This document shows positions 1 to 64,000 of a stretch of 64,000 nt of DNA, in pieces. How positions within the stretch are numbered: the stretch's first letter is position 1; every line of letters starts with the position of its first letter. A program made the position numbers and the translations under genes. The notes under the pieces were generated by a model. That model had not been told where the DNA came from and did no database searches. It worked only from the letters and a program-made list of their open reading frames with translations. Origin of the DNA: Fibrobacter sp. (GTDB lineage Bacteria; Fibrobacterota; Fibrobacteria; Fibrobacterales; Fibrobacteraceae); the NCBI GenBank assembly GCA_024398965.1, contig JAKSIF010000011.1:1-64000 (forward strand). The letters run 5' to 3'.

Positions 1-1
1 G

Positions 2-1735
2 AAAGTCAACAAAAAAGGGTGGCGAAGCCACCCACACATGTTGATGAAGAGCCAAGAAAATACGAAGGGGCTAAATCTTTATGGATTTTCTGTTCTTCCC
101 TCTATTTTGCAAAATATACATGGAGGTAACAGTTTTGACCAAGCTGCTTTTTGGACCTCGGGAACAGAAAGATCTTGTGGTGCAAACTATCATTATGAGT
201 TCAATGGAGATGATTCTGCCGCAACCAAAGTTCTTTCTGGGCTAGTTTTAAATTACAGAAACGCCATGCCTGTACGTTGCCTTCGTGACGAACCTTATGA
301 CGGCACCCTTGTAAGCGACCCCGTTTCAACCACAACCCACAAAACACCGACTATAGAGTTTTATTTGAATCCCAATAAAACTTATGGTGAATTTACGGAT
401 GAACGCGATGGTCATGTCTATAAGACGATTGAAATAGATGGTCAAACTTGGATGGCCCAGAATCTGAATTATGAAACGCCAGACGGAACGAGTCTCTGTT
501 TTAAAGACGATGAAAAAATTTGTGAATCTTTTGGACGACAGTACCGTTGGCCAGTCGCCATTGATTCCGCAAAAATCGGCATTAGAAGTGGTGACCATAT
601 TCCTGCGGATTCCGTTGTGCAGGGAATATGCCCTACAGGTTGGCACGTTCCCTCTGTCAATGAGTGGGGAACACTGTTGATGGCCGCCGCCTCGGATTCT
701 ATTCACTCGTCAAACGACATCTATTTTAAAGATGCCATCGATAAACTTTCGTCAAAAAAATTATGGCTACAAGGGGCAAATCATAGCGATGATTATGGAT
801 TATCCTTACTTCCCGCTTTTAACAGAATAAAAGGCATCTATCTTACCACATTTGGATTTTATGATAGTTTTGGCTCCCTAAGCACTTATACAGTTACTTT
901 GGAAAATGAATGGGATGGTAGGCTTACTTTAAAGTACCAACGGTCTAGTAGTAATTTGATGGCAATGCTACGTTGTATTAAGGACGGTAGTGAAGTCCGT
1001 TATCCGGCAAAGGCTGAAAAGGCGGATTCATGTAATGTAAATGGTGTAGACAACTGCGAATACGGAACCCTTACCGACAAACGAGATGGCAGTACTTACA
1101 AGACCATAAAGATTGGTAAGCAGGAATGGATGGCCGAAAATTTACGGTATGCCGATAGCGTAAAGACTCCGAGCCTGAAAAACCGAATTCGATGCATAGA
1201 AGGCCAGGAGGCAAACTGCGAGAAATACGGAAGACTTTATTCTTGGTTTGCCGCTATGGATTCTGCACGTTATTACACCTCGCCAAAGGATTCTTTGTGC
1301 AGCTGTAAAAACATTTGTGCGGTGGAGCGGAATCACCAGGGAATTTGCCCTGATGGGTGGCGCCTGCCCAATCGAATCGACTTCGAAATTTTAAACAAAT
1401 CGACAGACGCCCGTCGATATGATGCTGGAGGCGGAGTCCCCCTTGCCAGTGCCGGAGAATGGAACGAACTGCTGCTCAGATCCGACTCGTTAGAGGCTAA
1501 CGTCTATGGCTTTAGCGTTCTTCCTACTATTTGGGATAATGAACCCTTGGAAAAAACAGCAAGAACAAGAATATGGACGAGTACTGTTCGCTATCACAGT
1601 TCTAACAATCCCATTGTGTTCGTCCAATTTTTGTATGGCAATGGTCGAAACAACACCACAGCGCCTCTCCGATGGGATTTGTATGAAGATGGCGGGTGTC
1701 GAGATTACATGAGCATTCGATGCATCAAGGAATGA
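2..1735 (+). CDS. Multi-domain FISUMP protein, 5'-truncated by window edge
   Basis: The reading frame is open to the left edge of the window, so the true start lies outside it; the ATG at 38 has no ribosome site and sits inside a domain. Three FISUMP copies can be seen. The first is only a C-terminal half, with YGFSVLPS and ending MPVRCLRD. The second runs from about residue 110 (YGEFTDERDGHVYKTIEI) to MLRCIKD near 318. The third runs from about 345 (YGTLTDKRDGSTYKTIKI) to SIRCIKE at the end. Each full copy shows the family hallmarks: a Y/G-T-x-D-x-RDG-x-x-YKT entry, QxWMAxNL, a CP-x-GWxxP segment and a final RCIK. FISUMP proteins are usually exported surface or lipoproteins of unknown role; here the export signal would be upstream of the window. 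Identification is firm, function unknown. Confidence 0.85.
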   Translation, partial: KVNKKGWRSHPHMLMKSQENTKGLNLYGFSVLPSILQNIHGGNSFDQAAFWTSGTERSCGANYHYEFNGDDSAATKVLSGLVLNYRNAMPVRCLRDEPYDGTLVSDPVSTTTHKTPTIEFYLNPNKTYGEFTDERDGHVYKTIEIDGQTWMAQNLNYETPDGTSLCFKDDEKICESFGRQYRWPVAIDSAKIGIRSGDHIPADSVVQGICPTGWHVPSVNEWGTLLMAAASDSIHSSNDIYFKDAIDKLSSKKLWLQGANHSDDYGLSLLPAFNRIKGIYLTTFGFYDSFGSLSTYTVTLENEWDGRLTLKYQRSSSNLMAMLRCIKDGSEVRYPAKAEKADSCNVNGVDNCEYGTLTDKRDGSTYKTIKIGKQEWMAENLRYADSVKTPSLKNRIRCIEGQEANCEKYGRLYSWFAAMDSARYYTSPKDSLCSCKNICAVERNHQGICPDGWRLPNRIDFEILNKSTDARRYDAGGGVPLASAGEWNELLLRSDSLEANVYGFSVLPTIWDNEPLEKTARTRIWTSTVRYHSSNNPIVFVQFLYGNGRNNTTAPLRWDLYEDGGCRDYMSIRCIKE

Positions 1736-1753
1736 TTTTTTTTTCAAACTTGA

Positions 1754-1828
1754 CTAGACGCTAAGTTCGACGCAAAGATCGAGACCCCAGAGGAATTCAA
1801 CGAAGAAACTTCCGTACTTGGCTTTTGA
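1754..1828 (+). other. Possible 24-codon coding remnant
   Basis: Between the FISUMP gene stop and its terminator lies an open stretch without a start codon that reads like ordinary protein (LDAKFDAKIETPEEFNEET and so on, ending LGF and TGA). It may be the decayed 3' tail of a deleted gene. I do not recognise the family, and chance cannot be excluded at this length. Confidence 0.25.
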
Positions 1829-1836
1829 ATAGCAAA

Positions 1837-1868
1837 AGAGCCCGCTTAAGTCTATGCCGGCTTTTTTT
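1837..1868 (+). terminator. Rho-independent terminator after the FISUMP gene
   Basis: An imperfect inverted repeat (AGCCCGC ... GCCGGCT) is followed directly by seven T residues. It fits the end of the plus-strand transcript from the FISUMP gene. A second small perfect hairpin (AATCCTT-ACG-AAGGATT) lies just downstream, before the convergent gene's stop. Confidence 0.5.
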
Positions 1869-1914
1869 GCAATGGAATAATCCTTACGAAGGATTTATAT
1901 AAAGCCGGATCACG

Positions 1915-2601
1915 TTAGTCTTTTATGCAACGGATGGACATTTTGGGGTGAGCATTGGTTCTTCCAATCGTGTCACCAAAGATAATCGCGTAAGCTGCAT
2001 CTTCGGTAAACATTGTTGATGTCCAAAAATATGCGTAGCGATACATATATTCAATTTTTCGACCAGAGTGTCCTCCTGCCGGTATTGCACTAAATCCACA
2101 GTCGTCACTTCCATTTCCGCCACTAGCCTCCTCTGTCCAAAGTTGGGTTGATTTCAATCTTTTTGCTGTGGCATCATCCTGATATTTACCCACTAGATTT
2201 ATTAGTTTATCCCATTCATCACTAGATGGCACATGCCATCCAGTCGGGCAAATAGAATCAACCATTGCATAATTCATTGGTGCTTCATTCTTTCCGTTTT
2301 CTAACAAAGAGTAAAAACGCCCCCAAAAATCGCAGTTTAATTCATCATTGTCATAGCAGGCGCTGTAATCTGCGACATGGTTCAAGTTCTCTGCCATCCA
2401 GACCTGGTCACCGATGGTCGTGTATTTATACACCTGGCCATCGCGTTCATCCACGAACGTTCCGCGATTCGGCATGCCGTAGCCGTTCGTTCCTTCTGCA
2501 GGGCAAACTGATGATGCGTCAAAACCTTCGTCTGCGTCGGTAGCGCAGGCATTCAAAAACAACAAAACGAAAGGAACAACAAGCAGCAAGGATTTTTTCA
2601 T
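1915..2601 (-). CDS. Single-domain FISUMP lipoprotein
   Basis: The 228-residue product starts with a short basic n-region, a hydrophobic core and the lipobox LNAC, so it should be acylated at the cysteine at about residue 18 and anchored in a membrane. The rest is one FISUMP domain: GTFVDERDGQVYKY, QVWMAENLNH, CPTGWHVPSSDEW, a GFSAIPAGG segment and the terminal SIRCIKD. It is convergent with the upstream multi-domain FISUMP gene and resembles its repeats, so the two are probably related by duplication. Role unknown; in this phylum these proteins form a large paralogous surface family. Confidence 0.85.
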   Translation of the reverse strand: MKKSLLLVVPFVLLFLNACATDADEGFDASSVCPAEGTNGYGMPNRGTFVDERDGQVYKYTTIGDQVWMAENLNHVADYSACYDNDELNCDFWGRFYSLLENGKNEAPMNYAMVDSICPTGWHVPSSDEWDKLINLVGKYQDDATAKRLKSTQLWTEEASGGNGSDDCGFSAIPAGGHSGRKIEYMYRYAYFWTSTMFTEDAAYAIIFGDTIGRTNAHPKMSIRCIKD

Positions 2602-2689
2602 TCTACACCCTATTTTTACCGTAATCTAGCCACGTTAGGAAATATAAAAATTCGAAACAATGGCATCAAAAATTTTCTATATTCTTTTG

Positions 2690-2960
2690 CAGTTCAACAT
2701 AACACCGTCCGACGTGTGGTGAGGAAAGGCATTGCCTTAATGCCTATTCCATAGGTCCCGGGGCGGAAAAGACATAACCTCGCATTAGCGGATAAGAAAG
2801 TGACTAGGCCAAATTTCTGGCAGATGTCACAGGCACTTCAGGTGCCCAGCAGGATGAGGGTCAGTGAGTAGCGCGGCTGACCAGGGGAGAGAGCCTCCGC
2901 CTGCGAAATGCGAGGTACAATGGTCGATTCCTCGCAAAATATGGAACGGCCAGAAAATCT
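2690..2960 (+). ncRNA. Candidate structured noncoding RNA
   Basis: This gene-free stretch folds into many local hairpins: AGGCATT/AATGCCT, CCTAT/ATAGG, GTGAC(TA)GGCCA/TGGC...GTCAC, GGCAC/GTGCC, GGTCAG/CTGACC and GCGAGG/CCTCGC. It is richer in G and C than the A/T-rich sequence on either side, and a TATATT box lies at 2678-2683 just before it. Some blocks recall the specificity half of bacterial RNase P RNA (GAGGAAAG near the 5' end, AGGATGA before a GGTCAG...CTGACC stem). The conserved P4 sequences of RNase P are not present, so I do not call it that. It ends right at the start codon of the decayed nuclease gene, which has no ribosome site of its own. Strand is inferred from the promoter-like box. 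Confidence 0.4.
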
Positions 2961-2965
2961 AAGCA

Positions 2966-3722
2966 ATGAAAAATTCAATCATCGACTCTCATTTTGTCGA
3001 CGATATTTGTCGCATCATCAATGAGGGGCAAGCAGGAGCATCGAAGGCTGTAGTCTCCGTTGCAATCACAACCTATTGGAACATTGGCAAGCGCATTGTT
3101 GAAGAAGAACAGTGCGGCGCTATGCGAGCTCAATACGGAAAAAGAATAGTATCGGAACTTGCAGAAAAATTGAAAACTTTATATGGAGCAGGCTATGGCA
3201 AGCGCAACTTAGCTTACTATAGAAGGTTTTATTTGGTTTTCCCTAACTACGAGATTTTGCACACGTGTGTGCAAAATTTAAGCTGGTCTCACATTCGCCT
3301 GTTAATCCATATTGAAAACGAGGAGGAAAGGCAATGGTATTTGACCGAGACAATTTCTGGTACATGGAGTGTTCGTACTTTGGAACGTAATATTGCATCA
3401 CAATATTATGGTCGAAGACTTTTAGTACAGCGAACAGATCAGTCCTCGGCAAAAACGAAGGAAGATGTGAGAAAATCTCCTGAAAATTTTATAAAGAATC
3501 CTCTTATAGCAGACTTTTTGCAGTTTCATCAAAACTCAAGATATACAGAAACTCAGCTAGAACAAGCCTTGATTGACAATCTCCAGCAATTTATTCTGGA
3601 GTTAGGCAAAGGATATGACATATATGCCGTCAGAAGAGGAACTTAAAAATGTGATAGAATCGCAGAAAAGGTTTTTTCAGGAACAAACTGAAAAGGTTGA
3701 AATCTTCAATTTCTCGAAATAA
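2966..3722 (+). pseudogene. DUF1016/YhcG-type PDDEXK nuclease, internally deleted and frameshifted
   Basis: The N-terminal DUF1016 domain is well preserved: AVVSVAITTYWNIGKRIVEEE, GYGKRNLAYYRRFY, LSWSHIRLLI, and later FIKNPLIADFL and LIDNLQQFILELGKGY. In intact relatives the GKG motif opens the C-terminal PD-(D/E)XK nuclease domain. Here that domain is missing: the frame breaks and ends at 3646 as YAVRRGT. In the next frame, from about 3622, the sequence reads YMPSEEELKNVIESQKRFF up to the stop at 3722, which is the extreme C-terminus of the same family. A deletion of roughly a hundred codons plus a frameshift has therefore removed the catalytic core. Expressed, it would give a 226-residue non-catalytic fragment. 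Confidence 0.75.
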
Positions 3723-3747
3723 TAGCACACAATATAAGGAGTTTAAA

Positions 3748-3936
3748 ATGGATTTTATTGGTGAAAAAGAGCTATCTTCAAATGGAATGGTAGAAGTATC
3801 ATTTTTGCCCGACGAAGATGACATGCGAAAGTTCAAGGAAAAAGCCCTGGCCGCAGGAATCCCGTACCAGACGCTTTTGAATTCTCTAGTGCATTGCTAC
3901 GTGACCGGCCAGATTATCATCCCTGATCCTGTATAA
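3748..3936 (+). CDS. Small CopG-like antitoxin, apparently orphan
   Basis: A 62-residue protein. The ATG at 3748 is chosen because AAGGAG lies seven bases upstream; an ATG at 3697 in the same frame has no such site. The C-terminal half (MRKFKEKALAAGIPYQTLLNSLVHCYVTG) matches the helix-turn-helix segment typical of CopG/BrnA-type antitoxins, where GIPYQTL is characteristic. No toxin gene of usual size lies next to it: upstream is the decayed nuclease gene, downstream a spacer. It could be a leftover antitoxin or act on an unlinked partner. Confidence 0.6.
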   Translation: MDFIGEKELSSNGMVEVSFLPDEDDMRKFKEKALAAGIPYQTLLNSLVHCYVTGQIIIPDPV

Positions 3937-3945
3937 AAGCATTCA

Positions 3946-3975
3946 AGCAAGGATTTTTTCATTCTATACCTTAAC
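3946..3975 (-). repeat. Duplicated 5' end of a FISUMP-lipoprotein-like gene
   Basis: About 20 bases here (AGCAAGGATTTTTTCATTCT on the plus strand) repeat the start-codon region of the lipoprotein gene at 2584-2604. Read on the minus strand this is a start codon followed by Met-Lys-Lys-Ser-Leu-Leu, after which the frame is unrelated. It looks like the remnant of a second lipoprotein gene, or a recombination scar. The spacer to 4149 is otherwise A/T-rich with no gene. Confidence 0.45.
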
Positions 3976-4112
3976 GAGTTTTATGCAGGCCGTAAAGCCG
4001 TTATACGTGCAAATATAGAAACCTGGATAACATCACAAAAAAAATCTGTGCCCCATTGCTCTTTTTAATAAAATTAGTTATATTTTGTTCACTAGCACAT
4101 TTGTGCATTTTG

Positions 4113-4140
4113 TTTGTGTTTTTTCAGCCTGTAACACAAA
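4113..4140 (+). promoter_or_regulatory. Inverted repeat in front of a small ORF
   Basis: The perfect 8-base arms TTTGTGTT and AACACAAA are separated by 12 bases and abut the ribosome site (AGGAG) of the small ORF at 4150. This could be an operator or a 5' RNA hairpin. Confidence 0.35.
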
Positions 4141-4149
4141 GGAGAAAGA

Positions 4150-4260
4150 ATGAGTAGAGAGAACGTCATAAATACTGACGAAACTGCCTTCCAAAAGATA
4201 TGTGACAATTCTCATTTTAATTATATAGCAAACTCGCCACAATTAAAAATTATCAAATAA
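4150..4260 (+). CDS. 36-residue hypothetical ORF
   Basis: An ATG with AGGAG four bases upstream opens a 36-codon frame (starts MSRENVINTDETAFQKICDN, ends LKIIK). No family is recognised. It lies just upstream of the toxin-antitoxin pair and may be a gene remnant or a leader peptide; the good ribosome site is the only support. Confidence 0.3.
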   Translation: MSRENVINTDETAFQKICDNSHFNYIANSPQLKIIK

Positions 4261-4309
4261 GTATCATTTTTTAGATAAGCCTTGACACTGTATCAAAAAG
4301 GAGATACAT

Positions 4310-4696
4310 TTGGAAGAGATTATTGCATACGAGGGAGTGTCGTTTACTATTGAATGGTTTTATGATGAACAAGGAAAAAGCGACGCCTTAGATTTTTTCA
4401 ATGGACTTGATGATGTTAACAAAAGAAAGGTAATGATGCTTTTCAAACGAATGGGAGATTTTGGCCGAATTTCAGACATTACCAAATTTCGTAATGAGGG
4501 GGATAAAATTTACGCCTTCAAACCCCAGCCAAATAGATTTTTGTCATTTTTCTATACCGGTCAAAAAATTATTGTAACAAATGCCTTTTGTAAAAAATGT
4601 CAAAAGCTCCCTGAGGAAGAAAAACAAAAAGCTTTAAATAGAAAGGAAAATTACGAACAACGAGTTTTCGGTGGGACATATTATGCCAAAGTCTAA
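4310..4696 (+). CDS. HigB/RelE-type toxin (phage Gp49-like)
   Basis: The 128-residue protein has the layout of the Gp49/HigB branch of RelE-type mRNA interferases: FTIEWFYDEQGKSDALDFF near the start, then ITKFRNEGDKIYAFKPQPNRFLSFFY, IIVTNAFCKK and a C-terminal basic helix ending in YEQRV. In this family the Lys/Arg-rich centre and the C-terminal helix contact mRNA at the ribosome. The start is TTG with AAGGAG eight bases upstream. It overlaps the antitoxin gene downstream, the usual toxin-first order of higBA. A TTGACA-N17-TACATT pair at 4282-4310 could be a promoter, but it would overlap this start. Confidence 0.75.
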   Translation: MEEIIAYEGVSFTIEWFYDEQGKSDALDFFNGLDDVNKRKVMMLFKRMGDFGRISDITKFRNEGDKIYAFKPQPNRFLSFFYTGQKIIVTNAFCKKCQKLPEEEKQKALNRKENYEQRVFGGTYYAKV

Positions 4697-4982
4697 ATCA
4701 ACTTTTGAAAAAATGATGGAAGATCCAAAGCAAAAAGAAGCTTTCGACAAGGAATATGCCAACTTTCTTTTGTCGGAGTTGCTTTTAGATGCTATGGCCC
4801 AAGAAAAAATTAGCGTTCGTAAGTTATCGAATCTTTCTGGAATTTCAACATCGGTCATACAGAATTTACGAGCAATGCAACCCGTCAATATAACACTAAA
4901 GACATTAACTGCGCTCCTTGCACCTTTAGGGTACGAACTTACAGCTCGTAAAGGCAAAAAAATCGTAAAACTTTCCGCTTGA
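4683..4982 (+). CDS. XRE-family antitoxin partner of the HigB-like toxin
   Basis: From the ATG at 4683 the product is about 99 residues; a GTG at 4671 in frame is an alternative start. It carries a helix-turn-helix of the Cro/XRE type in the middle (KISVRKLSNLSGISTSVIQN, then a leucine-rich LKTLTALLAPLGYEL). It begins inside the toxin gene's last codons, so the two are translationally coupled. HigA-like antitoxins bind the toxin and repress the operon. The assignment rests on the pairing and the HTH. Confidence 0.7.
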   Translation: MPKSKSTFEKMMEDPKQKEAFDKEYANFLLSELLLDAMAQEKISVRKLSNLSGISTSVIQNLRAMQPVNITLKTLTALLAPLGYELTARKGKKIVKLSA

Positions 4983-5266
4983 CCATTGAATTAAAAAGTT
5001 CAAAGCGTTCAAGCAAGACAATGCCGCAAATGAAAGATGTTAATAAAAAACAGATCTCTCAAGATCAAGCCTTTGACGCTCTAGAAAGAATCATCAAGGT
5101 AGCTCCAGAACTTGACGACGAAAAGGAGCTGGCGTCGTGGCGCGTCGACAGGTACGCCCAAAATACACTAAAAGAAATTCAAGCGCTCTTTGAGACTGAT
5201 AAAGGATGGAATTCCGAGGAAGAAATGATTGTCGACATAGCTAAATTTAGGCGGCCCAATCACTGA
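4979..5266 (+). CDS. Hypothetical small protein linked to the toxin-antitoxin pair
   Basis: A possible TTG start overlaps the stop of the antitoxin gene by four bases; ATGs at 5021 and 5030 are alternatives, none with a clear ribosome site. The product of up to 95 residues is acidic in the middle (VAPELDDEKELASWRVDRY) and ends EEEMIVDIAKFRRPNH. The last motif resembles tails of small antitoxin-like proteins, but I cannot place the family. It may be a third member of the same operon. Confidence 0.45.
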   Translation: MTIELKSSKRSSKTMPQMKDVNKKQISQDQAFDALERIIKVAPELDDEKELASWRVDRYAQNTLKEIQALFETDKGWNSEEEMIVDIAKFRRPNH

Positions 5267-5280
5267 GTTTGCATTGCAAA

Positions 5281-5460
5281 TTAAAACCTCTTTGCGGCGA
5301 TGACTTCTTCTTGCTTCTGCTGCAAAATTAAATCACACACCAACGCAAAGAAACGGGCTTCTTCTTCGGAACGAGCCTTTTCAAGAATGTCAGAAGTTTC
5401 GTCAAAATTAATCTTCTTGCATTCGTCGTACAGTTCTTGCAATTTTTCAATTTGACACAT
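5281..5460 (-). CDS. 59-residue hypothetical protein
   Basis: A compact frame begins at ATG 5460 with AAGGAG eight bases upstream and runs to TAA at 5281. The product begins MCQIEKLQELYDECKKINFD and contains FDETSDILEKARSEEEARFF; it is charged, predicted helical and soluble. A promoter-like TTG-N19-TATATTG lies 20 bases upstream of the ribosome site. Family unknown, but promoter, ribosome site and codon use all support a real gene. It is convergent with the toxin-antitoxin operon. Confidence 0.65.
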   Translation of the reverse strand: MCQIEKLQELYDECKKINFDETSDILEKARSEEEARFFALVCDLILQQKQEEVIAAKRF

Positions 5461-5479
5461 GTTAAAACTCCTTTGACAA

Positions 5480-5508
5480 CAATATAGATATTTCTATCGC
5501 AAAAACAA
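5480..5508 (-). promoter_or_regulatory. Promoter of the 59-residue protein gene
   Basis: On the minus strand TTG (5506-5508) is followed after 19 bases by TATATTG (5480-5486), the same arrangement as at 9402-9432 and 44326-44355. The start codon is 20 bases downstream. Confidence 0.45.
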
Positions 5509-5514
5509 ATAGAT

Positions 5515-5555
5515 GCAAAAAAGAGCCCCGCCTCCAATGAGACGGGGTTCTTTTA
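5515..5555. terminator. Bidirectional terminator hairpin
   Basis: A GCCCCG ... CGGGGT stem is flanked by A-rich sequence on the left and TTTTAGTTT on the right, a usual bidirectional form. It lies upstream of the 59-residue gene and downstream (3') of carB, whose transcript runs toward it. Confidence 0.5.
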
Positions 5556-5652
5556 GTTTCTTGAACAACCGACCTTGACTTTCGTCAGGGTGACAGTTGC
5601 GCGGGACTCACGCCACCGAAGAATTAAACTTCTTCGATGCTTGCGTGGTATT

Positions 5653-5823
5653 GACGCCTACTCCACAAAGTGGATAACTCAACTAAGCCTCTAAAGAGGC
5701 TAGTTTCGTATAGGCGTCAGCTGCTTCGCCTCAGCCATGCCAGAGAGCAAGCTCTCTGTCGCGGCATTGACGCTTACGCGTCATGCTGGCGGCTCAGCAA
5801 TAATTACGCAAGCATAATTACTG
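5653..5823. repeat. Cluster of nested palindromes downstream of carB
   Basis: The sequence 5653-5718 can fold as a branched unit: an outer 8-bp stem GACGCCTA/TAGGCGTC encloses a TCCAC-AAA-GTGGA hairpin and a longer AACTA...GCCTCT-AA-AGAGGC...TAGTT hairpin. It is followed by AGAGAGC-AA-GCTCTCT (5742-5757), GACGC-TTAC-GCGTC (5769-5782) and TAATTACGC-AA-GCATAATTA with one mismatch (5803-5820). No protein-coding frame in the spacer 5556-5879 looks real. This could be a REP/BIME-like element or an RNA structure at the 3' end of the carB transcript. Confidence 0.5.
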
Positions 5824-5879
5824 CATTCGCCTTTGGGCATACTCGGCTTGCACGCTACTCCTGCAGGCTCTTCACTACG

Positions 5880-8800
5880 TTAAATCTCTTCAATGGAGGA
5901 ATGATATTCCTGGAGAGATTTAACTTCGCCCTTGCCTGCCTTAGCAGCGGCAATACCCTTGACTGTGTCGAGAGCGGCGGCGAGAGTGGTGATGTAAGGA
6001 GTCTTGTACTTGATGGCAGCCTTACGGATGGCGGATTCATCGGCAACAGCGTCGCGGCGAGCCCACGGGGTGTTGATGATGAGGTTCACCTGCTTGTTCA
6101 GGATAACATCCAGAACGTTGGGGCGGCCTTCGGCGATCTTGTTCACCACTTCGCACTTGACGCCAGCCTTTTCGTAGAACTTGGCGGTGCCTTCGGTTGC
6201 GTAGATCTTGAAGCCAAGTTCCTGGAAACGCTGACCCACTTCGATTGCCTGGTCGCAGAGGTTGGTCTTGTCAGACAAGCTGATAAGAACTGCACCGCTG
6301 GAAGGCAAGATGGAGCCTGCGGCTTCCTGGCTCTTGTAGTAAGCCAGGGCGAAGTCTTCGGAGAGACCAAGCACTTCACCGGTGGAACGCATTTCAGGGC
6401 CGAGAACCGGGTCAACCTTGGGGAACTTGTCAAACGGGAACACAGCTTCCTTGGCACCGTGGTGCTTGAACTTCTTGTCCTTCAGCTTCAAATCTTCCAG
6501 CTTTTCACCCATCATGAGGCGGGTTGCAAGGCGGGCCATCTGAGTGTTACAAACCTTGGAGACCAGAGGCACGGTACGGGATGCGCGGGGGTTGGCTTCG
6601 AGAACGAAAACCTTGCCGTCTTCGATGGCGTACTGCATGTTCATGAGACCGCAAACGTGGAGGGATTCTGCAATCTTACGAGTGTAATCCTTGATGGTCT
6701 TCAGGTTTGCTTCGGTAATGGTTACCGGCGGAATAATGCAGGCGGAGTCACCGGAGTGGACACCTGCAAGTTCCACGTGTTCCATCACGGACGGAATGTA
6801 AACGTGTTCGCCATCAGAGAGGGCGTCGGCTTCGCATTCCAGAGCGTTGTGGAGGAAACGGTCGATGAGGAGCGGGCGATCCGGGGTAACGCCAACAGCC
6901 TTGGCAACGTATTCGCGGAGCATGTTTTCGTCGTAGATGACTTCCATGCCGCGGCCGCCAAGCACGAAGCTGGGGCGGATCATCACAGGGTAGCCACCGA
7001 TCTGCTTGACGCAAGCGAGGGCTTCGTCGATGTTCGTTGCCATGCCACTTTCGGGCATGGGGATTTCCAGCTGGTCCATCATCTTGCGGAACAGGTCGCG
7101 GTCTTCAGCGATATCGATGGAATCGATGCTGGTACCGAGAATCTTCACGCCTTCGTCGCTGAGTGCGCGGGCGATGTTCAGCGGAGTCTGGCCACCGAAC
7201 TGCACGATAACGCCGGCGGGCTGTTCCTTCTTGTAAATCTGGAGAACGTCTTCGAGGGTCACCGGTTCGAAGTACAGCTTGTCGCTGGTATCGTAGTCGG
7301 TAGAAACGGTTTCCGGGTTGCAGTTCACCATGATGGTTTCGTAACCCATTTCGCGGAGAGCCATTGCAGCGTGGCAGCAGCAATAGTCGAATTCAATACC
7401 TTGGCCGATACGGTTCGGGCCACCGCCGAGGATCATGATCTTCTTCGGGTTGTTGGTGGCGGTAGATTCGTCCTTGCAGTTGTAGGTAGAATAGTAGTAG
7501 TACTGGTCCTTCACGCCGCTAACAGGCACTGCGCACCAGCCTTCAACCATGCCGAGTTCGATACGCTTTGCACGAACGTCCTTTTCACGGATGCCGAGGA
7601 TCTTTGCGATGTACTTATCGCCGAAGCCGTCCTTCTTGGCCTGGATCAGGAGTTCGTCAGAAGGCATGCGACCCGGAGTCTTAAGCATCTTTTCTTCAAG
7701 TTCAACCAGTTCGCGCATCTGCTGCACGAAGTAAGCCTTTTCGTAAGTAGCTGCGAAAACTTCTTCGTCGGTTGCGCCCTTACGGATGGCTTCGTACATC
7801 TGGAAGTGACGTTCAGAAGAAGCGGTCTTCATCATGTCGAGAAGTTCTTCCTTGGTCTTCTTGTTAAAGTCCTTAGCAAAGCCAAGGCCTGCACGGCCGT
7901 TTTCAAGACCGCGGATTGCCTTCTGGAGGGTTTCCTTATAGGTCTTTCCGATAGCCATGACTTCGCCCACAGCCTTCATCTGGGTGCCCAGGCAGTCATC
8001 AACGCCGCGGAACTTTTCGAATGCCCAGCGAGCAAACTTCAGCACAACGTAGTCACCGCTCGGAGTATACTTTTCGAGGGTGCCGTCGCGCCAGTAGTCC
8101 ATCTGGTCCAGAGTCATGCCAGCAGCGAGCTTTGCAGAAACGAGAGCGATGGGGAAACCGGTTGCCTTGGAAGCAAGAGCAGAGGAGCGAGAGGTACGGG
8201 GGTTGATTTCGATAATCACCACGCGGCCAGACTTGGGGTCGTGTGCGAACTGAACGTTGGTACCGCCGATCACGCCGATAGCTTCAACAATCTTGAAAGC
8301 GTCGGTCTTCAGCTTTTCTTCAAGCTTCTTGTCGATGGTGAGGAACGGGGCGGCACAGAAGGAGTCGCCAGTATGAACGCCCACCGGGTCAATGTTTTCG
8401 ATGAAGCAAATAGCGATCATCTGGTTCTTGGAGTCGCGAACCACTTCGACTTCCAGTTCTTCCCAACCGAGAATGGATTCTTCGATGAGGCACTGGTGAG
8501 TCATGGAAAGTTCAAGGCCGTTACCGCAAATGGTACGGAGTTCTTCGACGTTGTAGCAGAAGCCGCCACCTGCACCACCCATGGTGTATGCCGGACGAAC
8601 CACCACAGGGTAGCCGATTTCAGCAACGATCTTTTCGGCTTCTTCAACAGAGTGGCAAATGCCGGAGCGCGGGGTGTCGATGCCCAGCTGCTGCATGGTA
8701 GCCTTGAAGATTTCACGGTCTTCGCCGCGTTCGATAGCGTCCAGGTTCACGCCAATGACCTTCACGCCGTACTTGTCCAGAATGCCAGCCTTGTTCAGGG

Positions 8801-9098
8801 CAGAAGACAGGTTCAAGCCAGTCTGACCGCCGAGGTTCGGGAGCAATGCCTGGGGACGTTCCTTGGCAATGATCTGTTCCAAGCGTTCGAGATTCAGCGG
8901 TTCGATGTAAGTGGCGTCGGCCATGACCGGGTCGGTCATGATGGTTGCCGGGTTAGAGTTCACCAGCACGATCTTGTAACCCTGTTCGCGCAGAGCCTTA
9001 CAGGCCTGGGTGCCAGAGTAGTCGAATTCGCAAGCCTGGCCAATGACAATAGGACCAGAGCCGATGATGAGAACCTTATCGATACCTTCGATCTTCAT
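5880..9098 (-). CDS. carB: Carbamoyl-phosphate synthase large subunit
   Basis: The 1072-residue product has normal length and the duplicated CarB architecture. The first ATP-grasp half opens with LIIGSGPIVIGQACEFDY and carries TMGGAGGGFCYN and NVQFAHDP. The second opens with IMILGGGPNRIGQGIEF at about residue 556 and contains RPSFVLGGRGM. A C-terminal methylglyoxal-synthase-like allosteric domain follows (VLISLSDKTN, NLIINTPWARRDAVADES). CarB makes carbamoyl phosphate from bicarbonate, ammonia and two ATP for arginine and pyrimidine synthesis; ammonia comes from the CarA glutaminase subunit, whose gene is not in this window. The start is set by GGAGA before ATG 9098. A leader of about 300 bases with terminator-like structure precedes it. 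Confidence 0.97.
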   Translation of the reverse strand: MKIEGIDKVLIIGSGPIVIGQACEFDYSGTQACKALREQGYKIVLVNSNPATIMTDPVMADATYIEPLNLERLEQIIAKERPQALLPNLGGQTGLNLSSALNKAGILDKYGVKVIGVNLDAIERGEDREIFKATMQQLGIDTPRSGICHSVEEAEKIVAEIGYPVVVRPAYTMGGAGGGFCYNVEELRTICGNGLELSMTHQCLIEESILGWEELEVEVVRDSKNQMIAICFIENIDPVGVHTGDSFCAAPFLTIDKKLEEKLKTDAFKIVEAIGVIGGTNVQFAHDPKSGRVVIIEINPRTSRSSALASKATGFPIALVSAKLAAGMTLDQMDYWRDGTLEKYTPSGDYVVLKFARWAFEKFRGVDDCLGTQMKAVGEVMAIGKTYKETLQKAIRGLENGRAGLGFAKDFNKKTKEELLDMMKTASSERHFQMYEAIRKGATDEEVFAATYEKAYFVQQMRELVELEEKMLKTPGRMPSDELLIQAKKDGFGDKYIAKILGIREKDVRAKRIELGMVEGWCAVPVSGVKDQYYYYSTYNCKDESTATNNPKKIMILGGGPNRIGQGIEFDYCCCHAAMALREMGYETIMVNCNPETVSTDYDTSDKLYFEPVTLEDVLQIYKKEQPAGVIVQFGGQTPLNIARALSDEGVKILGTSIDSIDIAEDRDLFRKMMDQLEIPMPESGMATNIDEALACVKQIGGYPVMIRPSFVLGGRGMEVIYDENMLREYVAKAVGVTPDRPLLIDRFLHNALECEADALSDGEHVYIPSVMEHVELAGVHSGDSACIIPPVTITEANLKTIKDYTRKIAESLHVCGLMNMQYAIEDGKVFVLEANPRASRTVPLVSKVCNTQMARLATRLMMGEKLEDLKLKDKKFKHHGAKEAVFPFDKFPKVDPVLGPEMRSTGEVLGLSEDFALAYYKSQEAAGSILPSSGAVLISLSDKTNLCDQAIEVGQRFQELGFKIYATEGTAKFYEKAGVKCEVVNKIAEGRPNVLDVILNKQVNLIINTPWARRDAVADESAIRKAAIKYKTPYITTLAAALDTVKGIAAAKAGKGEVKSLQEYHSSIEEI

Positions 9099-9116
9099 TT
9101 TTTATCTCCATTTGAT

Positions 9117-9365
9117 TTAACTAATAAATGTGCAATTGGCCCCTATCGGCTTCGCCTCCAGGGTGACTGTAATATCAACGTCATTCTGGAGCCCCGCCGG
9201 GGCGATAGAATCCATAAAAAGAAAGGCCGAACCAATAGGCTCGGCACTCATAAAATCAACAATCTTGGAAATGGAAATAGAAGAACAAACAGAAGAAACA
9301 ACCATTGCGGCCGGAGCACCATGGGCGCCAGTTCGCTTAGCCATTTTCTTGTTCAATGCGTTCAT
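9117..9365 (-). CDS. Possible leader ORF upstream of carB
   Basis: A minus-strand frame from ATG 9365 (GGAAG four bases upstream) reads MNALNKKMAKRTGAHGAPAA and continues through a serine/valine-rich stretch, then across the terminator-like hairpin at 9215-9246, ending just before the carB ribosome site. The part after the hairpin is palindrome-rich and unlikely to be selected as protein. It may be a regulatory leader peptide or chance; no family is recognised. Confidence 0.25.
   Translation of the reverse strand: MNALNKKMAKRTGAHGAPAAMVVSSVCSSISISKIVDFMSAEPIGSAFLFMDSIAPAGLQNDVDITVTLEAKPIGANCTFIS
9215..9246 (-). terminator. Terminator-like hairpin (possible attenuator) in the carB leader
   Basis: On the minus strand GCCGAGCC-TATT-GGTTCGGC (8 bp, one wobble) is followed by CCTTTCTTTTT. 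It sits about 120 bases before the carB start and after the promoter at 9402-9432, so transcription would have to pass it to reach carB. A second hairpin (GCCCC-GGC-GGGGC within ATTCT...AGAAT) lies between it and carB, where an antiterminator could form. Confidence 0.5.
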
Positions 9366-9382
9366 CACTTCCAACTAAATTT

Positions 9383-9432
9383 CACAAGGTTTAAACTTGT
9401 GCAAATATAGTTAGAAATGTAAAAACCTTCAA
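9383..9432 (-). promoter_or_regulatory. carB promoter with a start-site palindrome
   Basis: On the minus strand TTG (9430-9432), 20 bases, then TATATTTG (9402-9409). Immediately downstream is the palindrome CACAAG-N7-CTTGTG (9383-9401), placed where transcription would begin, so it could be an operator or the first RNA hairpin. Confidence 0.5.
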
Positions 9433-9439
9433 TATTTGT

Positions 9440-9473
9440 AAAAACAGAATGTGAAAATTTTCTGTTTTTTTTG
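9440..9473. terminator. Terminator of the small lipoprotein gene
   Basis: AAACAGA ... TCTGTTT forms a stem with runs of T on both outer sides, so it could stop transcripts from either direction. It lies directly after the stop of the lipoprotein gene at 9477. Confidence 0.55.
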
Positions 9474-9476
9474 AAG

Positions 9477-9644
9477 TTACTCGGCAGCAGGTTCATCAAC
9501 CGGTTCGTCGACGACACATCCCGGAGCCATGGGATCCTTGGTGCAGATATCATCCTCATCGTCGCTGGAGGTGCTGGAACCACTGCATGCAACCAACGCT
9601 ACAACAGAGAGAAGGAAAAACATACCCAGGATTTTGCGTTTCAT
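9477..9644 (-). CDS. 55-residue lipoprotein
   Basis: The product starts MKRKILGMFFLLSVVALVAC, a complete lipoprotein signal with lipobox LVAC, followed by a Ser/Thr stretch and an acidic tail (SSDDEDDICTKDPMAPGC, then EPVDEP). It has two further cysteines. The AGGACGG ribosome site, a TTG-N20-TATAATGT promoter upstream and a terminator downstream make it a self-contained gene. Function unknown; it may be a tiny envelope lipoprotein. Confidence 0.75.
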   Translation of the reverse strand: MKRKILGMFFLLSVVALVACSGSSTSSDDEDDICTKDPMAPGCVVDEPVDEPAAE

Positions 9645-9665
9645 AATTCCGTCCTTTTTTTCAAA

Positions 9666-9719
9666 AACTTGTTGACAGACAACAAGTTACATTATACAAA
9701 ATCACCAGTTCATTGGCAA
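9666..9719 (-). promoter_or_regulatory. Promoter and 9-bp inverted repeat of the small lipoprotein gene
   Basis: On the minus strand TTG (9717-9719), 20 bases, then TATAATGT (9689-9696). Directly downstream the perfect arms AACTTGTTG and CAACAAGTT (9666-9688, five-base loop) cover the likely transcription start. This suggests an operator or a stabilising 5' hairpin. Confidence 0.5.
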
Positions 9720-9730
9720 CAGGAGAAACA

Positions 9731-9762
9731 AAAAAAACACCCACCCCAAGGGCAGGTGTCTT
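9731..9762 (-). terminator. Terminator of the HU gene
   Basis: On the minus strand ACACCTGCCC-TTGG-GGTGGGTGT is followed by eight T residues, about 40 bases after the HU stop codon. Confidence 0.75.
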
Positions 9763-9799
9763 AAAAGCTTTTTAAGCAATACAAGCAAAGCAATTAAAA

Positions 9800-10108
9800 T
9801 TACTTGCTCTTCTTAGCAGCCTTCTTAGCAGCAGCGGTAGCCTTGAGAGCAGCGCCAACCTTGAAGGAAACAGTCTTGGAAGCCTTGATCTTGATGGTAG
9901 CGCCAGTCTGCGGATTGCGACCGGTACGTGCAGCACGTTCCTTAACCTGGAAAGTACCGAAACCGATCAACTGAACGAGACCATCCTTCTTGATACCAGC
10001 GGAGATACCGTCGAGCACAGCGTCAACAGCGCGGCCAGCAGCAGCCTTGGATTCGATGCCAGCTTCCTTGTTGGCGAGGATTGCTTCAATGAGATCTTGC
10101 TTATTCAT
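9800..10108 (-). CDS. DNA-binding protein HU
   Basis: The 102-residue protein has the HU/IHF fold sequence: MNKQDLIEAIL, a VDAVLDGISAGIKKDG segment, IGFGTFQVKERAARTGRNPQTG (the flank of the DNA-binding arm) and KIKASKTVSFKVG. It is longer than the usual 90 residues because of a lysine/alanine tail (ATAAAKKAAKKSK). HU bends and compacts DNA as a dimer. The start has AAGGAG upstream. It is transcribed alone, between a TATAAT promoter and a terminator. The tail resembles the histone-like protein at 26179, which may share the same nucleoid role. Confidence 0.95.
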   Translation of the reverse strand: MNKQDLIEAILANKEAGIESKAAAGRAVDAVLDGISAGIKKDGLVQLIGFGTFQVKERAARTGRNPQTGATIKIKASKTVSFKVGAALKATAAAKKAAKKSK

Positions 10109-10149
10109 TATTAACTCCTTTGAGTTGGGTTTAAGAATTTTATGGGTAT

Positions 10150-10179
10150 ATTATACTTTTTTTTAAAGGTTGTAGGTAA
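10150..10179 (-). promoter_or_regulatory. HU promoter
   Basis: A perfect TATAAT box (minus strand, 10150-10155) has a weak TTACCT 18 bases upstream. The start codon is about 40 bases downstream. Confidence 0.5.
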
Positions 10180-10215
10180 TTTATTTTGAAAAAAATCTGA
10201 AAAAAGTCAATAAAA

Positions 10216-11343
10216 TCAAGCCTTGGGGGCCGGTTCGTCCTCGCTAGCCGTTAAACTATCAGCTTTCCGCTGGATCTTCTTCAAGTACACAAGGCAAAGA
10301 CAGGTAAAGGGAATCGCCACAACCAGGCCAAGAAAACCAAGAAGTTTGCCCCAGATTGAAAGGGAAAGAAGAATTCCCACAGGAGGCAAGTCCATAGAAG
10401 ACCCTACAATCTTAGGCACCAGGACCATGTCCTGCAAAACCTGGACAATGGCATAGACAGCAAGCACAATCAGGGCAACTTCCCAGAAAGGCATACCAGA
10501 TTCCAAGGCGTAAACAACCGCAAGCAACAGCGCTACGGGAATAGTCGTCAGCTGCAAGTAGGGAACCATGTTCAACGCGCCGGAGAATAAACCGAAGGCA
10601 ACCCCCATAGGCAGTCCGATAATGCTGAAGCCAATGGAATAAAGAATTCCAACGCTTAATGCAACCAGGGACTGCGCACGGAAATAGTTGCCCATAAAGC
10701 GATCCATTTCCTTGCCGAACTCAGAGGAACTTTTCTTGTACCTGTTGGGAATCAGGTCTAGCATGCCGCGACGAAGCTTGGGCATGTCCAGCATGATGAA
10801 GATGAGATACATGAAGATAATCGCCGCACCGGACAGCCAGGCCAGCACACTGGAAGTCTTAGAAAGAATTCCCCAGGCACTAGGAAGAACCTTGCCGGCA
10901 ACAGACTGCACGGAGTCCCAGAAATCAAGGCTTCGCATAGCCACCGCAATCTTATCCCAGGAAACCACAGATTTTACGGACTGCCAAATATCCTTAGGAA
11001 CAAAGGAAGAAATTCTTTCAACCCAGACAGAATCGCTGAACAAGCGCGGAATCAGTTCACCCAGGTGTCGCACTTCGGAAACCACCATAGGAACAAACAA
11101 AGCAAGAGCACCACCGACCACAAGAATCATGGCAAGCAAGACAAGCAACACAGCAACAATGCGATGTTTCACCTTGCCCTGCAACTTGCATACCAGCGGG
11201 TCCATAATGTAGGCCACAAGGAATGCTGCAAAGAACGGAAACAAAACACCGCTCAGGTAGTTCAGCGCCCACAGTACAGCGCCAATACCAAGCACCACGA
11301 TGATGTACCGCATAATGCGGTCCATGGTCCATATTCTACTCAT
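10216..11343 (-). CDS. AI-2E family transporter (PerM/YdiK-like permease)
   Basis: The 375-residue membrane protein has the typical layout of this family: two or three N-terminal spans (IIVVLGIGAVLWALNYLSGV, FFAAFLVAYIMDPLV), a long extramembrane stretch of about 100 residues, then five spans with the conserved GLPMGVAFGLFSGALNMVPY region, VLQDMVLVPKIVGSSMDLPP and PVGILLSLSIWGKLLGFLGL. Members export small molecules such as AI-2 or serve in ion transport; the substrate cannot be told from sequence. Its start overlaps the stop of the AraC-type membrane protein gene by four bases, so it is the last gene of that four-gene unit. Confidence 0.9.
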   Translation of the reverse strand: MSRIWTMDRIMRYIIVVLGIGAVLWALNYLSGVLFPFFAAFLVAYIMDPLVCKLQGKVKHRIVAVLLVLLAMILVVGGALALFVPMVVSEVRHLGELIPRLFSDSVWVERISSFVPKDIWQSVKSVVSWDKIAVAMRSLDFWDSVQSVAGKVLPSAWGILSKTSSVLAWLSGAAIIFMYLIFIMLDMPKLRRGMLDLIPNRYKKSSSEFGKEMDRFMGNYFRAQSLVALSVGILYSIGFSIIGLPMGVAFGLFSGALNMVPYLQLTTIPVALLLAVVYALESGMPFWEVALIVLAVYAIVQVLQDMVLVPKIVGSSMDLPPVGILLSLSIWGKLLGFLGLVVAIPFTCLCLVYLKKIQRKADSLTASEDEPAPKA

Positions 11344-12266
11344 TTGCGGCTCCTGTATTCCAAGGGTTTAACACCGAACACCTTTGCAAACTTTTTCTCA
11401 AACTGGCTAGAACTCTTTTCACCAACGGCAAGCGCGATTTCCGCCACGGAACGGTCCGAATTCAAAAGCATTTCTGCCGCGGGAGCCATCTGTTTTTCAA
11501 GCTGCGCAAGAGACTCTTTCTTGTGAGCGATCCGCTTAGGATTCGTCCGGTAAAAATAGGCGATGGCCACCACAAAGACAATCACCATCAAGGCAAGAAC
11601 AACGATCATCAAATTCACGAAGTTCCGATTTATACCAAACAACTTAATGGAGCGAAGTTCAATCTGGTCCGGAATTCCGCGCAGGGTTCCTTCCCCATTG
11701 AACACCTCAAGGATAACGCCGCGATCCATGTACCTTAGGCCGTCGTCGTTTTCAAGGCCTTGAGCAGACAGCCACCATTCAGGAACCTTGAAATCAAGCA
11801 GGCCAAGCTTCGTCGGTTTACTGAACGTGCCCACCGCAGTAGACGCAACCAGCGGTCGATAGCTCAGGTACGTATTCGCCTTACTGTACACCGGGTCGTT
11901 GTTCAAGAGACGAACAGAAATATTCCGCATTCTCCCCGTCTCTACCTCAATTACTAGCGAATCAAATCGGGCAAAGTCGTAGAAATTTACCGCGGGTCGA
12001 TTATTCACCGACATCAGGTTGAAACCAACGCCAGCATACGGATACGCCATGCCAGAACGGATGTTGATATCCGCCGTAATGGAGGAATCCGTCCGAGATA
12101 GTTCACAGGTGGAAAATCCGCCGGCGGAGTTATCCGTGAGGGCATAGACTTCAAAGGCACCCGCCGGAAAAAGGACCTGCTCGTTGTAGCGATACCTGCA
12201 AAGGATAAAGCTCCATGTAGCAAGCAACAGTAAGAAAACAATCGTTACAACAGCAATCTTTTTCAC
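11340..12266 (-). CDS. Double-spanning membrane protein with cytoplasmic AraC-type HTH
   Basis: The 308-residue protein starts with a transmembrane anchor (residues 4-22), then about 195 residues predicted outside the cytoplasm and rich in beta strands, a second span at about 220-243 (FVNLMIVVLALMVIVFVVAI) and a cytoplasmic tail. The tail ends in the second helix-turn-helix of AraC regulators: LLNSDRSVAEIALAVGEKSS, then FEKKFAKVFGVKPLEYR. The first AraC HTH is missing, so the DNA-binding part is half the usual size. The outer domain (FDSLVIEVETG..., DFKVPEWWLS) resembles carbohydrate-binding jelly-roll folds and matches the layout of the upstream neighbour. This suggests a one-component sensor that passes a signal through the membrane to DNA. 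The ATG directly abuts the upstream stop codon. Confidence 0.7.
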   Translation of the reverse strand: MKKIAVVTIVFLLLLATWSFILCRYRYNEQVLFPAGAFEVYALTDNSAGGFSTCELSRTDSSITADINIRSGMAYPYAGVGFNLMSVNNRPAVNFYDFARFDSLVIEVETGRMRNISVRLLNNDPVYSKANTYLSYRPLVASTAVGTFSKPTKLGLLDFKVPEWWLSAQGLENDDGLRYMDRGVILEVFNGEGTLRGIPDQIELRSIKLFGINRNFVNLMIVVLALMVIVFVVAIAYFYRTNPKRIAHKKESLAQLEKQMAPAAEMLLNSDRSVAEIALAVGEKSSSQFEKKFAKVFGVKPLEYRSRK

Positions 12267-13004
12267 TTAGTTACCGTTTTCGTTCTTGTGAAGCGAATGT
12301 CTGCGTCCAATGGCAATGATCATGAGAACCACCATAATGAACAGAACTATTCCGAAGAAAAGATTGCTCACTCCGATAGCGGATACAGAATAGATCTTTA
12401 AACCAAATTTCTTTCCCTTAGGCTGATTCCAACCCGGAGCAATTTCTACGCGGGCAACGGTCTCCTGGTGTCTGCGATTAAGAGTCGTATCTACCTTGGC
12501 ATCCTTGTACCAGAAATCCGGAGTGTAGAACTGCTCCATAGGCAGAGCCACACGCTGACGCCCCGAAGTCAAGGGAAGTTCCTTCATCAACAAGCGAAAC
12601 GTCTTTGCAACCTTGGGGTCAGTCACATCCGGGTCAAAAGTCCAAATCTTGACAAGGACCTCGCCAGTTCCGTAGGATTCCATATCAAAGACCACGGAAT
12701 CAACAAAAGTCCAATTGCGGTAGAGGGCTTCTTCGCCACCGGCCTTATTCAAGTCAAACAGCAAGCCACACCAGGCTGCCTTTGCGGAATTGCCACCCAA
12801 GATGCAGGAAAAATCCAGCAGGGAATCCTGCAGGTTAAATTCAACGGAAGACGAACCACCATCCGTCAAATCGTCATATGCGATAACAGAAGATTCCGCT
12901 GCAAGGGGGAATACACTTTCGCTAAAATAACGATTCGGCAGAACGTTATAAACACCCAGTACAACCGCTGCAATCAGAGCAAGGACTGCGTACGTCTTAT
13001 TCAT
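12267..13004 (-). CDS. Membrane protein paralogous to the AraC-type sensor but lacking HTH
   Basis: The ATG at 13004 is preferred over a TTG at 13016; it overlaps the end of the zinc-ribbon gene. The 245-residue product has an N-terminal span (YAVLALIAAVVLGVYNVLP), an exported domain of about 190 residues, a second span near 210-232 and a short basic tail. Its outer domain shares order and motifs with the downstream sensor: VFP near the start, FVDSVVFDMES versus FDSLVIEVETG, FYTPDFWYKD versus FKVPEWWLS, and KKFGLKIYSVSAIGVSN versus IELRSIKLFGINRN. The two probably arose by duplication and may form a hetero-complex. No known family is recognised. Confidence 0.65.
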   Translation of the reverse strand: MNKTYAVLALIAAVVLGVYNVLPNRYFSESVFPLAAESSVIAYDDLTDGGSSSVEFNLQDSLLDFSCILGGNSAKAAWCGLLFDLNKAGGEEALYRNWTFVDSVVFDMESYGTGEVLVKIWTFDPDVTDPKVAKTFRLLMKELPLTSGRQRVALPMEQFYTPDFWYKDAKVDTTLNRRHQETVARVEIAPGWNQPKGKKFGLKIYSVSAIGVSNLFFGIVLFIMVVLMIIAIGRRHSLHKNENGN

Positions 13005-13512
13005 TTTCGGGCTCAATCACCTTTTTCATGTGAAGATTATACTGTAGCAAATCCATAGGGTCTTCATCCGGCATCTTTTCGCCAAGAAGCTTGGTAACGA
13101 GAGCGTCAAACCAGCGAATAAAGAAGAAATGGTGCTTGCCTTCTTTTTGCGGGACCTGGAAAGGATGTTCCAGGGTACGTTTCAGAAGCTGAATCGTCAA
13201 AGACGGAGTCAGGTGATACATCTTGCAGCAGGTTGTCACCTTGCCGTCAAAACCGTAGTCGGGAAGTTTTCCGTCTACCAAGGGTTCGCCGTGATCGATG
13301 CACTTGGGATTTTCGCAAACAGGGTCTTGGAGATTCTTGGCAAGCAGCGCCTTGAGCCACAGCTCGCGGGACTTGTCAATTAGTTCCCCGCGAAAGGCCA
13401 TGGTCTGGTCGCAAGGGAAAAAAGTCGAAAAACACTTGGGACAAATCCTAAGGTCAAGATGATGGAGATTGATCTTAACAACCTCGGTTCCACAAAAAGA
13501 ACAATTACTCAT
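12997..13512 (-). CDS. Zinc-ribbon protein of unknown function
   Basis: The start at ATG 13512 gives 171 residues beginning MSNCSFCGTE. Two CxxC pairs (CSFC, CPKC) form a likely zinc ribbon at residues 4-30, and further cysteines occur at VCENPKC and TTCCKMYH. The rest is soluble with an acidic C-terminus. It is the first gene of the operon with the two membrane proteins and the permease; the stop overlaps the next start by eight bases. It is divergent, by 41 bases, from the CnoX-like gene. It may be a zinc-dependent cytoplasmic partner of the sensor pair. Confidence 0.6.
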   Translation of the reverse strand: MSNCSFCGTEVVKINLHHLDLRICPKCFSTFFPCDQTMAFRGELIDKSRELWLKALLAKNLQDPVCENPKCIDHGEPLVDGKLPDYGFDGKVTTCCKMYHLTPSLTIQLLKRTLEHPFQVPQKEGKHHFFFIRWFDALVTKLLGEKMPDEDPMDLLQYNLHMKKVIEPENE

Positions 13513-13553
13513 GCCGTTCAATATATAAAAAAAGGAATTACTATATTTGGGAC

Positions 13554-14378
13554 ATGGCAAAAGTAGTTCAGATTAACGCAGAAAATTTTGAAACCGAAGT
13601 GGTGCAGGCCTCCCAGGACCGCGCCGTTGCAGTCCTCTTCTCCTCGGCAGAATATCCCGATTGTGCCCCATACTCCCAGCTGGTGGGCCAGTTCAGCACA
13701 AGTCTGGATTTCACCCTGGGCGTTGTCAGTTGCGATGACCGCGAAAACATGCAGCTGATCCAGGCCTTCCGCGTACGTTCCGTTCCCGAAATCCACATGG
13801 TGGACAAGGGCCAGATTGCAGACGTTATCGCAGGCGTTCTACCCGAAAGCGAACTGAAGAAGCGCCTGGAAAAGTTCTACGTCAGTGACGAAGCCAAGAT
13901 GGCTAACGCCCTGGAAGAAGCCATCGCAAGCAAGAACTACGACGAGGCCCTGCCCATGCTCAACGAAGCCTTGCAGAAGACTCCCGACGACAAGAAGCTT
14001 TTGCTCCTGTGGGCCAAGGCAAGTCTCGGCATGGGCGATACCGAAAAGGCAAAAGAAATTCTCAAGAAGTTCAACGAAGCCGACGACCAGTATAAGGAAG
14101 CCAAGTCCCTGCTGGAACTTCTGGATTTCCATGCCGAAGCCGCCAAGAAGGACGTTCAGGGCAAGGAAGCCATCGTATTCCACGAAGCCTGCTGCATGGC
14201 CGCCGCCGAAGATTTCGAAAGTGCCCTCCAGGCCTTCCTTAATTTGTACGTAGAAGCTCCGGAATGGAACGACAGTGCAGCAAAGAAGGCTATGCTCACG
14301 CTATTCGGCGTTCTGGGTCCCAAGCACGAACTGACTTGGAAGTACCGAGCCAAGCTGAACACGATCATGTTCATCTAG
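13554..14378 (+). CDS. CnoX/YbbN-like thioredoxin-TPR protein
   Basis: Residues 1-110 form a thioredoxin fold (VAVLFSSAEYPDCAPYSQLV, VVSCDDRENMQLIQAFRVRS, VPEIHMVDKG). The usual CxxC redox centre is replaced by a single cysteine (YPDC), as in E. coli CnoX where the first cysteine is also lost. Residues 120-274 are TPR-type helices (YDEALPMLNEALQKTPDDKK, LLLLWAKASLGMGDTEKAKE). CnoX proteins hold oxidised or unfolded clients and hand them to GroEL or DnaK. A TATATTTG box lies five bases before the start codon, so the mRNA may have a very short leader or begin elsewhere. Confidence 0.8.
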   Translation: MAKVVQINAENFETEVVQASQDRAVAVLFSSAEYPDCAPYSQLVGQFSTSLDFTLGVVSCDDRENMQLIQAFRVRSVPEIHMVDKGQIADVIAGVLPESELKKRLEKFYVSDEAKMANALEEAIASKNYDEALPMLNEALQKTPDDKKLLLLWAKASLGMGDTEKAKEILKKFNEADDQYKEAKSLLELLDFHAEAAKKDVQGKEAIVFHEACCMAAAEDFESALQAFLNLYVEAPEWNDSAAKKAMLTLFGVLGPKHELTWKYRAKLNTIMFI

Positions 14379-14393
14379 CTTAATATTTTCAGC

Positions 14394-15050
14394 TTAATGT
14401 TTAAAGCAAAGATGGGATTCTAGGAATTCCGTCTTTTCTTTTTCGGTGAGATTACCCCTGCAAACTCTAACTCCGTCTGTAGAGTTAATTCCCATGCCAA
14501 CCAGGCCAGCGGTTCCACCAACAACTGTACCAACAGAGGCTCCAACGGCAAAACCCACTGGCGTCATAACAAGCATCAAAGATCCAATTACAGGATTCGA
14601 GCCCATCGTCGCCTTGGCGGCCTCAAAGAAGAATTCTCCCCCAAAATAGAATCCCTTTTGAGCTCCTCCGGACACATGATCAAGAAAGACCCTTCCATTG
14701 CTCTTGGGAGTCCAAAGTTCTGAGCCACCGTCACAAATCTGGATTTTTTCTACCGGTAAGGAAACAACGCTTTTCGAATCATTCGTTACAAACTTCAGAG
14801 CGTCTTCTCCATTGCTGTAACAATATCTGCTGGCTTCAAAAAAAGTAACCTGCGAGCCATATTCATACCGGAACGTCATTTCATCACCGTGCTGAACAGC
14901 AGACTGGAACGCATTCAAATCGCTTTCATCTATGGGCTCTGCTTCCGACAACTTTTCTGAATTTTCGCTTATTGAACCAACCTTTGATGAGCCGGAACAG
15001 CCCAACACACAAAAGACCGTACAAACAAGAAACAGACCCAAGTTCTTCAT
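14394..15050 (-). CDS. Lipoprotein with glycine-rich hydrophobic segment
   Basis: The ATG at 15050 (AGGAGA upstream) gives 218 residues with a lipoprotein signal ending in the lipobox VLGC. The middle contains a possible beta domain (MTFRYEYGSQVTFFEASRYC). Residues 155-190 are a glycine-rich hydrophobic run (GSLMLVMTPVGFAVGASVG) that could insert in a membrane. No family is recognised. It is convergent with the CnoX-like gene and divergent from dusA. Confidence 0.7.
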   Translation of the reverse strand: MKNLGLFLVCTVFCVLGCSGSSKVGSISENSEKLSEAEPIDESDLNAFQSAVQHGDEMTFRYEYGSQVTFFEASRYCYSNGEDALKFVTNDSKSVVSLPVEKIQICDGGSELWTPKSNGRVFLDHVSGGAQKGFYFGGEFFFEAAKATMGSNPVIGSLMLVMTPVGFAVGASVGTVVGGTAGLVGMGINSTDGVRVCRGNLTEKEKTEFLESHLCFKH

Positions 15051-15102
15051 AGCCAACTCTCCTAACAATTATAAATCTACAATTTTTTCTACATTTCGAC
15101 TT

Positions 15103-16125
15103 ATGAATATTGATTTCAACCGCAGATTGTCTATCGCCCCGATGCTGGATTGCACCGACCGCCACGAACGCTATTTTCTGCGTTTGATTTCCAAGCATAC
15201 CTTGCTGTACAGCGAAATGGTGGTGACCCATGCGTTGCTCCACGCTAATCCCGAAATGTTCTTGGGTCACGAGGAATTTGAATATCCTGCCGTGCTGCAG
15301 CTGGGAGGAAGCAACCCTGCCGACTTGGCAAAGTGCAGCAAGATGGTGGAAGCCGCAGGTTTCCAGGAAGTGAACCTGAATTGCGGCTGCCCCTCGGACC
15401 GCGTGCAGAGCGGAAGTTTCGGCGCCTGCCTCATGAAGGACAAGAACCTGGTGGCCGACTGCTTCAAGGCCATGCAGGATGCCGTAAGCATTCCCGTTTC
15501 CATCAAGTGCCGCATCGGCGTAGACGAGTTCGACAGCTGGGAGTTTTTCCGCGATTTTGTACAAACTATCGCTGACGCCGGCTGCAAGTACTTTATTATT
15601 CACGCCCGCAAGGCCTGGCTGAAAGGTTTAAGCCCCAAGGAGAACCGCGAAGTTCCTCCCCTGCATTATGAATTTGTTCATAAGCTGAAGGCTGAAATGC
15701 CCCAGCTGAATATTGCCATCAACGGCGGCATCCGCAGTATGGACCAGATGCTCGCCCACTTAAACGGCGACCCCACTTCTGCTGGAACGGGTGTGGCGCT
15801 GGACGGCGTGATGGTGGGCCGCGAAGCCTACGAAAATCCCTGGTTCCTGCACGACGCCGACGAACGAGTTTTCGGAGATGCCGCAGAGCCCCGTTACAGG
15901 AGTCGCAAGGAAGTTTTGGAAGCCTACCTCCCCTACGTAGAAAAGCAATATGCAGAAGGCTGCCCCGCCACCATCCTGGTGCGTCACCTGTATGGCCTTT
16001 TCGCAGGCATGCCCGGCGCCCGCAAGTACCGCCAGATGCTCAGCGAAGGCGCACCCCGCGCCCGCGAATACGGCGGCCCCGCAGAACTGATCCGCAAGGC
16101 TATGGAATTGGTGGTGGAAGAATAA
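15103..16125 (+). CDS. dusA: tRNA-dihydrouridine synthase A
   Basis: The ATG at 15103 gives 340 residues. The Dus TIM barrel is clear: LSIAPMLDCTDRHERYF at the start, EYPAVLQLGGS, the catalytic cysteine in NLNCGCPSDRVQSGSFGA, IKCRIG, HARKAWLKGLSPKENR (a DusA-type signature), AINGGIR and GVMVGREAYENPW. DusA reduces uridines 20/20a in the tRNA D-loop using FMN and NADPH. The longer frame upstream of this ATG is antisense to the lipoprotein gene and is not credible. Confidence 0.92.
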   Translation: MNIDFNRRLSIAPMLDCTDRHERYFLRLISKHTLLYSEMVVTHALLHANPEMFLGHEEFEYPAVLQLGGSNPADLAKCSKMVEAAGFQEVNLNCGCPSDRVQSGSFGACLMKDKNLVADCFKAMQDAVSIPVSIKCRIGVDEFDSWEFFRDFVQTIADAGCKYFIIHARKAWLKGLSPKENREVPPLHYEFVHKLKAEMPQLNIAINGGIRSMDQMLAHLNGDPTSAGTGVALDGVMVGREAYENPWFLHDADERVFGDAAEPRYRSRKEVLEAYLPYVEKQYAEGCPATILVRHLYGLFAGMPGARKYRQMLSEGAPRAREYGGPAELIRKAMELVVEE

Positions 16126-16127
16126 GC

Positions 16128-16160
16128 AAAAACTCCGGGGTTCAGCCTCGGAGTTTTCTT
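16128..16160. terminator. Terminator between dusA and the Rpn-type gene
   Basis: AAACTCCGGGG-TTCA-GCCTCGGAGTTTT forms a strong stem with T-rich flanks on both strands and serves the two convergent genes. Confidence 0.75.
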
Positions 16161-16167
16161 ATCAACT

Positions 16168-17127
16168 TTATGCTTTTTCAGCGGCAATCTTATCCGCTAG
16201 TTCCTGAACCTTTTCAAGAGGCAACTTGAGGACTCGAGAGACTCGTTCCACAGGGTCATTATCTCGTAGAAGCGCTTCTGCGTCACTGAATTTGGTTTCT
16301 TCACAGCCTTCTTTGTGTCCTTCTTCACGGCCCTCGCGGCGGGCGGTTCCGATGCGTGTACTGATTTCAGCTTCTGTGACCATACCTGTTGCAATCTCCG
16401 TGATAAAGTTCTTCTCGAGGGCGTTCACCGCCAGACGGCTGTAAACATCCGCTATGACGGGATCCTTCGTTTTGGGGGCATCCTTCGCAGAGGCCATCTT
16501 GGTGAAAAGCTCCAGCCATTCCGTCTCGGCAGTGTTCAGGTTCAAGACCTTCGCATCCACCTTACTCAAGTCGATTACAATATACCTTTTTTTATCATAT
16601 ACAGGCAAGGCGCCGGGATCACCGATGCTAGAAAAGCGGAAGAGGCCCAGTTCCTCGCGGTAGCTTTTGCAAAAGCTAACCGGGAAGTTGCAAATCCACA
16701 CGCTGTAGGTTGTAGGCATCAGATAGGGATGGTCTTCCTTCTCGGTCTCGGTGCGCTGGCTGTCAAAGTGAATCTTCGACTCAATGGAAAGCTGGTCCGC
16801 ATAAAGTTCCACGCGGTCCGTAAAATCCTCGTGAGACGCCCGCTGCATCTCCAGATCCACGTATTCTTCATTGTTGAGTTTCGCGTGTACGTCAAAGCGG
16901 ACCTCCTCCACATCGATTGCGGAAGTCAACGTCGACGCAGGCTTCTTGCGCTCGATACTCACGATCTTACGTTCCTCAGGCTGATGCAGCATTGCGTTTA
17001 AAAAGTGAATCAGCGTAACGTCCTTCGAAAAGATTTCCTTGAAGACCTTGTCCCGGGTCGGGTCCAGGAACGCATGCTGTTTAATGATCTCGACTTGTCT
17101 TTCGACTTTTTCTTCAAAAGTTGCCAT
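16168..17127 (-). CDS. Rpn-family PDDEXK nuclease / putative transposase
   Basis: The ATG at 17127 gives 319 residues. The N-terminal half shows the PDDEXK_2 pattern: DPTRDKVFKEIFS, then IDVEEVRFDVHAKLNNEEY with VDLEMQ, giving the D ... E-x-Q core, and RVELYADQL. The C-terminal half has the variable helical tail with ARREGREEGHKEG, common in these proteins. Rpn proteins promote RecA-independent recombination in E. coli and are frequent in Fibrobacter and Bacteroidetes genomes. The core residues look intact, so it may be active. Confidence 0.8.
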   Translation of the reverse strand: MATFEEKVERQVEIIKQHAFLDPTRDKVFKEIFSKDVTLIHFLNAMLHQPEERKIVSIERKKPASTLTSAIDVEEVRFDVHAKLNNEEYVDLEMQRASHEDFTDRVELYADQLSIESKIHFDSQRTETEKEDHPYLMPTTYSVWICNFPVSFCKSYREELGLFRFSSIGDPGALPVYDKKRYIVIDLSKVDAKVLNLNTAETEWLELFTKMASAKDAPKTKDPVIADVYSRLAVNALEKNFITEIATGMVTEAEISTRIGTARREGREEGHKEGCEETKFSDAEALLRDNDPVERVSRVLKLPLEKVQELADKIAAEKA

Positions 17128-17554
17128 TATAATTCCAAAACGGGAACGCCCCCGCAATAGCGCAAGGCGGATTCGCCCTACATACTATAACACGTTTTGA
17201 ACGAGGAAATGTTGCGCGATTTTACGTAAAATAATTGTAAAACGGGAAATCCTTAATGATATCCGCAGCGGGCCGAGAGGGGGTGGCGGAAGACTTTTAG
17301 CCGGGGCGGTTGACCAGGGGGAGCCGTCGGGCGGTACCAAAAACAGCCGCGAGCGGACAACCTGCGGCAGTCCGACTACGCCTTGATGTTATTTTTTTGC
17401 GTTTTTGGATGTTCTAGGCTGTTTTTAGCGATGCCACGGCGTAAAAAAAGGCTGCAGCCAGGGGGAAACTTCCCCCCTATCCCTTGACAAACGACTTGTT
17501 TTTTTCTCTATTTGGAGGCACAATTTTAAGTTTCACCTTTAACGGAGATACAAT
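17128..17554. other. Gene-free spacer, G/C-rich, with a 10-bp inverted repeat
   Basis: No credible coding frame. A 10-base inverted repeat AAAAACAGCC (17339-17348) / GGCTGTTTTT (17417-17426) encloses 68 bases. Further right are a GGCTGCAGCC palindrome and a GGGGGAA/TTCCCCC hairpin. The middle (17250-17400) is clearly more G/C-rich than the neighbouring spacers. The end holds the promoter of the small ribosomal-type gene. It might be a decayed mobile element, but no transposase remnant is seen. Confidence 0.4.
17484..17514 (+). promoter_or_regulatory. Promoter of the small COX24-type gene
   Basis: TTGACA begins at 17484. TCTATTTG (17507-17514) lies 20 bases after TTG; in classical terms TTGACA-N17-TCTATT. 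The start codon is about 40 bases downstream. Confidence 0.55.
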
Positions 17555-17650
17555 ATGCCTTGCGGAAAGAAAAGAAAGCGCAGGAAGATTGCGACTCACA
17601 AGCGTAAGAAGCGCCGTCGTCGTGACCGTCATAAGAAGAAAATTCGCTAA
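17555..17650 (+). CDS. 31-residue COX24/AURKAIP1-domain ribosome-associated protein
   Basis: A tiny, extremely basic protein (MPCGKKRKRRKIATHKRKKR, then RRRDRHKKKIR). It matches the short bacterial COX24_C/AURKAIP1 family, related to mitochondrial mS38 and seen in ribosomes of the Bacteroidetes-Chlorobi-Fibrobacter group. It has a good ribosome site (CGGAG), a strong promoter and a terminator, so it is a single-gene transcript expected to be highly expressed. It is likely bound to the small ribosomal subunit. Confidence 0.85.
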   Translation: MPCGKKRKRRKIATHKRKKRRRRDRHKKKIR

Positions 17651-17693
17651 TTTCCGTTAGCATTCTCTTGTGATTTTCCTGTTAAGGAATTGA

Positions 17694-17729
17694 AAGACGG
17701 AGTGACAAGCTCCGTTTTTCGTTTTTTTT
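17694..17729 (+). terminator. Terminator after the COX24-type gene
   Basis: ACGGAG-TGACAAG-CTCCGT stem followed by TTTTCGTTTTTTTT. Confidence 0.8.
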
Positions 17730-17850
17730 GTTTTTAGGATTTTCTTAAAACTTATCGAAATTTTACACATTCTGTAAATATTTGATGTATATTAAGGCTT
17801 TCCAGTTTCAACCGAGCAGTTCCTGAGCTCACCAAAATAAGGAATAGAAA

Positions 17851-18804
17851 ATGATTGATCGCAGCAAGCACTTCCTCCGCCTCGCCGACTGGAGCGAAGA
17901 AAGAATTCTCGAAACCGTAGCCATCGCTTCCCGCCTGAAAAAGGAAGTCCATGCAGGCCAGGTCTCCGACCGTCTTCACGGCCAGAACATCGGTATGTTC
18001 TTCGAAAAGCCGTCTCTGCGAACCATCACTACTTTCCAGGTGGGCATGAACCAGCTGGGTGGCCACGCCGTGCTGCTCTCCCCGGACTCCATCGGTCTTG
18101 GCAAGCGCGAATCCATCAAGGATGTGGCCCGCTGCCTTTCCCGCTGGGTGAACGCTCTCGTTGTCCGCTGCTTCAAGCAGGACCTGGTGGAACAGCTGGC
18201 TGAATACGGTTCCATTCCCGTTGTGAACGCCCTGACCGACGACTACCACCCCTGCCAGGCTATCGCCTTCGCCCAGATGATTGAAGAAAATCTCGGCGGT
18301 ATGAAGGGCAAGACTGTGGCCTTCATCGGCGACGGCAACAACGTTGCAAACTCTTTCCTCGCCCTCTGCTCCAAGGTGGGCATGAACTTTACTTTGGCTT
18401 GCCCCAAGGGTTTTGAACAGCCGGCTCACGTGATCGAAGAAGCTCAGGCCGACTTCAAGCGCCACGGCTGCCAGTACCGCGTATTTAACGACCCGAAGGA
18501 AGCTGTCAAGGACGCCGACATCCTTTATAGCGACGTGTGGGTTTCCATGGGTCAGGAAGGTCAGAAGGAATCCAAGCAGAATCACTTCCTGCCGTTCCGC
18601 ATCGACGCAGACCTTTTGAAGTACGCTCCGTCTCACGTGAAGGTTTCCCACTGCCTGCCCGCTCACCGCGGCGACGAAATCACCGACGAAGTGATGGACA
18701 ACCTTGACCTGAACATGAGCTACGAAGAAGCCGAAAATCGCCTCCACGCCCACAAGGCCGTGCTGTGGCAGGTCATGACCGCTACTAGCGAACTCGGCAA
18801 GTAA
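17851..18804 (+). CDS. argF: Ornithine carbamoyltransferase
   Basis: 317 residues with the OTC signatures. The carbamoyl-phosphate loop is FEKPSLRT, with Leu where most carbamoyltransferases have Thr (STRT). DDYHPCQA is followed by the ornithine-binding VWVSMGQ, where SMG is typical of OTC, and the HCLPAHRG motif supplies the catalytic cysteine. The enzyme converts ornithine and carbamoyl phosphate to citrulline, using the product of carB in this window. A TTACA-N5-TGTAA dyad and TATATT lie upstream. argF stands alone here; argD and argB are 14 kb away. Confidence 0.95.
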   Translation: MIDRSKHFLRLADWSEERILETVAIASRLKKEVHAGQVSDRLHGQNIGMFFEKPSLRTITTFQVGMNQLGGHAVLLSPDSIGLGKRESIKDVARCLSRWVNALVVRCFKQDLVEQLAEYGSIPVVNALTDDYHPCQAIAFAQMIEENLGGMKGKTVAFIGDGNNVANSFLALCSKVGMNFTLACPKGFEQPAHVIEEAQADFKRHGCQYRVFNDPKEAVKDADILYSDVWVSMGQEGQKESKQNHFLPFRIDADLLKYAPSHVKVSHCLPAHRGDEITDEVMDNLDLNMSYEEAENRLHAHKAVLWQVMTATSELGK

Positions 18805-18883
18805 TTGCTAGGTTCCCGGTCAAGCCGGGAATGACGCGCACGACGTTCACTTAGGACGACATGCGTGACGCATGCACAAGAAT

Positions 18884-18916
18884 TCGGCCCGCGAGAGATC
18901 GCGGGTCTTTTTTTTG
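18884..18916 (+). terminator. Terminator after argF
   Basis: CCCGCGA-GAGA-TCGCGGG is followed by TC and eight T residues. An additional small TTCCCGG/CCGGGAA hairpin precedes it right after the argF stop. Confidence 0.75.
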
Positions 18917-19052
18917 CAGTCAACGGACTTGCGGCGTTTATGCTGCGTATGACAACGCCTCCTCAACAGGAGACATTTCTGTTTGCCAGCTGAAACCTCC
19001 AAACAGAATAAGCCCCGTCTTGCAGATGCACTTATTTCGTTGCGCACGTTGC

Positions 19053-19315
19053 AAATTAGGACTAATCCCGCAGATTCGGTATATTAGTCCTAGCCAGCCC
19101 ATCACAAACTAGGACTATTCCCGCAGATTCGGCAAATTAGTCCTAGCCAGCCCATCACAAACTAGGACTATTCCCGCAGATTCGGTAAATTGGTCCTAGC
19201 CGGCTCATCACAAGCTAGGACTATTCCTGCAGATTCGGTAAATTGGTCCTAGCCAGCCCATCACAAACTAGGACTATTCCCGCAGATTCAATAAATTAGT
19301 CCTAGCCAGCCCGAT
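19053..19315. repeat. Five-copy 53-bp tandem repeat of perfect dyads
   Basis: The phrase AGGACTA recurs at 19058, 19111, 19164, 19217 and 19270, exactly 53 bases apart. In each unit CTAGGACTA (TTAGGACTA in the first) pairs with TAGTCCTAG (TGGTCCTAG in two) across a 20-base middle that itself is conserved (TTCCCGCAGATTCGG...). The units are joined by a conserved CCAGCCCATCACAA linker. Few base changes separate the copies, so they are recent or under selection. No protein is encoded. It lies between argF and the glutamine amidotransferase gene. Confidence 0.9.
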
Positions 19316-19414
19316 ATAGCAGTCAAGCCTCTTACACCTGCGATACATTCGGCATGATGATCGTCAACGCCATTCGCTTTATTATATTTCAACCCATCGA
19401 AAAAGAGTCTTTCT

Positions 19415-20116
19415 ATGGAAACTTACATTTTTCAGCATGTAGAATACGAAGGCCCGGGAGCAATCCTCCCCTACCTGGAAGCCAAGGGCCACAAGGTTCA
19501 CCTGATTCGCCTTTACGCAGGCGACAAGATTCCCCACGAAGATGAAATTGAGTTCGCCATTTTGATGGGCGGCCCCATGAGTGTCCTGGACGAAACTGAA
19601 CATCCCTATTTCGTACGCGAAAAGGAACTCTGCCGCGACATGGTGCAACTGGGCAAGCCTCTTCTCGGCATTTGCCTGGGAGCCCAGATGATTGCAAGCG
19701 CATTTGGCGCCGCCATCAAGAAAAATCCCGAAAAGGAGATTGGCTGGTTTCCTGTAAGTTTTGACGCTAGCGTCGAAGGCGGCAACAAGGTTTTGGACCT
19801 GCCCAAGAAACTGCAGGCTTTCCATTGGCACGGCGAAACCTTCGACATCCCCGAAGCGGCAACATCTTTCGCCAGCAGTGAAGCCTGCAAGAATCAGGCA
19901 TTCAAGCTGGGCAGTGCCATCGCCTTGCAGTTCCATGTTGAAGTCACCGATGATTCCATGGAAAGCATGTTGAAGAACGGTGCCGAAGAAATTGAAGCCT
20001 GCGCAGGTTGCAAGTTTGTACAGAACGCAGCTGAAATCAAAAAGGCCAGCGCAGCAAACATGGACAAGGCAAACAAGGCCTTGGTCAAGATTCTTGATTT
20101 TGTGTTAAAGAAGTAG
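19415..20116 (+). CDS. Class I glutamine amidotransferase-like protein
   Basis: 233 residues with the GATase-1 fold: ILMGGPMSVLDE (oxyanion region), the nucleophile in GICLGAQMIASAFG, FHWHGETFDIP, and the His-Glu pair in ALQFHVEVTDDSM. It resembles the stand-alone GMP-synthase-glutaminase-like family rather than a subunit of a known biosynthetic enzyme; E. coli-type relatives act on gamma-glutamyl compounds. The synthase or acceptor partner is not evident. It precedes the hotdog thioesterase gene by 21 bases, probably in one transcript. Confidence 0.82.
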   Translation: METYIFQHVEYEGPGAILPYLEAKGHKVHLIRLYAGDKIPHEDEIEFAILMGGPMSVLDETEHPYFVREKELCRDMVQLGKPLLGICLGAQMIASAFGAAIKKNPEKEIGWFPVSFDASVEGGNKVLDLPKKLQAFHWHGETFDIPEAATSFASSEACKNQAFKLGSAIALQFHVEVTDDSMESMLKNGAEEIEACAGCKFVQNAAEIKKASAANMDKANKALVKILDFVLKK

Positions 20117-20137
20117 CGAGTTCCCCACGGAGGATTC

Positions 20138-20656
20138 ATGAGCGAAATCTTCAAGGTAGTGAGCAAGCTGCGCAACAGCAAGATGTGCATGATCTGCGGT
20201 CTTGACAACGAATACGGTGTTCGAGCACCCTTCTACAACATGGAAGACGGCAGCGTCATGACATTGTTCCAGTATCGCGAGCAGCACCAGAGCTACCCCG
20301 GTCGCGTTCACGGCGGACTCATTACCGCCATGCTGGACGAAATGGGACTCCGCGCCGTGTGGGCCAAGGAAGGTGGCAACGAGGATATCTGGGGTGTTAC
20401 CATGTCCCTGGAAACCAAGTACCGCAAGCCTGTTCCCTACAACACACCCATTATCGGCAAGGGCGTTATCACCAAGTTCAGTTCCCGATTCTTTGTGACC
20501 CACGCCAGCATTCTTGATTTGGATGGAAACGTCCTAGCCGATGGCGACATCAACTACCTGCACCTGGACCCTAAGGTAATTGCCAGCGGTGCCGTGATGC
20601 ACGAAGAAATGCCTTACCTCATCGAAGACGGTGTAAAAGAGATTTCCATCGGGTAA
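20138..20656 (+). CDS. PaaI-type hotdog thioesterase
   Basis: 172 residues with the hotdog-fold signature RVHGGLITAMLDEMGLRAVW, then VTMSLETKYRKPVPYNTPII and FVTHASILDLDGNVLADG. These match PaaI/YiiD-like acyl-CoA thioesterases. The substrate cannot be deduced. A CMICG segment near the N-terminus (residues 17-21) is unusual and could bind a metal together with nearby residues. Start with GGAGG upstream. Confidence 0.78.
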   Translation: MSEIFKVVSKLRNSKMCMICGLDNEYGVRAPFYNMEDGSVMTLFQYREQHQSYPGRVHGGLITAMLDEMGLRAVWAKEGGNEDIWGVTMSLETKYRKPVPYNTPIIGKGVITKFSSRFFVTHASILDLDGNVLADGDINYLHLDPKVIASGAVMHEEMPYLIEDGVKEISIG

Positions 20657-20719
20657 GACATTCCTCCAAATCAGCAGGCTAGCATAGATAACGACAATGG
20701 CCTGTTATTATTAAAAAGT

Positions 20720-20746
20720 ATAAGCGGGCAAGCCCCGCTTTTTTTA
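20720..20746 (+). terminator. Terminator before bioB
   Basis: AGCGGG-CAAG-CCCCGCT stem followed by seven T residues. Confidence 0.75.
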
Positions 20747-20833
20747 TATTAGGGGTCGAAAAAACGTTTTAATACCGCGTCGCTAGAAACAATTCAAGCC
20801 GTTTAGATTAAGCCCGCGGGCCAAGGAGTTTTT

Positions 20834-21811
20834 ATGTCTTTCGTACAAGAATTGAAGAGCAAGATTCTTAATGAAGATTACGTTACCACCCGCGAAGACG
20901 CAATCAAGTTGCTGGACGCTGATTTGGACGAACTGACCAGTGCAGCAAACGAAATTCGCGAAAAACTCCACGGAAAGAATTTTGATTTTTGTTCCATCAT
21001 CAACGGCCGCAGTGGTCGCTGCTCCGAAAACTGCAAATACTGCGCGCAGTCCAGCTACTACCACACCGGCGCTCCGGAATACAAGCTACTGAGCGTCGAG
21101 GAAATCTTGGCAGATGCCAAGAAGCGTGAAGCTGCAGGCATTCCCCGCTACTCCATCGTAACTTCTGGCCGTACCTTGACCAAGAATGATGTGGAACAGA
21201 TTTCTGAAACCATTCGCCGCATCAAGAAGGAAACCAAGCTTTCCGTCTGCTTGAGTAGCGGACTTTTGAATCGAGAACAGTTTGACCAGCTAAAGGCTGC
21301 GGGTCTTACCCGTTTCCACAATAACCTGGAAACCTACCGCCGTCACTTCCCCGACGTTTGCACCACCCACACTTACGACGACAAGATCGGAGTCTTGCAG
21401 AACGCACTGGCCGCAGGTCTTGAAATTTGCAGCGGCGGCATTATGGGCCTTGGCGAAACTATGGAAGACCGCATCGACATGTGCCTCGACCTTCGCGAAC
21501 TTGGCGTAAAGTCCACCCCCATCAACGTATTGAACGCCATTCCGGGAACTCCCTTCGAAAATCTGCCTAAGGTGACCAACGATGAATTCTGCCGTATCGT
21601 TGCCATCTACCGCTTTATCAATCCCAAGGCATACCTGCGTTTGGCAGGTGGCCGCGGCGTTCTGGGTGACGACGGCGAACGCGCATTCAAGAGCGGTGCA
21701 AACGCAACCATTACCGACGACATGCTGACCACCTCCGGCGTCAAGAGCGCCAAGGACTTTGAACTGGTCCGCAAGCTGGGCTTTGAACCCCACGGCTTTA
21801 TTGAAGACTAA
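20834..21811 (+). CDS. bioB: Biotin synthase
   Basis: 325 residues; radical SAM enzyme that inserts sulfur into dethiobiotin. The SAM cluster cysteines are in CSENCKYCAQS (CxxxCxxC). Other BioB motifs are RFHNNLETYRRHFPDVC (YNHNLDT equivalent), CSGGIMGLGETMEDRIDM, PINVLNAIPGTPFE and RLAGGRG. Start preceded by AAGGAG. It is followed after 30 bases by bioA. Confidence 0.96.
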   Translation: MSFVQELKSKILNEDYVTTREDAIKLLDADLDELTSAANEIREKLHGKNFDFCSIINGRSGRCSENCKYCAQSSYYHTGAPEYKLLSVEEILADAKKREAAGIPRYSIVTSGRTLTKNDVEQISETIRRIKKETKLSVCLSSGLLNREQFDQLKAAGLTRFHNNLETYRRHFPDVCTTHTYDDKIGVLQNALAAGLEICSGGIMGLGETMEDRIDMCLDLRELGVKSTPINVLNAIPGTPFENLPKVTNDEFCRIVAIYRFINPKAYLRLAGGRGVLGDDGERAFKSGANATITDDMLTTSGVKSAKDFELVRKLGFEPHGFIED

Positions 21812-21841
21812 TTTTTTGGAGCTGTTTTTAGGAGTCGCGAT

Positions 21842-23203
21842 ATGTCCAGCAAAAGTCTCGCCGAAAATTTGGCATTTGATGCAGAACATCTGTGGCACCC
21901 TTACGCAGCGTTAAAGAATACGCCTGCACGTTTTTTGGCAAAATCTGCACAAGGCACCCGCATTGAAACCGCAGATGGATTGAATCTGATTGATGCTGTT
22001 TCCAGCTGGTGGTGCGTAGCACACGGTCACAACTGCCCAGAAATTACAGAAGCCATCCGCAAGCAAAGCGAAAAGCTGAGCCACGTGATGTTCGGCGGAT
22101 TCACTCACGAACCCGCCATTGAACTGGGCGAAAAGTTGGTGAAATTCCTACCCAAGGGTTTGAACAAGATTTTCTATGCAGACTCCGGAAGCATTGCCGT
22201 GGAATGCGCAGCCAAGATGGCGGTGCAGTACCAATATGCGTTGGGAAAGCCCGAGCGCTGCAAGCTGGTCGCTTTAAAGGGCGGCTACCATGGTGACACC
22301 GCAGGTGCAATGGCCCTAAGCGACCCCGACGGAATGCACACACTGTTCCGCGGAATCATGCCCCACCACTACTTTGCGGAACGCCCCAACTGTCGCGCCG
22401 ACGAACCTTGGAATGACGCAGACTTCGCCTCCATGGAAGCAGTGGTCAATGAACACGAAAAGGAAATTGCAGCTGTCATTTGCGAACCCGTCTTTCAGGG
22501 CGGCAACGGCATGTGGCTTTACAATGCCGGCTACCTAAAGAGGCTGCGCAAGCTGTGCGACGAAAAAGGCATTCTGCTGATCTTCGATGAAATCGCCACA
22601 GGCTTTTACCGCACCGGCCCCCGCTTCGGGATGGAACACGCCTGGTCCGCAGGCAGTTCCACCAACGCCTATGGAGACTGCGCCGACGTCCTGCCGGACA
22701 TCATGACCATCGGCAAGGCTCTTACCGGCGGCCACATCACCATGGCGGCCTGCGTCGCATCAGAAATGGTGGCAGACACAATTACCAACAGCAAGATTTC
22801 CGCCTTCATGCACGGTCCCACCTACATGGCAAACCCGCTGGCCTGTGCCGCAGGCATCGCAAGCCTGAACCTATTTGAAAGCCGAGACTACCAAGCCCGC
22901 GTAAAGCAAATCGAAAACCGCCTCCGCGCAAACCTGGAACCTCTCCGCAATCTGGAAAACGCCGCAGACGTCCGCGTGCTGGGCGCCATCGGCTGCCTAG
23001 AACTGAAGGCTATCCCCACTAGCGACGACATTCTCCGTGTGATTCGCGAAACCGGCGTGTGGCTCCGTCCCTTCTGCAACTACGTCTATACTATGCCGCC
23101 CCTCATTACAAGCGACAATGAAATTGACCAAATTTGCGAAGCCATCAAGATGATAGGCCAGTGCGAACCAGGCCCCGTCAGCGATGACGAATTCCACGAA
23201 TAA
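21842..23203 (+). CDS. bioA: Adenosylmethionine-8-amino-7-oxononanoate aminotransferase
   Basis: 453 residues. Class III aminotransferase with LWHPYAALK at the start (typical of BioA), SWWCVAHGHNCPEI, GYHGDTAGAMAL, IFDEIATGFYRTG and the PLP lysine in IGKALTGGHI; near the end WLRPFCNYVYTMPPL is also BioA-like. It makes DAPA from KAPA with SAM as amino donor. It forms an operon with bioB; bioD and bioF are not in the window. Confidence 0.95.
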   Translation: MSSKSLAENLAFDAEHLWHPYAALKNTPARFLAKSAQGTRIETADGLNLIDAVSSWWCVAHGHNCPEITEAIRKQSEKLSHVMFGGFTHEPAIELGEKLVKFLPKGLNKIFYADSGSIAVECAAKMAVQYQYALGKPERCKLVALKGGYHGDTAGAMALSDPDGMHTLFRGIMPHHYFAERPNCRADEPWNDADFASMEAVVNEHEKEIAAVICEPVFQGGNGMWLYNAGYLKRLRKLCDEKGILLIFDEIATGFYRTGPRFGMEHAWSAGSSTNAYGDCADVLPDIMTIGKALTGGHITMAACVASEMVADTITNSKISAFMHGPTYMANPLACAAGIASLNLFESRDYQARVKQIENRLRANLEPLRNLENAADVRVLGAIGCLELKAIPTSDDILRVIRETGVWLRPFCNYVYTMPPLITSDNEIDQICEAIKMIGQCEPGPVSDDEFHE

Positions 23204-23243
23204 ATAGACCCGTTACATCAATAATTACTACCTTATTAGCATT

Positions 23244-23603
23244 ATGAGTGACAACTGCCTTTTCTGTAAAATTGCCAAGGGAGAAATCCCTTCCAAGAAA
23301 ATCTACGAAGACGATGATGTCTTCGCATTCTATGACATTGCCCCCCAGGCTCCGGTTCACTTCCTGGTGATCCCGAAGAAGCACATCTCCAGCCTCATGG
23401 AAATGCAGGCCGAAGACTGCGAACTGGTCGGTAAGCTTTTGTTCCACGCCCAGCGCATTGCAAAGGAACTGGGCCTCGAAGAATCTGGTGCCCGTTTCGT
23501 TTTCAACGCCAAGGAAGACGCAGGCCAGACCGTATTCCACATCCACCTTCATGTGGTTGGCGGCCAGAAACTGGGCTGGCCTCCGTTCCCTCCCACAAAG
23601 TAG
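23244..23603 (+). CDS. HIT-family protein (HinT-like)
   Basis: 119 residues with the HIT motif QTVFHIHLHVVGGQ and the N-terminal CLFCKIAKGEIPSKKI typical of HinT purine nucleoside phosphoramidases. Short spacer after bioA (40 bases), possibly own promoter. It is followed closely by recO. Confidence 0.92.
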   Translation: MSDNCLFCKIAKGEIPSKKIYEDDDVFAFYDIAPQAPVHFLVIPKKHISSLMEMQAEDCELVGKLLFHAQRIAKELGLEESGARFVFNAKEDAGQTVFHIHLHVVGGQKLGWPPFPPTK

Positions 23604-23621
23604 GCCGATTCCAGGCAACCC

Positions 23622-24395
23622 ATGATAAAGTCACGAGCCATTGTTCTGCACAGATTCCCGTATAGCGATTCCAGCTGGATCGTCAAGACGCTGACAGAAG
23701 AAACCGGCATCGAGTCTTTTATCCTCAAGGGAGCCAAGCGTAAGGAATCCCCCTTCAGGGGAGCCTTGGATCCGCTGTCCCTCAGCGAAGTGGTCTTCAG
23801 GCAGAATCCGCAAAAGGCCGATGGAAACGGACTTCAGTTTGTCAAGGAGGCAACCCTCGTCAGCTGGCGTGGAAACCTCCGGAACAACCTCATGAGTCAA
23901 GCCATCGCACAGGTCATGACCGAGATCATCATGCGATACGCCCCCCAGGGCGTTCCCCTGCAAGATGAGTTCAACCTGCTGAACAACGCCCTGGAGGAAC
24001 TGGATACACCAACCGCAGGCGGCGAGCCCCTCCCGGATATATTCGCCAGGTTCCTGCTGGATATAAGCGACCTGTGGGGCTATCATCTTGACTTGGGAAC
24101 CTGCAGCCGATGCGAGCGGGAACTTACCGAACCCGCCGGGGACTTCCATCCGGAAACTATGGGCCTGATATGCAAGGGTTGTCTCGGGTGCGACACGCCT
24201 CGCGCAAAGCCACAGACTCTGGCCGGCCTCTGGATGCTCCATCATCGTCAGGGTGCAGCCCTAACAGACCAGCGGCAATTTGTGGAGAACGCCCTCCTGG
24301 CCTACCTCAGGAACCACATGGGCTTTTTAAAAGAACTTAATTCGTTGCAATGGCTACAGGAGATAAGAAAGCTATGCTCACCGCAAATGACATAA
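23622..24395 (+). CDS. recO: DNA repair protein RecO
   Basis: 257 residues. OB-fold N-terminus (KSRAIVLHRFPYSDSSWIVK, IESFILKGAKRK), helical middle, and a four-cysteine zinc finger CSRCERELT...CKGCLGC. RecO mediates RecA loading and strand annealing in the RecFOR pathway. It overlaps panB by 22 bases. Confidence 0.9.
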   Translation: MIKSRAIVLHRFPYSDSSWIVKTLTEETGIESFILKGAKRKESPFRGALDPLSLSEVVFRQNPQKADGNGLQFVKEATLVSWRGNLRNNLMSQAIAQVMTEIIMRYAPQGVPLQDEFNLLNNALEELDTPTAGGEPLPDIFARFLLDISDLWGYHLDLGTCSRCERELTEPAGDFHPETMGLICKGCLGCDTPRAKPQTLAGLWMLHHRQGAALTDQRQFVENALLAYLRNHMGFLKELNSLQWLQEIRKLCSPQMT

Positions 24396-25117
24396 AGCAA
24401 AAAAAGATCCGGGGCGAAAAGGTATCCATGATTACCGCCTATGATTTCGCCTTTGCCCAAATGGCAGAAGCCGCCGGTGTAGACCAGATTCTCGTAGGAG
24501 ACAGCCTGGCCAACACCATGCTTGGATACAAGAGCACTCGCGAAGTCGGCATGAACGAAATGCTCATCTTTACTGCAGCTGTATGTCGCGGTGCCCCTAA
24601 TACCCACGTGGTGGCCGACATGCCCTACCAAAGCTACGACACCCCCGCCCAGGCTCTGGAAAACGCAAAGCGATTCCTTGACGTAGGCGCCACTTCCGTC
24701 AAGCTGGAAGGCATCATCCCAGGCGTATACGAAATCCTCCGCGAAAACGGCATCGAGATTTGCGCCCATCACGGACTTCTGCCCCAGACCGCAGAAAACT
24801 TCAAGCAAAAAGGTCAGACCGACAAAGAAGCCAAAGCCATTCTGGAAGCAAGTCTTCTGGCCGACAAGGCCGGCTGCTTTGAAATCGTGCTGGAACATAT
24901 CCCCGAAGCCCTTGGAACTTCCATTACCCAGCAGGTAAAGGCGGTCACCATCGGAATTGGCGGAGGCAAGTTCACCGATGGCCAGGTTCTTGTGATGCAC
25001 GACGCCCTAGGCATGCATAACCGTAAGATTCCGCCTTTTGCAACCAAGTTTGCCGACCTGTACAGCGCCGGCGTAGAAGGCATGCGCCAATACGTCAACC
25101 ACGTCAATGGGAAATAG
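24374..25117 (+). CDS. panB: 3-methyl-2-oxobutanoate hydroxymethyltransferase
   Basis: The ATG at 24374 (MLTANDIKQKKI) has AGGAG 11 bases upstream and lies inside recO; ATG 24350 is an alternative without such a site. The product, 247 residues, has the PanB barrel motifs: VSMITAYDFAFAQMAEAAGV, ILVGDSLANTMLGY, VVADMPYQSYD and CAHHGLLPQTAENF. It makes ketopantoate for coenzyme A synthesis. panC and panD are not in the window. Confidence 0.9.
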   Translation: MLTANDIKQKKIRGEKVSMITAYDFAFAQMAEAAGVDQILVGDSLANTMLGYKSTREVGMNEMLIFTAAVCRGAPNTHVVADMPYQSYDTPAQALENAKRFLDVGATSVKLEGIIPGVYEILRENGIEICAHHGLLPQTAENFKQKGQTDKEAKAILEASLLADKAGCFEIVLEHIPEALGTSITQQVKAVTIGIGGGKFTDGQVLVMHDALGMHNRKIPPFATKFADLYSAGVEGMRQYVNHVNGK

Positions 25118-25225
25118 CCCGAAGTAGTACAAACTATCCAAACCATCTTCTCGTAAGCTACTTTACAAAACACTCCTTTTTTATTACATATTCCTTAACA
25201 TCATAAACGTGTTAAGGATTTTTTT

Positions 25226-25978
25226 ATGAAAATCGGAATGTACGGGATAAAGTTGGTTTCCGCAGGACTTCTTTCGCTCCTGTTTTGCACAAACGCCCTG
25301 GCAGAAAGCAAGAATACGGGCATTCGAGTCGGTGGACACGCCGCCATTGGCTACAACACTGTATGGGGTGTAGACGAACAGCTTTCCATATCCAAGCTGG
25401 AGCAAACCGAAGTTACAACCAAGACTGTAACCAGCACCTACCTGGACGGCATCAACAATTTGTCGGACATCGGTTTCAATGCAGGCCTTGCAGTGCTGTT
25501 CCCCTTCACCGAATCTATCGGTCTCAGCGCTGATTTGCTTTTCGCCTACCGTAGCTACTCTGCCGACCTGACCCTGGTTTCTTCCAAGAAGACCTTCATG
25601 AGGGATCTGGTAAACGACAAGTGGAATAAGATGGACCTTGTTGAAGACAGACAGCCTCTTGGTGAAGCCTCCATTACCCAGATTAACATCGATGTTCCCC
25701 TGATGTGCCGCTACACCTTGCCCGAAAACGGCTTTGCTGAAATCGGACCGCAGCTGACCTTTAACGTAAGTACCTCAACAGACGGATCTCTCAACGAAGA
25801 AGCCAACGGTTTTGTGATGGGGCTCACCATCGGTGGCGGTTATCCTATTGAACTTGGTTCCGGAACCTTGGAAATTGACGTTCATGTTCTGTTCGGCTTC
25901 ATGGCAATCCAGAGCAACAACGACTTTGAACCCCGTAACATGAGCTTCAATGTAGGCGCCACCTACTGGTTCATCTAG
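25226..25978 (+). CDS. Outer-membrane beta-barrel protein
   Basis: 250 residues. Signal peptide with a cleavage site at about 26 (CTNALA-ES). The remainder alternates polar and hydrophobic residues as beta strands (GGHAAIGYNTVWG, DIGFNAGLAVLFPF, VPLMCRYTLPENGFAEIGPQ, GLTIGGGYPIELGSG) and ends in an aromatic C-terminal strand (NVGATYWFI). It fits the OMP_b-brl/PorT-like barrel group. Monocistronic; function unknown. Confidence 0.8.
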   Translation: MKIGMYGIKLVSAGLLSLLFCTNALAESKNTGIRVGGHAAIGYNTVWGVDEQLSISKLEQTEVTTKTVTSTYLDGINNLSDIGFNAGLAVLFPFTESIGLSADLLFAYRSYSADLTLVSSKKTFMRDLVNDKWNKMDLVEDRQPLGEASITQINIDVPLMCRYTLPENGFAEIGPQLTFNVSTSTDGSLNEEANGFVMGLTIGGGYPIELGSGTLEIDVHVLFGFMAIQSNNDFEPRNMSFNVGATYWFI

Positions 25979-26051
25979 AACAGCACGAACAAAAATTCCT
26001 GTTGCAGAAGCTTGTTACAGATAAACTAAACAAATACACATAAACGTCTTC

Positions 26052-26088
26052 TTAAAAGTTTGTATGCTAAATACAAACTTTTTTTATT
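26052..26088 (+). terminator. Terminator after the barrel protein gene
   Basis: AAAAGTTTGTAT-GCTA-AATACAAACTTTT followed by more T residues. Confidence 0.7.
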
Positions 26089-26178
26089 TTTTTTGAAAAA
26101 AGGTGTTGATTATTTGTGAAATAAAGGTTATTTTTATGTACATCTAATTCACAATCAATCACCATAAGGAAGAATAAA

Positions 26179-26583
26179 ATGGCTGAAAAGAAAGTTGCTA
26201 AGAAGACTGCCGCTAAGCCGGCTGCTAAGAAGGTTGTAGCTAAGGCTGCTGCTAAGCCCGCTGCAAAGAAGGCTGCCCCCAAGGCTGCTGCTAAGAAGGC
26301 TGCTCCGAAGGCTGCTGCTAAGCCCGCTGCAAAGAAGGCCGCCCCCAAGGCTGCTGCTAAGCCGGTTGCTAAGAAGGCTGCTCCGAAGGCTGCTGCTAAG
26401 CCGGTCGCTAAGAAGGCTGCTCCGAAGGCTGCTGCTAAGCCGGTTGCTAAGAAGGCTGCTCCGAAGGCTGCTGCTAAGAAGGCCGCTCCGAAGGCTGCCG
26501 CCAAGCCGGTTGCTAAGAAGGCTGCTCCGAAGGCTGCTGCCAAGAAGGCTCCCGCTAAGAAGGCTCCTGCTAAGAAGAAGTAA
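26179..26583 (+). CDS. Histone H1-like lysine/alanine-rich DNA-binding protein
   Basis: 134 residues made almost only of Lys, Ala, Pro and Val. Repeats of AAPKAAAKPVAKKAAPKAAA and variants run through the whole protein, ending AKKAPAKKAPAKKK. This matches bacterial H1-like (Hc1/AlgP-type) chromatin proteins that bind DNA without sequence preference. The gene is therefore a tandem DNA repeat and likely to vary in copy number. It has a GGAAG ribosome site and strong terminator; expressed alone. Confidence 0.88.
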   Translation: MAEKKVAKKTAAKPAAKKVVAKAAAKPAAKKAAPKAAAKKAAPKAAAKPAAKKAAPKAAAKPVAKKAAPKAAAKPVAKKAAPKAAAKPVAKKAAPKAAAKKAAPKAAAKPVAKKAAPKAAAKKAPAKKAPAKKK

Positions 26584-26632
26584 TTCTCTCTCTCAACAAA
26601 AAAGCTTAACCAACGCTTACTCCTTTGTTGGG

Positions 26633-26664
26633 CAGAGTCCGCACCTGCGGACTCTGTTTTTTTA
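26633..26664 (+). terminator. Terminator after the H1-like gene
   Basis: CAGAGTCCGCA-CC-TGCGGACTCTG, an 11-bp perfect stem, followed by seven T residues. Confidence 0.88.
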
Positions 26665-26674
26665 TCTTTAGGTC

Positions 26675-27043
26675 ATGATTTCCGAAAAAGATCTTGCAGA
26701 ACTTGAAAACGTTCCCTTTGAAGAACGTATTACCCGCGTCGAAAAACTCCTGGAAGGAAAGTCAGAGCCCCGCGCCTTTGAGCTGGGACTGCTTTTGGCA
26801 CTCAAGATGGGGCAGGAACTCCGCGAGGGTAAGGAACTGGGCAGCACCTCCGGCGACCTGGTGGCCAGCTGGGTTGGTAGATACCCCGACTCCATCGTCG
26901 AAGAAGCCATCGTTTCCGCCAAGGAATTCCTAACCAATCCCGCCAAGCTCGCCGAAAAGATCAAGGCAGGCGTCATCAAGAAGGCCGCCGAAGCCAAGGT
27001 CGCCGAGAAGTCCGAAGAAAACAAGGAAGACAGCGAGGCCTAA
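26675..27043 (+). CDS. Hypothetical protein upstream of Ppx/GppA
   Basis: 122 residues, mostly helical and charged (EERITRVEKLLEGKSEPRAF, ELGLLLALKMGQELREGKEL), with a Lys/Glu-rich tail. No family recognised. It lies one base before the Ppx/GppA start, so the two are co-transcribed and perhaps functionally linked. Confidence 0.7.
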   Translation: MISEKDLAELENVPFEERITRVEKLLEGKSEPRAFELGLLLALKMGQELREGKELGSTSGDLVASWVGRYPDSIVEEAIVSAKEFLTNPAKLAEKIKAGVIKKAAEAKVAEKSEENKEDSEA

Positions 27044-27044
27044 C

Positions 27045-28052
27045 ATGGAAAACAAGCTCCAGGCCACCGTTGATATCGGAAGCCACAGCTGCATCCTGCT
27101 GATTGCCGCCTTCGAAGACGCCCCCGCAGTCGAAACCGCCGGGGAGCAACAAGAACAAGCGGTTCCCCGCAAGGTTCTAGTCCCCAAGCTCCAGAAGGTA
27201 GAAGTCTGCCGTCTGGGAGAGGACATCTACGAGACAGGCGCCATCAGTGAAGCCCGCATTCAGGAACTGACCCGTATCATGACCAAGTTCCGCATGGACC
27301 TTCACGCCCTCGGCGCAGACCTTAAGGCCGCCGCCATGACAGAAGCCATGCGCAAGGCCAGCAATCCCGACGAAGTCATCGAGGCTGTGGAAAAGGCCCT
27401 CTGGGTCAAGCCCCGTGTTATCTCCGGCGAGGAAGAAGGCAAGCTTACCTTCCGCTCCGTACGCGAATGGCACGGCTCCGACATCGTTACAGTAGACATC
27501 GGTGGCGGTTCCACGGAACTATCCAATGGGGAAACCACATTCTCCATTCCCGTAGGCGCCCTCAAGATGTTCAAGGAAATGGGCCCCATTCCCGGCCCTG
27601 AATACAAGAAGTTTGTCAAGGAAACCTTCAAGGAAGTTAGCTTCAAGGGCATGACCAAGAAGCAGGTCTACCTGATTGGCGGTACAGCAACCGCTCTCGC
27701 CATGGTCTACCTGAACAAGGCCCAGTTCGACTACAAGGCCATCGAAGGCCTGGAACTGACCATCAACGACCTCGACGCCGTCACTACCCGAATTTCAAAC
27801 CTGTCCAGGGAACTGCGAGCCATGCTTCCCGGCCTGGAAAACGGCCGACACGACGTCATCATCTGCGGTCTTTACTGGCTCAAGTCCCTACTTGAAAAAC
27901 TCCGCGTCGAAAGTTTCAAGATCAGCACCGCCGGACTCAGATTCGGACTGCTGTACCCGCCCGAGGCAGAACCCGAACCCAAGCCAAAGGCCAAGCGCAT
28001 TCCACCCTGGATGAAGAAAGCGGAAAGCGAAGAGGGAAAAGATGAAAAATGA
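27045..28052 (+). CDS. Ppx/GppA-family phosphatase
   Basis: 335 residues. ASKHA fold with TVDIGSHSCILLIAA (phosphate-1 loop), VDIGGGSTELSNGE (phosphate-2) and YLIGGTATALAM. Ppx/GppA enzymes hydrolyse polyphosphate or convert pppGpp to ppGpp. Without the C-terminal HD domain of long Ppx, this is the short type. Basic C-terminal tail (EPKPKAKRIPPWMKKA). Confidence 0.85.
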   Translation: MENKLQATVDIGSHSCILLIAAFEDAPAVETAGEQQEQAVPRKVLVPKLQKVEVCRLGEDIYETGAISEARIQELTRIMTKFRMDLHALGADLKAAAMTEAMRKASNPDEVIEAVEKALWVKPRVISGEEEGKLTFRSVREWHGSDIVTVDIGGGSTELSNGETTFSIPVGALKMFKEMGPIPGPEYKKFVKETFKEVSFKGMTKKQVYLIGGTATALAMVYLNKAQFDYKAIEGLELTINDLDAVTTRISNLSRELRAMLPGLENGRHDVIICGLYWLKSLLEKLRVESFKISTAGLRFGLLYPPEAEPEPKPKAKRIPPWMKKAESEEGKDEK

Positions 28053-28130
28053 AAAATGAAAGATGAAAAATGAAAGATGAAAAATCCTTCATTATTCATT
28101 GTTAATTATTCATTGTTAATTGATAAAGTT
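28045..28130 (+). repeat. Dispersed A/T-rich repeat (copy 1)
   Basis: Tandem ATGAAAAATGAAAGATG-type words are followed by two copies of ATTCATTGTTAATT. A closely similar arrangement in the same orientation is at 33250-33362. It fills the spacer between the Ppx/GppA and pseudouridine synthase genes. Confidence 0.65.
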
Positions 28131-28158
28131 CCAGCTGTGAAGTTGCAAGGAAGATAAA

Positions 28159-28878
28159 ATGAGAATCAATAAATTCATTTCTTTATGCGGTATCGCAAGC
28201 CGCCGTGGCGCAGACGCCCTGATTGAAGACGGACGAGTCATGGTCAATGGCGAAGTCATCAGCGACCTCGGTCACCAGGTTGACGAAGAAAAGGACCAGG
28301 TGGTCATTGACGGAAAGGCTGTACGCCTTCCTAGGAAGACTACTACCATCATGTTCCACAAGCCCGCCGGTTGCGTCTGCACCAAGGACGACCCCCAGGG
28401 CCGTCAGACCGTTTACGACTACCTTCCTCCGGGATATCACACCCTGAAGTACGTTGGACGACTGGACTTGCAGAGTCGCGGCCTGTTGCTTTTTACCGAC
28501 GACGGCGAACTGCTTCACCGCCTAACCCACCCCAGCTTCGAGATCCCCCGCAGCTACTTCGTGTGGACGGACCGCCCCCTCAGTGAACATGCCGCACAGA
28601 AACTTGTAGATGGCGTAGACATCCGCGAAGAAGGCGCGTCCGAAGAAGAAATCGCCTTCGCTACAGACATCTATCTGGAAAACGGTTTTGCAGAACTGGT
28701 TCTCATCGAAGGCAAAAACCGCGAAATCCGCCGTATGATGCGTGCTGTCGGATACGAGATCCGCGACCTTAAGCGTGTGAGCTACTGCAGGCTCCAGCTG
28801 GGCGACCTTCCCGCCGGCGAATTCCGCGAACTGACCGCAGACGAAATGAACAAGCTTCGTCAGGCGGTTCACATATGA
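28159..28878 (+). CDS. Pseudouridine synthase of the RsuA/RluB family
   Basis: 239 residues: S4 RNA-binding domain (RINKFISLCGIASRRGADAL, VMVNGEVISDLG), then the catalytic domain with GRLDLQSRGLLLFTDDGEL, whose Asp is the nucleophile, and GKNREIRRMMRAVGYE. It modifies rRNA, target uncertain (23S by RluB-like similarity). Overlaps the next gene by four bases. Confidence 0.88.
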   Translation: MRINKFISLCGIASRRGADALIEDGRVMVNGEVISDLGHQVDEEKDQVVIDGKAVRLPRKTTTIMFHKPAGCVCTKDDPQGRQTVYDYLPPGYHTLKYVGRLDLQSRGLLLFTDDGELLHRLTHPSFEIPRSYFVWTDRPLSEHAAQKLVDGVDIREEGASEEEIAFATDIYLENGFAELVLIEGKNREIRRMMRAVGYEIRDLKRVSYCRLQLGDLPAGEFRELTADEMNKLRQAVHI

Positions 28879-29717
28879 CAAATAACGGAGCGCGAACCCT
28901 CTACATCGGGGACGTTCACGGCTGCGCCGATGAACTGGAACGTATCGTAGACGCCTTCGGTTTCGTCCGCGGTAAGGACACCCTTTACCAGACGGGAGAC
29001 ATCATCAATAAAGGTCCCGATATGATGCGGGCCCTTAAGTTCATCCAGGACAACGGCATCCTTACGGTACGAGGCAATCACGAAGAGCACCTGATCCGTA
29101 TGATGGCAACCGACGAAAGCGAATGGACCGACAAGCAACGGGCCCGCTTCGCCCGCCTCCCTCTAGAAGCCTGGAAATACATTCTGGAAGAAGTCAAGAC
29201 CTGGCCTCTCTGGCGCGATACGCCACATGCCCTGCTGGTTCACGCCGGCCTGGAGCCGGGCAAGACCCGCCTGGAGGACATGGATCCCAAGGTCATACTC
29301 TCCATCCGCTATTGGGAAGACAAACCCTGGTTCGATCAAGTCCAGTGGAACAAGACCGTAGTCTTCGGACACTGGGCCAAGATGGGTTTCGTCGATCGCA
29401 GGCCCCACTTCATCGGGCTTGACTCCGGCTGCGTCTACGGCAAGCGACTTACCGCATGGTGCCCCGAGGAAGACAAGTTCTACGAAGTCCCTGCCGCCAG
29501 GGAATACTCCCCCGTCAAGGACAAGGCAAAGACTGCCGTAGACGCCCCCTGCATGGTACCGGGAGACAAGCTTCCCGAGCAGCAGCAACCCAAGAGCTTT
29601 GCCGACATCAAGGCTGCCATCGCCAACGGCGACATTGGCGTTGCAGACGACAGCCCCGAAGCAGAGAAAATAAGAAAGGCCAGCCCCAGCATCGCTGCAG
29701 AATGGGCCGGCTATTAA
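28875..29717 (+). CDS. Metallophosphoesterase (ApaH/PrpE-like)
   Basis: 280 residues. Calcineurin-like motifs: GDVHGCADELERIV, TGDIINKGPDM, VRGNHEEHLI, LLVHAGLEPG, VVFGHWAKMG and LDSGCVYGKRL. The arrangement fits diadenosine tetraphosphatase or bacterial PPP-type phosphatases. A C-terminal extension of about 70 residues is poorly conserved. Translationally coupled to the pseudouridine synthase. Confidence 0.85.
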   Translation: MTNNGARTLYIGDVHGCADELERIVDAFGFVRGKDTLYQTGDIINKGPDMMRALKFIQDNGILTVRGNHEEHLIRMMATDESEWTDKQRARFARLPLEAWKYILEEVKTWPLWRDTPHALLVHAGLEPGKTRLEDMDPKVILSIRYWEDKPWFDQVQWNKTVVFGHWAKMGFVDRRPHFIGLDSGCVYGKRLTAWCPEEDKFYEVPAAREYSPVKDKAKTAVDAPCMVPGDKLPEQQQPKSFADIKAAIANGDIGVADDSPEAEKIRKASPSIAAEWAGY

Positions 29718-29733
29718 TTCCAAAAGTTTGCCG

Positions 29734-30366
29734 CTAGAAATCGCAGTTTTCTACACAGCGGTTTCTGTCAAACTTGGCCTCAAAGACCTTGAGGCCTTTG
29801 TTGTACTTACGGTAAGGTCCATGACGAAGCCCCTTGTCGAAGGTCATTTCTTCCTTTAGAAGGCCCGTCTGGTCATAAATCTTTGCAACGCCCTTCAGCA
29901 GGCCCCGTTCATAGGGCAGGCTGCGGAAAAGACTGCCATCGTCATAGTATTCCTCGGCAACTCCGTTCAGAATTCCCTGGGAATAGATTTCCTTCTTTTT
30001 CTTCTTGCCATTTTCAAAGTAGATGGTGGTAATACCTTCCTCAACATCTTCCTTGTACCCGATGGTCTGCCAGATCTTTCCGCTTTCGAAGTAGCTGCGG
30101 AAGACACCATCAAGCTTGCCGTTCTTGTAGGGAGCCTCCACCGCCACCTTTCCGTTGGGATGGTAACTGATAGCTACCCCTTCTCGGATTACGGTTCCCG
30201 CACGCACCGTATAGACTCGGGCTACAGAACCATCCGCAAAGGTCGTCCGGATCGTGTCAAGCGCGGGAGCCATACCTGTTTGGGCAAGGGAATCTCCCCC
30301 CTGGGCAAATCCAGCCACGGCAGCTAGGCAGCAACAAAGAATTAGGTGGCAAAAAATGGTTTTCAT
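29734..30366 (-). CDS. YwqK/MORN-repeat exported protein
   Basis: The ATG at 30366 gives 210 residues with a signal peptide (IFCHLILCCCLAAVAGFA). The rest consists of repeated MORN-like strands: GVAISYHPNGKVAVEAPYKN, GVFRSYFESGKIWQTIGY, GITTIYFENGKKKKKE, GVAEEYYDDGSLFRSLPY and GPYRKYNKGLKVFE. Such proteins are common in Bacteroidetes and Fibrobacter as exported proteins; some are annotated as antitoxins but no toxin is near. Function unknown. Convergent with the metallophosphoesterase. Confidence 0.75.
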   Translation of the reverse strand: MKTIFCHLILCCCLAAVAGFAQGGDSLAQTGMAPALDTIRTTFADGSVARVYTVRAGTVIREGVAISYHPNGKVAVEAPYKNGKLDGVFRSYFESGKIWQTIGYKEDVEEGITTIYFENGKKKKKEIYSQGILNGVAEEYYDDGSLFRSLPYERGLLKGVAKIYDQTGLLKEEMTFDKGLRHGPYRKYNKGLKVFEAKFDRNRCVENCDF

Positions 30367-30417
30367 TTGCGTATAATGTAGCATAATTCCCTAGAATTAT
30401 GTATTTTGCGAGAGATT

Positions 30418-31926
30418 ATGCGTATTACTTTTTTAAACCCGCCCTTCCATCCGATGTTCAGTCGCGAGTCCCGCAGTCCATGCGTGACCAAGTCCAGTAC
30501 TCTTTATTGGCCCATGTTCCTAAGCTATGCCGCCGGCACCGTTGAAGCAGACGGCAACGAAATTCAGCTTATCGACAGCCCCGCCATGGAACTGGATCTT
30601 GCACAGACCCTGGAAGGCATCAAGAAATTTGACCCCGCCCTGGTTATCTGCAGTACCAGTACTCCCAGTATTTTAAATGATCTTAAGGTTGTAAAGGCAA
30701 TCAAGGAACAAATCGGCGTCAAGGTTGCCATCATGGGAACCCACGCAACCGCCGAACCCCTTGAATCCATGGAAATGGAACCGGCCCTGGACTACGTGAT
30801 TATCGGCGAAGCAGACTACACCAGCCGTAACCTGGTTCGCGCCCTCCGTGGTGATGAAGGTGCCGCCCCCATCGGTCAGTTCCCGGGTCTTGCCTACCGT
30901 ACTGCCGAAGGCAAGGTGGACTTCCAGCCCGAAGGCCCGAAGATCGAGAACCTGAACGAACTGCCCTGGGTAAGTAAGGTTTACCGCAAGCACCTTTACA
31001 GCTGCTACAAGAAGTATTTCTATGGCGCCAACCTGAATCCGCTGATTGTCATTCTGAGCGGTCGTGGTTGCCCCAACCACTGCAGCTACTGCGTCATTCC
31101 CCAGACCCTGAACGGTCACAAGTTCCGTATGCGCGACCCCAAGGACGTGGTGGACGAACTGCAGTACATCAAGGAAAATTTCGAGGACCTTGGCGAAGTC
31201 TTCTTCGAAGACGACACCTTTACCGCAAACCACGAACACGTTCGTGAAATCTGCAACCTGATCCTTGAACGCGGTCTCAAGATTACCTGGAGCTGCAACG
31301 CCCGTGCCGACGTTCCCCTGGAACTGCTGAAGCTGATGAAGAAGGCCGGCGGTCGCGAAATGTGCGTCGGCTTCGAAAGCGCTTCCCCCGAAGTTCTGCA
31401 GAACATCAAGAAGGGCATCAAGAATACCGACAAGGCAGTCGAGTTCACCAAGAACGCTCGCAAGGCAGGGCTCCTGGTTCACGGCTGCTTCATGGTGGGT
31501 AATCCCGGCGATACTCCCCAGACTCTCCGCATGACTCTGGACTACGCCAAGAAGCTGAACCCCAACACGGCTCAGTTCTACCCCATCATGGCCTATCCCG
31601 GCACCGAAGCTTACAAGGAGGCTCTTGAAAGCGGCGCCCTGCAGACCAAGGATTACAACCAGTGGTTGGACAAGGACGGCTTCCACCGTACTACCATCCA
31701 GCGTGGCGAACTGACCAGCCAGGCTCTGGTGGACTTCTGCGACAAGGCTCGCCGCGAGTTCTACCTGCGTCCCAGCTACATCTGGCGTCAGGGCATCATG
31801 GCCATCAAGAATCCCCGTGAACGCTACCGCGTGTTCCGTGGTTTCAATACCCTGGTCAAGCACCTGTTCCGCAAGCACGGCGAGTTGGCTCCTGTTGCAA
31901 GACAGGCCCCGACGATCAAGCCGTAG
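30418..31926 (+). CDS. B12-binding radical SAM protein
   Basis: The ATG at 30418 gives 502 residues. The N-terminal region (about 1-150) looks like a cobalamin-binding Rossmann domain (ITFLNPPFHPMFS, ALVICSTSTPSILND, VAIMGTHATAEP). The radical SAM core has GCPNHCSYCVIP (CxxxCxxC), FEDDTFTANHEHVREICNLI, CNARADVPLELL and GFESASPEVLQNIKKG. The C-terminal tail (SYIWRQGIMAIKNPRERYRV) is family-specific. Class B radical SAM enzymes act in methylation or in lipid and cofactor remodelling; the substrate here is unknown. The gene stands alone. Confidence 0.85.
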   Translation: MRITFLNPPFHPMFSRESRSPCVTKSSTLYWPMFLSYAAGTVEADGNEIQLIDSPAMELDLAQTLEGIKKFDPALVICSTSTPSILNDLKVVKAIKEQIGVKVAIMGTHATAEPLESMEMEPALDYVIIGEADYTSRNLVRALRGDEGAAPIGQFPGLAYRTAEGKVDFQPEGPKIENLNELPWVSKVYRKHLYSCYKKYFYGANLNPLIVILSGRGCPNHCSYCVIPQTLNGHKFRMRDPKDVVDELQYIKENFEDLGEVFFEDDTFTANHEHVREICNLILERGLKITWSCNARADVPLELLKLMKKAGGREMCVGFESASPEVLQNIKKGIKNTDKAVEFTKNARKAGLLVHGCFMVGNPGDTPQTLRMTLDYAKKLNPNTAQFYPIMAYPGTEAYKEALESGALQTKDYNQWLDKDGFHRTTIQRGELTSQALVDFCDKARREFYLRPSYIWRQGIMAIKNPRERYRVFRGFNTLVKHLFRKHGELAPVARQAPTIKP

Positions 31927-31949
31927 AGGAAAACCCACAGAATATAAGA

Positions 31950-32012
31950 AAGGGCTCGCGAAATGCGAGTCCTTTTCTTTTTAGCCCGCGATTGAAGTCG
32001 AGGGCTTTTTAA
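31950..32012. terminator. Two terminator hairpins between the radical SAM gene and argD
   Basis: GGGCTCGC-GAAA-TGCGAGTCC (31952-31972) has T-rich sequence on both strands. AGCCC...GGGCT followed by TTTTTAATT is at about 31982-32012. The two genes converge here. Confidence 0.7.
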
Positions 32013-32037
32013 TTATACAACTGCCGAGAGCTAGCTG

Positions 32038-33231
32038 CTACTTCGCAACAGAGGCGAAAGCCTTGGCGAGCTTGGCCATGGCTTCGTCCACTTCGGCAGC
32101 GCTGATGTTCAGCGGCGGAAGCATACGCAGCACGTTGCCCTTTGCGGAAAGCACCATGAGCTTTTCTGCGCGGGCTGCAGCCACAACGTTACCCACCGGA
32201 AGTGTATCATCCAGAGCGAGGCCAACGATAAGGCCTTCACCGCGGATTTCCTTGATGGCACTGTACTTGGCCTTGATGTCAGCCAAAGCGGTGCGAATCT
32301 GCGCGGAACGTTCTGCGACATTCTTCAGCAGGGCAGGTTCTGCAACCTGGTTCACCACAGCGAGACCTGCAGCGCAAGCGATGGGGTTACCACCGAAAGT
32401 AGTACCGTGGTCGCCGGCCTTCAGTTCATCGGCAATCTTCTGACGGAGCAGCACGCCACCCAGGGGGAGGCCGCCACCGATACCCTTGGCAAGAGTTACC
32501 AGGTCCGGCTTGAGGCCGTACTTTTCAAAGCCAAGGAAAGTTCCCAGACGGCCGCAACCAGCCTGAACTTCGTCGACGATCACCAGCACACCGAATTCCT
32601 TCTGGAGGCTGTTGATGGTTTCTACCATTTCTGCGGACAGAGTCATGACGCCGCCTTCAGCAGCCAGAGATTCCAACATGATGGCGCAGGTGTCCTTGTT
32701 GACTTCGGCCTTCAGGGCAGCGCAGTCATTCCAAGTCACATGAACGAAGTCGCCCGGCATGTTGCCGAAGCCCTGACGCAGAGCCGGCTGACCAGTTGCA
32801 GAAAGGGCGGCGAAAGTACGGCCATGGAAGCTGTTCACGAAGGTGATGATCTTCAGCCTGTTGGCTTCACCCTTGCGATCGAAGTACTTACGAGCAAACT
32901 TGATGGCACCTTCGTTAGCTTCGGTACCGGAGTTGCAGAAGAAAGCCTTGTCGAAACCAGTGATTTCCAAAAGCTTCTTGCCCAGTTCAACCTGGGGCAT
33001 ATTCACATAAAGGTTGGAGATGTGGTTGAAGCAATCCATCTGCTTCATCACAGCATCCTTGATAGCCTTGTTCTGATGGCCCAGGGCGTTCACGGCAATA
33101 CCTGCAACGAAGTCCAGGTACTTGTCGCCCTTGGAGTCGATGAGGTAAGAGCCGACCCCCTTTACAATTTCAATGTCAGCCTTGCCATACAGCGGGGCAA
33201 TGACGTTCTTATCCTGTTCTAAAAAACTCAT
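32038..33231 (-). CDS. argD: Acetylornithine aminotransferase
   Basis: 397 residues, class III aminotransferase with KGDKYLDFVAGIAVNALGHQ, FFCNSGTEANEGAIKFARKY, FHGRTFAALSATGQ, VIVDEVQAGCGRLGTF and the PLP lysine in TLAKGIGGGLPLGGV. It converts N-acetylglutamate semialdehyde to N-acetylornithine in arginine synthesis. argB is upstream on the same strand, separated by a repeat-rich spacer. Confidence 0.93.
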   Translation of the reverse strand: MSFLEQDKNVIAPLYGKADIEIVKGVGSYLIDSKGDKYLDFVAGIAVNALGHQNKAIKDAVMKQMDCFNHISNLYVNMPQVELGKKLLEITGFDKAFFCNSGTEANEGAIKFARKYFDRKGEANRLKIITFVNSFHGRTFAALSATGQPALRQGFGNMPGDFVHVTWNDCAALKAEVNKDTCAIMLESLAAEGGVMTLSAEMVETINSLQKEFGVLVIVDEVQAGCGRLGTFLGFEKYGLKPDLVTLAKGIGGGLPLGGVLLRQKIADELKAGDHGTTFGGNPIACAAGLAVVNQVAEPALLKNVAERSAQIRTALADIKAKYSAIKEIRGEGLIVGLALDDTLPVGNVVAAARAEKLMVLSAKGNVLRMLPPLNISAAEVDEAMAKLAKAFASVAK

Positions 33232-33249
33232 AATAAAAACCTTCGGTTA

Positions 33250-33362
33250 ATGAACGATGAAAAGTGAAAAATGAAAAATGCTACAATCACACCTTCGGCG
33301 TCTTCTTAAAAAGCGCGAAGCGCCACTATTATCATTGTTCATCGTTCATTGTTAATTTTTAA
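33250..33362 (+). repeat. Dispersed A/T-rich repeat (copy 2)
   Basis: Starts with GATGAAAAGTGAAAAATGAAAAATG and similar words, then ends TCATTGTTCATCGTTCATTG and TTAATTTTTAATTA, mirroring the copy at 28045-28130. A small AGCGC-GAA-GCGC hairpin lies between. It separates argB from argD. Confidence 0.6.
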
Positions 33363-34154
33363 TTATCCTAAAATCGTTCCGTAGTTCAGTTCGCCGTTGA
33401 TCTGCTTCACGAAATGTTCAGCATCCTTCCAGCCCACGATGTGAATGGACTTGAGACCGCGATCGATAGACTTGAAGCTTTCGCGAACCTTGGGAATCAT
33501 ACCGCCGTTGATGACGCCAGTTTCAATCAGCTTTTCTGCGGCGTCATTAGTCAGTTCGGGAATGACTGTCTTGGTTTCGTCCATGACGCCCGGAACATCG
33601 CTCACCAGCACGAACTGGTCAGCCTGAAGTGCCACCGCCAGTTCGCTTGCAGCGGTGTCTGCGTTCACGTTCCAGCTGACGTTGTTGCCATTTTCGTCGG
33701 GACCAATGGAAATGGGGCTCACTACAGGAACCATACCTGCAGACCACAAGGCTTCAACAATCTTGGGATTAACCTTCTTGACTTCGCCTACCAGACCAAG
33801 ATCAACCTTGCCCTGCTTCTTTTCAACTTCGAAGAGCTTTGCGTCGACACCAGAAATGCCTACTGCATCGCAGCCATTGCTTTCGAGCATGCGGACCAGT
33901 TTCTTGTTCACGTGGCCGGAGAGGGTCATCTCCACCATCTTCATAATGCCGGGTGTAGTTACTCGGAGGCCATCGATAAAAGTGGGCTGTTCTCGCAGCA
34001 GGGCGATATTTTCGTTAATGTCCTTGCCACCACCGTGTACAACGGCGACCTGGCAGCCCATAGCCGGAAGCTTGGAAACTGCTGCCACAAAATCGGCCAA
34101 CTTGGCTTCGTCAATAGCCAGGCTGCCACCAATTTTTACAACCACTTTTTTCAT
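33363..34154 (-). CDS. argB: Acetylglutamate kinase
   Basis: The ATG at 34154 gives 263 residues with the amino-acid-kinase motifs VVVKIGGSLA, AVVHGGGKDIN, ALLREQPTFIDGLRVTTPG, GHVNKKLVRMLESNG, WNVNADTAASELAVAL and INGGMIPKV. It phosphorylates N-acetylglutamate, the second step of arginine synthesis. Start supported by GAGGA upstream. The longer frame upstream has no such site. Confidence 0.93.
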   Translation of the reverse strand: MKKVVVKIGGSLAIDEAKLADFVAAVSKLPAMGCQVAVVHGGGKDINENIALLREQPTFIDGLRVTTPGIMKMVEMTLSGHVNKKLVRMLESNGCDAVGISGVDAKLFEVEKKQGKVDLGLVGEVKKVNPKIVEALWSAGMVPVVSPISIGPDENGNNVSWNVNADTAASELAVALQADQFVLVSDVPGVMDETKTVIPELTNDAAEKLIETGVINGGMIPKVRESFKSIDRGLKSIHIVGWKDAEHFVKQINGELNYGTILG

Positions 34155-34310
34155 TTTCTGTGATGTCCTCACTTGGTTATGCGAATCGCCCCTACCTAGG
34201 GCCAATCCGCTGTTATTCAGTACAAGAAAATTTAGCAAAACATTGTGCAGACTCAATGCTTTTTGTTATATTTAAAGAGTACTTTTAATTCAACCCCAAA
34301 GAGGTATACT

Positions 34311-34508
34311 ATGGCAATTACTAAGGTTTGGCTCGACGAATCTTCCGACGAATGCGTATCCTGCGGCGCTTGCGAAGCTACTTGCGATGCAGTTTTCACC
34401 GTTCCCGAAAAGATGACTGTCAAGGAAGGCGTTGATTTCTCTGCTTACGAAAGCGAAATCAAGGACGCTGCAGACGGCTGCCCGGCAGGCGTGATCAAGT
34501 ACGAGTAA
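34311..34508 (+). CDS. Single-cluster [4Fe-4S] ferredoxin
   Basis: 65 residues; start ATG 34311 with AGAGG upstream. CVSCGACEATC followed by GCPAGVI gives CxxCxxC plus the remote Cys-Pro, as in one-cluster ferredoxins of anaerobes; an extra cysteine follows the first motif. The protein is acidic. It is a single-gene transcript with a TTG-N21-TATATTTA promoter-like pair upstream and a terminator downstream. Confidence 0.88.
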   Translation: MAITKVWLDESSDECVSCGACEATCDAVFTVPEKMTVKEGVDFSAYESEIKDAADGCPAGVIKYE

Positions 34509-34542
34509 TCTTTTCTTGTACAGAATCTGTAAAAGATTTAAA

Positions 34543-34573
34543 AACCTCCCTTCATCGAAGGGAGGCTTTTTTA
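34543..34573 (+). terminator. Terminator after the ferredoxin gene
   Basis: CCTCCCTTC-ATC-GAAGGGAGG, a 9-bp stem, followed by C and six T residues. Confidence 0.85.
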
Positions 34574-34625
34574 TGCCTTGCAATGTACCTTACAAACAGC
34601 CACTCGCCCAAAAGGCTTACGCAAG

Positions 34626-36014
34626 CTAGCGTGCTGGATTCTTGTCCTTGGGGGGTCTGTTCATCATGCCGTAAATGGACTTGATCCACTCGGCACTTTG
34701 TGCGTAATTTTCAATATAGACTTCATCAATCAGACCGTTCCAGGTTTCGGTATCGATTTCGTTTCCACCGATACGGAAGGGTACAGGCCTATCCAATTTG
34801 TTGGGTTTGAACTCTACAGAATAAACAGTTTTTACGTCGTCGCTGTGTATCGCCACCGGCTCCCCATTTACGTACATGGTAACCATTCCTCCACGGGAAA
34901 CCAGAGCCAGGAATGTCCACTGACCAACAGGAACTAAGGAAGAATCGCCAAAGTAGACTGCAGTCGGAGTCTTAGGAGAACTCTTCATCATCGCAAAGCT
35001 GCCAACCTCATTATCATAATGCCACTGGCACTTGGAAGTAGAATCACTCCAGTAGGCACGCTGGCTGAATAGAATCTGGTGCTGTCCATTGGGACCATTC
35101 CACTTCGTCCAAAGTGCAAAGGTATAATCACCGGCAGTAACGTCCATGTCGCCCATGCCAATGAATTGGCCCGGCTTCAAGGAAATCGCCTTGCCGAACA
35201 AACCTTCCACATAGTCCACATTCCAAGAGGGGGTGGAGTCATTATCAAAAACGAACTCACCACCTTCCATGCTGATAATCATGGACATGGAATCATGATG
35301 TTCCACCGGATGATCAAAATCAACACCGTACACGCCGTTGGAGAAATCCGGACTTGTCAAGAAGTCGCCGTTATCGCGGTTATGCTCCATGGGAGGAAGC
35401 TTGATGGAATGGCGGTCATCTACGGTCTTGAAATCCAGACGTGCCTGGGGCTTGTCATCCTTCACATAAACAAGGGAGATTTCGCCAGGGGGAACAGAAT
35501 CGAAAGAGAAAGATCCATCGGAATCAATGGCAGCCACCTGGTCCATACCAACGATGCGCATGTAACCTGAAGAAACCCCTTCCACACGGCTTTCGAGGCG
35601 CTTGCGGGAGCCAACCTTCAGTTCATTGTTTTCCGACCAGGATGCCTTGGAAAGGCCGCAGTCTCCATTATGTTCCGCAAACAAGACCAGGTTCTGCGTA
35701 CTGTCTACCATCATGGTGAATTCACCATTGTCGTTAGAGTAGGCCTCTACGGAATCCTTGGCGGAAGTTTGGTCCCAGGCATCATAGTAGGCAACCACAC
35801 GGGCACTAGGAACAATGGCGCCATCAAAGCTGGTCACGACACCTGCGATTTCGGTTGTTGCCACGGAATTACCGATGTCGGTTACACCACCCGCCACATT
35901 GCCATCGGATCCGGAGTCACCGCAGCCGCACAAAACCAAAGCAAACAAGCCACTTACCGCAAATGCAAAGGAGCGCTTGCGAGCCTTCTTCAAACATGAA
36001 ATCTTGTTACTCAT
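34626..36014 (-). CDS. LamG-domain lipoprotein with carboxypeptidase-regulatory-like part
   Basis: 462 residues. Lipoprotein signal with lipobox LCGC at about residue 31. Residues 50-190 resemble carboxypeptidase-regulatory-like or beta-sandwich modules (TTEIAGVVTSFDGAIVPSAR, YSNDNGEFTMMVDSTQN, SFDSVPPGEISLVYVKD). Residues 225-455 fit a LamG/concanavalin-like lectin fold (DVTAGDYTFALWTKWNGPNG, WTFLALVSRGGMVTMYVNGE, FRIGGNEIDTETWNGLIDEV). This layout is typical of Fibrobacter surface proteins that may bind glycans. The gene overlaps that of the TIGR02147 protein by eight bases, so the two form one operon. Confidence 0.8.
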   Translation of the reverse strand: MSNKISCLKKARKRSFAFAVSGLFALVLCGCGDSGSDGNVAGGVTDIGNSVATTEIAGVVTSFDGAIVPSARVVAYYDAWDQTSAKDSVEAYSNDNGEFTMMVDSTQNLVLFAEHNGDCGLSKASWSENNELKVGSRKRLESRVEGVSSGYMRIVGMDQVAAIDSDGSFSFDSVPPGEISLVYVKDDKPQARLDFKTVDDRHSIKLPPMEHNRDNGDFLTSPDFSNGVYGVDFDHPVEHHDSMSMIISMEGGEFVFDNDSTPSWNVDYVEGLFGKAISLKPGQFIGMGDMDVTAGDYTFALWTKWNGPNGQHQILFSQRAYWSDSTSKCQWHYDNEVGSFAMMKSSPKTPTAVYFGDSSLVPVGQWTFLALVSRGGMVTMYVNGEPVAIHSDDVKTVYSVEFKPNKLDRPVPFRIGGNEIDTETWNGLIDEVYIENYAQSAEWIKSIYGMMNRPPKDKNPAR

Positions 36015-36900
36015 GGTGCACCTCCGGTTCCATCTTCTTGCTCATGGGGAAAGCAACCAGCATCATCTCGTATACACGTTCCACATTCATATCATTTGCC
36101 GCCTTGGAAATAATCTTTCGGCGTGCTTCTTCAAGAATTTCCACAGCATAATTATAGGAACTCTCGCTCATGGCTAGAGTAGTAAAGGCTGCAAAACGTT
36201 CATTTTTGGGCTTAGATTCCACAGAGCCTATGGCATGCTGCATGTATTCGCGTCTAATCTGACGCAGTGCCATGGGAGGAATCTGGGTTGCGTCCAGCAT
36301 CTGCGCGGTAGCCTCAAAGCGTGGACGTGCCGTACCAGGGCCCTTGCCATCCCCGGAAAGCTCTTCTGCAGGAACCTCACGAATCAAGCCCCACTCCAGC
36401 AGGTTCTTCACTGCATCGCGAGCCTCCTCAGTGGTAATCTGAGGTTCCACGGTACGGGCAAGCGTCATGTAGTCTCCGTTCCAGGAAGGGTTTACCACCA
36501 GTTCTCGAATAATCGGATAATACCACTTGCTAAAGTAAGCCTGCTCACGATGTGTCACGTGGGTAAATTCAATACGCTTGCGGATATTGACAATCTGTTC
36601 CCAGGCGCTTTCGCGTTCATCCACCTGGTGCGCCTGATTGTACTGCACCAGAGCCTCAAAGTAGGCTCGCTGAAGCGGTTCAAAGTCCATTGCCTTGGAA
36701 AGTTTTTCAATAGACTTGGGAGTCAAATTGAAACGGCCACGAATTACGTTCAGGCAGTAAGAAGAACTGCTGAAGCCGGCCTTGGCGGCGAAAAAACGAT
36801 GAGAGAAGACCGCGCGCATTTTCTTCTGTTCCTCGAAATAATCCTGCAGGAACTTGCGGAAGTCGTCATAATCGTACAAGTTGTCAAGCGCTATACACAT
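36007..36900 (-). CDS. TIGR02147-family protein (putative regulator)
   Basis: The ATG at 36900 gives 297 residues. The N-terminus (NLYDYDDFRKFLQDYFEEQK, FFAAKAGFSSSSYCLNVIRG, LTPKSIEKLSKAMDFEPLQR and AYFEALVQYNQAHQ) is the hallmark of TIGR02147, described as an uncharacterised paralogous family prominent in Fibrobacter succinogenes. The segment AAKAGFSSSSYCLNVIRGRFNL reads like a helix-turn-helix, so a DNA-binding role is plausible but not proven. It is coupled to the LamG lipoprotein gene, which it may control. Its upstream region carries four copies of TGTGTAAAA. Confidence 0.82.
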   Translation of the reverse strand: MCIALDNLYDYDDFRKFLQDYFEEQKKMRAVFSHRFFAAKAGFSSSSYCLNVIRGRFNLTPKSIEKLSKAMDFEPLQRAYFEALVQYNQAHQVDERESAWEQIVNIRKRIEFTHVTHREQAYFSKWYYPIIRELVVNPSWNGDYMTLARTVEPQITTEEARDAVKNLLEWGLIREVPAEELSGDGKGPGTARPRFEATAQMLDATQIPPMALRQIRREYMQHAIGSVESKPKNERFAAFTTLAMSESSYNYAVEILEEARRKIISKAANDMNVERVYEMMLVAFPMSKKMEPEVHHE

Positions 36901-36917
36901 GCCTTTAAAATAAATAA

Positions 36918-37009
36918 TTTTTACACATTTAGCAAGCATTAGCACTCATTTTATCGATACAGCTTTAAATTTTACACATAATTTTTACACATTCAGGCGT
37001 TTTTACACA
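36918..37009 (-). promoter_or_regulatory. Four TGTGTAAAA repeats upstream of the TIGR02147 gene
   Basis: TTTTACACA (minus-strand TGTGTAAAA) occurs at about 36919, 36970, 36983 and 37001, within 110 bases of the start. All have the same orientation; spacing is 51, 13 and 18 bases. These look like binding sites for a regulator, possibly the adjacent protein itself. Confidence 0.5.
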
Positions 37010-37044
37010 AAAAAGTCCCTGGCTTGTTGCCAGGGACTTTTCAT
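37010..37044. terminator. Bidirectional terminator after tex
   Basis: AGTCCCTGGC-TTGTT-GCCAGGGACT stem (37014-37038) flanked by AAAAAA on the left and TTTTCATT on the right. It lies between tex (minus strand, ending at 37107) and the TIGR02147 upstream region. Confidence 0.7.
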
Positions 37045-37106
37045 TACCTTAGAGGTCTGTTTCGTAAGGAATTTTTGCGCAGGCCACCGTAGGATTGCGT
37101 CAGGAA

Positions 37107-39506
37107 TTAGCGCATCTTCTTGGCCAGGCCCTTAAGAAGGGCGTTCATCTTGGCCGGCTGAGCTGCGGCAGGCTTCTGCTGCTGGCTAGGTGCGCCCTTG
37201 CCTGCAATCTTTGCCTTCAGGTCGGCGATGGTCGCATGACCCTGGATAGCACCGCGATTCGGTTGGTCGTTACGGCCGCCGAAGCCACGATTACCCTGAC
37301 CGCGGGGGCCACCGGCACGCTGACCACGAGGACCGTTAGCACCTGCGCCAGCAACACCATCCACCTGTTCCGTCTTCATGGAAAGGCTAATGCGCTTCTG
37401 GCCCACGTCAACGGCAACAACGCGAACCTTCACGATATCGCCCACGGTAAGAACAGTCTTTGCGTCTTCCACGAACTTGTCGCTGATTTCAGACACATGA
37501 ACAAGGCCATCCTGATGAACGCCGATATCGACGAAAGCACCGAAGTTAGCCACATTGGTAACCACACCTTCCATCCAGCTACCGGTAATGAGGTCGTTGA
37601 TGGTCTGGATCTTGTCGTCAAACTTTGCGTAACGGAATTCCTTACGGGGGTCGCGGCTAGGCTTCTGCAATTCGCGGAGAATATCCTGCAGAGTTTCCTT
37701 ACCCACTTCCTCGCTCAGGAATTCATCAAGCTTGATGCCCTGGACTGCAGATGCATTGCCCACCATTTCCTTTACAGGTACGCCAACCTTCTCGGCCATC
37801 TTTTCGACGAGAGCATAGTTTTCGGGATGGACTGCGGAATCATCCAGCGGATTTTCTGCACCCGGAATGCGCATAAAGCCTGCGGCCTGTTCAAAGGCCT
37901 TGGGGCCGAAGCCCTTCACCTTCTTCAAGTCTTCGCGGCTACCGTAGGCGCCATTTTCTTCGCGGTACTTGACAATAGCTTCGGACAGAGTGTTGCTGAG
38001 GCCAGCCACATGGGACAGCAACGGAGCAGAAGCGCTATTCACATCCACGCCCACCTTGTTCACGCAACTTTCCACCACTTCGTCCAGACGCTTCTTCAGT
38101 TCACGCTGGTTCACATCGTGCTGGTACTGGCCCACGCCAATGGACTGGGGGTCAACCTTCACAAGTTCTGCCAGCGGGTCCTGGAGACGACGGCCGATGG
38201 AAATTGCTCCACGGGTGGTAACATCTTCTTTCGGGAATTCCTGGATGGCAATCATGCTTGCGCTGTAAACAGATGCGCCTGCTTCGGAAACGATAACGCG
38301 GGGCGGAACCTTACCCTTGAACTTGGCAGCCATCTCGGAGCAGAAGGCGTCGGTTTCGCGGCTAGCGGTACCATTACCGATTGCAATGAGGTCAATCTTA
38401 TACTTGTCGATAAGACCCATGAGGTAGACTGCAGAAGCAGCCTTGTCGTTCCAGGGTTCATGGGGCTTGATAATGCCGTGGTCCATAAACTTGCCGTTTT
38501 CATCAAGCACAGCAACCTTACAACCAGTACGGAAACCCGGGTCAAGAGCAAGCACAGCCTTGTGGCCTGCAGGTGCAGCCAGCAAGACATCCTGAAGGTT
38601 CTTGCTGAACACCTTGAAGGCTTCTTCTTCGGCAGCATCCTTCAAAATCAAACGGACTTCGCTTTCCATGCTGGGAGCAAGCAGGCGATCCCAAGCGTCC
38701 TGGCACATGGCTTCAAGATAAGGAGTCCAAGTAGTCTGGCCCTTGATGACCTGAGCCTTGAGGTAACCCACCAGCTGTTCTGCGGGGACCTCAATCGACA
38801 AGCGAAGGACCTTTTCCTTTTCGCCACGGCGGAGAGCCAGCATACGATGGCTGGGAATCTTGCCCACCGGTTCGCTGAAGTCGTAGTAATCCTTGAACTT
38901 GGTTTCCTGCTTTTCAAATTCCTTGCGGACCTTGGAAATCATAACGCCCTGCTTTTCGACCTGGGCGCGGAGGTACTGACGGAATTCGGTATTGTCGGCC
39001 ACTTCTTCGGCCAGGATATCGCAAGCGCCCTTAAGTGCAGCCTTGGGATCGGCCAGGCCCTTTTCTTCGGACAGGTAAATAAGAGCAATCTGTTCTGCTG
39101 TGTTTCCGGTTTCTTCCTGAGCCCACATAAGACGAGCCAAGGGTTCAAGACCAAGTTCCTTGGCAATGGTTGCGCGAGTGCGCTTCTTGGGCTTGTAGGG
39201 AGCGTAAATATCTTCAAGCAGGGTCTTATCCTTACAGGCTTCGATTTGAGCCTTCAGCTCGGGGGTAAGCTTGCCCTGTTCCTCGATGCTCTTGAGGATG
39301 GTTTCCTTACGGTCTACCAGTTCCTGCAGGTAGTCGCGGCGATGACTGATATCGCGAAGTTCAATTTCATTAAGAGTGCCGGTCTGGTCCTTACGGTAAC
39401 GAGCGATAAAGGGGATGGTACCACCCTGGTCCATCAATTCCAGCGCCTTGCTAACACGCCATACTTCAAGATTCAGTTCTTCGGCAATAATTGCAGAAAA
39501 GTCCAT
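37107..39506 (-). CDS. tex: Tex-like RNA-binding protein
   Basis: The ATG at 39506 gives 799 residues. Tex N-terminal domain (TIPFIARYRKDQTGTLNEIE, EDIYAPYKPKKRTRATIAKE), YqgF-like RNase H fold (VLALDPGFRTGCKVAVLDEN, LIAIGNGTASRETDAF), helix-hairpin-helix (GLSNTLSEAIVKYREENG, KKVKGFGPKAFEQAAGF) and a C-terminal S1 domain (WMEGVVTNVANFGAFVDIGV, VHVSEIS). A Gly/Arg-rich tail (ANGPRGQRAGGPRGQGNRGF) adds about 75 residues. Tex acts in transcription-related RNA binding. Confidence 0.94.
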   Translation of the reverse strand: MDFSAIIAEELNLEVWRVSKALELMDQGGTIPFIARYRKDQTGTLNEIELRDISHRRDYLQELVDRKETILKSIEEQGKLTPELKAQIEACKDKTLLEDIYAPYKPKKRTRATIAKELGLEPLARLMWAQEETGNTAEQIALIYLSEEKGLADPKAALKGACDILAEEVADNTEFRQYLRAQVEKQGVMISKVRKEFEKQETKFKDYYDFSEPVGKIPSHRMLALRRGEKEKVLRLSIEVPAEQLVGYLKAQVIKGQTTWTPYLEAMCQDAWDRLLAPSMESEVRLILKDAAEEEAFKVFSKNLQDVLLAAPAGHKAVLALDPGFRTGCKVAVLDENGKFMDHGIIKPHEPWNDKAASAVYLMGLIDKYKIDLIAIGNGTASRETDAFCSEMAAKFKGKVPPRVIVSEAGASVYSASMIAIQEFPKEDVTTRGAISIGRRLQDPLAELVKVDPQSIGVGQYQHDVNQRELKKRLDEVVESCVNKVGVDVNSASAPLLSHVAGLSNTLSEAIVKYREENGAYGSREDLKKVKGFGPKAFEQAAGFMRIPGAENPLDDSAVHPENYALVEKMAEKVGVPVKEMVGNASAVQGIKLDEFLSEEVGKETLQDILRELQKPSRDPRKEFRYAKFDDKIQTINDLITGSWMEGVVTNVANFGAFVDIGVHQDGLVHVSEISDKFVEDAKTVLTVGDIVKVRVVAVDVGQKRISLSMKTEQVDGVAGAGANGPRGQRAGGPRGQGNRGFGGRNDQPNRGAIQGHATIADLKAKIAGKGAPSQQQKPAAAQPAKMNALLKGLAKKMR

Positions 39507-39842
39507 AATTCTAATTCCAATTTTTGTTTCACCGAACAAGCCTATAGGCAGGCCCGGTTTTCAAGTTTTAGGGTCCTACAACAAGGTTGCGGCCCTGATT
39601 GACAACACACGCTACAGCCGGCAAAAATGCCACCGAGCGCACCCCACCCAAGGGTGGGTACTGAGGGAATATAACAAAATAAGATGTCACTAAAGTGTCA
39701 AAATTAAGGCTTCAAAATGAACTTTTTAGCCCGGCACACAACCCCCAAAAAGGCAAAACCCGTTAACTATTTGACAGTCAACGGATTAAGCACGAAATCG
39801 CATTTTCTGGGAAAATTATAACTCGGCGCCCTTGATGCAAGA
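39507..39842. other. Gene-free spacer between tex and rfbC
   Basis: No credible coding frame, RNA or repeat; the only structure is a small CCACCC-AAG-GGGTGG hairpin near 39645. A TTGACA-like box near 39772 points rightward but leads to no plus-strand gene. Confidence 0.4.
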
Positions 39843-40406
39843 CTATAGTTCAAAGGCAAATCCAAGATCCTTCAAGAGAGGATTCTTGGTGTCCTTTTCG
39901 CTGAGGAGGGGCTCAAAGCCATTACCCACAGGCCATTCAATGCCGATTGCCGGGTCGTTCCAGAACAGGCCGCCTTCATCTGTGGGGTCGTACAGACGAG
40001 TGCACTTGTAGACGAAGGTTGCCGTTTCGCTGAGAACAACGAAGCCGTGTGCAAAGCCTTCGGGAATGTAGAACTGGCGCTTGTTTTCAGCAGAGAGCAC
40101 AACGCCCTCGTACTTACCGAAGGTGGGGCTACCCTTGCGCAGGTCAACGGCTACGTCGTAGACTTCGCCTTCCAACACGCGCACCAGCTTGCCCTGGGGA
40201 TTCTTCTTCTGGAAATGAAGACCGCGGAGAACGCCCTTCTTGGACTTGGATTCATTATCCTGAACAAAGACCATGTCGAGGCCTGCAGCATCGAATTCGG
40301 CCTTGTTGTAGGTTTCCATGAAGTAGCCACGATGGTCACCGTAAACGGTGGGCTCCACGATGGTTACACCTTCGATGGATGTCTTGATAAAATTGAACTT
40401 ACCCAT
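39843..40406 (-). CDS. rfbC: dTDP-4-dehydrorhamnose 3,5-epimerase
   Basis: 187 residues. RmlC cupin signature: VTIVEPTVYGDHRGYFMETY, FVQDNESKSKKGVLRGLHFQ with the catalytic His, GEVYDVAVDLRKGSPTFGKY and IPEGFAHGFVVLSE. Two bases after rfbB. Forms L-rhamnose precursor for surface polysaccharide. Confidence 0.95.
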   Translation of the reverse strand: MGKFNFIKTSIEGVTIVEPTVYGDHRGYFMETYNKAEFDAAGLDMVFVQDNESKSKKGVLRGLHFQKKNPQGKLVRVLEGEVYDVAVDLRKGSPTFGKYEGVVLSAENKRQFYIPEGFAHGFVVLSETATFVYKCTRLYDPTDEGGLFWNDPAIGIEWPVGNGFEPLLSEKDTKNPLLKDLGFAFEL

Positions 40407-40408
40407 GA

Positions 40409-41545
40409 CTACACCTTACCCTTATACATGTTCTCGTAGTACTTTTCGTAATCGCCGCTGGTGATGTTGTCCAGCCATTCCTGATTGTCCAGGTACCACT
40501 TGACGGTCTTCTCGATACCTTCTTCGAATTGCAAAGACGGTTCCCAGCCAAGTTCCTTCTGCAGCTTGGTGCTGTCGATGGCGTAGCGGGCGTCGTGGCC
40601 CAGGCGGTCGGTGACGTAGGTGATCAGGTCAAGGTCTTCGCCCTCGGCGCGGCCAAGAAGCTTATCTACAGTCTTGATCACCACCTTGATGATGTCGATG
40701 TTCTTCCATTCGTTGAAGCCGCCGATGTTGTAGGTTTCGGCAATCTTTCCGTTGTGGAAAATGACATCGATAGCGCGGGCGTGATCTTCGACGAAGAGCC
40801 AGTCACGAACGTTCTCGCCCTTGCCGTAAACCGGCAGCGGCTTCTTGTGACGGATGTTGTTGATGAACAGCGGGATCAACTTTTCCGGGAACTGGTACGG
40901 GCCGTAATTGTTACTGCAGTTGGTCACAATCGTCGGCATGCCGTAAGTATCATGGAAGGCGCGAACGAAATGGTCGGAGCCAGCCTTGGAAGCAGAGTAC
41001 GGGCTATGCGGAGTGTACTTAGTAGTCTCGTAGAAGAAGTCGTCGCCATAAGCCAGGTGATGCTCGGAGCTGGAAGCGGTCGTCGTAAACGGCGGCTCGA
41101 TGCCTTCGGGATGGTTCATCTTCAATGCGCCATAAACTTCGTCGGTAGAAATATGGTAAAAGCGCTTGCCTTCGTACTTTTCGGGCAAAGATTCCCAGTA
41201 GAGTTTTGCGGCTTGAAGCAGAGCCAGAGTGCCCATGACGTTGGTACGGGCGAAGGTGAACGGATCCTTGATGGAACGGTCCACATGGCTTTCGGCAGCC
41301 AGATGGATGATACCATCGATCTTTTCGTCCTGCATCAGCTTGTAGAAAGCGTCGAAGTCGCAGATGTCCATCTTCACGAACTTGTAGTTGGGCTTGCCCT
41401 CGATATCCTTGAGGTTGGCCAAGTTGCCAGCGTAGGTCAGCTTGTCCAGGTTGATGATGTTGTATTCAGGATACTTGTTCACGAACAGGCGCACAACGTG
41501 GCTTCCGATAAAGCCTGCACCACCAGTAATGACGATATTCTTCAT
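40409..41545 (-). CDS. rfbB: dTDP-glucose 4,6-dehydratase
   Basis: 378 residues. SDR fold with ITGGAGFIGSHVVR, HLAAESHVDRSI, STDEVYGAL, the catalytic YSASKAGSDHFVRAF (YxxxK), NNYGPYQFPEKLIPL and RDWLFVEDHARAI. Slightly long due to a loop about residue 150. Second step of dTDP-rhamnose synthesis. Confidence 0.95.
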   Translation of the reverse strand: MKNIVITGGAGFIGSHVVRLFVNKYPEYNIINLDKLTYAGNLANLKDIEGKPNYKFVKMDICDFDAFYKLMQDEKIDGIIHLAAESHVDRSIKDPFTFARTNVMGTLALLQAAKLYWESLPEKYEGKRFYHISTDEVYGALKMNHPEGIEPPFTTTASSSEHHLAYGDDFFYETTKYTPHSPYSASKAGSDHFVRAFHDTYGMPTIVTNCSNNYGPYQFPEKLIPLFINNIRHKKPLPVYGKGENVRDWLFVEDHARAIDVIFHNGKIAETYNIGGFNEWKNIDIIKVVIKTVDKLLGRAEGEDLDLITYVTDRLGHDARYAIDSTKLQKELGWEPSLQFEEGIEKTVKWYLDNQEWLDNITSGDYEKYYENMYKGKV

Positions 41546-41553
41546 AAAGACTC

Positions 41554-42441
41554 CTAGTACCTAATCTTTCCTTCGGCGACCTTGCGCAGGTGCTGACCGT
41601 AAGGGCTCTTGCCATACTTGGCGGCACTTTCCAAAAGTTTTTCCTTGCTGATCCAGCCGTTGATAAAGGCGATTTCTTCAACAGCGGAAATCTGGATACC
41701 CTGACGATTCTCCACCATCTTCACGAACTCACCCGCTTCAATCAGACTGTCCATGGTACCGGTGTCGAGCCAGGCAAAACCGCGACCCAGCAACTTCACA
41801 TCAAGTTCGCCCATGTCCAGATAGGTCTTGTTCAGGTCGGTAATTTCGAGTTCGCCGCGGGCGCTAGGCTTCTGTTCCTTGGCAAACTTGCAAACGCGAT
41901 TGTCGTAAAAATAGAGGCCGGTAATGGCGTAGTTGCTCTTGGGTTCCTTAGGCTTTTCTTCCACAGAAATCACCTTGCCAGCATTATCGAATTCCACAAC
42001 GCCAAAACGTTCCGGATCTTCTACATAATAGCCAAACACACTGGCTCTTCCATTTTCTTCGGCATTCTTGACGGCTGCCTTAAGCAGAGGGCTAAAACCG
42101 TTGCCATAGAAAATGTTGTCGCCAAGAACCATGGCGCAGCAATCGTCACCGATGAATTCCTCGCCCAGAATGAAAGCCTGTGCCAAGCCATCGGGGCTAG
42201 GCTGCACCTTGTAGCTAAGGTTCAGGCCCATAGCGGAACCATCACCCAGCAAGCGTTCAAAGTTGGGCAAATCCGTGGGTGTGGAGATAATCAAGATGTC
42301 GCGGATACCAGCCAGCATCAAGGTGCTCAGCGGGTAGTAGATCATAGGCTTGTCGTAAACAGGCAGAAGCTGCTTACTGGTAACCATGGTCAACGGATAA
42401 AGGCGGGTGCCAGAACCACCGGCAAGTACGATACCTTTCAC
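41554..42441 (-). CDS. rfbA: Glucose-1-phosphate thymidylyltransferase
   Basis: 295 residues. [68 protein letters not shown] and [17 protein letters not shown]. First step of dTDP-rhamnose synthesis, making dTDP-glucose. The rfbABC order is compact; rfbD is not in this cluster. Confidence 0.95.
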
Positions 42442-42455
42442 TTTCTGCTCCTTAA

Positions 42456-44174
42456 TTACGTAGTCAACTTCTTGTTCACGTGAGCTTCAACCACGTTAAT
42501 GACGTAGTCGCCCAAGTGTTCGCAAGCATTCACCACATCCATGTAATGCACAGACATCTGGTAGTCGTACTTCTTGTCGTTGATGTCTGCAACGTTACGT
42601 TCCTTGAGGCTCTTACGGTAGTTGTTAATTTCGTTTTCGATATTGCGAGAACGGTTATAGTCTGCACCGGGTTTGCCTTCTTCTACATCGATCATGTAGT
42701 CAAGGGCCGTATTGCACAGTTCCACCATGTGGTTGATGTGCTTGTACTGTTCCTCGGTAAAGTCATCCTTGCTGCGGAACTTGTGATTGATGGCGCGGGC
42801 CATGTTGTAGCAGGCATCGCCGATACTTTCCATTTCAGAAATTTCACGAAGCATAGACTGGATCTGGATCTTACTTTCGTTAGAAAGACGTCCTTCGCTG
42901 ACCTGGTTCAGGTACTTTGCGATTTCCACTTCCATGTTATCGCTGATGCCTTCGTACTTTTCGATACGACTGAAGATCTTATTGAATTCATCTTCATCCT
43001 TGGTCGTCAAAAGATCAGGCACCATGTTGAACATCTTCTTGCAACGTTCACCAAAAAGAATGATTTCTTTGCGAGCTTCAAAAAGGGAAAGTTCTGCAGT
43101 ACTAAGAATACCGCCACTAATGAACTTCAAACGGAATTCGTCATCGTCGGCCTTGTCCTTGATAATCTTGCAAATCAAGGTCTCCATGGGCTTGATGAAC
43201 CAGATGAGAATCAGCACGTTGCAGACATTGAACATGGTATGGAAGCCGGCCACAGCGTAGGTAACGCCATCCTGGGCAGCCTTGACATCTTCGGGAGTGG
43301 AAGGCTTAAGGGCGGGGTCAAAGCCCACCAGGCTGCAGACCATATTGATAAAGGGATGGAACACACAAAGGACCCACACCACACCGAACATGTTGAACAG
43401 CAGGTGAGCCAGAGCTGCACGGCGTGCCTGGGTAGAAGCACTGAGTGCCACCACGTTACTGGTAACAGTGGTACCGATGTTCTCGCCCATCACAAGGGCA
43501 ATGCCCTGGTAGATTTCAAGGGCGCCGCTGGAACAAAGAATCAAGGTAATAGCCATGACCGCAGCAGAGGACTGCACGCACATGGTCATGATGCCGCCAA
43601 TCAAGAGGAACAGTAAAGTGCTGCCAAAGCCCCACTGACCGCAGGCCTGCACAAAGTTCTGCACCGCAGGGATATCACCCAAGTGCATGGAAGCACCGGT
43701 GGTTCGCAGCGTAGTAATAGCGAACAGCATGAATGCCAAGCCGAACAGAAATTCACTGAAGCTCTTGGTACCGTTCTTCTTGGAGTAGCTCATGATGATA
43801 CCCAGTACAAAGCAAGGGTACACCAGGTAGAGCATGTCGAACTTGAAACCCAACACCATAATCCAACCGGATATGGTGGTACCGATGTTGGCACCCATAA
43901 TAACAGAAATAGCCTGCTTCAAAGTAAGCAGGCCAGCATTAACGAAGCTCACGGTGAGCACGGTAGTTGCAGTAGAAGACTGGATGGTCGCAGTAACAGC
44001 CGTACCGGTGGCCACACCCATTACGCGGTGTTTAGTCATGGTACCAAGCATTACGCGAAGGCCGTTACCGGTAAGTTTTTGAAGACCTTCGGACATGGTC
44101 TTCATACCAAACATCAAAAGTGCAAGACACCCAAGAAGGGTGAGCACAGCAAGTTTCATGTCCACAGCGGGCAT
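42456..44174 (-). CDS. Na/Pi cotransporter family protein with PhoU-like domain
   Basis: The ATG at 44174 (AGGAA upstream) gives 572 residues. The first about 340 form the NptA/YjbB membrane part with two inverted repeats containing the QSSTATTVL and QSSAAVMAI segments. The last about 210 are PhoU-like helices (LRFE-type, e.g. [38 protein letters not shown]). Expected to move phosphate with sodium. It precedes rfbA by 14 bases and may be the first gene of that transcript. Confidence 0.9.
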
Positions 44175-44325
44175 AGTATTTCCTTTTTCTGGCAAAACAT
44201 GCGCGACATCTTATGAATTGGAGAGTTGTCGCGTCGGCCAGCGTTTGCGCCGCTATCGGATCATCATCACTGCTTTTCAGCTAGTCCGAGCTCACGGCGT
44301 AGTTGTTAATCGATCAATGTACCGC

Positions 44326-44369
44326 CAAATATAGAAAAAGGCGAATAAAGCACAAGAGCTTGCTCTTGT
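44326..44369 (-). promoter_or_regulatory. Promoter of the Na/Pi - rfb transcript, with overlapping palindrome
   Basis: On the minus strand TTG (44353-44355), 19 bases, then TATATTTG (44326-44333). The perfect palindrome ACAAGAG-CTTG-CTCTTGT (44352-44369) covers the TTG element, suggesting an operator. The leader to the start codon is about 150 bases. Confidence 0.5.
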
Positions 44370-44494
44370 ATTTTTGAGCCGCACTATATGCGCTTGAAAA
44401 GCGCCATATAGAAATTGGGTAAAAACTCCGTAAAGGGGGAAGTAAAGAATGAGAAACAAAAGTGACCCGCCTAGCGGGTAGTTTTCTTTAGATC

Positions 44495-44522
44495 AAAAAA
44501 TCCCGGCCGTGCCCGGTCGGGA
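44495..44522 (-). terminator. Terminator after ispF
   Basis: On the minus strand TCCCGACCG-GGCA-CGGCCGGGA followed by six T residues, 40 bases after the ispF stop. A second small ACCCGC/GCGGGT hairpin lies at 44465-44479. Confidence 0.75.
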
Positions 44523-44562
44523 ATATCGAAGGTCTTATACGACCTCTTGGATTCTGAAACGC

Positions 44563-45048
44563 CTACTTGCTTCGGACCATGGCCACTGCTTGGGAGGCAA
44601 TGCCTTCGCCGCGTCCGGTAAAGCCCAGCTTTTCGGTGGTGGTGCCCTTGATGCCGATCTGCTTTACATCAAGGCCAAGGACGCGGGCGATGTTAGCCTT
44701 CATCTGATCCTTGTGGGGATTCACCTTGGGGCGTTCGCACATGACGATGGCATCGATGTTGATGATTTCGTAGCCGGCCTTTGCCACTTCCTCCCCTACC
44801 TTGCGCAGGAGTTCCAGGCTGTCGGCCCCCTTGAAAGCCGGGTCCGTATCCGGGAAGTAGGTCCCGATGTCGCCCAGGCCGGCGGCACCCAGCAGGGCGT
44901 CGCTAATGGCATGGAGCAGCACGTCGGCGTCACTGTGGCCCAGCAGGCCCTTTTCGTAGGGAATATCCACGCCGCCGATAATGCACTTGCGGCCTTCAAC
45001 CAACTTGTGTACGTCAAAACCTATACCAGAACGATAAATCTTATCCAT
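44563..45048 (-). CDS. ispF: 2-C-methyl-D-erythritol 2,4-cyclodiphosphate synthase
   Basis: 161 residues. [10 protein letters not shown] and [20 protein letters not shown] supply the metal-binding Asp/His residues; [12 protein letters not shown] and [19 protein letters not shown] complete the family signature. It makes MEcPP in the non-mevalonate isoprenoid pathway. ispD is not adjacent. Related in pathway to the geranylgeranyl-reductase-like enzyme at the right edge. Confidence 0.95.
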
Positions 45049-45080
45049 AGTAAACCTCTTTTTTCTGCAATATAACTTTT

Positions 45081-46235
45081 CTACTCAGCAATTTGTGCCG
45101 GTTCCACCATTCTCTTAAAAATTTCATCGGCAATCAATCGCATTCCAAAGTCATTGGGGTGTTTCCGAATAAAATCGGATTCTACTTCATAGGGAATTCC
45201 ATTTTCATCATACAATGTATCTCCTACCTGGGGCATCACCAGATTCCCATACATTGGATAAATCCAGCTAATATCCACGTACTTAATGCCATGTCTTCTT
45301 GCGGCCCTAATACAAGCAGATTCCTTCTTTGCATTAGTCCAATACAGCCCTGAGGTGATTACGTAATCTGCATGGCGCTTACAATATGCGAATAAGGAAT
45401 CAAATCCGGCTTCTAAGACAAGGCTATCCTCATCCTCAGGCATATTTTCTCCGACGCGAACAACAATCACATCAACGCCTTCAAGTTTGTCTTCTACAAC
45501 AGAATCTAGACTAATAGAAAAATCCTTTTCCCAATTTTTTATAGTCACAGCAATCGCCTCCGAAGAGGTATTGTACTTTTTCAGCAGATAATCCATCTGA
45601 TGAACATAGTCAAGTTCCAACTTAGACGCGGCCATTCCCTGCATTGAATTCCAACCAATATCATTAAATGGTTCATGGATGGTTATGCTATTCCCCAAGC
45701 ATGCAACCTTGTGCCGTTCCAAAACATTCAACGCAGGAAGGGAATCCATCCAAGAAAACATATCCCGGATCTGCTGATACTCCGTTTCAACAGCTATGAG
45801 AGAGTCTATTGATTTCTGCGCATTAGACAAAACATCCAACAGGGAATCCTTTGTCAAATCATTTTGCTTTGCGTACTCTTTTATGGAATCTATTATGCAG
45901 GAATCAGCCTGTGAAATGGAGTCATAATAAGTTTGGATAGAATCAATTATAAAAGCATCCCGCAGTGATACAGAATCATGGAATGCCAAGATGGAATCTA
46001 TCGTCAATGAATCTTTTTCTAGATGATATATGGTATCTCTTTCATGATAGTATACGGTATCCCTTTCGTGATAATACACAGTATCCTTTTCATGAAAATA
46101 CACGGTGTCCTTTTCATGATAATCCACGACGATTTTCTCTGGCAAAGCATCTTCCAAGGAAGTGACATTTTCTTCTGAACAACTTGAAAGGAGAAAAACA
46201 ACGCCCAGCAGCAAAAACATTTTCAACAAATTCAT
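45081..46235 (-). CDS. SGNH-type lipoprotein with two sets of peptide repeats
   Basis: The ATG at 46235 gives 384 residues. Lipoprotein signal with lipobox LSSC (Cys19). Residues 39-74 are four near-identical octapeptides of the form YHE-K/R-DTVY. Residues 79-120 contain an 18-residue repeat opening with IDSI ([18 protein letters not shown] and the next copy). Then comes an SGNH-hydrolase-like domain with [15 protein letters not shown] (block I, Asn for Asp), [11 protein letters not shown] (block III) and [14 protein letters not shown] (block V, DxxH order reversed). Such domains deacetylate or cleave esters on glycans. The repeats may form a stalk. Function inferred. Confidence 0.7.
46014..46121 (-). 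repeat. 24-bp coding repeats (octapeptide)
   Basis: Four tandem 24-base units, each encoding YHE(K/R)DTVY or a variant, lie within the SGNH lipoprotein gene. The DNA copies are almost identical (TTTCATGATAATA type), so the number may vary between strains. Confidence 0.75.
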
Positions 46236-46251
46236 AACATACAAAATAAGA

Positions 46252-46285
46252 AAAACTCTGGAAAAATCCGGAGCTTTTCTTATTC
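46252..46285 (-). terminator. Terminator-like hairpin upstream of the SGNH gene
   Basis: CTCCGGA...TCCAGAG stem with T-rich sequence following on the minus strand (TTTTTCTTATTTT). It lies right after nuoN and would end the nuo transcript. Confidence 0.6.
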
Positions 46286-46314
46286 TAGAAACCGAATATT
46301 CTGGTTTCTGCCGA

Positions 46315-47787
46315 TTACACAATCAGGGCGAACTTGGGCAGAACGCCAAGAACCAGCAGGATGATTGCTGCAACGGCAACACCGAACTTCAGCAGATAGC
46401 TGAAGGGAGCGCTCTTGGAGCAAACGCACTTGCATTCTGCATCAGCCGGCAGCGGCATGAACAGGGCGTAGGCGATGCGCAGGTAGAACACAGCAGCCAC
46501 CAGAGAAAGTGCAAAGGCGAATGCTGCGAGCCAGCCGAGGTCACCAGCCCATGCCTGAGAGAACAGGCTGAACTTGGCCAGGAAACCTGCTGCAGGCGGA
46601 AGGCCAGCGAGACTTGCCAAGCAGACGGTAACACCCAGTGCCACGAAGGGACGCTTGCGGCCACGACCCTGGATAGCTTCCAAAGTTTCGTTGCGGTCGT
46701 CGCGACCAGCCAGGTAAGCAACGCCTGCGAGAGCGCCTGCGGAACCGATGGCGTAAGTCACCAGGAAGTAGAACATGGCACCCATCTGGACGGTACCGTT
46801 AGCGGCGTAGTTGGGAAGCAACAGGCCGATTACGATAAAGCCAGCGTTCATCACGGCGGAGTAAGCCAAGATGCGGCGGATAGACTTCTGTGCCAGGCCA
46901 CCGAATGCACCGTAGGTAATGGAGAGCACGGCAACGATCACCACCACAAGGTACAGGGCCTTGGACTGGGAACCAATGGTCACCGGTTCAGCAAGGTTCC
47001 AGGCGGCAGCGGTGCCAGCCTTGGTAACCAAGATGCCAAGCCACACGGAAGCGAGAGCGGCAAGAGCGCCAACCTTGACAACAGCGGCCATAAAGCCGGT
47101 CACAGCCACAGAGGCACCGGTGTAGACATCGGCCACCCAGAAGTGGACCGGAGCGGCACCAGCCTTAAAGAGCAGGCCAATGACAGCAAGGAAGGAACCC
47201 AGCACGAACAGGGCTTCACGACCCGGAAGGATGGTTCCGAAGAAGTGGGTGGTACCAGTTGCGCCGTAGACCAGAGCCACGCCGTAGAGGAAGATTGCGC
47301 TGAAGATGGAACCGGAAACGAAGTACTTGAAGGCACCTTCGCTTGCGTTTTCGTTCTTGCGGCGGAGACCAACCAGAGCGTAGATCGGGAAGCTAGCTAG
47401 TTCCATACCCAGGAACAAGGCCAGGAAGTCGATAGCCTGAGTCATGAGCAAGGCACCGACGGTTGCCAACAGCATAAGGCCGTAGGCTTCGCCACCCTTG
47501 AACTTTTCGTGACCCAAGGTCCACTGCATGCCGGCAACACCGAGGAAGCCGCAAAGGACGACTGCGGCACCGAGCAGGCGGCGGACAGGATCCATGGCAT
47601 ACAGGTTAAAGAATGTATCGGAACCTACCAGAGTGTAGGCACCAGCGGCAAGGGCGAGGAACAGGGTTGCAACCCAGGGAAGCACCTTCTGCTTGTTATC
47701 GTCCTTGACAAAGGGTTCTGCAGCCAGGCAGACGAGAGCGCCTGCGGCAACCAGAATGACCGGCAAGAGATTGATGATATTAGCCAT
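46315..47787 (-). CDS. nuoN: NADH-quinone oxidoreductase subunit N
   Basis: 490 residues, about 14 membrane spans, antiporter-like fold. LALFLGMELASFPIYALVGL carries the conserved Glu of TM5; the lysine in GLLFKAGAAPVHFWVADVY is the TM7 residue of this family. Also RILAYSAVMNAGFIVIG. It is a proton-pumping subunit of complex I. Last gene of the operon. Confidence 0.95.
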   Translation of the reverse strand: MANIINLLPVILVAAGALVCLAAEPFVKDDNKQKVLPWVATLFLALAAGAYTLVGSDTFFNLYAMDPVRRLLGAAVVLCGFLGVAGMQWTLGHEKFKGGEAYGLMLLATVGALLMTQAIDFLALFLGMELASFPIYALVGLRRKNENASEGAFKYFVSGSIFSAIFLYGVALVYGATGTTHFFGTILPGREALFVLGSFLAVIGLLFKAGAAPVHFWVADVYTGASVAVTGFMAAVVKVGALAALASVWLGILVTKAGTAAAWNLAEPVTIGSQSKALYLVVVIVAVLSITYGAFGGLAQKSIRRILAYSAVMNAGFIVIGLLLPNYAANGTVQMGAMFYFLVTYAIGSAGALAGVAYLAGRDDRNETLEAIQGRGRKRPFVALGVTVCLASLAGLPPAAGFLAKFSLFSQAWAGDLGWLAAFAFALSLVAAVFYLRIAYALFMPLPADAECKCVCSKSAPFSYLLKFGVAVAAIILLVLGVLPKFALIV

Positions 47788-47789
47788 TG

Positions 47790-49514
47790 TTAGTTACCTC
47801 CTTCTTGAGCGGCAGCCTCAGGAGCGGCTTCAGCATCGGCAGTTTCCATAGCCTTGAGCTGAGCGATCAGGTTTGCGCGTTCCTCATCGCTAAAGCCGTT
47901 TGCCTTCAGGTTTTCGTCCAGCTGCTTGAAGTCTTCTTCAGACATGGGCTGGGCAACTTCGGCAATGTTTTCTTCAGTTTCGTCGGCTGCGGCAGGAGCC
48001 TGAGCAGCAGCTTCCTGAGCGGCAGCGGAAGCCTTGGCTGCTTCCATGCTGGCGTTTGCAGTGGGGCTCATCTTGGCCATGCTTTCGATAGCCTGTTCAT
48101 CGAACAAGTGGAGAGCATTGGTGATGAATGCCGGATGCATACCGAACACCAGGAGCAGAACGCCCATGATGCCGATGGAGGAACCTTCCAGGGCAGTCAT
48201 GCGGGTGCCGGTAACTTCGCACTTCTGTTCACCGAAGATAACCTTCTGAACAAAGCGGAGCATGTAGGCGGCAGACAGGATGATGCAAAGACCAGCAACC
48301 AGAGCGGGCAGCGGACCCATGTCCCAGAGAGACATAAGAACGGTGAATTCACCAACGAAGCCTGCAGTACCCGGAATGGCAAGAGCAAGTACGGCCATGA
48401 AGCCGAACAGGGAGCCGAACACCGGAGTAACACGGGCAAGGCCACCAAGCTTTTCGAGGTCGCGAGTGCCGGTCATGCGTTCGCCGATACCCATGAGCAA
48501 GAACTGGGCGCCAGCGGAAATACCGTGAGCAACCAGGAGCACGAGAACAGCGGGAAGCATTGCTTCGGAGAGGCTGAACACGCCAGCCACAGCGAGACCA
48601 AGGTGACCCATGGAGCTGAAGGCCAAAAGCTTCTTGGCATCCTTAGCACGGAGAGCCATGAGAGCGCCGTAAACAGCAGTCACGAGACCCAGCCACATCA
48701 TGGTACCAACGATATCCATGGAGAGCGGGAAAATCGGGAGAACCCAGGCGATAAAGCCGAACACACCAGCCTTACTCATTGCACCGGTAAGGATTGCAGA
48801 GAGAGGAGCGGGAGCTTCGGAGTAAGAAATTGCCTGCCAGCCGTGGAACGGGAAGATCGGAGTTTTTACCATGAATGCCAGGAGGAAGCTAACGAGAACG
48901 GCCTTCTGGGCAGCGGGATCCATGCTCTGGAGAGCAACGGCCATGGAAAGGAGCAAGGAGTTGTCAGCCTTGGTCAGCATGTACCAAAGAGCCACCATCA
49001 TGGGAGCGGAGCCCACCAGGGTGTAGATGGCAAAGGTCATTGCGGCCTTGGACTTTTCCTTGCCGCCAAAACCGGCAATCAGCACGGCAGCGGGAATCAC
49101 CATGGCTTCGAAGAAGAAGAAGAACAGCACAGCATCGGCAGCCAGGAAGGTACCGTTCATGGCACCCATCAAGGCGAAAATACCGATAGCGAAGTTGCGG
49201 TAGTTCTTGCAGGTGGTGTTACGGGCGGTAATCAAGGCTACCAGAGAAAGACCGGTAGAGAGGAGAACCATCCAGGCTCCAAGACCATGGCTATAGAGAT
49301 AGTAGTAAACCGGACCCTTTGCACCAGGAACCTTGAACCATTCCATAGGTTCGGTAGCCTGGTTGCCGCCGGCGATAAGAGCAACGGACATGCCAAGGAA
49401 GGCAAGGCCGAAGAGGAAGGCCAGTCGAGAAGCGGACTTGGGATCTTCCTTGGAAGTTGCCACCATGAGGATAGCGGCAACGAACGGTGCTAAGACGAGG
49501 AGATGCAGAAGCAT
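47790..49514 (-). CDS. nuoM: NADH-quinone oxidoreductase subunit M with long C-terminal extension
   Basis: 574 residues. Antiporter-like core with FFFFEAMVIPAAVLI, FMVKTPIFPFHGWQ (TM7 Lys), KKLLAFSSMGHLGLAV and MLRFVQKVIFG. From about residue 465 a tail of about 110 residues follows, first Ala-rich (KASAAAQEAAAQAPAAA), then acidic and helical (MSEEDFKQLDENLKANGFSD, EERANLIAQLKAME). This tail is absent from typical NuoM. It would project from the membrane arm, side unknown. Confidence 0.93.
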   Translation of the reverse strand: MLLHLLVLAPFVAAILMVATSKEDPKSASRLAFLFGLAFLGMSVALIAGGNQATEPMEWFKVPGAKGPVYYYLYSHGLGAWMVLLSTGLSLVALITARNTTCKNYRNFAIGIFALMGAMNGTFLAADAVLFFFFFEAMVIPAAVLIAGFGGKEKSKAAMTFAIYTLVGSAPMMVALWYMLTKADNSLLLSMAVALQSMDPAAQKAVLVSFLLAFMVKTPIFPFHGWQAISYSEAPAPLSAILTGAMSKAGVFGFIAWVLPIFPLSMDIVGTMMWLGLVTAVYGALMALRAKDAKKLLAFSSMGHLGLAVAGVFSLSEAMLPAVLVLLVAHGISAGAQFLLMGIGERMTGTRDLEKLGGLARVTPVFGSLFGFMAVLALAIPGTAGFVGEFTVLMSLWDMGPLPALVAGLCIILSAAYMLRFVQKVIFGEQKCEVTGTRMTALEGSSIGIMGVLLLVFGMHPAFITNALHLFDEQAIESMAKMSPTANASMEAAKASAAAQEAAAQAPAAADETEENIAEVAQPMSEEDFKQLDENLKANGFSDEERANLIAQLKAMETADAEAAPEAAAQEGGN

Positions 49515-51454
49515 TAGATCAAACCTCCAGTCAGAAGAACAACAAGCACAAGGGCTACCACACCTGCGAGGCTAAGAGCAATCTGCAGGCGGACCTTGCG
49601 GACCTGGAATGCGGCAGCGCCATCGCCCAGGATAGAGGCGATACTTGCAACCAACCACTGGACAAACTGAACCAGGTTGTCCACGATATTTTCAACAATC
49701 CAGGCAACAATGTTTGTAAGGGTAATGAACCAACCGTGGATGATATCGAACAGGAAGGTCCAAGTAGCCTTGTAGCCTTCGGGACGAGTGCTATTGGTAG
49801 CAGCCGGAATGCGCTTGCCAAAGACTGCGAAGGCGATGATGATACCGAGAACAGCTGCGGCAGTGCCAAGACCGGCAAAGACCATGGGGTTCACGTGAGC
49901 TGCGCTGTGGAGCACAGAAGCCTGTGCAGCACCCACAACCGGTTCGAGAGCCTGTTCGAAGGTAGTGATACCCAGGGATTCGGCCCAGAAGTAACCGGAG
50001 AAGATTGCGCCAACTGCAAGCACCACCATGGGGAAGAGCATGCAGGCCGGAGCTTCGTGAATATGGTGTTCGCTTTCTTCGGAACCACGATACTTTCCAA
50101 AGAAGGTCATGATGATGAGGCGGCTCATGTAGACTGCGGTAATCACAGCGGTCAGGAGGCCTACACCATAGAAGAAGGGACCCATGGGGCCGCTCACATA
50201 GAGCTTTTCGAGAATCAGGTCCTTAGACCAGAAACCTGCAAAACCCGGGACACCAATAATAGCAAGGAAGGCAAAGATCATGACGCATGCGGTAACCGGA
50301 GTCTTCTTGAGAAGACCGCCCATCTTGCGCATATCCTGTTCACCAGCCAGGGAGTGAATCACTGCACCTGCACCCAGGAAGAGGGCGGCCTTGAAGAAGG
50401 CGTGGGTAAACACGTGGAAGATGGAGGCATCGAAGGCGGCAACGCCAGCGGCCATGAACATATAGCCCAACTGAGAAATGGTAGAGTAAGCAAGAACCTT
50501 CTTGATGTCGTTCTGGAAGAGGCCAGCCACAGCTGCCCAGAAGGCAGTGAGCATACCCACCACGGTAATGATGTCAAGGACAACCGGGAGAGCGGCGAAC
50601 ATGGTAGAAAGACGAGCAAGCAGGTAGACGCCAGAGGTCACCATGGTTGCAGCATGGATAAGTGCAGAAACCGGGGTCGGACCAGCCATTGCATCGGGCA
50701 ACCAGGTCAGAAGAGGAATCTGAGCAGACTTACCGGTGCAGCCGATGAAGAACAGGATACCGGCAAGGCTCAGAATCGGAAGAACGATTTCGGCCTGGCC
50801 TGCACCGAGGATCATCTGCATGAAGCCACGGAGAGCGTCGTAGTTAAGAATGTTAGAGCCACCCAGGGTAACGAGCACCAGCATGCCAAGGAGGAAGCCG
50901 ATGTCACCCACGCGGTTCACAATGAAGGCCTTATTTGCAGCCTTGCAGTTGTTGACGTCGTGGTTCCAGAAACCGATGAGCAGGTAGGAGCAGAGACCCA
51001 CACCTTCCCAACCGAGGAAGGTCAGGAGCAAGCTGTCGGAAAGAACCAGGGTGATCATGCTGAACATGAACAGGTTGATGTAGGCGAAGAAGCGGGCAAA
51101 GCCGCGGTCACCGTGCATGTAACCAATGGAGTACAGCGCAATCAGGGAACCGATACCTGTGATGAACAGGAGCATGATGCGGGTAAGACCATCGAACAGG
51201 AAGCCGATGTCCACCTTGAACATGGGAATATCGATCCAGTTGCAAAGGGTGGAGCGAATGCCTTCCTGGGGCATGCCGACGGAGAGGAGCACGACACTTG
51301 CAAAGGCAAGAACCGGGAACATCACAGCCAGAGCGCCAACGAAGCCTTCGGACGGGCCCTTCTTGCTACCGGAAGATGCAACGGCGATAGTGCCGAGCAG
51401 GATAGTTCCGATAAGCGGGAACAGAGGAATGAACCAAAGCGGTAAATTTGTCAT
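49514..51454 (-). CDS. nuoL: NADH-quinone oxidoreductase subunit L
   Basis: 646 residues. LTFLGWEGVGLCSYLLIGFW, GKSAQIPLLTWLPDAMAGPT (conserved Lys and the amphipathic region), VSALIHAATMVTSGVYLLAR, KKVLAYSTISQLGYMFMA and AFFKAALFLGAGAVIH. The C-terminal lateral helix and TM16 are present. Largest antiporter-like subunit. One-base overlap with nuoM. Confidence 0.96.
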   Translation of the reverse strand: MTNLPLWFIPLFPLIGTILLGTIAVASSGSKKGPSEGFVGALAVMFPVLAFASVVLLSVGMPQEGIRSTLCNWIDIPMFKVDIGFLFDGLTRIMLLFITGIGSLIALYSIGYMHGDRGFARFFAYINLFMFSMITLVLSDSLLLTFLGWEGVGLCSYLLIGFWNHDVNNCKAANKAFIVNRVGDIGFLLGMLVLVTLGGSNILNYDALRGFMQMILGAGQAEIVLPILSLAGILFFIGCTGKSAQIPLLTWLPDAMAGPTPVSALIHAATMVTSGVYLLARLSTMFAALPVVLDIITVVGMLTAFWAAVAGLFQNDIKKVLAYSTISQLGYMFMAAGVAAFDASIFHVFTHAFFKAALFLGAGAVIHSLAGEQDMRKMGGLLKKTPVTACVMIFAFLAIIGVPGFAGFWSKDLILEKLYVSGPMGPFFYGVGLLTAVITAVYMSRLIIMTFFGKYRGSEESEHHIHEAPACMLFPMVVLAVGAIFSGYFWAESLGITTFEQALEPVVGAAQASVLHSAAHVNPMVFAGLGTAAAVLGIIIAFAVFGKRIPAATNSTRPEGYKATWTFLFDIIHGWFITLTNIVAWIVENIVDNLVQFVQWLVASIASILGDGAAAFQVRKVRLQIALSLAGVVALVLVVLLTGGLI

Positions 51455-51457
51455 GTC

Positions 51458-51772
51458 TTACCCCTTCAAGTTTGTGTATGTGTCAGCGTCAACGCTTTCA
51501 CGGTTACGGAAAATCATGATCACCATGGCGAGGCCGACGCAAGCTTCTGCTGCAGCGACTGCGATAGTGAACAGCGGAACGATCTGACCAGTAACACTGG
51601 CTGCAGCAGGCAGAGTCTTTGCAAAGCCTACGAAAGCCAGGTTCACTGCGTTCAGGGCCAGTTCAACGCCCATGAGCACAAAGAAGATGTTGCGGCGAGA
51701 AATTGCCACGATCAAGCCGATGGCGAAAATCACCAGAGCCAGGATCTGAACGTAAATAGCTTGGAGTTCCAT
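51458..51772 (-). CDS. nuoK: NADH-quinone oxidoreductase subunit K
   Basis: 104 residues, three membrane spans; VLMGVELALNAVNLAFVGF with the two conserved Glu residues (one in VELALN, one in AAAEACVGLAMVI). Part of the proton path of complex I. Confidence 0.95.
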   Translation of the reverse strand: MELQAIYVQILALVIFAIGLIVAISRRNIFFVLMGVELALNAVNLAFVGFAKTLPAAASVTGQIVPLFTIAVAAAEACVGLAMVIMIFRNRESVDADTYTNLKG

Positions 51773-52299
51773 TATTTAGCCTCCTCGTCGGTACCGAGAC
51801 GCTTCTTGGCCATGAGAACGGCGGAAGCCATTGCAGACAGCAGAAGAAGGCCGATAACTTCGAACAGAATGAAGTAACCCGGACCAGTCTGAGCCACGTT
51901 GAACAGAGTTTCGGAGGTGAGCTTCACGGAGCCGCGAACAGTGGTAGCGTCAAAGGCGATACCAGAGCGGATCAGAACGAAACCCACGAGGCCGGTCAGC
52001 ACGAACACCGCCGGAACCACGAACAGGGAAACCTTGTCGAACATGGGAGTCTTGTTGTCCTTGCCTGCATTGAGCACCATGATCACGAAAGTGAGTAGCA
52101 TGATGATTGCACCGGCATAAACCATGATCTGAACAACACCAATGAAGGGGCTACCCAGAAGGCCATAGATGCCTGCAAGAGACAGCATGGAAAGAATCAG
52201 GGAAAGGGCACCGTAAAGAGGGTGCTTGGAAAGGAGAACGCAGAGAGCGGAACCCACGGCGATAACTCCCAGGATGATGAAGTAAATCAATGCGAGCAT
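51772..52299 (-). CDS. nuoJ: NADH-quinone oxidoreductase subunit J
   Basis: 175 residues, five spans; LLSKHPLYGALSLILSMLSL and LLGSPFIGVVQIMVYAGAII, the latter with the flexible TM3 motif MVYAGAI. The basic tail ends KKRLGTDEEAK. Overlaps nuoI and nuoK by one base. Confidence 0.95.
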   Translation of the reverse strand: MLALIYFIILGVIAVGSALCVLLSKHPLYGALSLILSMLSLAGIYGLLGSPFIGVVQIMVYAGAIIMLLTFVIMVLNAGKDNKTPMFDKVSLFVVPAVFVLTGLVGFVLIRSGIAFDATTVRGSVKLTSETLFNVAQTGPGYFILFEVIGLLLLSAMASAVLMAKKRLGTDEEAK

Positions 52300-52868
52300 T
52301 ACTTAACCTCCATGCCCCAGACCTTGCGGGCTTCGGCATTCTTGGTACCGCCCGGAGCCATCTGGCTCTGAGCATCTTCGGGGTAGTCCTTGGGATCCCA
52401 GTTGGTGAGATCTTCGAGATGAGCCACGAAATCTTCGCGCTTACGATGTTCGAAGACAATCTGCTTGGTATCCATGCGGAGAGCATCTACCGGGCAGGCT
52501 TCTGCGCAAAGGCCGCAGAACACGCAGACCAGGTGGTCGATGTCAAAGCGCATGACGCGCTTTTCGATACGAGGATCATCGGACTGAGTTGCTTCGATGA
52601 AAATACAGTGTGCAGGGCAAGCTGCAGCGCACATGCCGCAAGCCACGCAACGGGGAGTACCATCGGGGCGAAGCATCAAACGATGCTTGGCACGGTAGGT
52701 GTTGCGAACTTCGGGCTGGCCTTCCGGATAGGAAATGGTGGGCAGCTCTTCGTAACGGAACAAGCCGCGGGCAGCATGCTTAAGGGTAGTGAACAAGCCA
52801 CGGAAACATTCGTAAATGTAGAGGCGTTCTACCCAAGTCATGGGTTTCTGTTTAATAACGCGAGCCAT
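52299..52868 (-). CDS. nuoI: NADH-quinone oxidoreductase subunit I
   Basis: 189 residues with two [4Fe-4S] motifs: CVACGMCAAACPAHC (about residues 74-88) and CVFCGLCAEACPVDA (about 115-129), clusters N6a and N6b. N-terminal amphipathic region (FRGLFTTLKHAARGLF). The C-terminal tail of about 50 residues is longer than usual. Confidence 0.95.
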   Translation of the reverse strand: MARVIKQKPMTWVERLYIYECFRGLFTTLKHAARGLFRYEELPTISYPEGQPEVRNTYRAKHRLMLRPDGTPRCVACGMCAAACPAHCIFIEATQSDDPRIEKRVMRFDIDHLVCVFCGLCAEACPVDALRMDTKQIVFEHRKREDFVAHLEDLTNWDPKDYPEDAQSQMAPGGTKNAEARKVWGMEVK

Positions 52869-54223
52869 TAGTTACCTCCCAAAAGCTTTGCGACAACGGC
52901 GGTCACAATGAGGTTCAGGATAGCGATGTTAAGGATAATCTTCCAGCCCAGGTGCATCACGTGGTCATAACGGAAGCGCGGAAGAGTCCAGCGGACCCAA
53001 ATCCATACCCAGCAGAAGAACACGCTCTTAATCACAAGCACCAGCAGGTGGATGGCTGCAGTACCGAGGGCAGCACCCAAGGTATTGACCAACTGGCCGT
53101 CGATGACGGACTGTGCCGGGCTGTAGAACATCCAGGAGCAAACGCCAGCAGCGATGAACACGAGAGCGGCAACCCAGGCAACCAGCTTGTACAGCTTGTA
53201 TTCCTGAAGGATAACCATCTTGTTGCTCTGCTTGGAAGCGGCGAGCTTTCTGGAGTAGCGGTAAATCATGTGGAGGAAGGCGAGAGCGAAGAATGCAAGC
53301 ACCCAGCAGAGGATGGCCAGAGAGCCGCCCATGTGAGCCTGCATGGTCTCGGTGGTAACGAACGGAACAGAGTAGCCACCCAGGAAGAGGGTTGCCACCA
53401 GGAGGGAGCTAATGCAGATGTGGGAGTATTCACCCATGTAGAAGAGACCGAACTGCATAGCACCATATTCGGTATGGTAACCAGCAACCAGTTCCGGTTC
53501 GCCTTCGGCAACGTCAAACGGTGCACGACCAGTTTCTGCGATAGTTGCAATGAGGAAGCAGAAGAATGCCACCGGCTGGGCAACGATACCCCAGACGTGG
53601 TGTTCCTGCCAGCTCACGATGTCGGTGAGGCTGAAGGAGCCTGCGAGCACCAGAAGGCCCATCATGGAAAGACCCTGGCAGACTTCGTAGCTGATGGTCA
53701 TTGCTGTGGTACGGAGAGAGCCCAGGTAGCTGTACTTGGACTTGGAAGCCCAACCAGCGAGGACTGCACCGTAGGCAGACAGGGAGGAGAAACCGAAGAG
53801 AAGCAGGATACCCACTTCGGAATCCAGAATGGAACCGGAGATGTTCACGGCCTTGCCACCCCATTCAAATGCCAGAGGACCAAACCACGGAATGACACAC
53901 GGGGAAAGGAACACGATGGCGAACGGAATTGCGGGAGCCACGTAATAAAGGAACTTGCTTGCGCCCTTGGGAGCGAACATTTCCTTGAAGAACAGCTTGG
54001 CACCATCGCACATGTTCTGTACATAACCCAGCAAACGGATACGACCGAAATACGGGATCTTGATGTAAGAACGGTTCGGGCCCTGACGGTCCTGCATGAA
54101 GCCGGCGCCGCGGCGTTCCATGGGAATCAACAGGAGGATGTAAAGGACCGGCACGAAGCAGAAGGCGAACTTCGCAATCGTGATCAGCCATTCAACCCAG
54201 GATTTGGATTCGATGATATCCAT
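52868..54223 (-). CDS. nuoH: NADH-quinone oxidoreductase subunit H, enlarged
   Basis: 451 residues against about 325 in E. coli. The quinone-cavity residues are present: ERRGAGFMQDRQGPN, TAMTISYEVCQGLSMMG, ETGRAPFDVAEGEPELVAGY and YHTEYGAMQFGLFYMGEYSH. Extra sequence lies between TM6 and the C-terminal spans (YRYSRKLAASKQSNKMVILQ) and adds about 80-100 residues with possibly one or two further spans. Otherwise typical. Confidence 0.94.
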   Translation of the reverse strand: MDIIESKSWVEWLITIAKFAFCFVPVLYILLLIPMERRGAGFMQDRQGPNRSYIKIPYFGRIRLLGYVQNMCDGAKLFFKEMFAPKGASKFLYYVAPAIPFAIVFLSPCVIPWFGPLAFEWGGKAVNISGSILDSEVGILLLFGFSSLSAYGAVLAGWASKSKYSYLGSLRTTAMTISYEVCQGLSMMGLLVLAGSFSLTDIVSWQEHHVWGIVAQPVAFFCFLIATIAETGRAPFDVAEGEPELVAGYHTEYGAMQFGLFYMGEYSHICISSLLVATLFLGGYSVPFVTTETMQAHMGGSLAILCWVLAFFALAFLHMIYRYSRKLAASKQSNKMVILQEYKLYKLVAWVAALVFIAAGVCSWMFYSPAQSVIDGQLVNTLGAALGTAAIHLLVLVIKSVFFCWVWIWVRWTLPRFRYDHVMHLGWKIILNIAILNLIVTAVVAKLLGGN

Positions 54224-55833
54224 TATGCGTTACCTCCTTCAAGATGCAGACCAGTGCTCTTGATGGTGTCGTATGCAAGGCCAGCCAATGCCGGTGCGTA
54301 TTCGGCAGCCTTCTTGAAGGCGTCCATTGCGCAGGTGAAAGGCGTTCCGGCGAGTTCAGAAAGAACTTCGTAGGCCGGGCGGAGTTCAGCGCTGGGGCAG
54401 GTCGGAGCTGCGTTCAACTTCTGGAGGATACCCAGGCAGTTGACCATGGAGCCCTGGACTTCACTCCAGTGCTTGATACCGTAAGCGAGAGTAGCTTCGC
54501 CAGCGGTGTCGTTATTGAAAGCGGAAAGAGCAATGCGGGTGGGGATCTTGGAAAGAGCGTCCACAGAGCCATTGCCTTCGCCGAAGAGGTCGTTGTTCAC
54601 AGTCACGAGGACAGAGAACTGACTTGCATTCTGCACGAGTTCATTCAGATTGTCATCCGGGAGACCAAGCAGCTTGAAGCCAGCGCGGTTTGCCATGGGG
54701 TCGCCGCTCTTTGCAATGCCATCGGGTTCGGCCTTCGGCTTGAGAGTGCCGCCAAATACCTGAGCCTTGTCGCCAAGGGATTCCTTCAACATGCGGAGTG
54801 CAGCCAAGTCTTCGATGGTGCATTCGCCGCCAGCAACCAAGGCAATCTTGCCGGATGCAGAAGCGAGGGATTCCTTAATGACGTTCAGACCCATTGCCGG
54901 GAGACGATTTTCACCGAAGGTCTGGAAAGCGAGACGGCTAGTATTGGAAAGCCAGCTACGGTTCACTTCCGGATTGCAACGCGGCATCATACGGTAGATC
55001 TTGCCATCGGCGTGATCCAGCCAGATGTTTGCACCCAGGGAGTCATCCATGGAGATGGTCGGGGTGTGGCTCAAGAGCCATACGCGCTTCTGGAAACGGA
55101 AGTACTTAGCAGTCATGGCGCCAGTGGGGCACACGTCGGTGACGCAGAGGTCGTATTCGTGGTCCAGCTTTTCGCCAGGGAAAGTAGAGATGTAGGTGTG
55201 GTCGGCACGGCCAGCCAGCTGGAGCTGTTCGTCTTTAGCGATGGTGCGCATAAAGCGTACGCAGCGATCGCACTGAACGCAACGTTCTTCGTCGAGCCAA
55301 ATGCGGGGGCCGATGTCCACATGCTTACCACCGCGAACCTGACCCTTGTTGTCAATGAACTGGTGAGCCGGATTACCATGGTAGTTCTTACCGTATTCCG
55401 GACGCATGCGGCCTTCGTTCTGGCCAGCTTCCATGTAGTTTTCCTGCAGGGTGCATTCGCCAGCCTTGTCGCAGATGGGGCAATCCAGCGGATGATTCAC
55501 CAGCATGAATTCCTGGGTAGCCTTGCGGGCGTTCTTTACGCGAGCAGAGGATGCAGGAGTATAGATCTTCATGCCAGGGGCAACAGGAGTATAGCAGGCG
55601 ATCACCAGCATACGGCCGCGGGGGCCTTCCTGTTCGACCAGGCACTGACGGCAGTTACCGGAAACCGGAAGATACGGATGGTAACAGACGTGAGGAGTTT
55701 CAATCCCGACAGCCTTGAGGGCTTCGAGGAGGTTTGTATCGCCGGGAACCATGACGGCCTTATCATCCACGAAGATTTCCACCTTCGGGCTGTTTTCGGT
55801 CGGAAGTTTCGGCATGTTATAGAAGTTACTCAT
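54223..55833 (-). CDS. nuoG: NADH-quinone oxidoreductase subunit G, short form
   Basis: 536 residues against about 780-910 for classic NuoG. The N-terminal cluster region is complete: CYHPYLPVSGNCRQCLVEQ with C80 (2Fe-2S, N1b), HPLDCPICDKAGEC (His-ligated N5) and CVQCDRCVRFM with CVTDVCPTGA (N4). The following molybdopterin-like domain is cut down to about 300 residues. Catalytic electron flow should not need the missing part. Confidence 0.92.
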   Translation of the reverse strand: MSNFYNMPKLPTENSPKVEIFVDDKAVMVPGDTNLLEALKAVGIETPHVCYHPYLPVSGNCRQCLVEQEGPRGRMLVIACYTPVAPGMKIYTPASSARVKNARKATQEFMLVNHPLDCPICDKAGECTLQENYMEAGQNEGRMRPEYGKNYHGNPAHQFIDNKGQVRGGKHVDIGPRIWLDEERCVQCDRCVRFMRTIAKDEQLQLAGRADHTYISTFPGEKLDHEYDLCVTDVCPTGAMTAKYFRFQKRVWLLSHTPTISMDDSLGANIWLDHADGKIYRMMPRCNPEVNRSWLSNTSRLAFQTFGENRLPAMGLNVIKESLASASGKIALVAGGECTIEDLAALRMLKESLGDKAQVFGGTLKPKAEPDGIAKSGDPMANRAGFKLLGLPDDNLNELVQNASQFSVLVTVNNDLFGEGNGSVDALSKIPTRIALSAFNNDTAGEATLAYGIKHWSEVQGSMVNCLGILQKLNAAPTCPSAELRPAYEVLSELAGTPFTCAMDAFKKAAEYAPALAGLAYDTIKSTGLHLEGGNA

Positions 55834-55838
55834 AATGA

Positions 55839-57146
55839 TTACCAGAAGATTCCAGGACGATAAGTTTCTTGTACACGGGGCTTTGCGTGATCCGGATTCT
55901 TTGCGATGTATTCGTCAAAGTCGGCGCGGAACTTGGTGCTGTAGGAAGCAACAGGACCGCCCAGGGAGACGGACAGCGGGCAGATGGTCACGCCACCAAA
56001 GCCACCAGTAAGGCTCTGCATCAGTTCAACGTCGCCATCGTGGCCCTTGCCATCGACGATGAGGTTGAGGATACGGTGCAGAAGACCGGTACCTTCGCGG
56101 CAGGGAGTGCACTGGCCGCAAGATTCGTGGCTGTAGAAGTTACCAAGCACGTTCAGCAGGTCCACCATGTTGTGGGTGTCGTTGATGACGATCATTGCAC
56201 CGGAACCGAACATGGTCTTCATGGAGGCCAGGCATTCGTAGTCCATGGTGGCAACGGCTGCTTCTTCTGCGGTAAGAGGTGCGCAAGAGGAACCACCGGG
56301 GAGCACAGCCTTCAGCTTGCCGCCCACAACGCCACCGGCGTATTCGTTGATCATGGTCATCATGGGAGTACCGAGAGGAGCTTCGTACACGCCCGGGTTC
56401 TTCACGTCGCCGGAAATGCAGAACACCTTGGTACCGCCTGCACGGGGAGTACCCATCTTAGCGTATTCGCTAGGATCGTGCTTCAGGATCCAGGGGAGAG
56501 CCATGATAGTTTCCACGTTGTTCACGCAAGTAGGAGACTTCCATGCACCGCTAACTGCCGGGAAAGGCGGCTTAAGGCGGGGCTGACCCTTCTGGCCTTC
56601 GAGAGAGTTAATGAGAGCGGTTTCTTCACCGCAAATGTAGGCGCCAGCGCCACGGTGCACGAAGATATCGAAGCAGAACTTGGTTCCGCAGATATTTTCG
56701 CCAAGGTAGCCGGCTGCATATGCCTGGTTCAGAGCCTTGTTGAGGGACTCAATGCAAGGGAGGAATTCGCCACGGCAGTAGATGTATGCTGCGCGGGAAC
56801 CCAGAGCCCAAGCGGCGATGATGAGGCCTTCGATCAAGCGGTGGGGATCTTCCAGCATGAGGAAGTGGTCCTTGAAGGTACCGCCTTCACCTTCGTCAGC
56901 GTTCACCACGATGTACACGGGCTTGCCAGTTCCACGAGGCACGAAGCTCCACTTCATACCGGTGGGGAAGCCAGCACCGCCACGGCCACGCAGGTTAGAG
57001 CGCTGCACGTAGTCGATGAGCTCGAACTGGCTCATGTTGAACAGGCGTTCGGAAATGTTTTCGTAGCCGCCCAGCTTCTTGTAGACTTCAATGTCCTGGG
57101 CGCCCTTGCCGAAGTTTTCAGTACAAACTTTTACGCATTCTGCCAT
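55839..57146 (-). CDS. nuoF: NADH-quinone oxidoreductase subunit F
   Basis: 435 residues. GRGGAGFPTGMKWSF (NADH/FMN site), VVNADEGEGGTFKDHFLM, GAGAYICGEETALINSLEGQ and SCGQCTPCREGTGLL with a later ICPLS cysteine (N3). Binds NADH and FMN. The usual NADEGEPG reads NADEGEGG here. Confidence 0.96.
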   Translation of the reverse strand: MAECVKVCTENFGKGAQDIEVYKKLGGYENISERLFNMSQFELIDYVQRSNLRGRGGAGFPTGMKWSFVPRGTGKPVYIVVNADEGEGGTFKDHFLMLEDPHRLIEGLIIAAWALGSRAAYIYCRGEFLPCIESLNKALNQAYAAGYLGENICGTKFCFDIFVHRGAGAYICGEETALINSLEGQKGQPRLKPPFPAVSGAWKSPTCVNNVETIMALPWILKHDPSEYAKMGTPRAGGTKVFCISGDVKNPGVYEAPLGTPMMTMINEYAGGVVGGKLKAVLPGGSSCAPLTAEEAAVATMDYECLASMKTMFGSGAMIVINDTHNMVDLLNVLGNFYSHESCGQCTPCREGTGLLHRILNLIVDGKGHDGDVELMQSLTGGFGGVTICPLSVSLGGPVASYSTKFRADFDEYIAKNPDHAKPRVQETYRPGIFW

Positions 57147-57148
57147 AA

Positions 57149-58213
57149 TTATACCTTCTTCTCTTCAACCGGAGCCGGCTTTTGAGTGGTAACAGCAACA
57201 GCGGAAGGCTTGGCCACGCGTTCGCCGGAGGTAGCGATCATGCGATATTCATCGCCGACCTTGCCTGCAGCATCTACGAATGCCTTGTCCTTAACGCCGG
57301 GTTCGCCAACGGCGACCCAATCATTGCCAGACTTCTTTTCAACAACGATCTTGGTGAATTCCGGAGCGCCCTTCCAAGTGAGGGTTGCGCCGGTTTCGTC
57401 AGCTTCAGCCTTGACGCAAAGAACCGGAGAAGGAGGAGCGTAGTCGGCAACCTGAGGCTTGGCAGTTGCGCCAGGAGCGCCCGGGTGACCGCAGTGACCC
57501 TTCACGGTACCACCAAGAACATCGTGCTTGGGGACGTTGTTTGCGTGAGCCTTGCACCAGTCGATAATGCGATCGATGGAAGCTTCGGTAAGAGTAGTGC
57601 CACGCTTCATCTTGAGCTGACCGTCGACAACGTCTGTTGCGAAGTCGTCGTTCACCAGCATCATGGGACCGTTGCCGCAAGAACCGAGGCATTCGACCTG
57701 AAGAATGGTGAACATGCCATCGGGAGTGGTTTCGCCAGACTTGATGCCCAGCTTGTTTTCCACATACTTGATGAGGGGCTGTGCGCCCTTGATGGCGCAG
57801 CTGATGTTGCGGCAGAACTGCAACATGAACTTGCCCTTGGGAGCGTGGTTATACATGGTATAGAAAGTAGCGACGCCCATAGCGTGAGCAGGAGCGCAAC
57901 CGCAAACGTTTGCTGCCCAGCGGATGCCTTCGGTGGGAACCCAGCCGAATACACCCTGCACAAGCCAAAGCACTTCGAGGAGTGCGCCCTGGCCTTCGGG
58001 GTAGCGGCTCAGCAAGTCAGCGCAACGTTCCTTGATTTCGGGAGTGGACAGCTTGTCAAGCACTTCCTTGGGATTGGGCTGCGGCTGAGCCGGATGAACG
58101 TGACCAAAAGTTTCGGCCGGATCTGCAGTGGCACCAATGGGCTGCTGGGGACGGTCGAACTTCAGGTTATTGTTGGCGACAAAGTGAACTGCGCCTTGGA
58201 TATGTTCTCTCAT
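57149..58213 (-). CDS. nuoE: NADH-quinone oxidoreductase subunit E with C-terminal beta-sandwich extension
   Basis: 354 residues against about 165 for classic NuoE. The thioredoxin-like core (about 55-222) has the 2Fe-2S (N1a) cysteines C134, C139, C175 and C179 in CRNISC and CLGSC, plus ATFYTMYNHAPKGKF. Before it lies a Pro-rich head of about 50 residues. After it come a Gly/Pro/His linker and residues about 258-345 (SPVLCVKAEADETGATLTW, FTKIVVEKKSGNDWVAVGE, AGKVGDEYRMIATSGERVAK) that look like a fibronectin-III-type domain. A Pro/Lys tail ends it. Cytoplasmic side of complex I; the extension is unusual. Confidence 0.93.
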   Translation of the reverse strand: MREHIQGAVHFVANNNLKFDRPQQPIGATADPAETFGHVHPAQPQPNPKEVLDKLSTPEIKERCADLLSRYPEGQGALLEVLWLVQGVFGWVPTEGIRWAANVCGCAPAHAMGVATFYTMYNHAPKGKFMLQFCRNISCAIKGAQPLIKYVENKLGIKSGETTPDGMFTILQVECLGSCGNGPMMLVNDDFATDVVDGQLKMKRGTTLTEASIDRIIDWCKAHANNVPKHDVLGGTVKGHCGHPGAPGATAKPQVADYAPPSPVLCVKAEADETGATLTWKGAPEFTKIVVEKKSGNDWVAVGEPGVKDKAFVDAAGKVGDEYRMIATSGERVAKPSAVAVTTQKPAPVEEKKV

Positions 58214-59403
58214 CGGTCAAGTTCTCCTGCAATCATGTTGAGGCCAGGCAAGGTGGCCATGGAGTCGGCCAAGGTAAGGCCTTCCACCAGTTCGTTAAAT
58301 GCGGACACGTGAGCAAAGCTGGGGGAACGAACCTTGATACGGTACGGATGACCGGAACCGTCGGCGACGATGGTAAAGCCAAGTTCGCCGTTAGCGCATT
58401 CGGAACCGCAGTAGTATTCGCCCTCAGGAACGCGGATACCTTCGTAGACGCTCTTGAAGCGGCCGATAAGGCCTTCCATATCCTGGTATGCCATCTTGTG
58501 AGACGGCACGCGGATGCGAGGATCCACGATATCGATGGGGCCCGGAGCAAGACGCTTGATAGCCTGACGAACAATCTTTACAGATTCTTCGATTTCGGCA
58601 AGGCGTACCTGCAGACGGTCGTTGGCGTCACCCTGGGTGCCCACCACAACTTCCCAGTCGTAAGTTTCATAATCGTAGTAAGGTTCATCCTTACGGAGGT
58701 CGTTTGCAACGCCAGTTGCACGGAGGCAAGGACCAGTCCAGCCGTAGCTGATTGCACGTTCCTTGGAAATCTTACCGATACCAACGGTACGATCAAGGAA
58801 GATACGGTTACGGTCGATACAGGCATGCAGGTCCTTCAGAGCCTTTTCAACAGAATTACAAGCGGCGAGAACTTCTTCTTCGAAGCCGTTGTAAGTGTCG
58901 CGATAGAGGCCACCGATACGGGCATAGCTGTTGGTAAGACGTGCACCAGTCAGCTTTTCCCAAATCAGCATGATTTCTTCACGCGGATTGAAGGCGTACA
59001 TAAAGGGAGTGGTACCGCCCAAGTCCTGGAGAGCAGCAGCGACGCAAATAAAGTGGTCGTTGATGCGGGAAAGTTCATTCACGATAACGCGGATGACCTT
59101 GTTGCGTTCCGGGATCTCGATGCCGAACATGTTTTCTACAGCGCGGCAGAAAGCAATGTTGTTCATCATTGCGGAGCAGTAGTTAAGACGGTCGGTATAC
59201 GGAAGAGCCTGCTGCCAGGTACCGCGTTCAACCATCTTTTCGAAACCACGATGCATGAAGCCGATTTCATGAACACCGGCCACGATGGTTTCGCCATCAA
59301 GAGCAGTCAGCAAGCGCACGCAGTGGTGAGTTGCCGGATGGGTCGGGCCCACGTTCAGGGCCATCAGGCTCAGCTTTTCGCCATTAGGATCTAATACGAT
59401 CAT
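58210..59403 (-). CDS. nuoD: NADH-quinone oxidoreductase subunit D
   Basis: 397 residues. NVGPTHPATHHCVRLLTALD with the quinone-site His, GFMHRGFEKMVE, YTDRLNYCSAMMNNIAF and the C-terminal end in ELDR after DSMATLPGLNMIAG. 49-kDa subunit forming the quinone cavity with NuoB and NuoH. Confidence 0.96.
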   Translation of the reverse strand: MIVLDPNGEKLSLMALNVGPTHPATHHCVRLLTALDGETIVAGVHEIGFMHRGFEKMVERGTWQQALPYTDRLNYCSAMMNNIAFCRAVENMFGIEIPERNKVIRVIVNELSRINDHFICVAAALQDLGGTTPFMYAFNPREEIMLIWEKLTGARLTNSYARIGGLYRDTYNGFEEEVLAACNSVEKALKDLHACIDRNRIFLDRTVGIGKISKERAISYGWTGPCLRATGVANDLRKDEPYYDYETYDWEVVVGTQGDANDRLQVRLAEIEESVKIVRQAIKRLAPGPIDIVDPRIRVPSHKMAYQDMEGLIGRFKSVYEGIRVPEGEYYCGSECANGELGFTIVADGSGHPYRIKVRSPSFAHVSAFNELVEGLTLADSMATLPGLNMIAGELDR

Positions 59404-60002
59404 CCTTTGATACTCCCTTCAAGAAATTCTTCATCAACAGGGTCAATCTCTTCGGAACGCTGGACAATCTTGTAGCCCTTGGCTTCGAGACGCTTTTCCA
59501 GTTCCGGAACCAGGTAATCGCTGGTGGAGAGCCACTGGCGCTTCTGGGCCGGGTAGTCCTTGCGCAGCGGATGACCAACAAATTCACAGTGGTTCAAGAT
59601 GCGGCGCAGGTCCGGATGACCAACAAATTCAATACCGAACTGGTCGAAGACTTCGCGTTCCAGCCAGTCAGCACTTGCATACAAATCAGTAATAGTGGGA
59701 ACCTTGAGGTCGGCTTCGCTGACCAGCACCTTAAGACGGAAGCGACGACCGGCATTGGCAGTGCTCTTCAAAGCATAGGAGACTGCGAAGCGAGGACCCT
59801 CGTGATTGGGGTAAGTCAGGTAGTCGATACCAGCTTCATCCAAGAGCATGTCAAAGGCGTATTCGTTCTTGAGGAACTCTACAGCGGCGTGGATGTTTTC
59901 CTTGGAAACAACAACGCAGGCGTCCCACTTGGCAAGAGGTTCACGCTTGGCGCCGAACTTCTCTTCCAGGAGGGAGACGATGTTTTCTGCAATATTTTCC
60001 AT
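59400..60002 (-). CDS. nuoC: NADH-quinone oxidoreductase subunit C
   Basis: 200 residues. YLTYPNHEGPRFAVSYALKS, VPTITDLYASADWLEREVFD, QFGIEFVGHPDLRRILNHCE and PLRKDYP. Separate from NuoD (not fused). Overlaps nuoD by four bases. Confidence 0.95.
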   Translation of the reverse strand: MENIAENIVSLLEEKFGAKREPLAKWDACVVVSKENIHAAVEFLKNEYAFDMLLDEAGIDYLTYPNHEGPRFAVSYALKSTANAGRRFRLKVLVSEADLKVPTITDLYASADWLEREVFDQFGIEFVGHPDLRRILNHCEFVGHPLRKDYPAQKRQWLSTSDYLVPELEKRLEAKGYKIVQRSEEIDPVDEEFLEGSIKG

Positions 60003-60005
60003 CTA

Positions 60006-60641
60006 TTACTCCTTCCAAATCTGGACTTTCTTCATAAGGTCCTGCTGCTTTTCAGCAACGAATTCCTTAACGTCAGAAATCTTGGTCTTGGCCATTTCAG
60101 TAGCGCAAGCCTTGGCTTCGGCAGTCTTGGCCTTGATCAGTTCCCACTGTTCCTTGACGCGTTCGGTACGCATCTTCATGAAGGATTCGTCCTTGATCTT
60201 CTTCTGCAGGTCGAACATGGCATCGAAGAAAGCTTCCGGACGGCTGGGGCAACCACCGATATAAACATCAACAGGGATAATATGGTCAATACCCGGCACG
60301 GTGCAGTAGCAGTCATAGAAGCCGCCAGAGCTAGCACAAGCACCCATGGCGATAACCCACTTGGGTTCGGCCATCTGCTCGTACATGCGCTGCAGAATCG
60401 GAGCCTGCTTGTAGGTAATGGTACCAGACACCAGCAGGACGTCGGACTGACGCGGGGTAAAGCGCACGTATTCAGAACCGATACGGGAAAGGTCGTAACG
60501 ACCCACTTCGGTACTCATGAATTCGATTGCACAACAAGCCGTACCATAGGGGAACGGCCACAGGGAGTTCGTACGGCCCCAATTGACGATGAAGTCAAGG
60601 GAGCTCGTAATGAAATTAGGCTTTTCTGCCTCATTTTTCAT
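60006..60641 (-). CDS. nuoB: NADH-quinone oxidoreductase subunit B with helical C-terminal tail
   Basis: 211 residues. N2 cluster ligands C36, C37, C102 and C131 in GTACCAIEFMS, GACASSGGFYD and GGCPSRPEAFFD. The last about 70 residues (KKIKDESFMKMRTERVKEQW and on to KVQIWKE) are a charged helical extension. First gene seen in the operon: no nuoA precedes it. Start preceded by GAGG. Confidence 0.95.
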   Translation of the reverse strand: MKNEAEKPNFITSSLDFIVNWGRTNSLWPFPYGTACCAIEFMSTEVGRYDLSRIGSEYVRFTPRQSDVLLVSGTITYKQAPILQRMYEQMAEPKWVIAMGACASSGGFYDCYCTVPGIDHIIPVDVYIGGCPSRPEAFFDAMFDLQKKIKDESFMKMRTERVKEQWELIKAKTAEAKACATEMAKTKISDVKEFVAEKQQDLMKKVQIWKE

Positions 60642-60949
60642 AGGGGTTACCTCACAAAATTACGGGGGCAAAGATAGAATTTTGAGAGATTCGACAGTAT
60701 TTGTAAAAGGAAATCCATCAACCAAGAATAGGCCGTTTTTCGCCAAAAGTTAGTTAAAGCTAATAACAAAGCGTTCAGAAGTCTCCTATCTGCTTATCAG
60801 TCAACAAGATAGATGATTTTCAAGATTTTGTCATATTTTACTGACGATTTTGTGTTTTCAGAACTTGAAAACCATGTAAACTTTTTTTACATTTGGCCCG
60901 GTTTTGTTTTGGTTTTTGGCTAGGGCATGCTCTGGCCCACTGAGGAAGC
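60642..60949. other. Divergent spacer upstream of the nuo operon
   Basis: About 300 bases between nuoB and the GGDEF/EAL gene, with no gene on either strand. TATCTTTG on the minus strand at 60670-60677 fits the -7 type box and would start the nuo transcript about 30 bases before nuoB. A 7-bp ATGTAAA/TTTACAT inverted repeat is at 60874-60892. No membrane ORF resembling NuoA is present. Confidence 0.5.
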
Positions 60950-62641
60950 ATGGATTATATACTATGCAGCGATGATTATAGTCTCTTTAGAGAGAAACTG
61001 CTTAACAGGTCAGACTCCTCCATGGAGCTCTTCCGTGCGGTTTCCGAATCCATCGAGACCATCGCTAGAAAATTAAACGCAGGTTTTATCGGTTGCGGGC
61101 TCATGGCTCCCGCCACTCCCCTCGCCCCCAACGGCGAGAATGGCACCATGACCCTGTTCCACGACAAGAATAAGCTCCCCCAGATTCCCGTAAAATCGGA
61201 TTTCGTCCAGGTTACTCCCACCGGCGAAAAGGGCTTCTTTACATTTATTGCACACCCAGTGTCGGGCCATACCTTTACCGAAGACGAGGTCAAGGCCATC
61301 AAGCTGATTGGAATGGACTGCTTCACCTTGGGTGGTCGCGCACGCCTTATCGGCATGGTGCAGAAGGCATCCACCACAGACCTGATGACCGGAGCACCGA
61401 ACCAATCAGGATTTATACAGTTCGCAAACACGCTCCTTTCCCAAAAGAAGCGCAACAATTACGTAGGCCTGTTTATCAACCTCAAGAATTTCAAGTATAT
61501 CAACAAGTCCATGGGCTCCCAGGTCGGTGATACCGCACTCAAGATATACGTGAATATGGCAAGGGCCCAGCTGAAGGAAGATGAATGCATCGGCCGTCTG
61601 GGCGGGGACAACTTCTTTGTTCTCGTAAACAAGGAAAACTCCAAGGATTTTATCGACAAGTTCTCCAACCTGTCCGTAAACCTCAGCCTTGGTCCCAAGC
61701 CTCTGTCCTTCAGAATCCAGGCTCGCATGGGCGTATACAACGTTGCCGAAGGCGACAGCATCGACGAATTGATGCACAATTCCTCCATCGCCCTGAACGT
61801 AGCCAAGTCCCTACACAGGGACGACATAGCATACTTTACCAGCGATATGCTGATAAAGGCTATCCACCAGAGAGAAATTTCCACAGAATTCCACAACGCC
61901 ATTCGTGAAAAGGAATTCATCGTTTACTACCAGCCTAAGGTAAACCTGGTAACCAAGGAACTCTGCGGATCCGAGGCTCTTGTACGCTGGCTCAGGCACA
62001 AGACCATCGTGCCTCCCATGGACTTCATTCCCATCCTGGAACGAGAAGGCACCATCTGCAACCTGGACTTCTACGTTTTCGAACAAGTATGCTGCGACAT
62101 CCAGCAATGGATCTCCGAAGGAATCGACCCGGTTCGTACGTCGGTCAATTTCTCCAAGAACCATCTTTCTAGGCCGGATTTTGCCGACAGAATTCTGTCT
62201 ACCATGGCAAAGCATAACGTCAAGAGTCAGTATATCGAGATTGAACTAACCGAGGTCTCCGACTACGACGACTCTGTCGCCATGCAGAACTTCGTGGATA
62301 CCATGCGCAAGAACAACATCAGCGTATCCATCGACGATTTCGGAACCGGCTACTCCACCTTGAACGTCCTGAAGAATTTCAACGTCAACGTGATCAAGCT
62401 GGACAAGTCACTGCTGGACAATATCGGAAAGGATAAATCCCAAGACGAGGTGGTGGTCAAGAACGTCGTGAACATGGCCCGAGAAATGAACAAGGAAGTC
62501 ATTGCCGAAGGTGTTGAAAGCGAAGTACAGGCCGAATTCCTCAAGGGTATTAACTGCACAAACGTTCAAGGATTCTTGTTCGACAAGCCCCTTACCAACA
62601 AGGACTTCAAAAAGCGCCTTACAGGGGAACACGTATACTAA
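60950..62641 (+). CDS. Degenerate-GGDEF / EAL c-di-GMP protein
   Basis: 563 residues. About 1-135 form an unassigned sensor-like, possibly GAF-like domain with no membrane span. The GGDEF region has RLGGDNFFVLV at 216-226, GGDNF instead of GGDEF, so cyclase activity is doubtful. The EAL domain is intact: SEALVRWL (342-344 EAL), TSVNFSKNHL, IEIELTEVSD, SIDDFGTGYSTL, IKLDKSLL and VIAEGVES, with later VQGFLFDKPL. It should degrade c-di-GMP; the GGDNF part may bind GTP or regulate. Ribosome site GAGGA. Confidence 0.88.
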   Translation: MDYILCSDDYSLFREKLLNRSDSSMELFRAVSESIETIARKLNAGFIGCGLMAPATPLAPNGENGTMTLFHDKNKLPQIPVKSDFVQVTPTGEKGFFTFIAHPVSGHTFTEDEVKAIKLIGMDCFTLGGRARLIGMVQKASTTDLMTGAPNQSGFIQFANTLLSQKKRNNYVGLFINLKNFKYINKSMGSQVGDTALKIYVNMARAQLKEDECIGRLGGDNFFVLVNKENSKDFIDKFSNLSVNLSLGPKPLSFRIQARMGVYNVAEGDSIDELMHNSSIALNVAKSLHRDDIAYFTSDMLIKAIHQREISTEFHNAIREKEFIVYYQPKVNLVTKELCGSEALVRWLRHKTIVPPMDFIPILEREGTICNLDFYVFEQVCCDIQQWISEGIDPVRTSVNFSKNHLSRPDFADRILSTMAKHNVKSQYIEIELTEVSDYDDSVAMQNFVDTMRKNNISVSIDDFGTGYSTLNVLKNFNVNVIKLDKSLLDNIGKDKSQDEVVVKNVVNMAREMNKEVIAEGVESEVQAEFLKGINCTNVQGFLFDKPLTNKDFKKRLTGEHVY

Positions 62642-62674
62642 TTCATTCCGTTTTCTGAAAAAGACTATCGCGGA

Positions 62675-62710
62675 AATCGTTCCCCGGATTGGGGAACGTT
62701 TCTTTTTATA
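62675..62710 (+). terminator. Terminator after the GGDEF/EAL gene
   Basis: CGTTCCCC-GGATT-GGGGAACG stem (62678-62698) followed by TTTCTTTTT. Confidence 0.8.
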
Positions 62711-62721
62711 TATTGCAGATT

Positions 62722-62913
62722 ATGAAAAAACTCGTTCACGATAAAACCAAGTGCTTAAGGTGTGCCGGCTGTGTCGGCGTTTGCCATAAGCTGGCCCTGG
62801 ACATGATTGGTCTAGATTTACAGATCGATTACGAAAAATGCGTGCGCTGTGGACTTTGCACCCGCACCTGCCCTGTAGGCGCACTCTCTATTCAGGAGGT
62901 GAACGATGCTTGA
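62722..62913 (+). CDS. Two-cluster [4Fe-4S] ferredoxin-like protein
   Basis: 63 residues from ATG 62722. Two motifs, CLRCAGCVGVCHKLAL (His where Pro is usual) and CVRCGLCTRTCPVGAL. It overlaps the next gene by eight bases, so it likely feeds electrons to that reductase. Confidence 0.88.
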   Translation: MKKLVHDKTKCLRCAGCVGVCHKLALDMIGLDLQIDYEKCVRCGLCTRTCPVGALSIQEVNDA

Positions 62914-64000
62914 TAATCAGTATGATGTGGTTGTTATCGGCGCCGGTCCCGGCGGATCTGTGGCCGCCCGCAATGTAGCCCGAGCCGGCTACAAGACTCT
63001 CCTTCTGGAAAAACGCGAACGTATCGGTTATCCGGTACGTTGTGGCGAAGCCAGCACCAACCTGGAAGACTTGCAGACATACGGCCCCATTGACGAAAGC
63101 TGCATCGAAAGCATTATCAACGGCCTTTACATCTATGGACCCAATGGCGTAAACATCGAAGTACCCAAGCCCGGTACCGGCATCATGCTGGATCGAGAAA
63201 AGTTCGATCCGTGGCTGGCCAAGCTGGCCGCCGACGATGGCGCTGAGGTCGTCACCTGCGCACGCGCAACCTATGTCGGAGACGTAGAAGGCGACACCCG
63301 CCTTGTACGTGTCGCACTCGGTAAGGGAAACGGAAACGGATCTGTCACCGAAGAAACCACGCAGGAAATCCGTGCAAAGATGGTCATTGCCGCAGATGGC
63401 GTCGAAAGTCGCATTGGTCGCATGGTCGGTCTCGACAGTCTGCAGAAACCTGGCCTTACCTGTACAGGTATCGACTTCCACGTGAAGGGCATGCTCACAA
63501 AGCCCGACTATCTGACCTTCTGGCAGGGTCACGACTTTATCAACGACGGGTACATCTGGAGTTTCCCGAAGCAGAAGTCCAACATGACCAAGTTCGGTGC
63601 AGGATTTTTGATTCCCCATAAGGATGAAAACATTTACGACGTCACCATGGAATGGTTGAACAAACTGTTCCCTGGTGCAGAAATCGATCATGTAGTCGGC
63701 GGTGTTATTCCTGTCAGCAGCACACTGAAGGACTACACTCTGGACCGCTTCGCCCTGGTGGGCGACGCCGCCCATCACACCAATCCGCTGACAGGCGGCG
63801 GCATTGCAGCCGCAATGCGAGCGGGCCGTTTCTGCGCACAAACCGTCGATGAAGGATTCAAGTCCGGCAACCTCTCAAAGCAGTTCCTCAAGACCTACGA
63901 AAAACGTTGCTACGACTACTTTGGCAAAATGCACGATTTCGAGTACAAGTTCCGCAGGTTCCTTCTTGAAATGAATCGCGAAGACCAGGTTGGTCTTTAC
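62906..64000 (+). CDS. Geranylgeranyl-reductase-family FAD enzyme, 3'-truncated by window edge
   Basis: ATG 62906 with AGGAGGTG upstream; the frame is open for 365 codons to the window end. FAD-binding VVVIGAGPGGSVAARNVARA, then LLEKRERIGYPVRCGE, AADGVESRIGRMVGL and the second FAD motif LVGDAAHHTNPLTGGGIAAA. These match the TIGR02032 geranylgeranyl reductase family, which hydrogenates isoprenoid chains of lipids, quinones or chlorophyll. Coupled with the ferredoxin upstream as probable electron donor. Confidence 0.9.
   Translation, partial: MLDNQYDVVVIGAGPGGSVAARNVARAGYKTLLLEKRERIGYPVRCGEASTNLEDLQTYGPIDESCIESIINGLYIYGPNGVNIEVPKPGTGIMLDREKFDPWLAKLAADDGAEVVTCARATYVGDVEGDTRLVRVALGKGNGNGSVTEETTQEIRAKMVIAADGVESRIGRMVGLDSLQKPGLTCTGIDFHVKGMLTKPDYLTFWQGHDFINDGYIWSFPKQKSNMTKFGAGFLIPHKDENIYDVTMEWLNKLFPGAEIDHVVGGVIPVSSTLKDYTLDRFALVGDAAHHTNPLTGGGIAAAMRAGRFCAQTVDEGFKSGNLSKQFLKTYEKRCYDYFGKMHDFEYKFRRFLLEMNREDQVGLY

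Follow-up and report, generated by a model that had tools for sequence, protein, structure and literature searches.

The window analysed here, a stretch of 64,000 nt from Fibrobacter sp. (GCA_024398965.1, contig JAKSIF010000011.1, positions 1-64,000; the source genome is coded G000), carries a tandem array of inverted repeats between two genes, and the question that it raises is what recognises such a structure, as DNA or as RNA. The array and its neighbours are as follows:

17851..18804, + strand: carbamoyltransferase gene, argF-like, left neighbour, with OTCace domains; ends 253 bp before the array
18886..18907, + strand: terminator-like hairpin with T run, 3' of the carbamoyltransferase gene; consensus match only
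19057..19092, strand not applicable: dyad 1, TAGGACTA-N20-TAGTCCTA
19110..19145, strand not applicable: dyad 2, TAGGACTA-N20-TAGTCCTA
19163..19198, strand not applicable: dyad 3, right arm with 1 mismatch (TTGGTCCTA)
19216..19251, strand not applicable: dyad 4, right arm with 1 mismatch (TTGGTCCTA)
19269..19304, strand not applicable: dyad 5, TAGGACTA-N20-TAGTCCTA
19415..20116, + strand: class-I glutamine amidotransferase (GATase) gene, right neighbour; starts 110 bp past the array

The five dyads (19057-19304, TAGGACTA-N20-TAGTCCTA) follow each other start to start at 53, 53, 53 and 53 bp, and TRF returned a period of 53 with 4.9 copies and 91% matches, which bears out the five units at an exact 53-bp period described in an earlier note on this DNA. 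The "perfect dyads" of that note are found in three of the five copies (1, 2 and 5, perfect over 8 bp), whereas copies 3 and 4 each carry a single mismatch in the right arm (TTGGTCCTA). Similarly, its 9-bp inverted repeat is present in copies 2-5 when the flanking C/G is counted, but the left edge of copy 1 reads T in place of that C. The centre of the window dyads is exactly 20 bases, and its conservation, also claimed earlier, is a trait that this array has in common with the C62 array, whereas the centres differ from dyad to dyad in most sister arrays. Elsewhere in the window, a PDDEXK_2 (PF12784) gene close to the array (16168-17157, minus strand) was not recovered as a member of the array-linked protein family described below, and positions 26181-26577 hold a coding tandem repeat with many lysine, alanine and proline codons.

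Related arrays and their helical phase

The genome-wide search for the unit, proposed beforehand and run on the whole of G000 with TAGGACTA-N15..26-TAGTCCTA, gave 26 exact sites, all of them N20, and the dyads keep this fixed N20 also where spacers of 10-40 were allowed. With up to 3 mismatches, 47 sites were found in G000 compared to 23 for a reversed-pattern control, so that the weakest matches are partly due to chance. Beyond the window array, G000 holds ~40 further dyads in about a dozen arrays. The features conserved across arrays are the arms, the 20/21-bp spacer and the helical phase, with unrelated centres and linkers. A masked comparison of the arrays in G000 and in G032 found no similarity outside the arms; in G028, the third genome in this copying test, the two gene-flanking arrays are related to each other. 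Because no sequence outside the arms is common to the arrays of G000 and G032, the arms and the phase are under selection rather than copied.

In a de novo dyad search covering 857 kb of G000, pairs of perfect 7-bp dyads with common arms, no more than 180 bp apart, occurred almost only at spacers of 15-24, with 0 or 1 such pair at each of the other spacer lengths within 6-44, so that the dyads exceed chance. The perfect core ACTAA-N17..19-TTAGT accounts for 14 dyads in the same 857 kb, all inside arrays, and in 11 of these 14 the outer 4 bases are fully symmetric; depending on the array, the outer bases in G000 are TAGG, GGTT, TAGT, TGTC or GGGT. The notion of a single genome-wide arm sequence was dropped once such other arm types appeared. 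The exact arm type of the window was found in 9 out of 61 genomes of the genus, looser patterns revealing other arm types in more genomes. When a single genome of each bacterial and archaeal species was scanned, the same arrays, with 53-bp periods, came up in Fibrobacter and in rumen Clostridiales MAGs. Five species have an array at the DsbD/GT4 junction; its arms are TAGG in three of them and GTAGGCTA in the other two, and its spacings have changed between species. A pattern scan of IMG/VR gave six single matches and no arrays. In several Clostridiales MAGs (L041, L051, L054, L059, L064), TATACCCCCTGGGGGTATA-like palindromes that resemble CsoR-type operators lie beside the arrays, and in L059 such a palindrome adjoins a CsoR-like gene.

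For the phase analysis, 50 arrays with 182 dyads were used, in which the spacer between GGACTAAA and TTTAGTCC is 16 bases (111 dyads) or 17 bases (63 dyads). Their 132 spacings cluster at 53, 63, 74, 84, 95, 106 etc. (R 0.937 at 10.53 bp). The array regions and arms of this sample had been settled ahead of the phase measurement, though the arrays were located by eye and by pattern, so that the sample is non-random. When each spacing is counted once per genome (n=71), R is 0.904, whereas the highest value among 2000 random sets was 0.42. Across Fibrobacter and the rumen Clostridiales MAGs, 125 of the 132 linkers are no more than 1 bp from a multiple of 10.5 bp. Arrays upstream of genes, collected by a finding rule that is independent of phase, yielded 109 spacings with R 0.944 at 10.54. 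The quantisation holds over 5 to 17 turns. Because the linkers are quantised at 10.5 bp and the spacer is conserved, the arrays are best read as sites of a protein on one DNA face, not as RNA hairpins or CRISPR. As far as sequence can speak, there is strong support for the earlier proposal that a protein binds on one DNA face, both from the quantised spacings in many unrelated arrays and from a candidate reader whose N-terminal residues covary with the arms.

A candidate reader family

The candidate readers are proteins of ~275 aa with an N-terminal domain and a C-terminal PD-(D/E)XK-like domain. The family came to light because related genes adjoin three arrays, two of them in G000 and the third in G028, and tblastn on the loci then examined gave seven members, all adjoining arrays. 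It is present in 53 of 80 genomes searched, including 6 of 6 Clostridiales genomes tested. An upstream array was found at 29 of the 30 best homolog loci versus 4 of 58 control loci, and those four are genuine trans arrays. In a set of 93 homolog loci, which includes those 30 as well as a few duplicates and for which the threshold was fixed beforehand, 76 have a phased array directly upstream, comprising 28 arm types; a relaxed search found no array at the remaining 17, nine of which are Clostridiales. These cis arrays lie 60-550 bp upstream of the reader gene. The gene of TAGG type in G000, which is the arm type of the window, is at C5:70375-71181, and its upstream array is TAGG with N20. At the level of sequence, then, the family usually has a phased upstream array, its arm type is characteristic of the protein subtype, and arrays with the same arms are present elsewhere in the same genomes.

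Some arrays of GGTT and TAGT type are without a matching gene in the G000 assembly (C4:78333-78540, C25 (L016:10823-10960), C4:30327-30560 and C78 (L021:6806-6995)), and genes matching GGTT/TAGT arms were found in other species (L251, L257, L267). In three species, dnaA has a family member at a distance of a few kb (G000 C5:70375-75921, G077 C7:99158-104161 and G023 C45:83100-88296), with arm types that differ, namely TAGG in one and AAGG in two. A subgroup including G000:C28:710-1639 and several homologs elsewhere carries additional residues close to position 193, in a single open frame.

There is no Pfam or NCBIfam model for the family. Its C-terminal part resembles the PADLOC candidate PDC-S68 with an E of about 1e-25, and residues E171, D202, E217 and H218 are conserved at 98-100%. 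The acidic residues of a PD-(D/E)XK site are present as E171, D202 and E217, with H218 at the position of the usual lysine, which makes it a variant site; we regard this C-terminal domain as PD-(D/E)XK-like, with a putative nuclease fold. The structure model has a mean pLDDT of 43.9, with only the N-terminal part moderately confident and the C-terminal part mostly <40, and neither a PDB sequence search nor Foldseek with this poor C-terminal model gave a significant match. No family member was found in a protein scan of IMG/VR, and plasmid and phage collections contained no full-length homolog; the matches there were confined to the C-terminal part and fell on helicase-nucleases and on short contigs lacking annotation.

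Arm type agrees with the phylogeny of the proteins, with 30 changes for 28 types compared to a shuffled mean of 59.4 and minimum of 54. This could reflect linkage, because cis linkage alone would give it. In the clade with ACATACTA, GGGCRTATA and TACCTATA arms, each arm type is spread over separate branches of the tree, and even so the identity of residues 47, 49 and 50 goes with arm type. The mean mutual-information excess in this clade is five times higher in the N-terminal part (0.154) than in the C-terminal part (0.031), a covariation that is exploratory in that the authors derived the labels from the dyads themselves and selected the columns, out of all columns, for how strongly they were associated. 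An independent-pairs test in the clade had 2-3 supported pairs, too few to reach significance. The three residues fall in a predicted N-terminal beta-hairpin, modelled with moderate confidence.

In a prediction test, 10 out of 10 genomes with a gene of ACATACTA type carried at least one ACATACTA dyad, some of these counts including the gene's own array. The dyads number 33 in G006 and 15 in G071, at many loci, and any were present in 18 of the 80 genomes. Eight genomes have ACATACTA dyads with no gene of that type observed, and in G018, G061 and G067 such dyads are present and the genes found are of another arm type. A homolog is present in every one of the 12 Fibrobacter genomes that carry 4 or more GACTAA dyads (p 0.002; the p-values of this association ignore genome kinship). 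Judged by covariation, the proteins of this family apparently bind their cognate arrays.

Placement of the arrays, proposed mechanism and rival explanations

Among classified trans arrays, 17 of 35 lie between convergent genes compared to 19.5% of comparable junctions (p 1e-4), the junction classes coming from a simple gene caller and Pfam evidence suggesting a few more convergent cases. An exclusive location at convergent junctions was therefore reduced to a preference; the window array itself is at a tandem junction between co-directional genes. Some arrays are upstream of other genes, such as the array of L020 and the window array ahead of the GATase gene. A second motif, TTA[ACG]TTTGT, is ~30 times denser in array spans than in their flanks, an optimistic figure because it was noticed and counted in the same arrays; its density of 1.0 per kb in the gene-upstream set supports the enrichment. 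None of the 74 linkers <50 bp contains it, compared to 15 of the 54 longer linkers, and ahead of paralog genes it is mostly on the minus strand (52 versus 6). In long linkers it occurs at set distances from the next dyad (L012, L014, L029, L036, L037, L095-L099, L109-L112), and it is found upstream of many homologs too. The motif may be the site of a second factor.

Our model, which we consider probable, is that proteins of the family read the arrays. In this protein-array system the window array would serve as a binding platform at a distance from the reader gene (in trans). One dimer would occupy each dyad, with the N-terminal beta-hairpins reading the outer arm bases, and neighbouring dimers would bind cooperatively on one DNA face. 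Longer linkers would be bridged by bending or looping, perhaps aided by the second factor at TTAVTTTGT. The array ahead of the reader gene would be an autoregulatory operator, and autoregulation at the reader's own gene seems fairly likely. Trans arrays might serve as boundary or roadblock platforms that separate transcription units or organise the chromosome. Because they prefer convergent gene junctions, such a role would weakly be the best fit to their position, with a small regulon as the main rival; taken by itself, the boundary role is doubtful. The window array lies between co-directional genes, with the start of the GATase gene 110 bp downstream, and may equally well act on the GATase promoter. 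A broader proposal, to which we give a little less than even weight, is an undescribed kind of genetic system in which fast-diversifying nuclease-fold proteins, each with its own arm code, assemble in helical register on the phased arrays, both ahead of their own gene and at gene boundaries across the chromosome, and at these boundaries mark or process the ends of transcription units.

The reader could instead be an ordinary autoregulated transcription factor, with the trans arrays as operators of a small regulon and the PD-(D/E)XK-like domain in a structural role. That arrays precede the reader's own gene, and in some cases (the window array and that of L020 among them) other genes, is as expected of a regulon. 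But 9 of the 15 classified array-flanked junctions in G000 are gene ends, not promoters, and the nuclease-like domain has kept its acidic residues almost without exception, which leaves this explanation unlikely. A defence system, in which the nuclease is held on chromosomal arrays and is released or directed against invading DNA, would account for the similarity to PDC-S68 (E about 1e-25) and for the many paralogs with divergent specificity and patchy distribution. PDC-S68, however, is itself a candidate and much longer, and only its nuclease-like domain matches; no defence genes were seen beside the reader in the neighbourhoods read, and no full-length homolog on phages or plasmids in the collections searched, so we find defence rather improbable.

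The arrays could also belong to a REP-like mobile repeat family, the reader being a transposase-like nuclease and the trans arrays its non-autonomous copies. Such a family would explain a nuclease-like gene adjoining repeats, dispersed intergenic repeats with a convergent bias and species-specific families, an outline shared by REPtrons (PMC3733652). We judge it improbable in view of the absence of homology past the arms in G000 and G032, the phase that is kept while linker sequence is not, the array retained across species with changed spacings at the DsbD/GT4 junction, and the lack of any HUH transposase. The hairpin RNA array that the earlier note offered as its other option fared worst. 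If the arms encoded intergenic RNA hairpins that act as terminators or processing sites, and the helical phase were incidental, the dyad symmetry, the nearness to stop codons and the T/A runs at outer dyads in several arrays would find an explanation. The window array does fold better than shuffles (z -4.8), but any inverted repeat folds well and folding is uninformative. A 10.5-bp phase is meaningless for RNA, yet it extends over 5 to 17 turns with a near-fixed 20/21-base loop; in G028 the T runs are on the wrong side for terminators, arrays are upstream of genes too, and the arms covary with a predicted protein hairpin. An Rfam scan of the window array region gave sub-threshold chance matches only, none over the array and thus no family match, and a terminator scan gave no terminator-like site within the window array, where the loop is 20 bases; an intrinsic terminator has a short loop on a GC-rich stem, followed by a T run. 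RNA hairpins are thus highly improbable, and a protein reading the arrays as DNA is the explanation we prefer.

Relation to known systems

No description of the reader family or of the arrays was found in the open-access papers and named databases searched, and the protein-array system is apparently undescribed in that sense. If the model is true, it provides an uncharacterised family, present in Fibrobacter and in rumen Clostridiales, with a DNA target, a region that recognises this target and an arm code that can be tested. Spacings in whole turns, from 5 up to 17, would clearly document, in a natural setting, that proteins assemble cooperatively on one DNA face, and the arrays at orthologous junctions, with arms kept and other sequence lost or with arm type changed, would constitute a natural experiment on how dispersed sites evolve together with their reader.

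The earlier verdict that the array is not CRISPR is right, although the reason then given, a repeated middle, is local to the window array and the middle is variable elsewhere. A CRISPR array has identical repeats with unique spacers of constant length between them. CRISPR was rejected since trans arrays have linkers of 10 to 146 bp that differ by whole turns, and in the window the linker is repeated as well as the centre. Integrons have attC core sites of the form GTTRRRY with cassette genes between the sites; an integron attC array was rejected because the arms differ from these core sites and the linkers are too short for cassettes. BirA and NikR are dimeric regulators whose operators have widely spaced half-sites. 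Operators of this type resemble the present dyads in their inverted half-sites, long fixed spacer and position upstream of the regulator's own gene, whereas the present arrays comprise 3-7 dyads in helical register and are also found at gene ends, the reader has a nuclease-like domain and there are many arm types per genus. PDC-S68 shares a homologous C-terminal PD-(D/E)XK-like domain, but its models are >1200 aa, do not match the N-terminal domain and are defined without a phased array.

Intergenic palindromes at gene 3' ends are also known from the BIME/REP sites of E. coli, which are bound by gyrase and are proposed to deal with transcription-induced supercoiling (cited in PMC3733652). The arrays share this location, but BIME/REP sites are without a dedicated, linked and covarying protein and have another sequence and geometry. 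In REPtrons (RAYT/TnpAREP), palindromes lie beside the gene and are dispersed between genes, with enrichment between convergent or co-directional genes and coevolution of protein and repeat (PMC3733652, PMC8266576). The same layout is seen here, with arrays by the gene at 76 of 93 loci and arrays of matching arms elsewhere. The HUH (Y1) transposase is absent, however, the reader matching no HUH family and its C-terminal part matching PD-(D/E)XK-like PADLOC models instead; the dispersed units are not copies of one element, given the lack of homology outside the arms in G000 and G032; and the palindromes are double-strand dyads with a 20-bp centre in helically phased arrays, not hairpins. REPtrons are the nearest analogue in layout, with three defining features that differ or fail.
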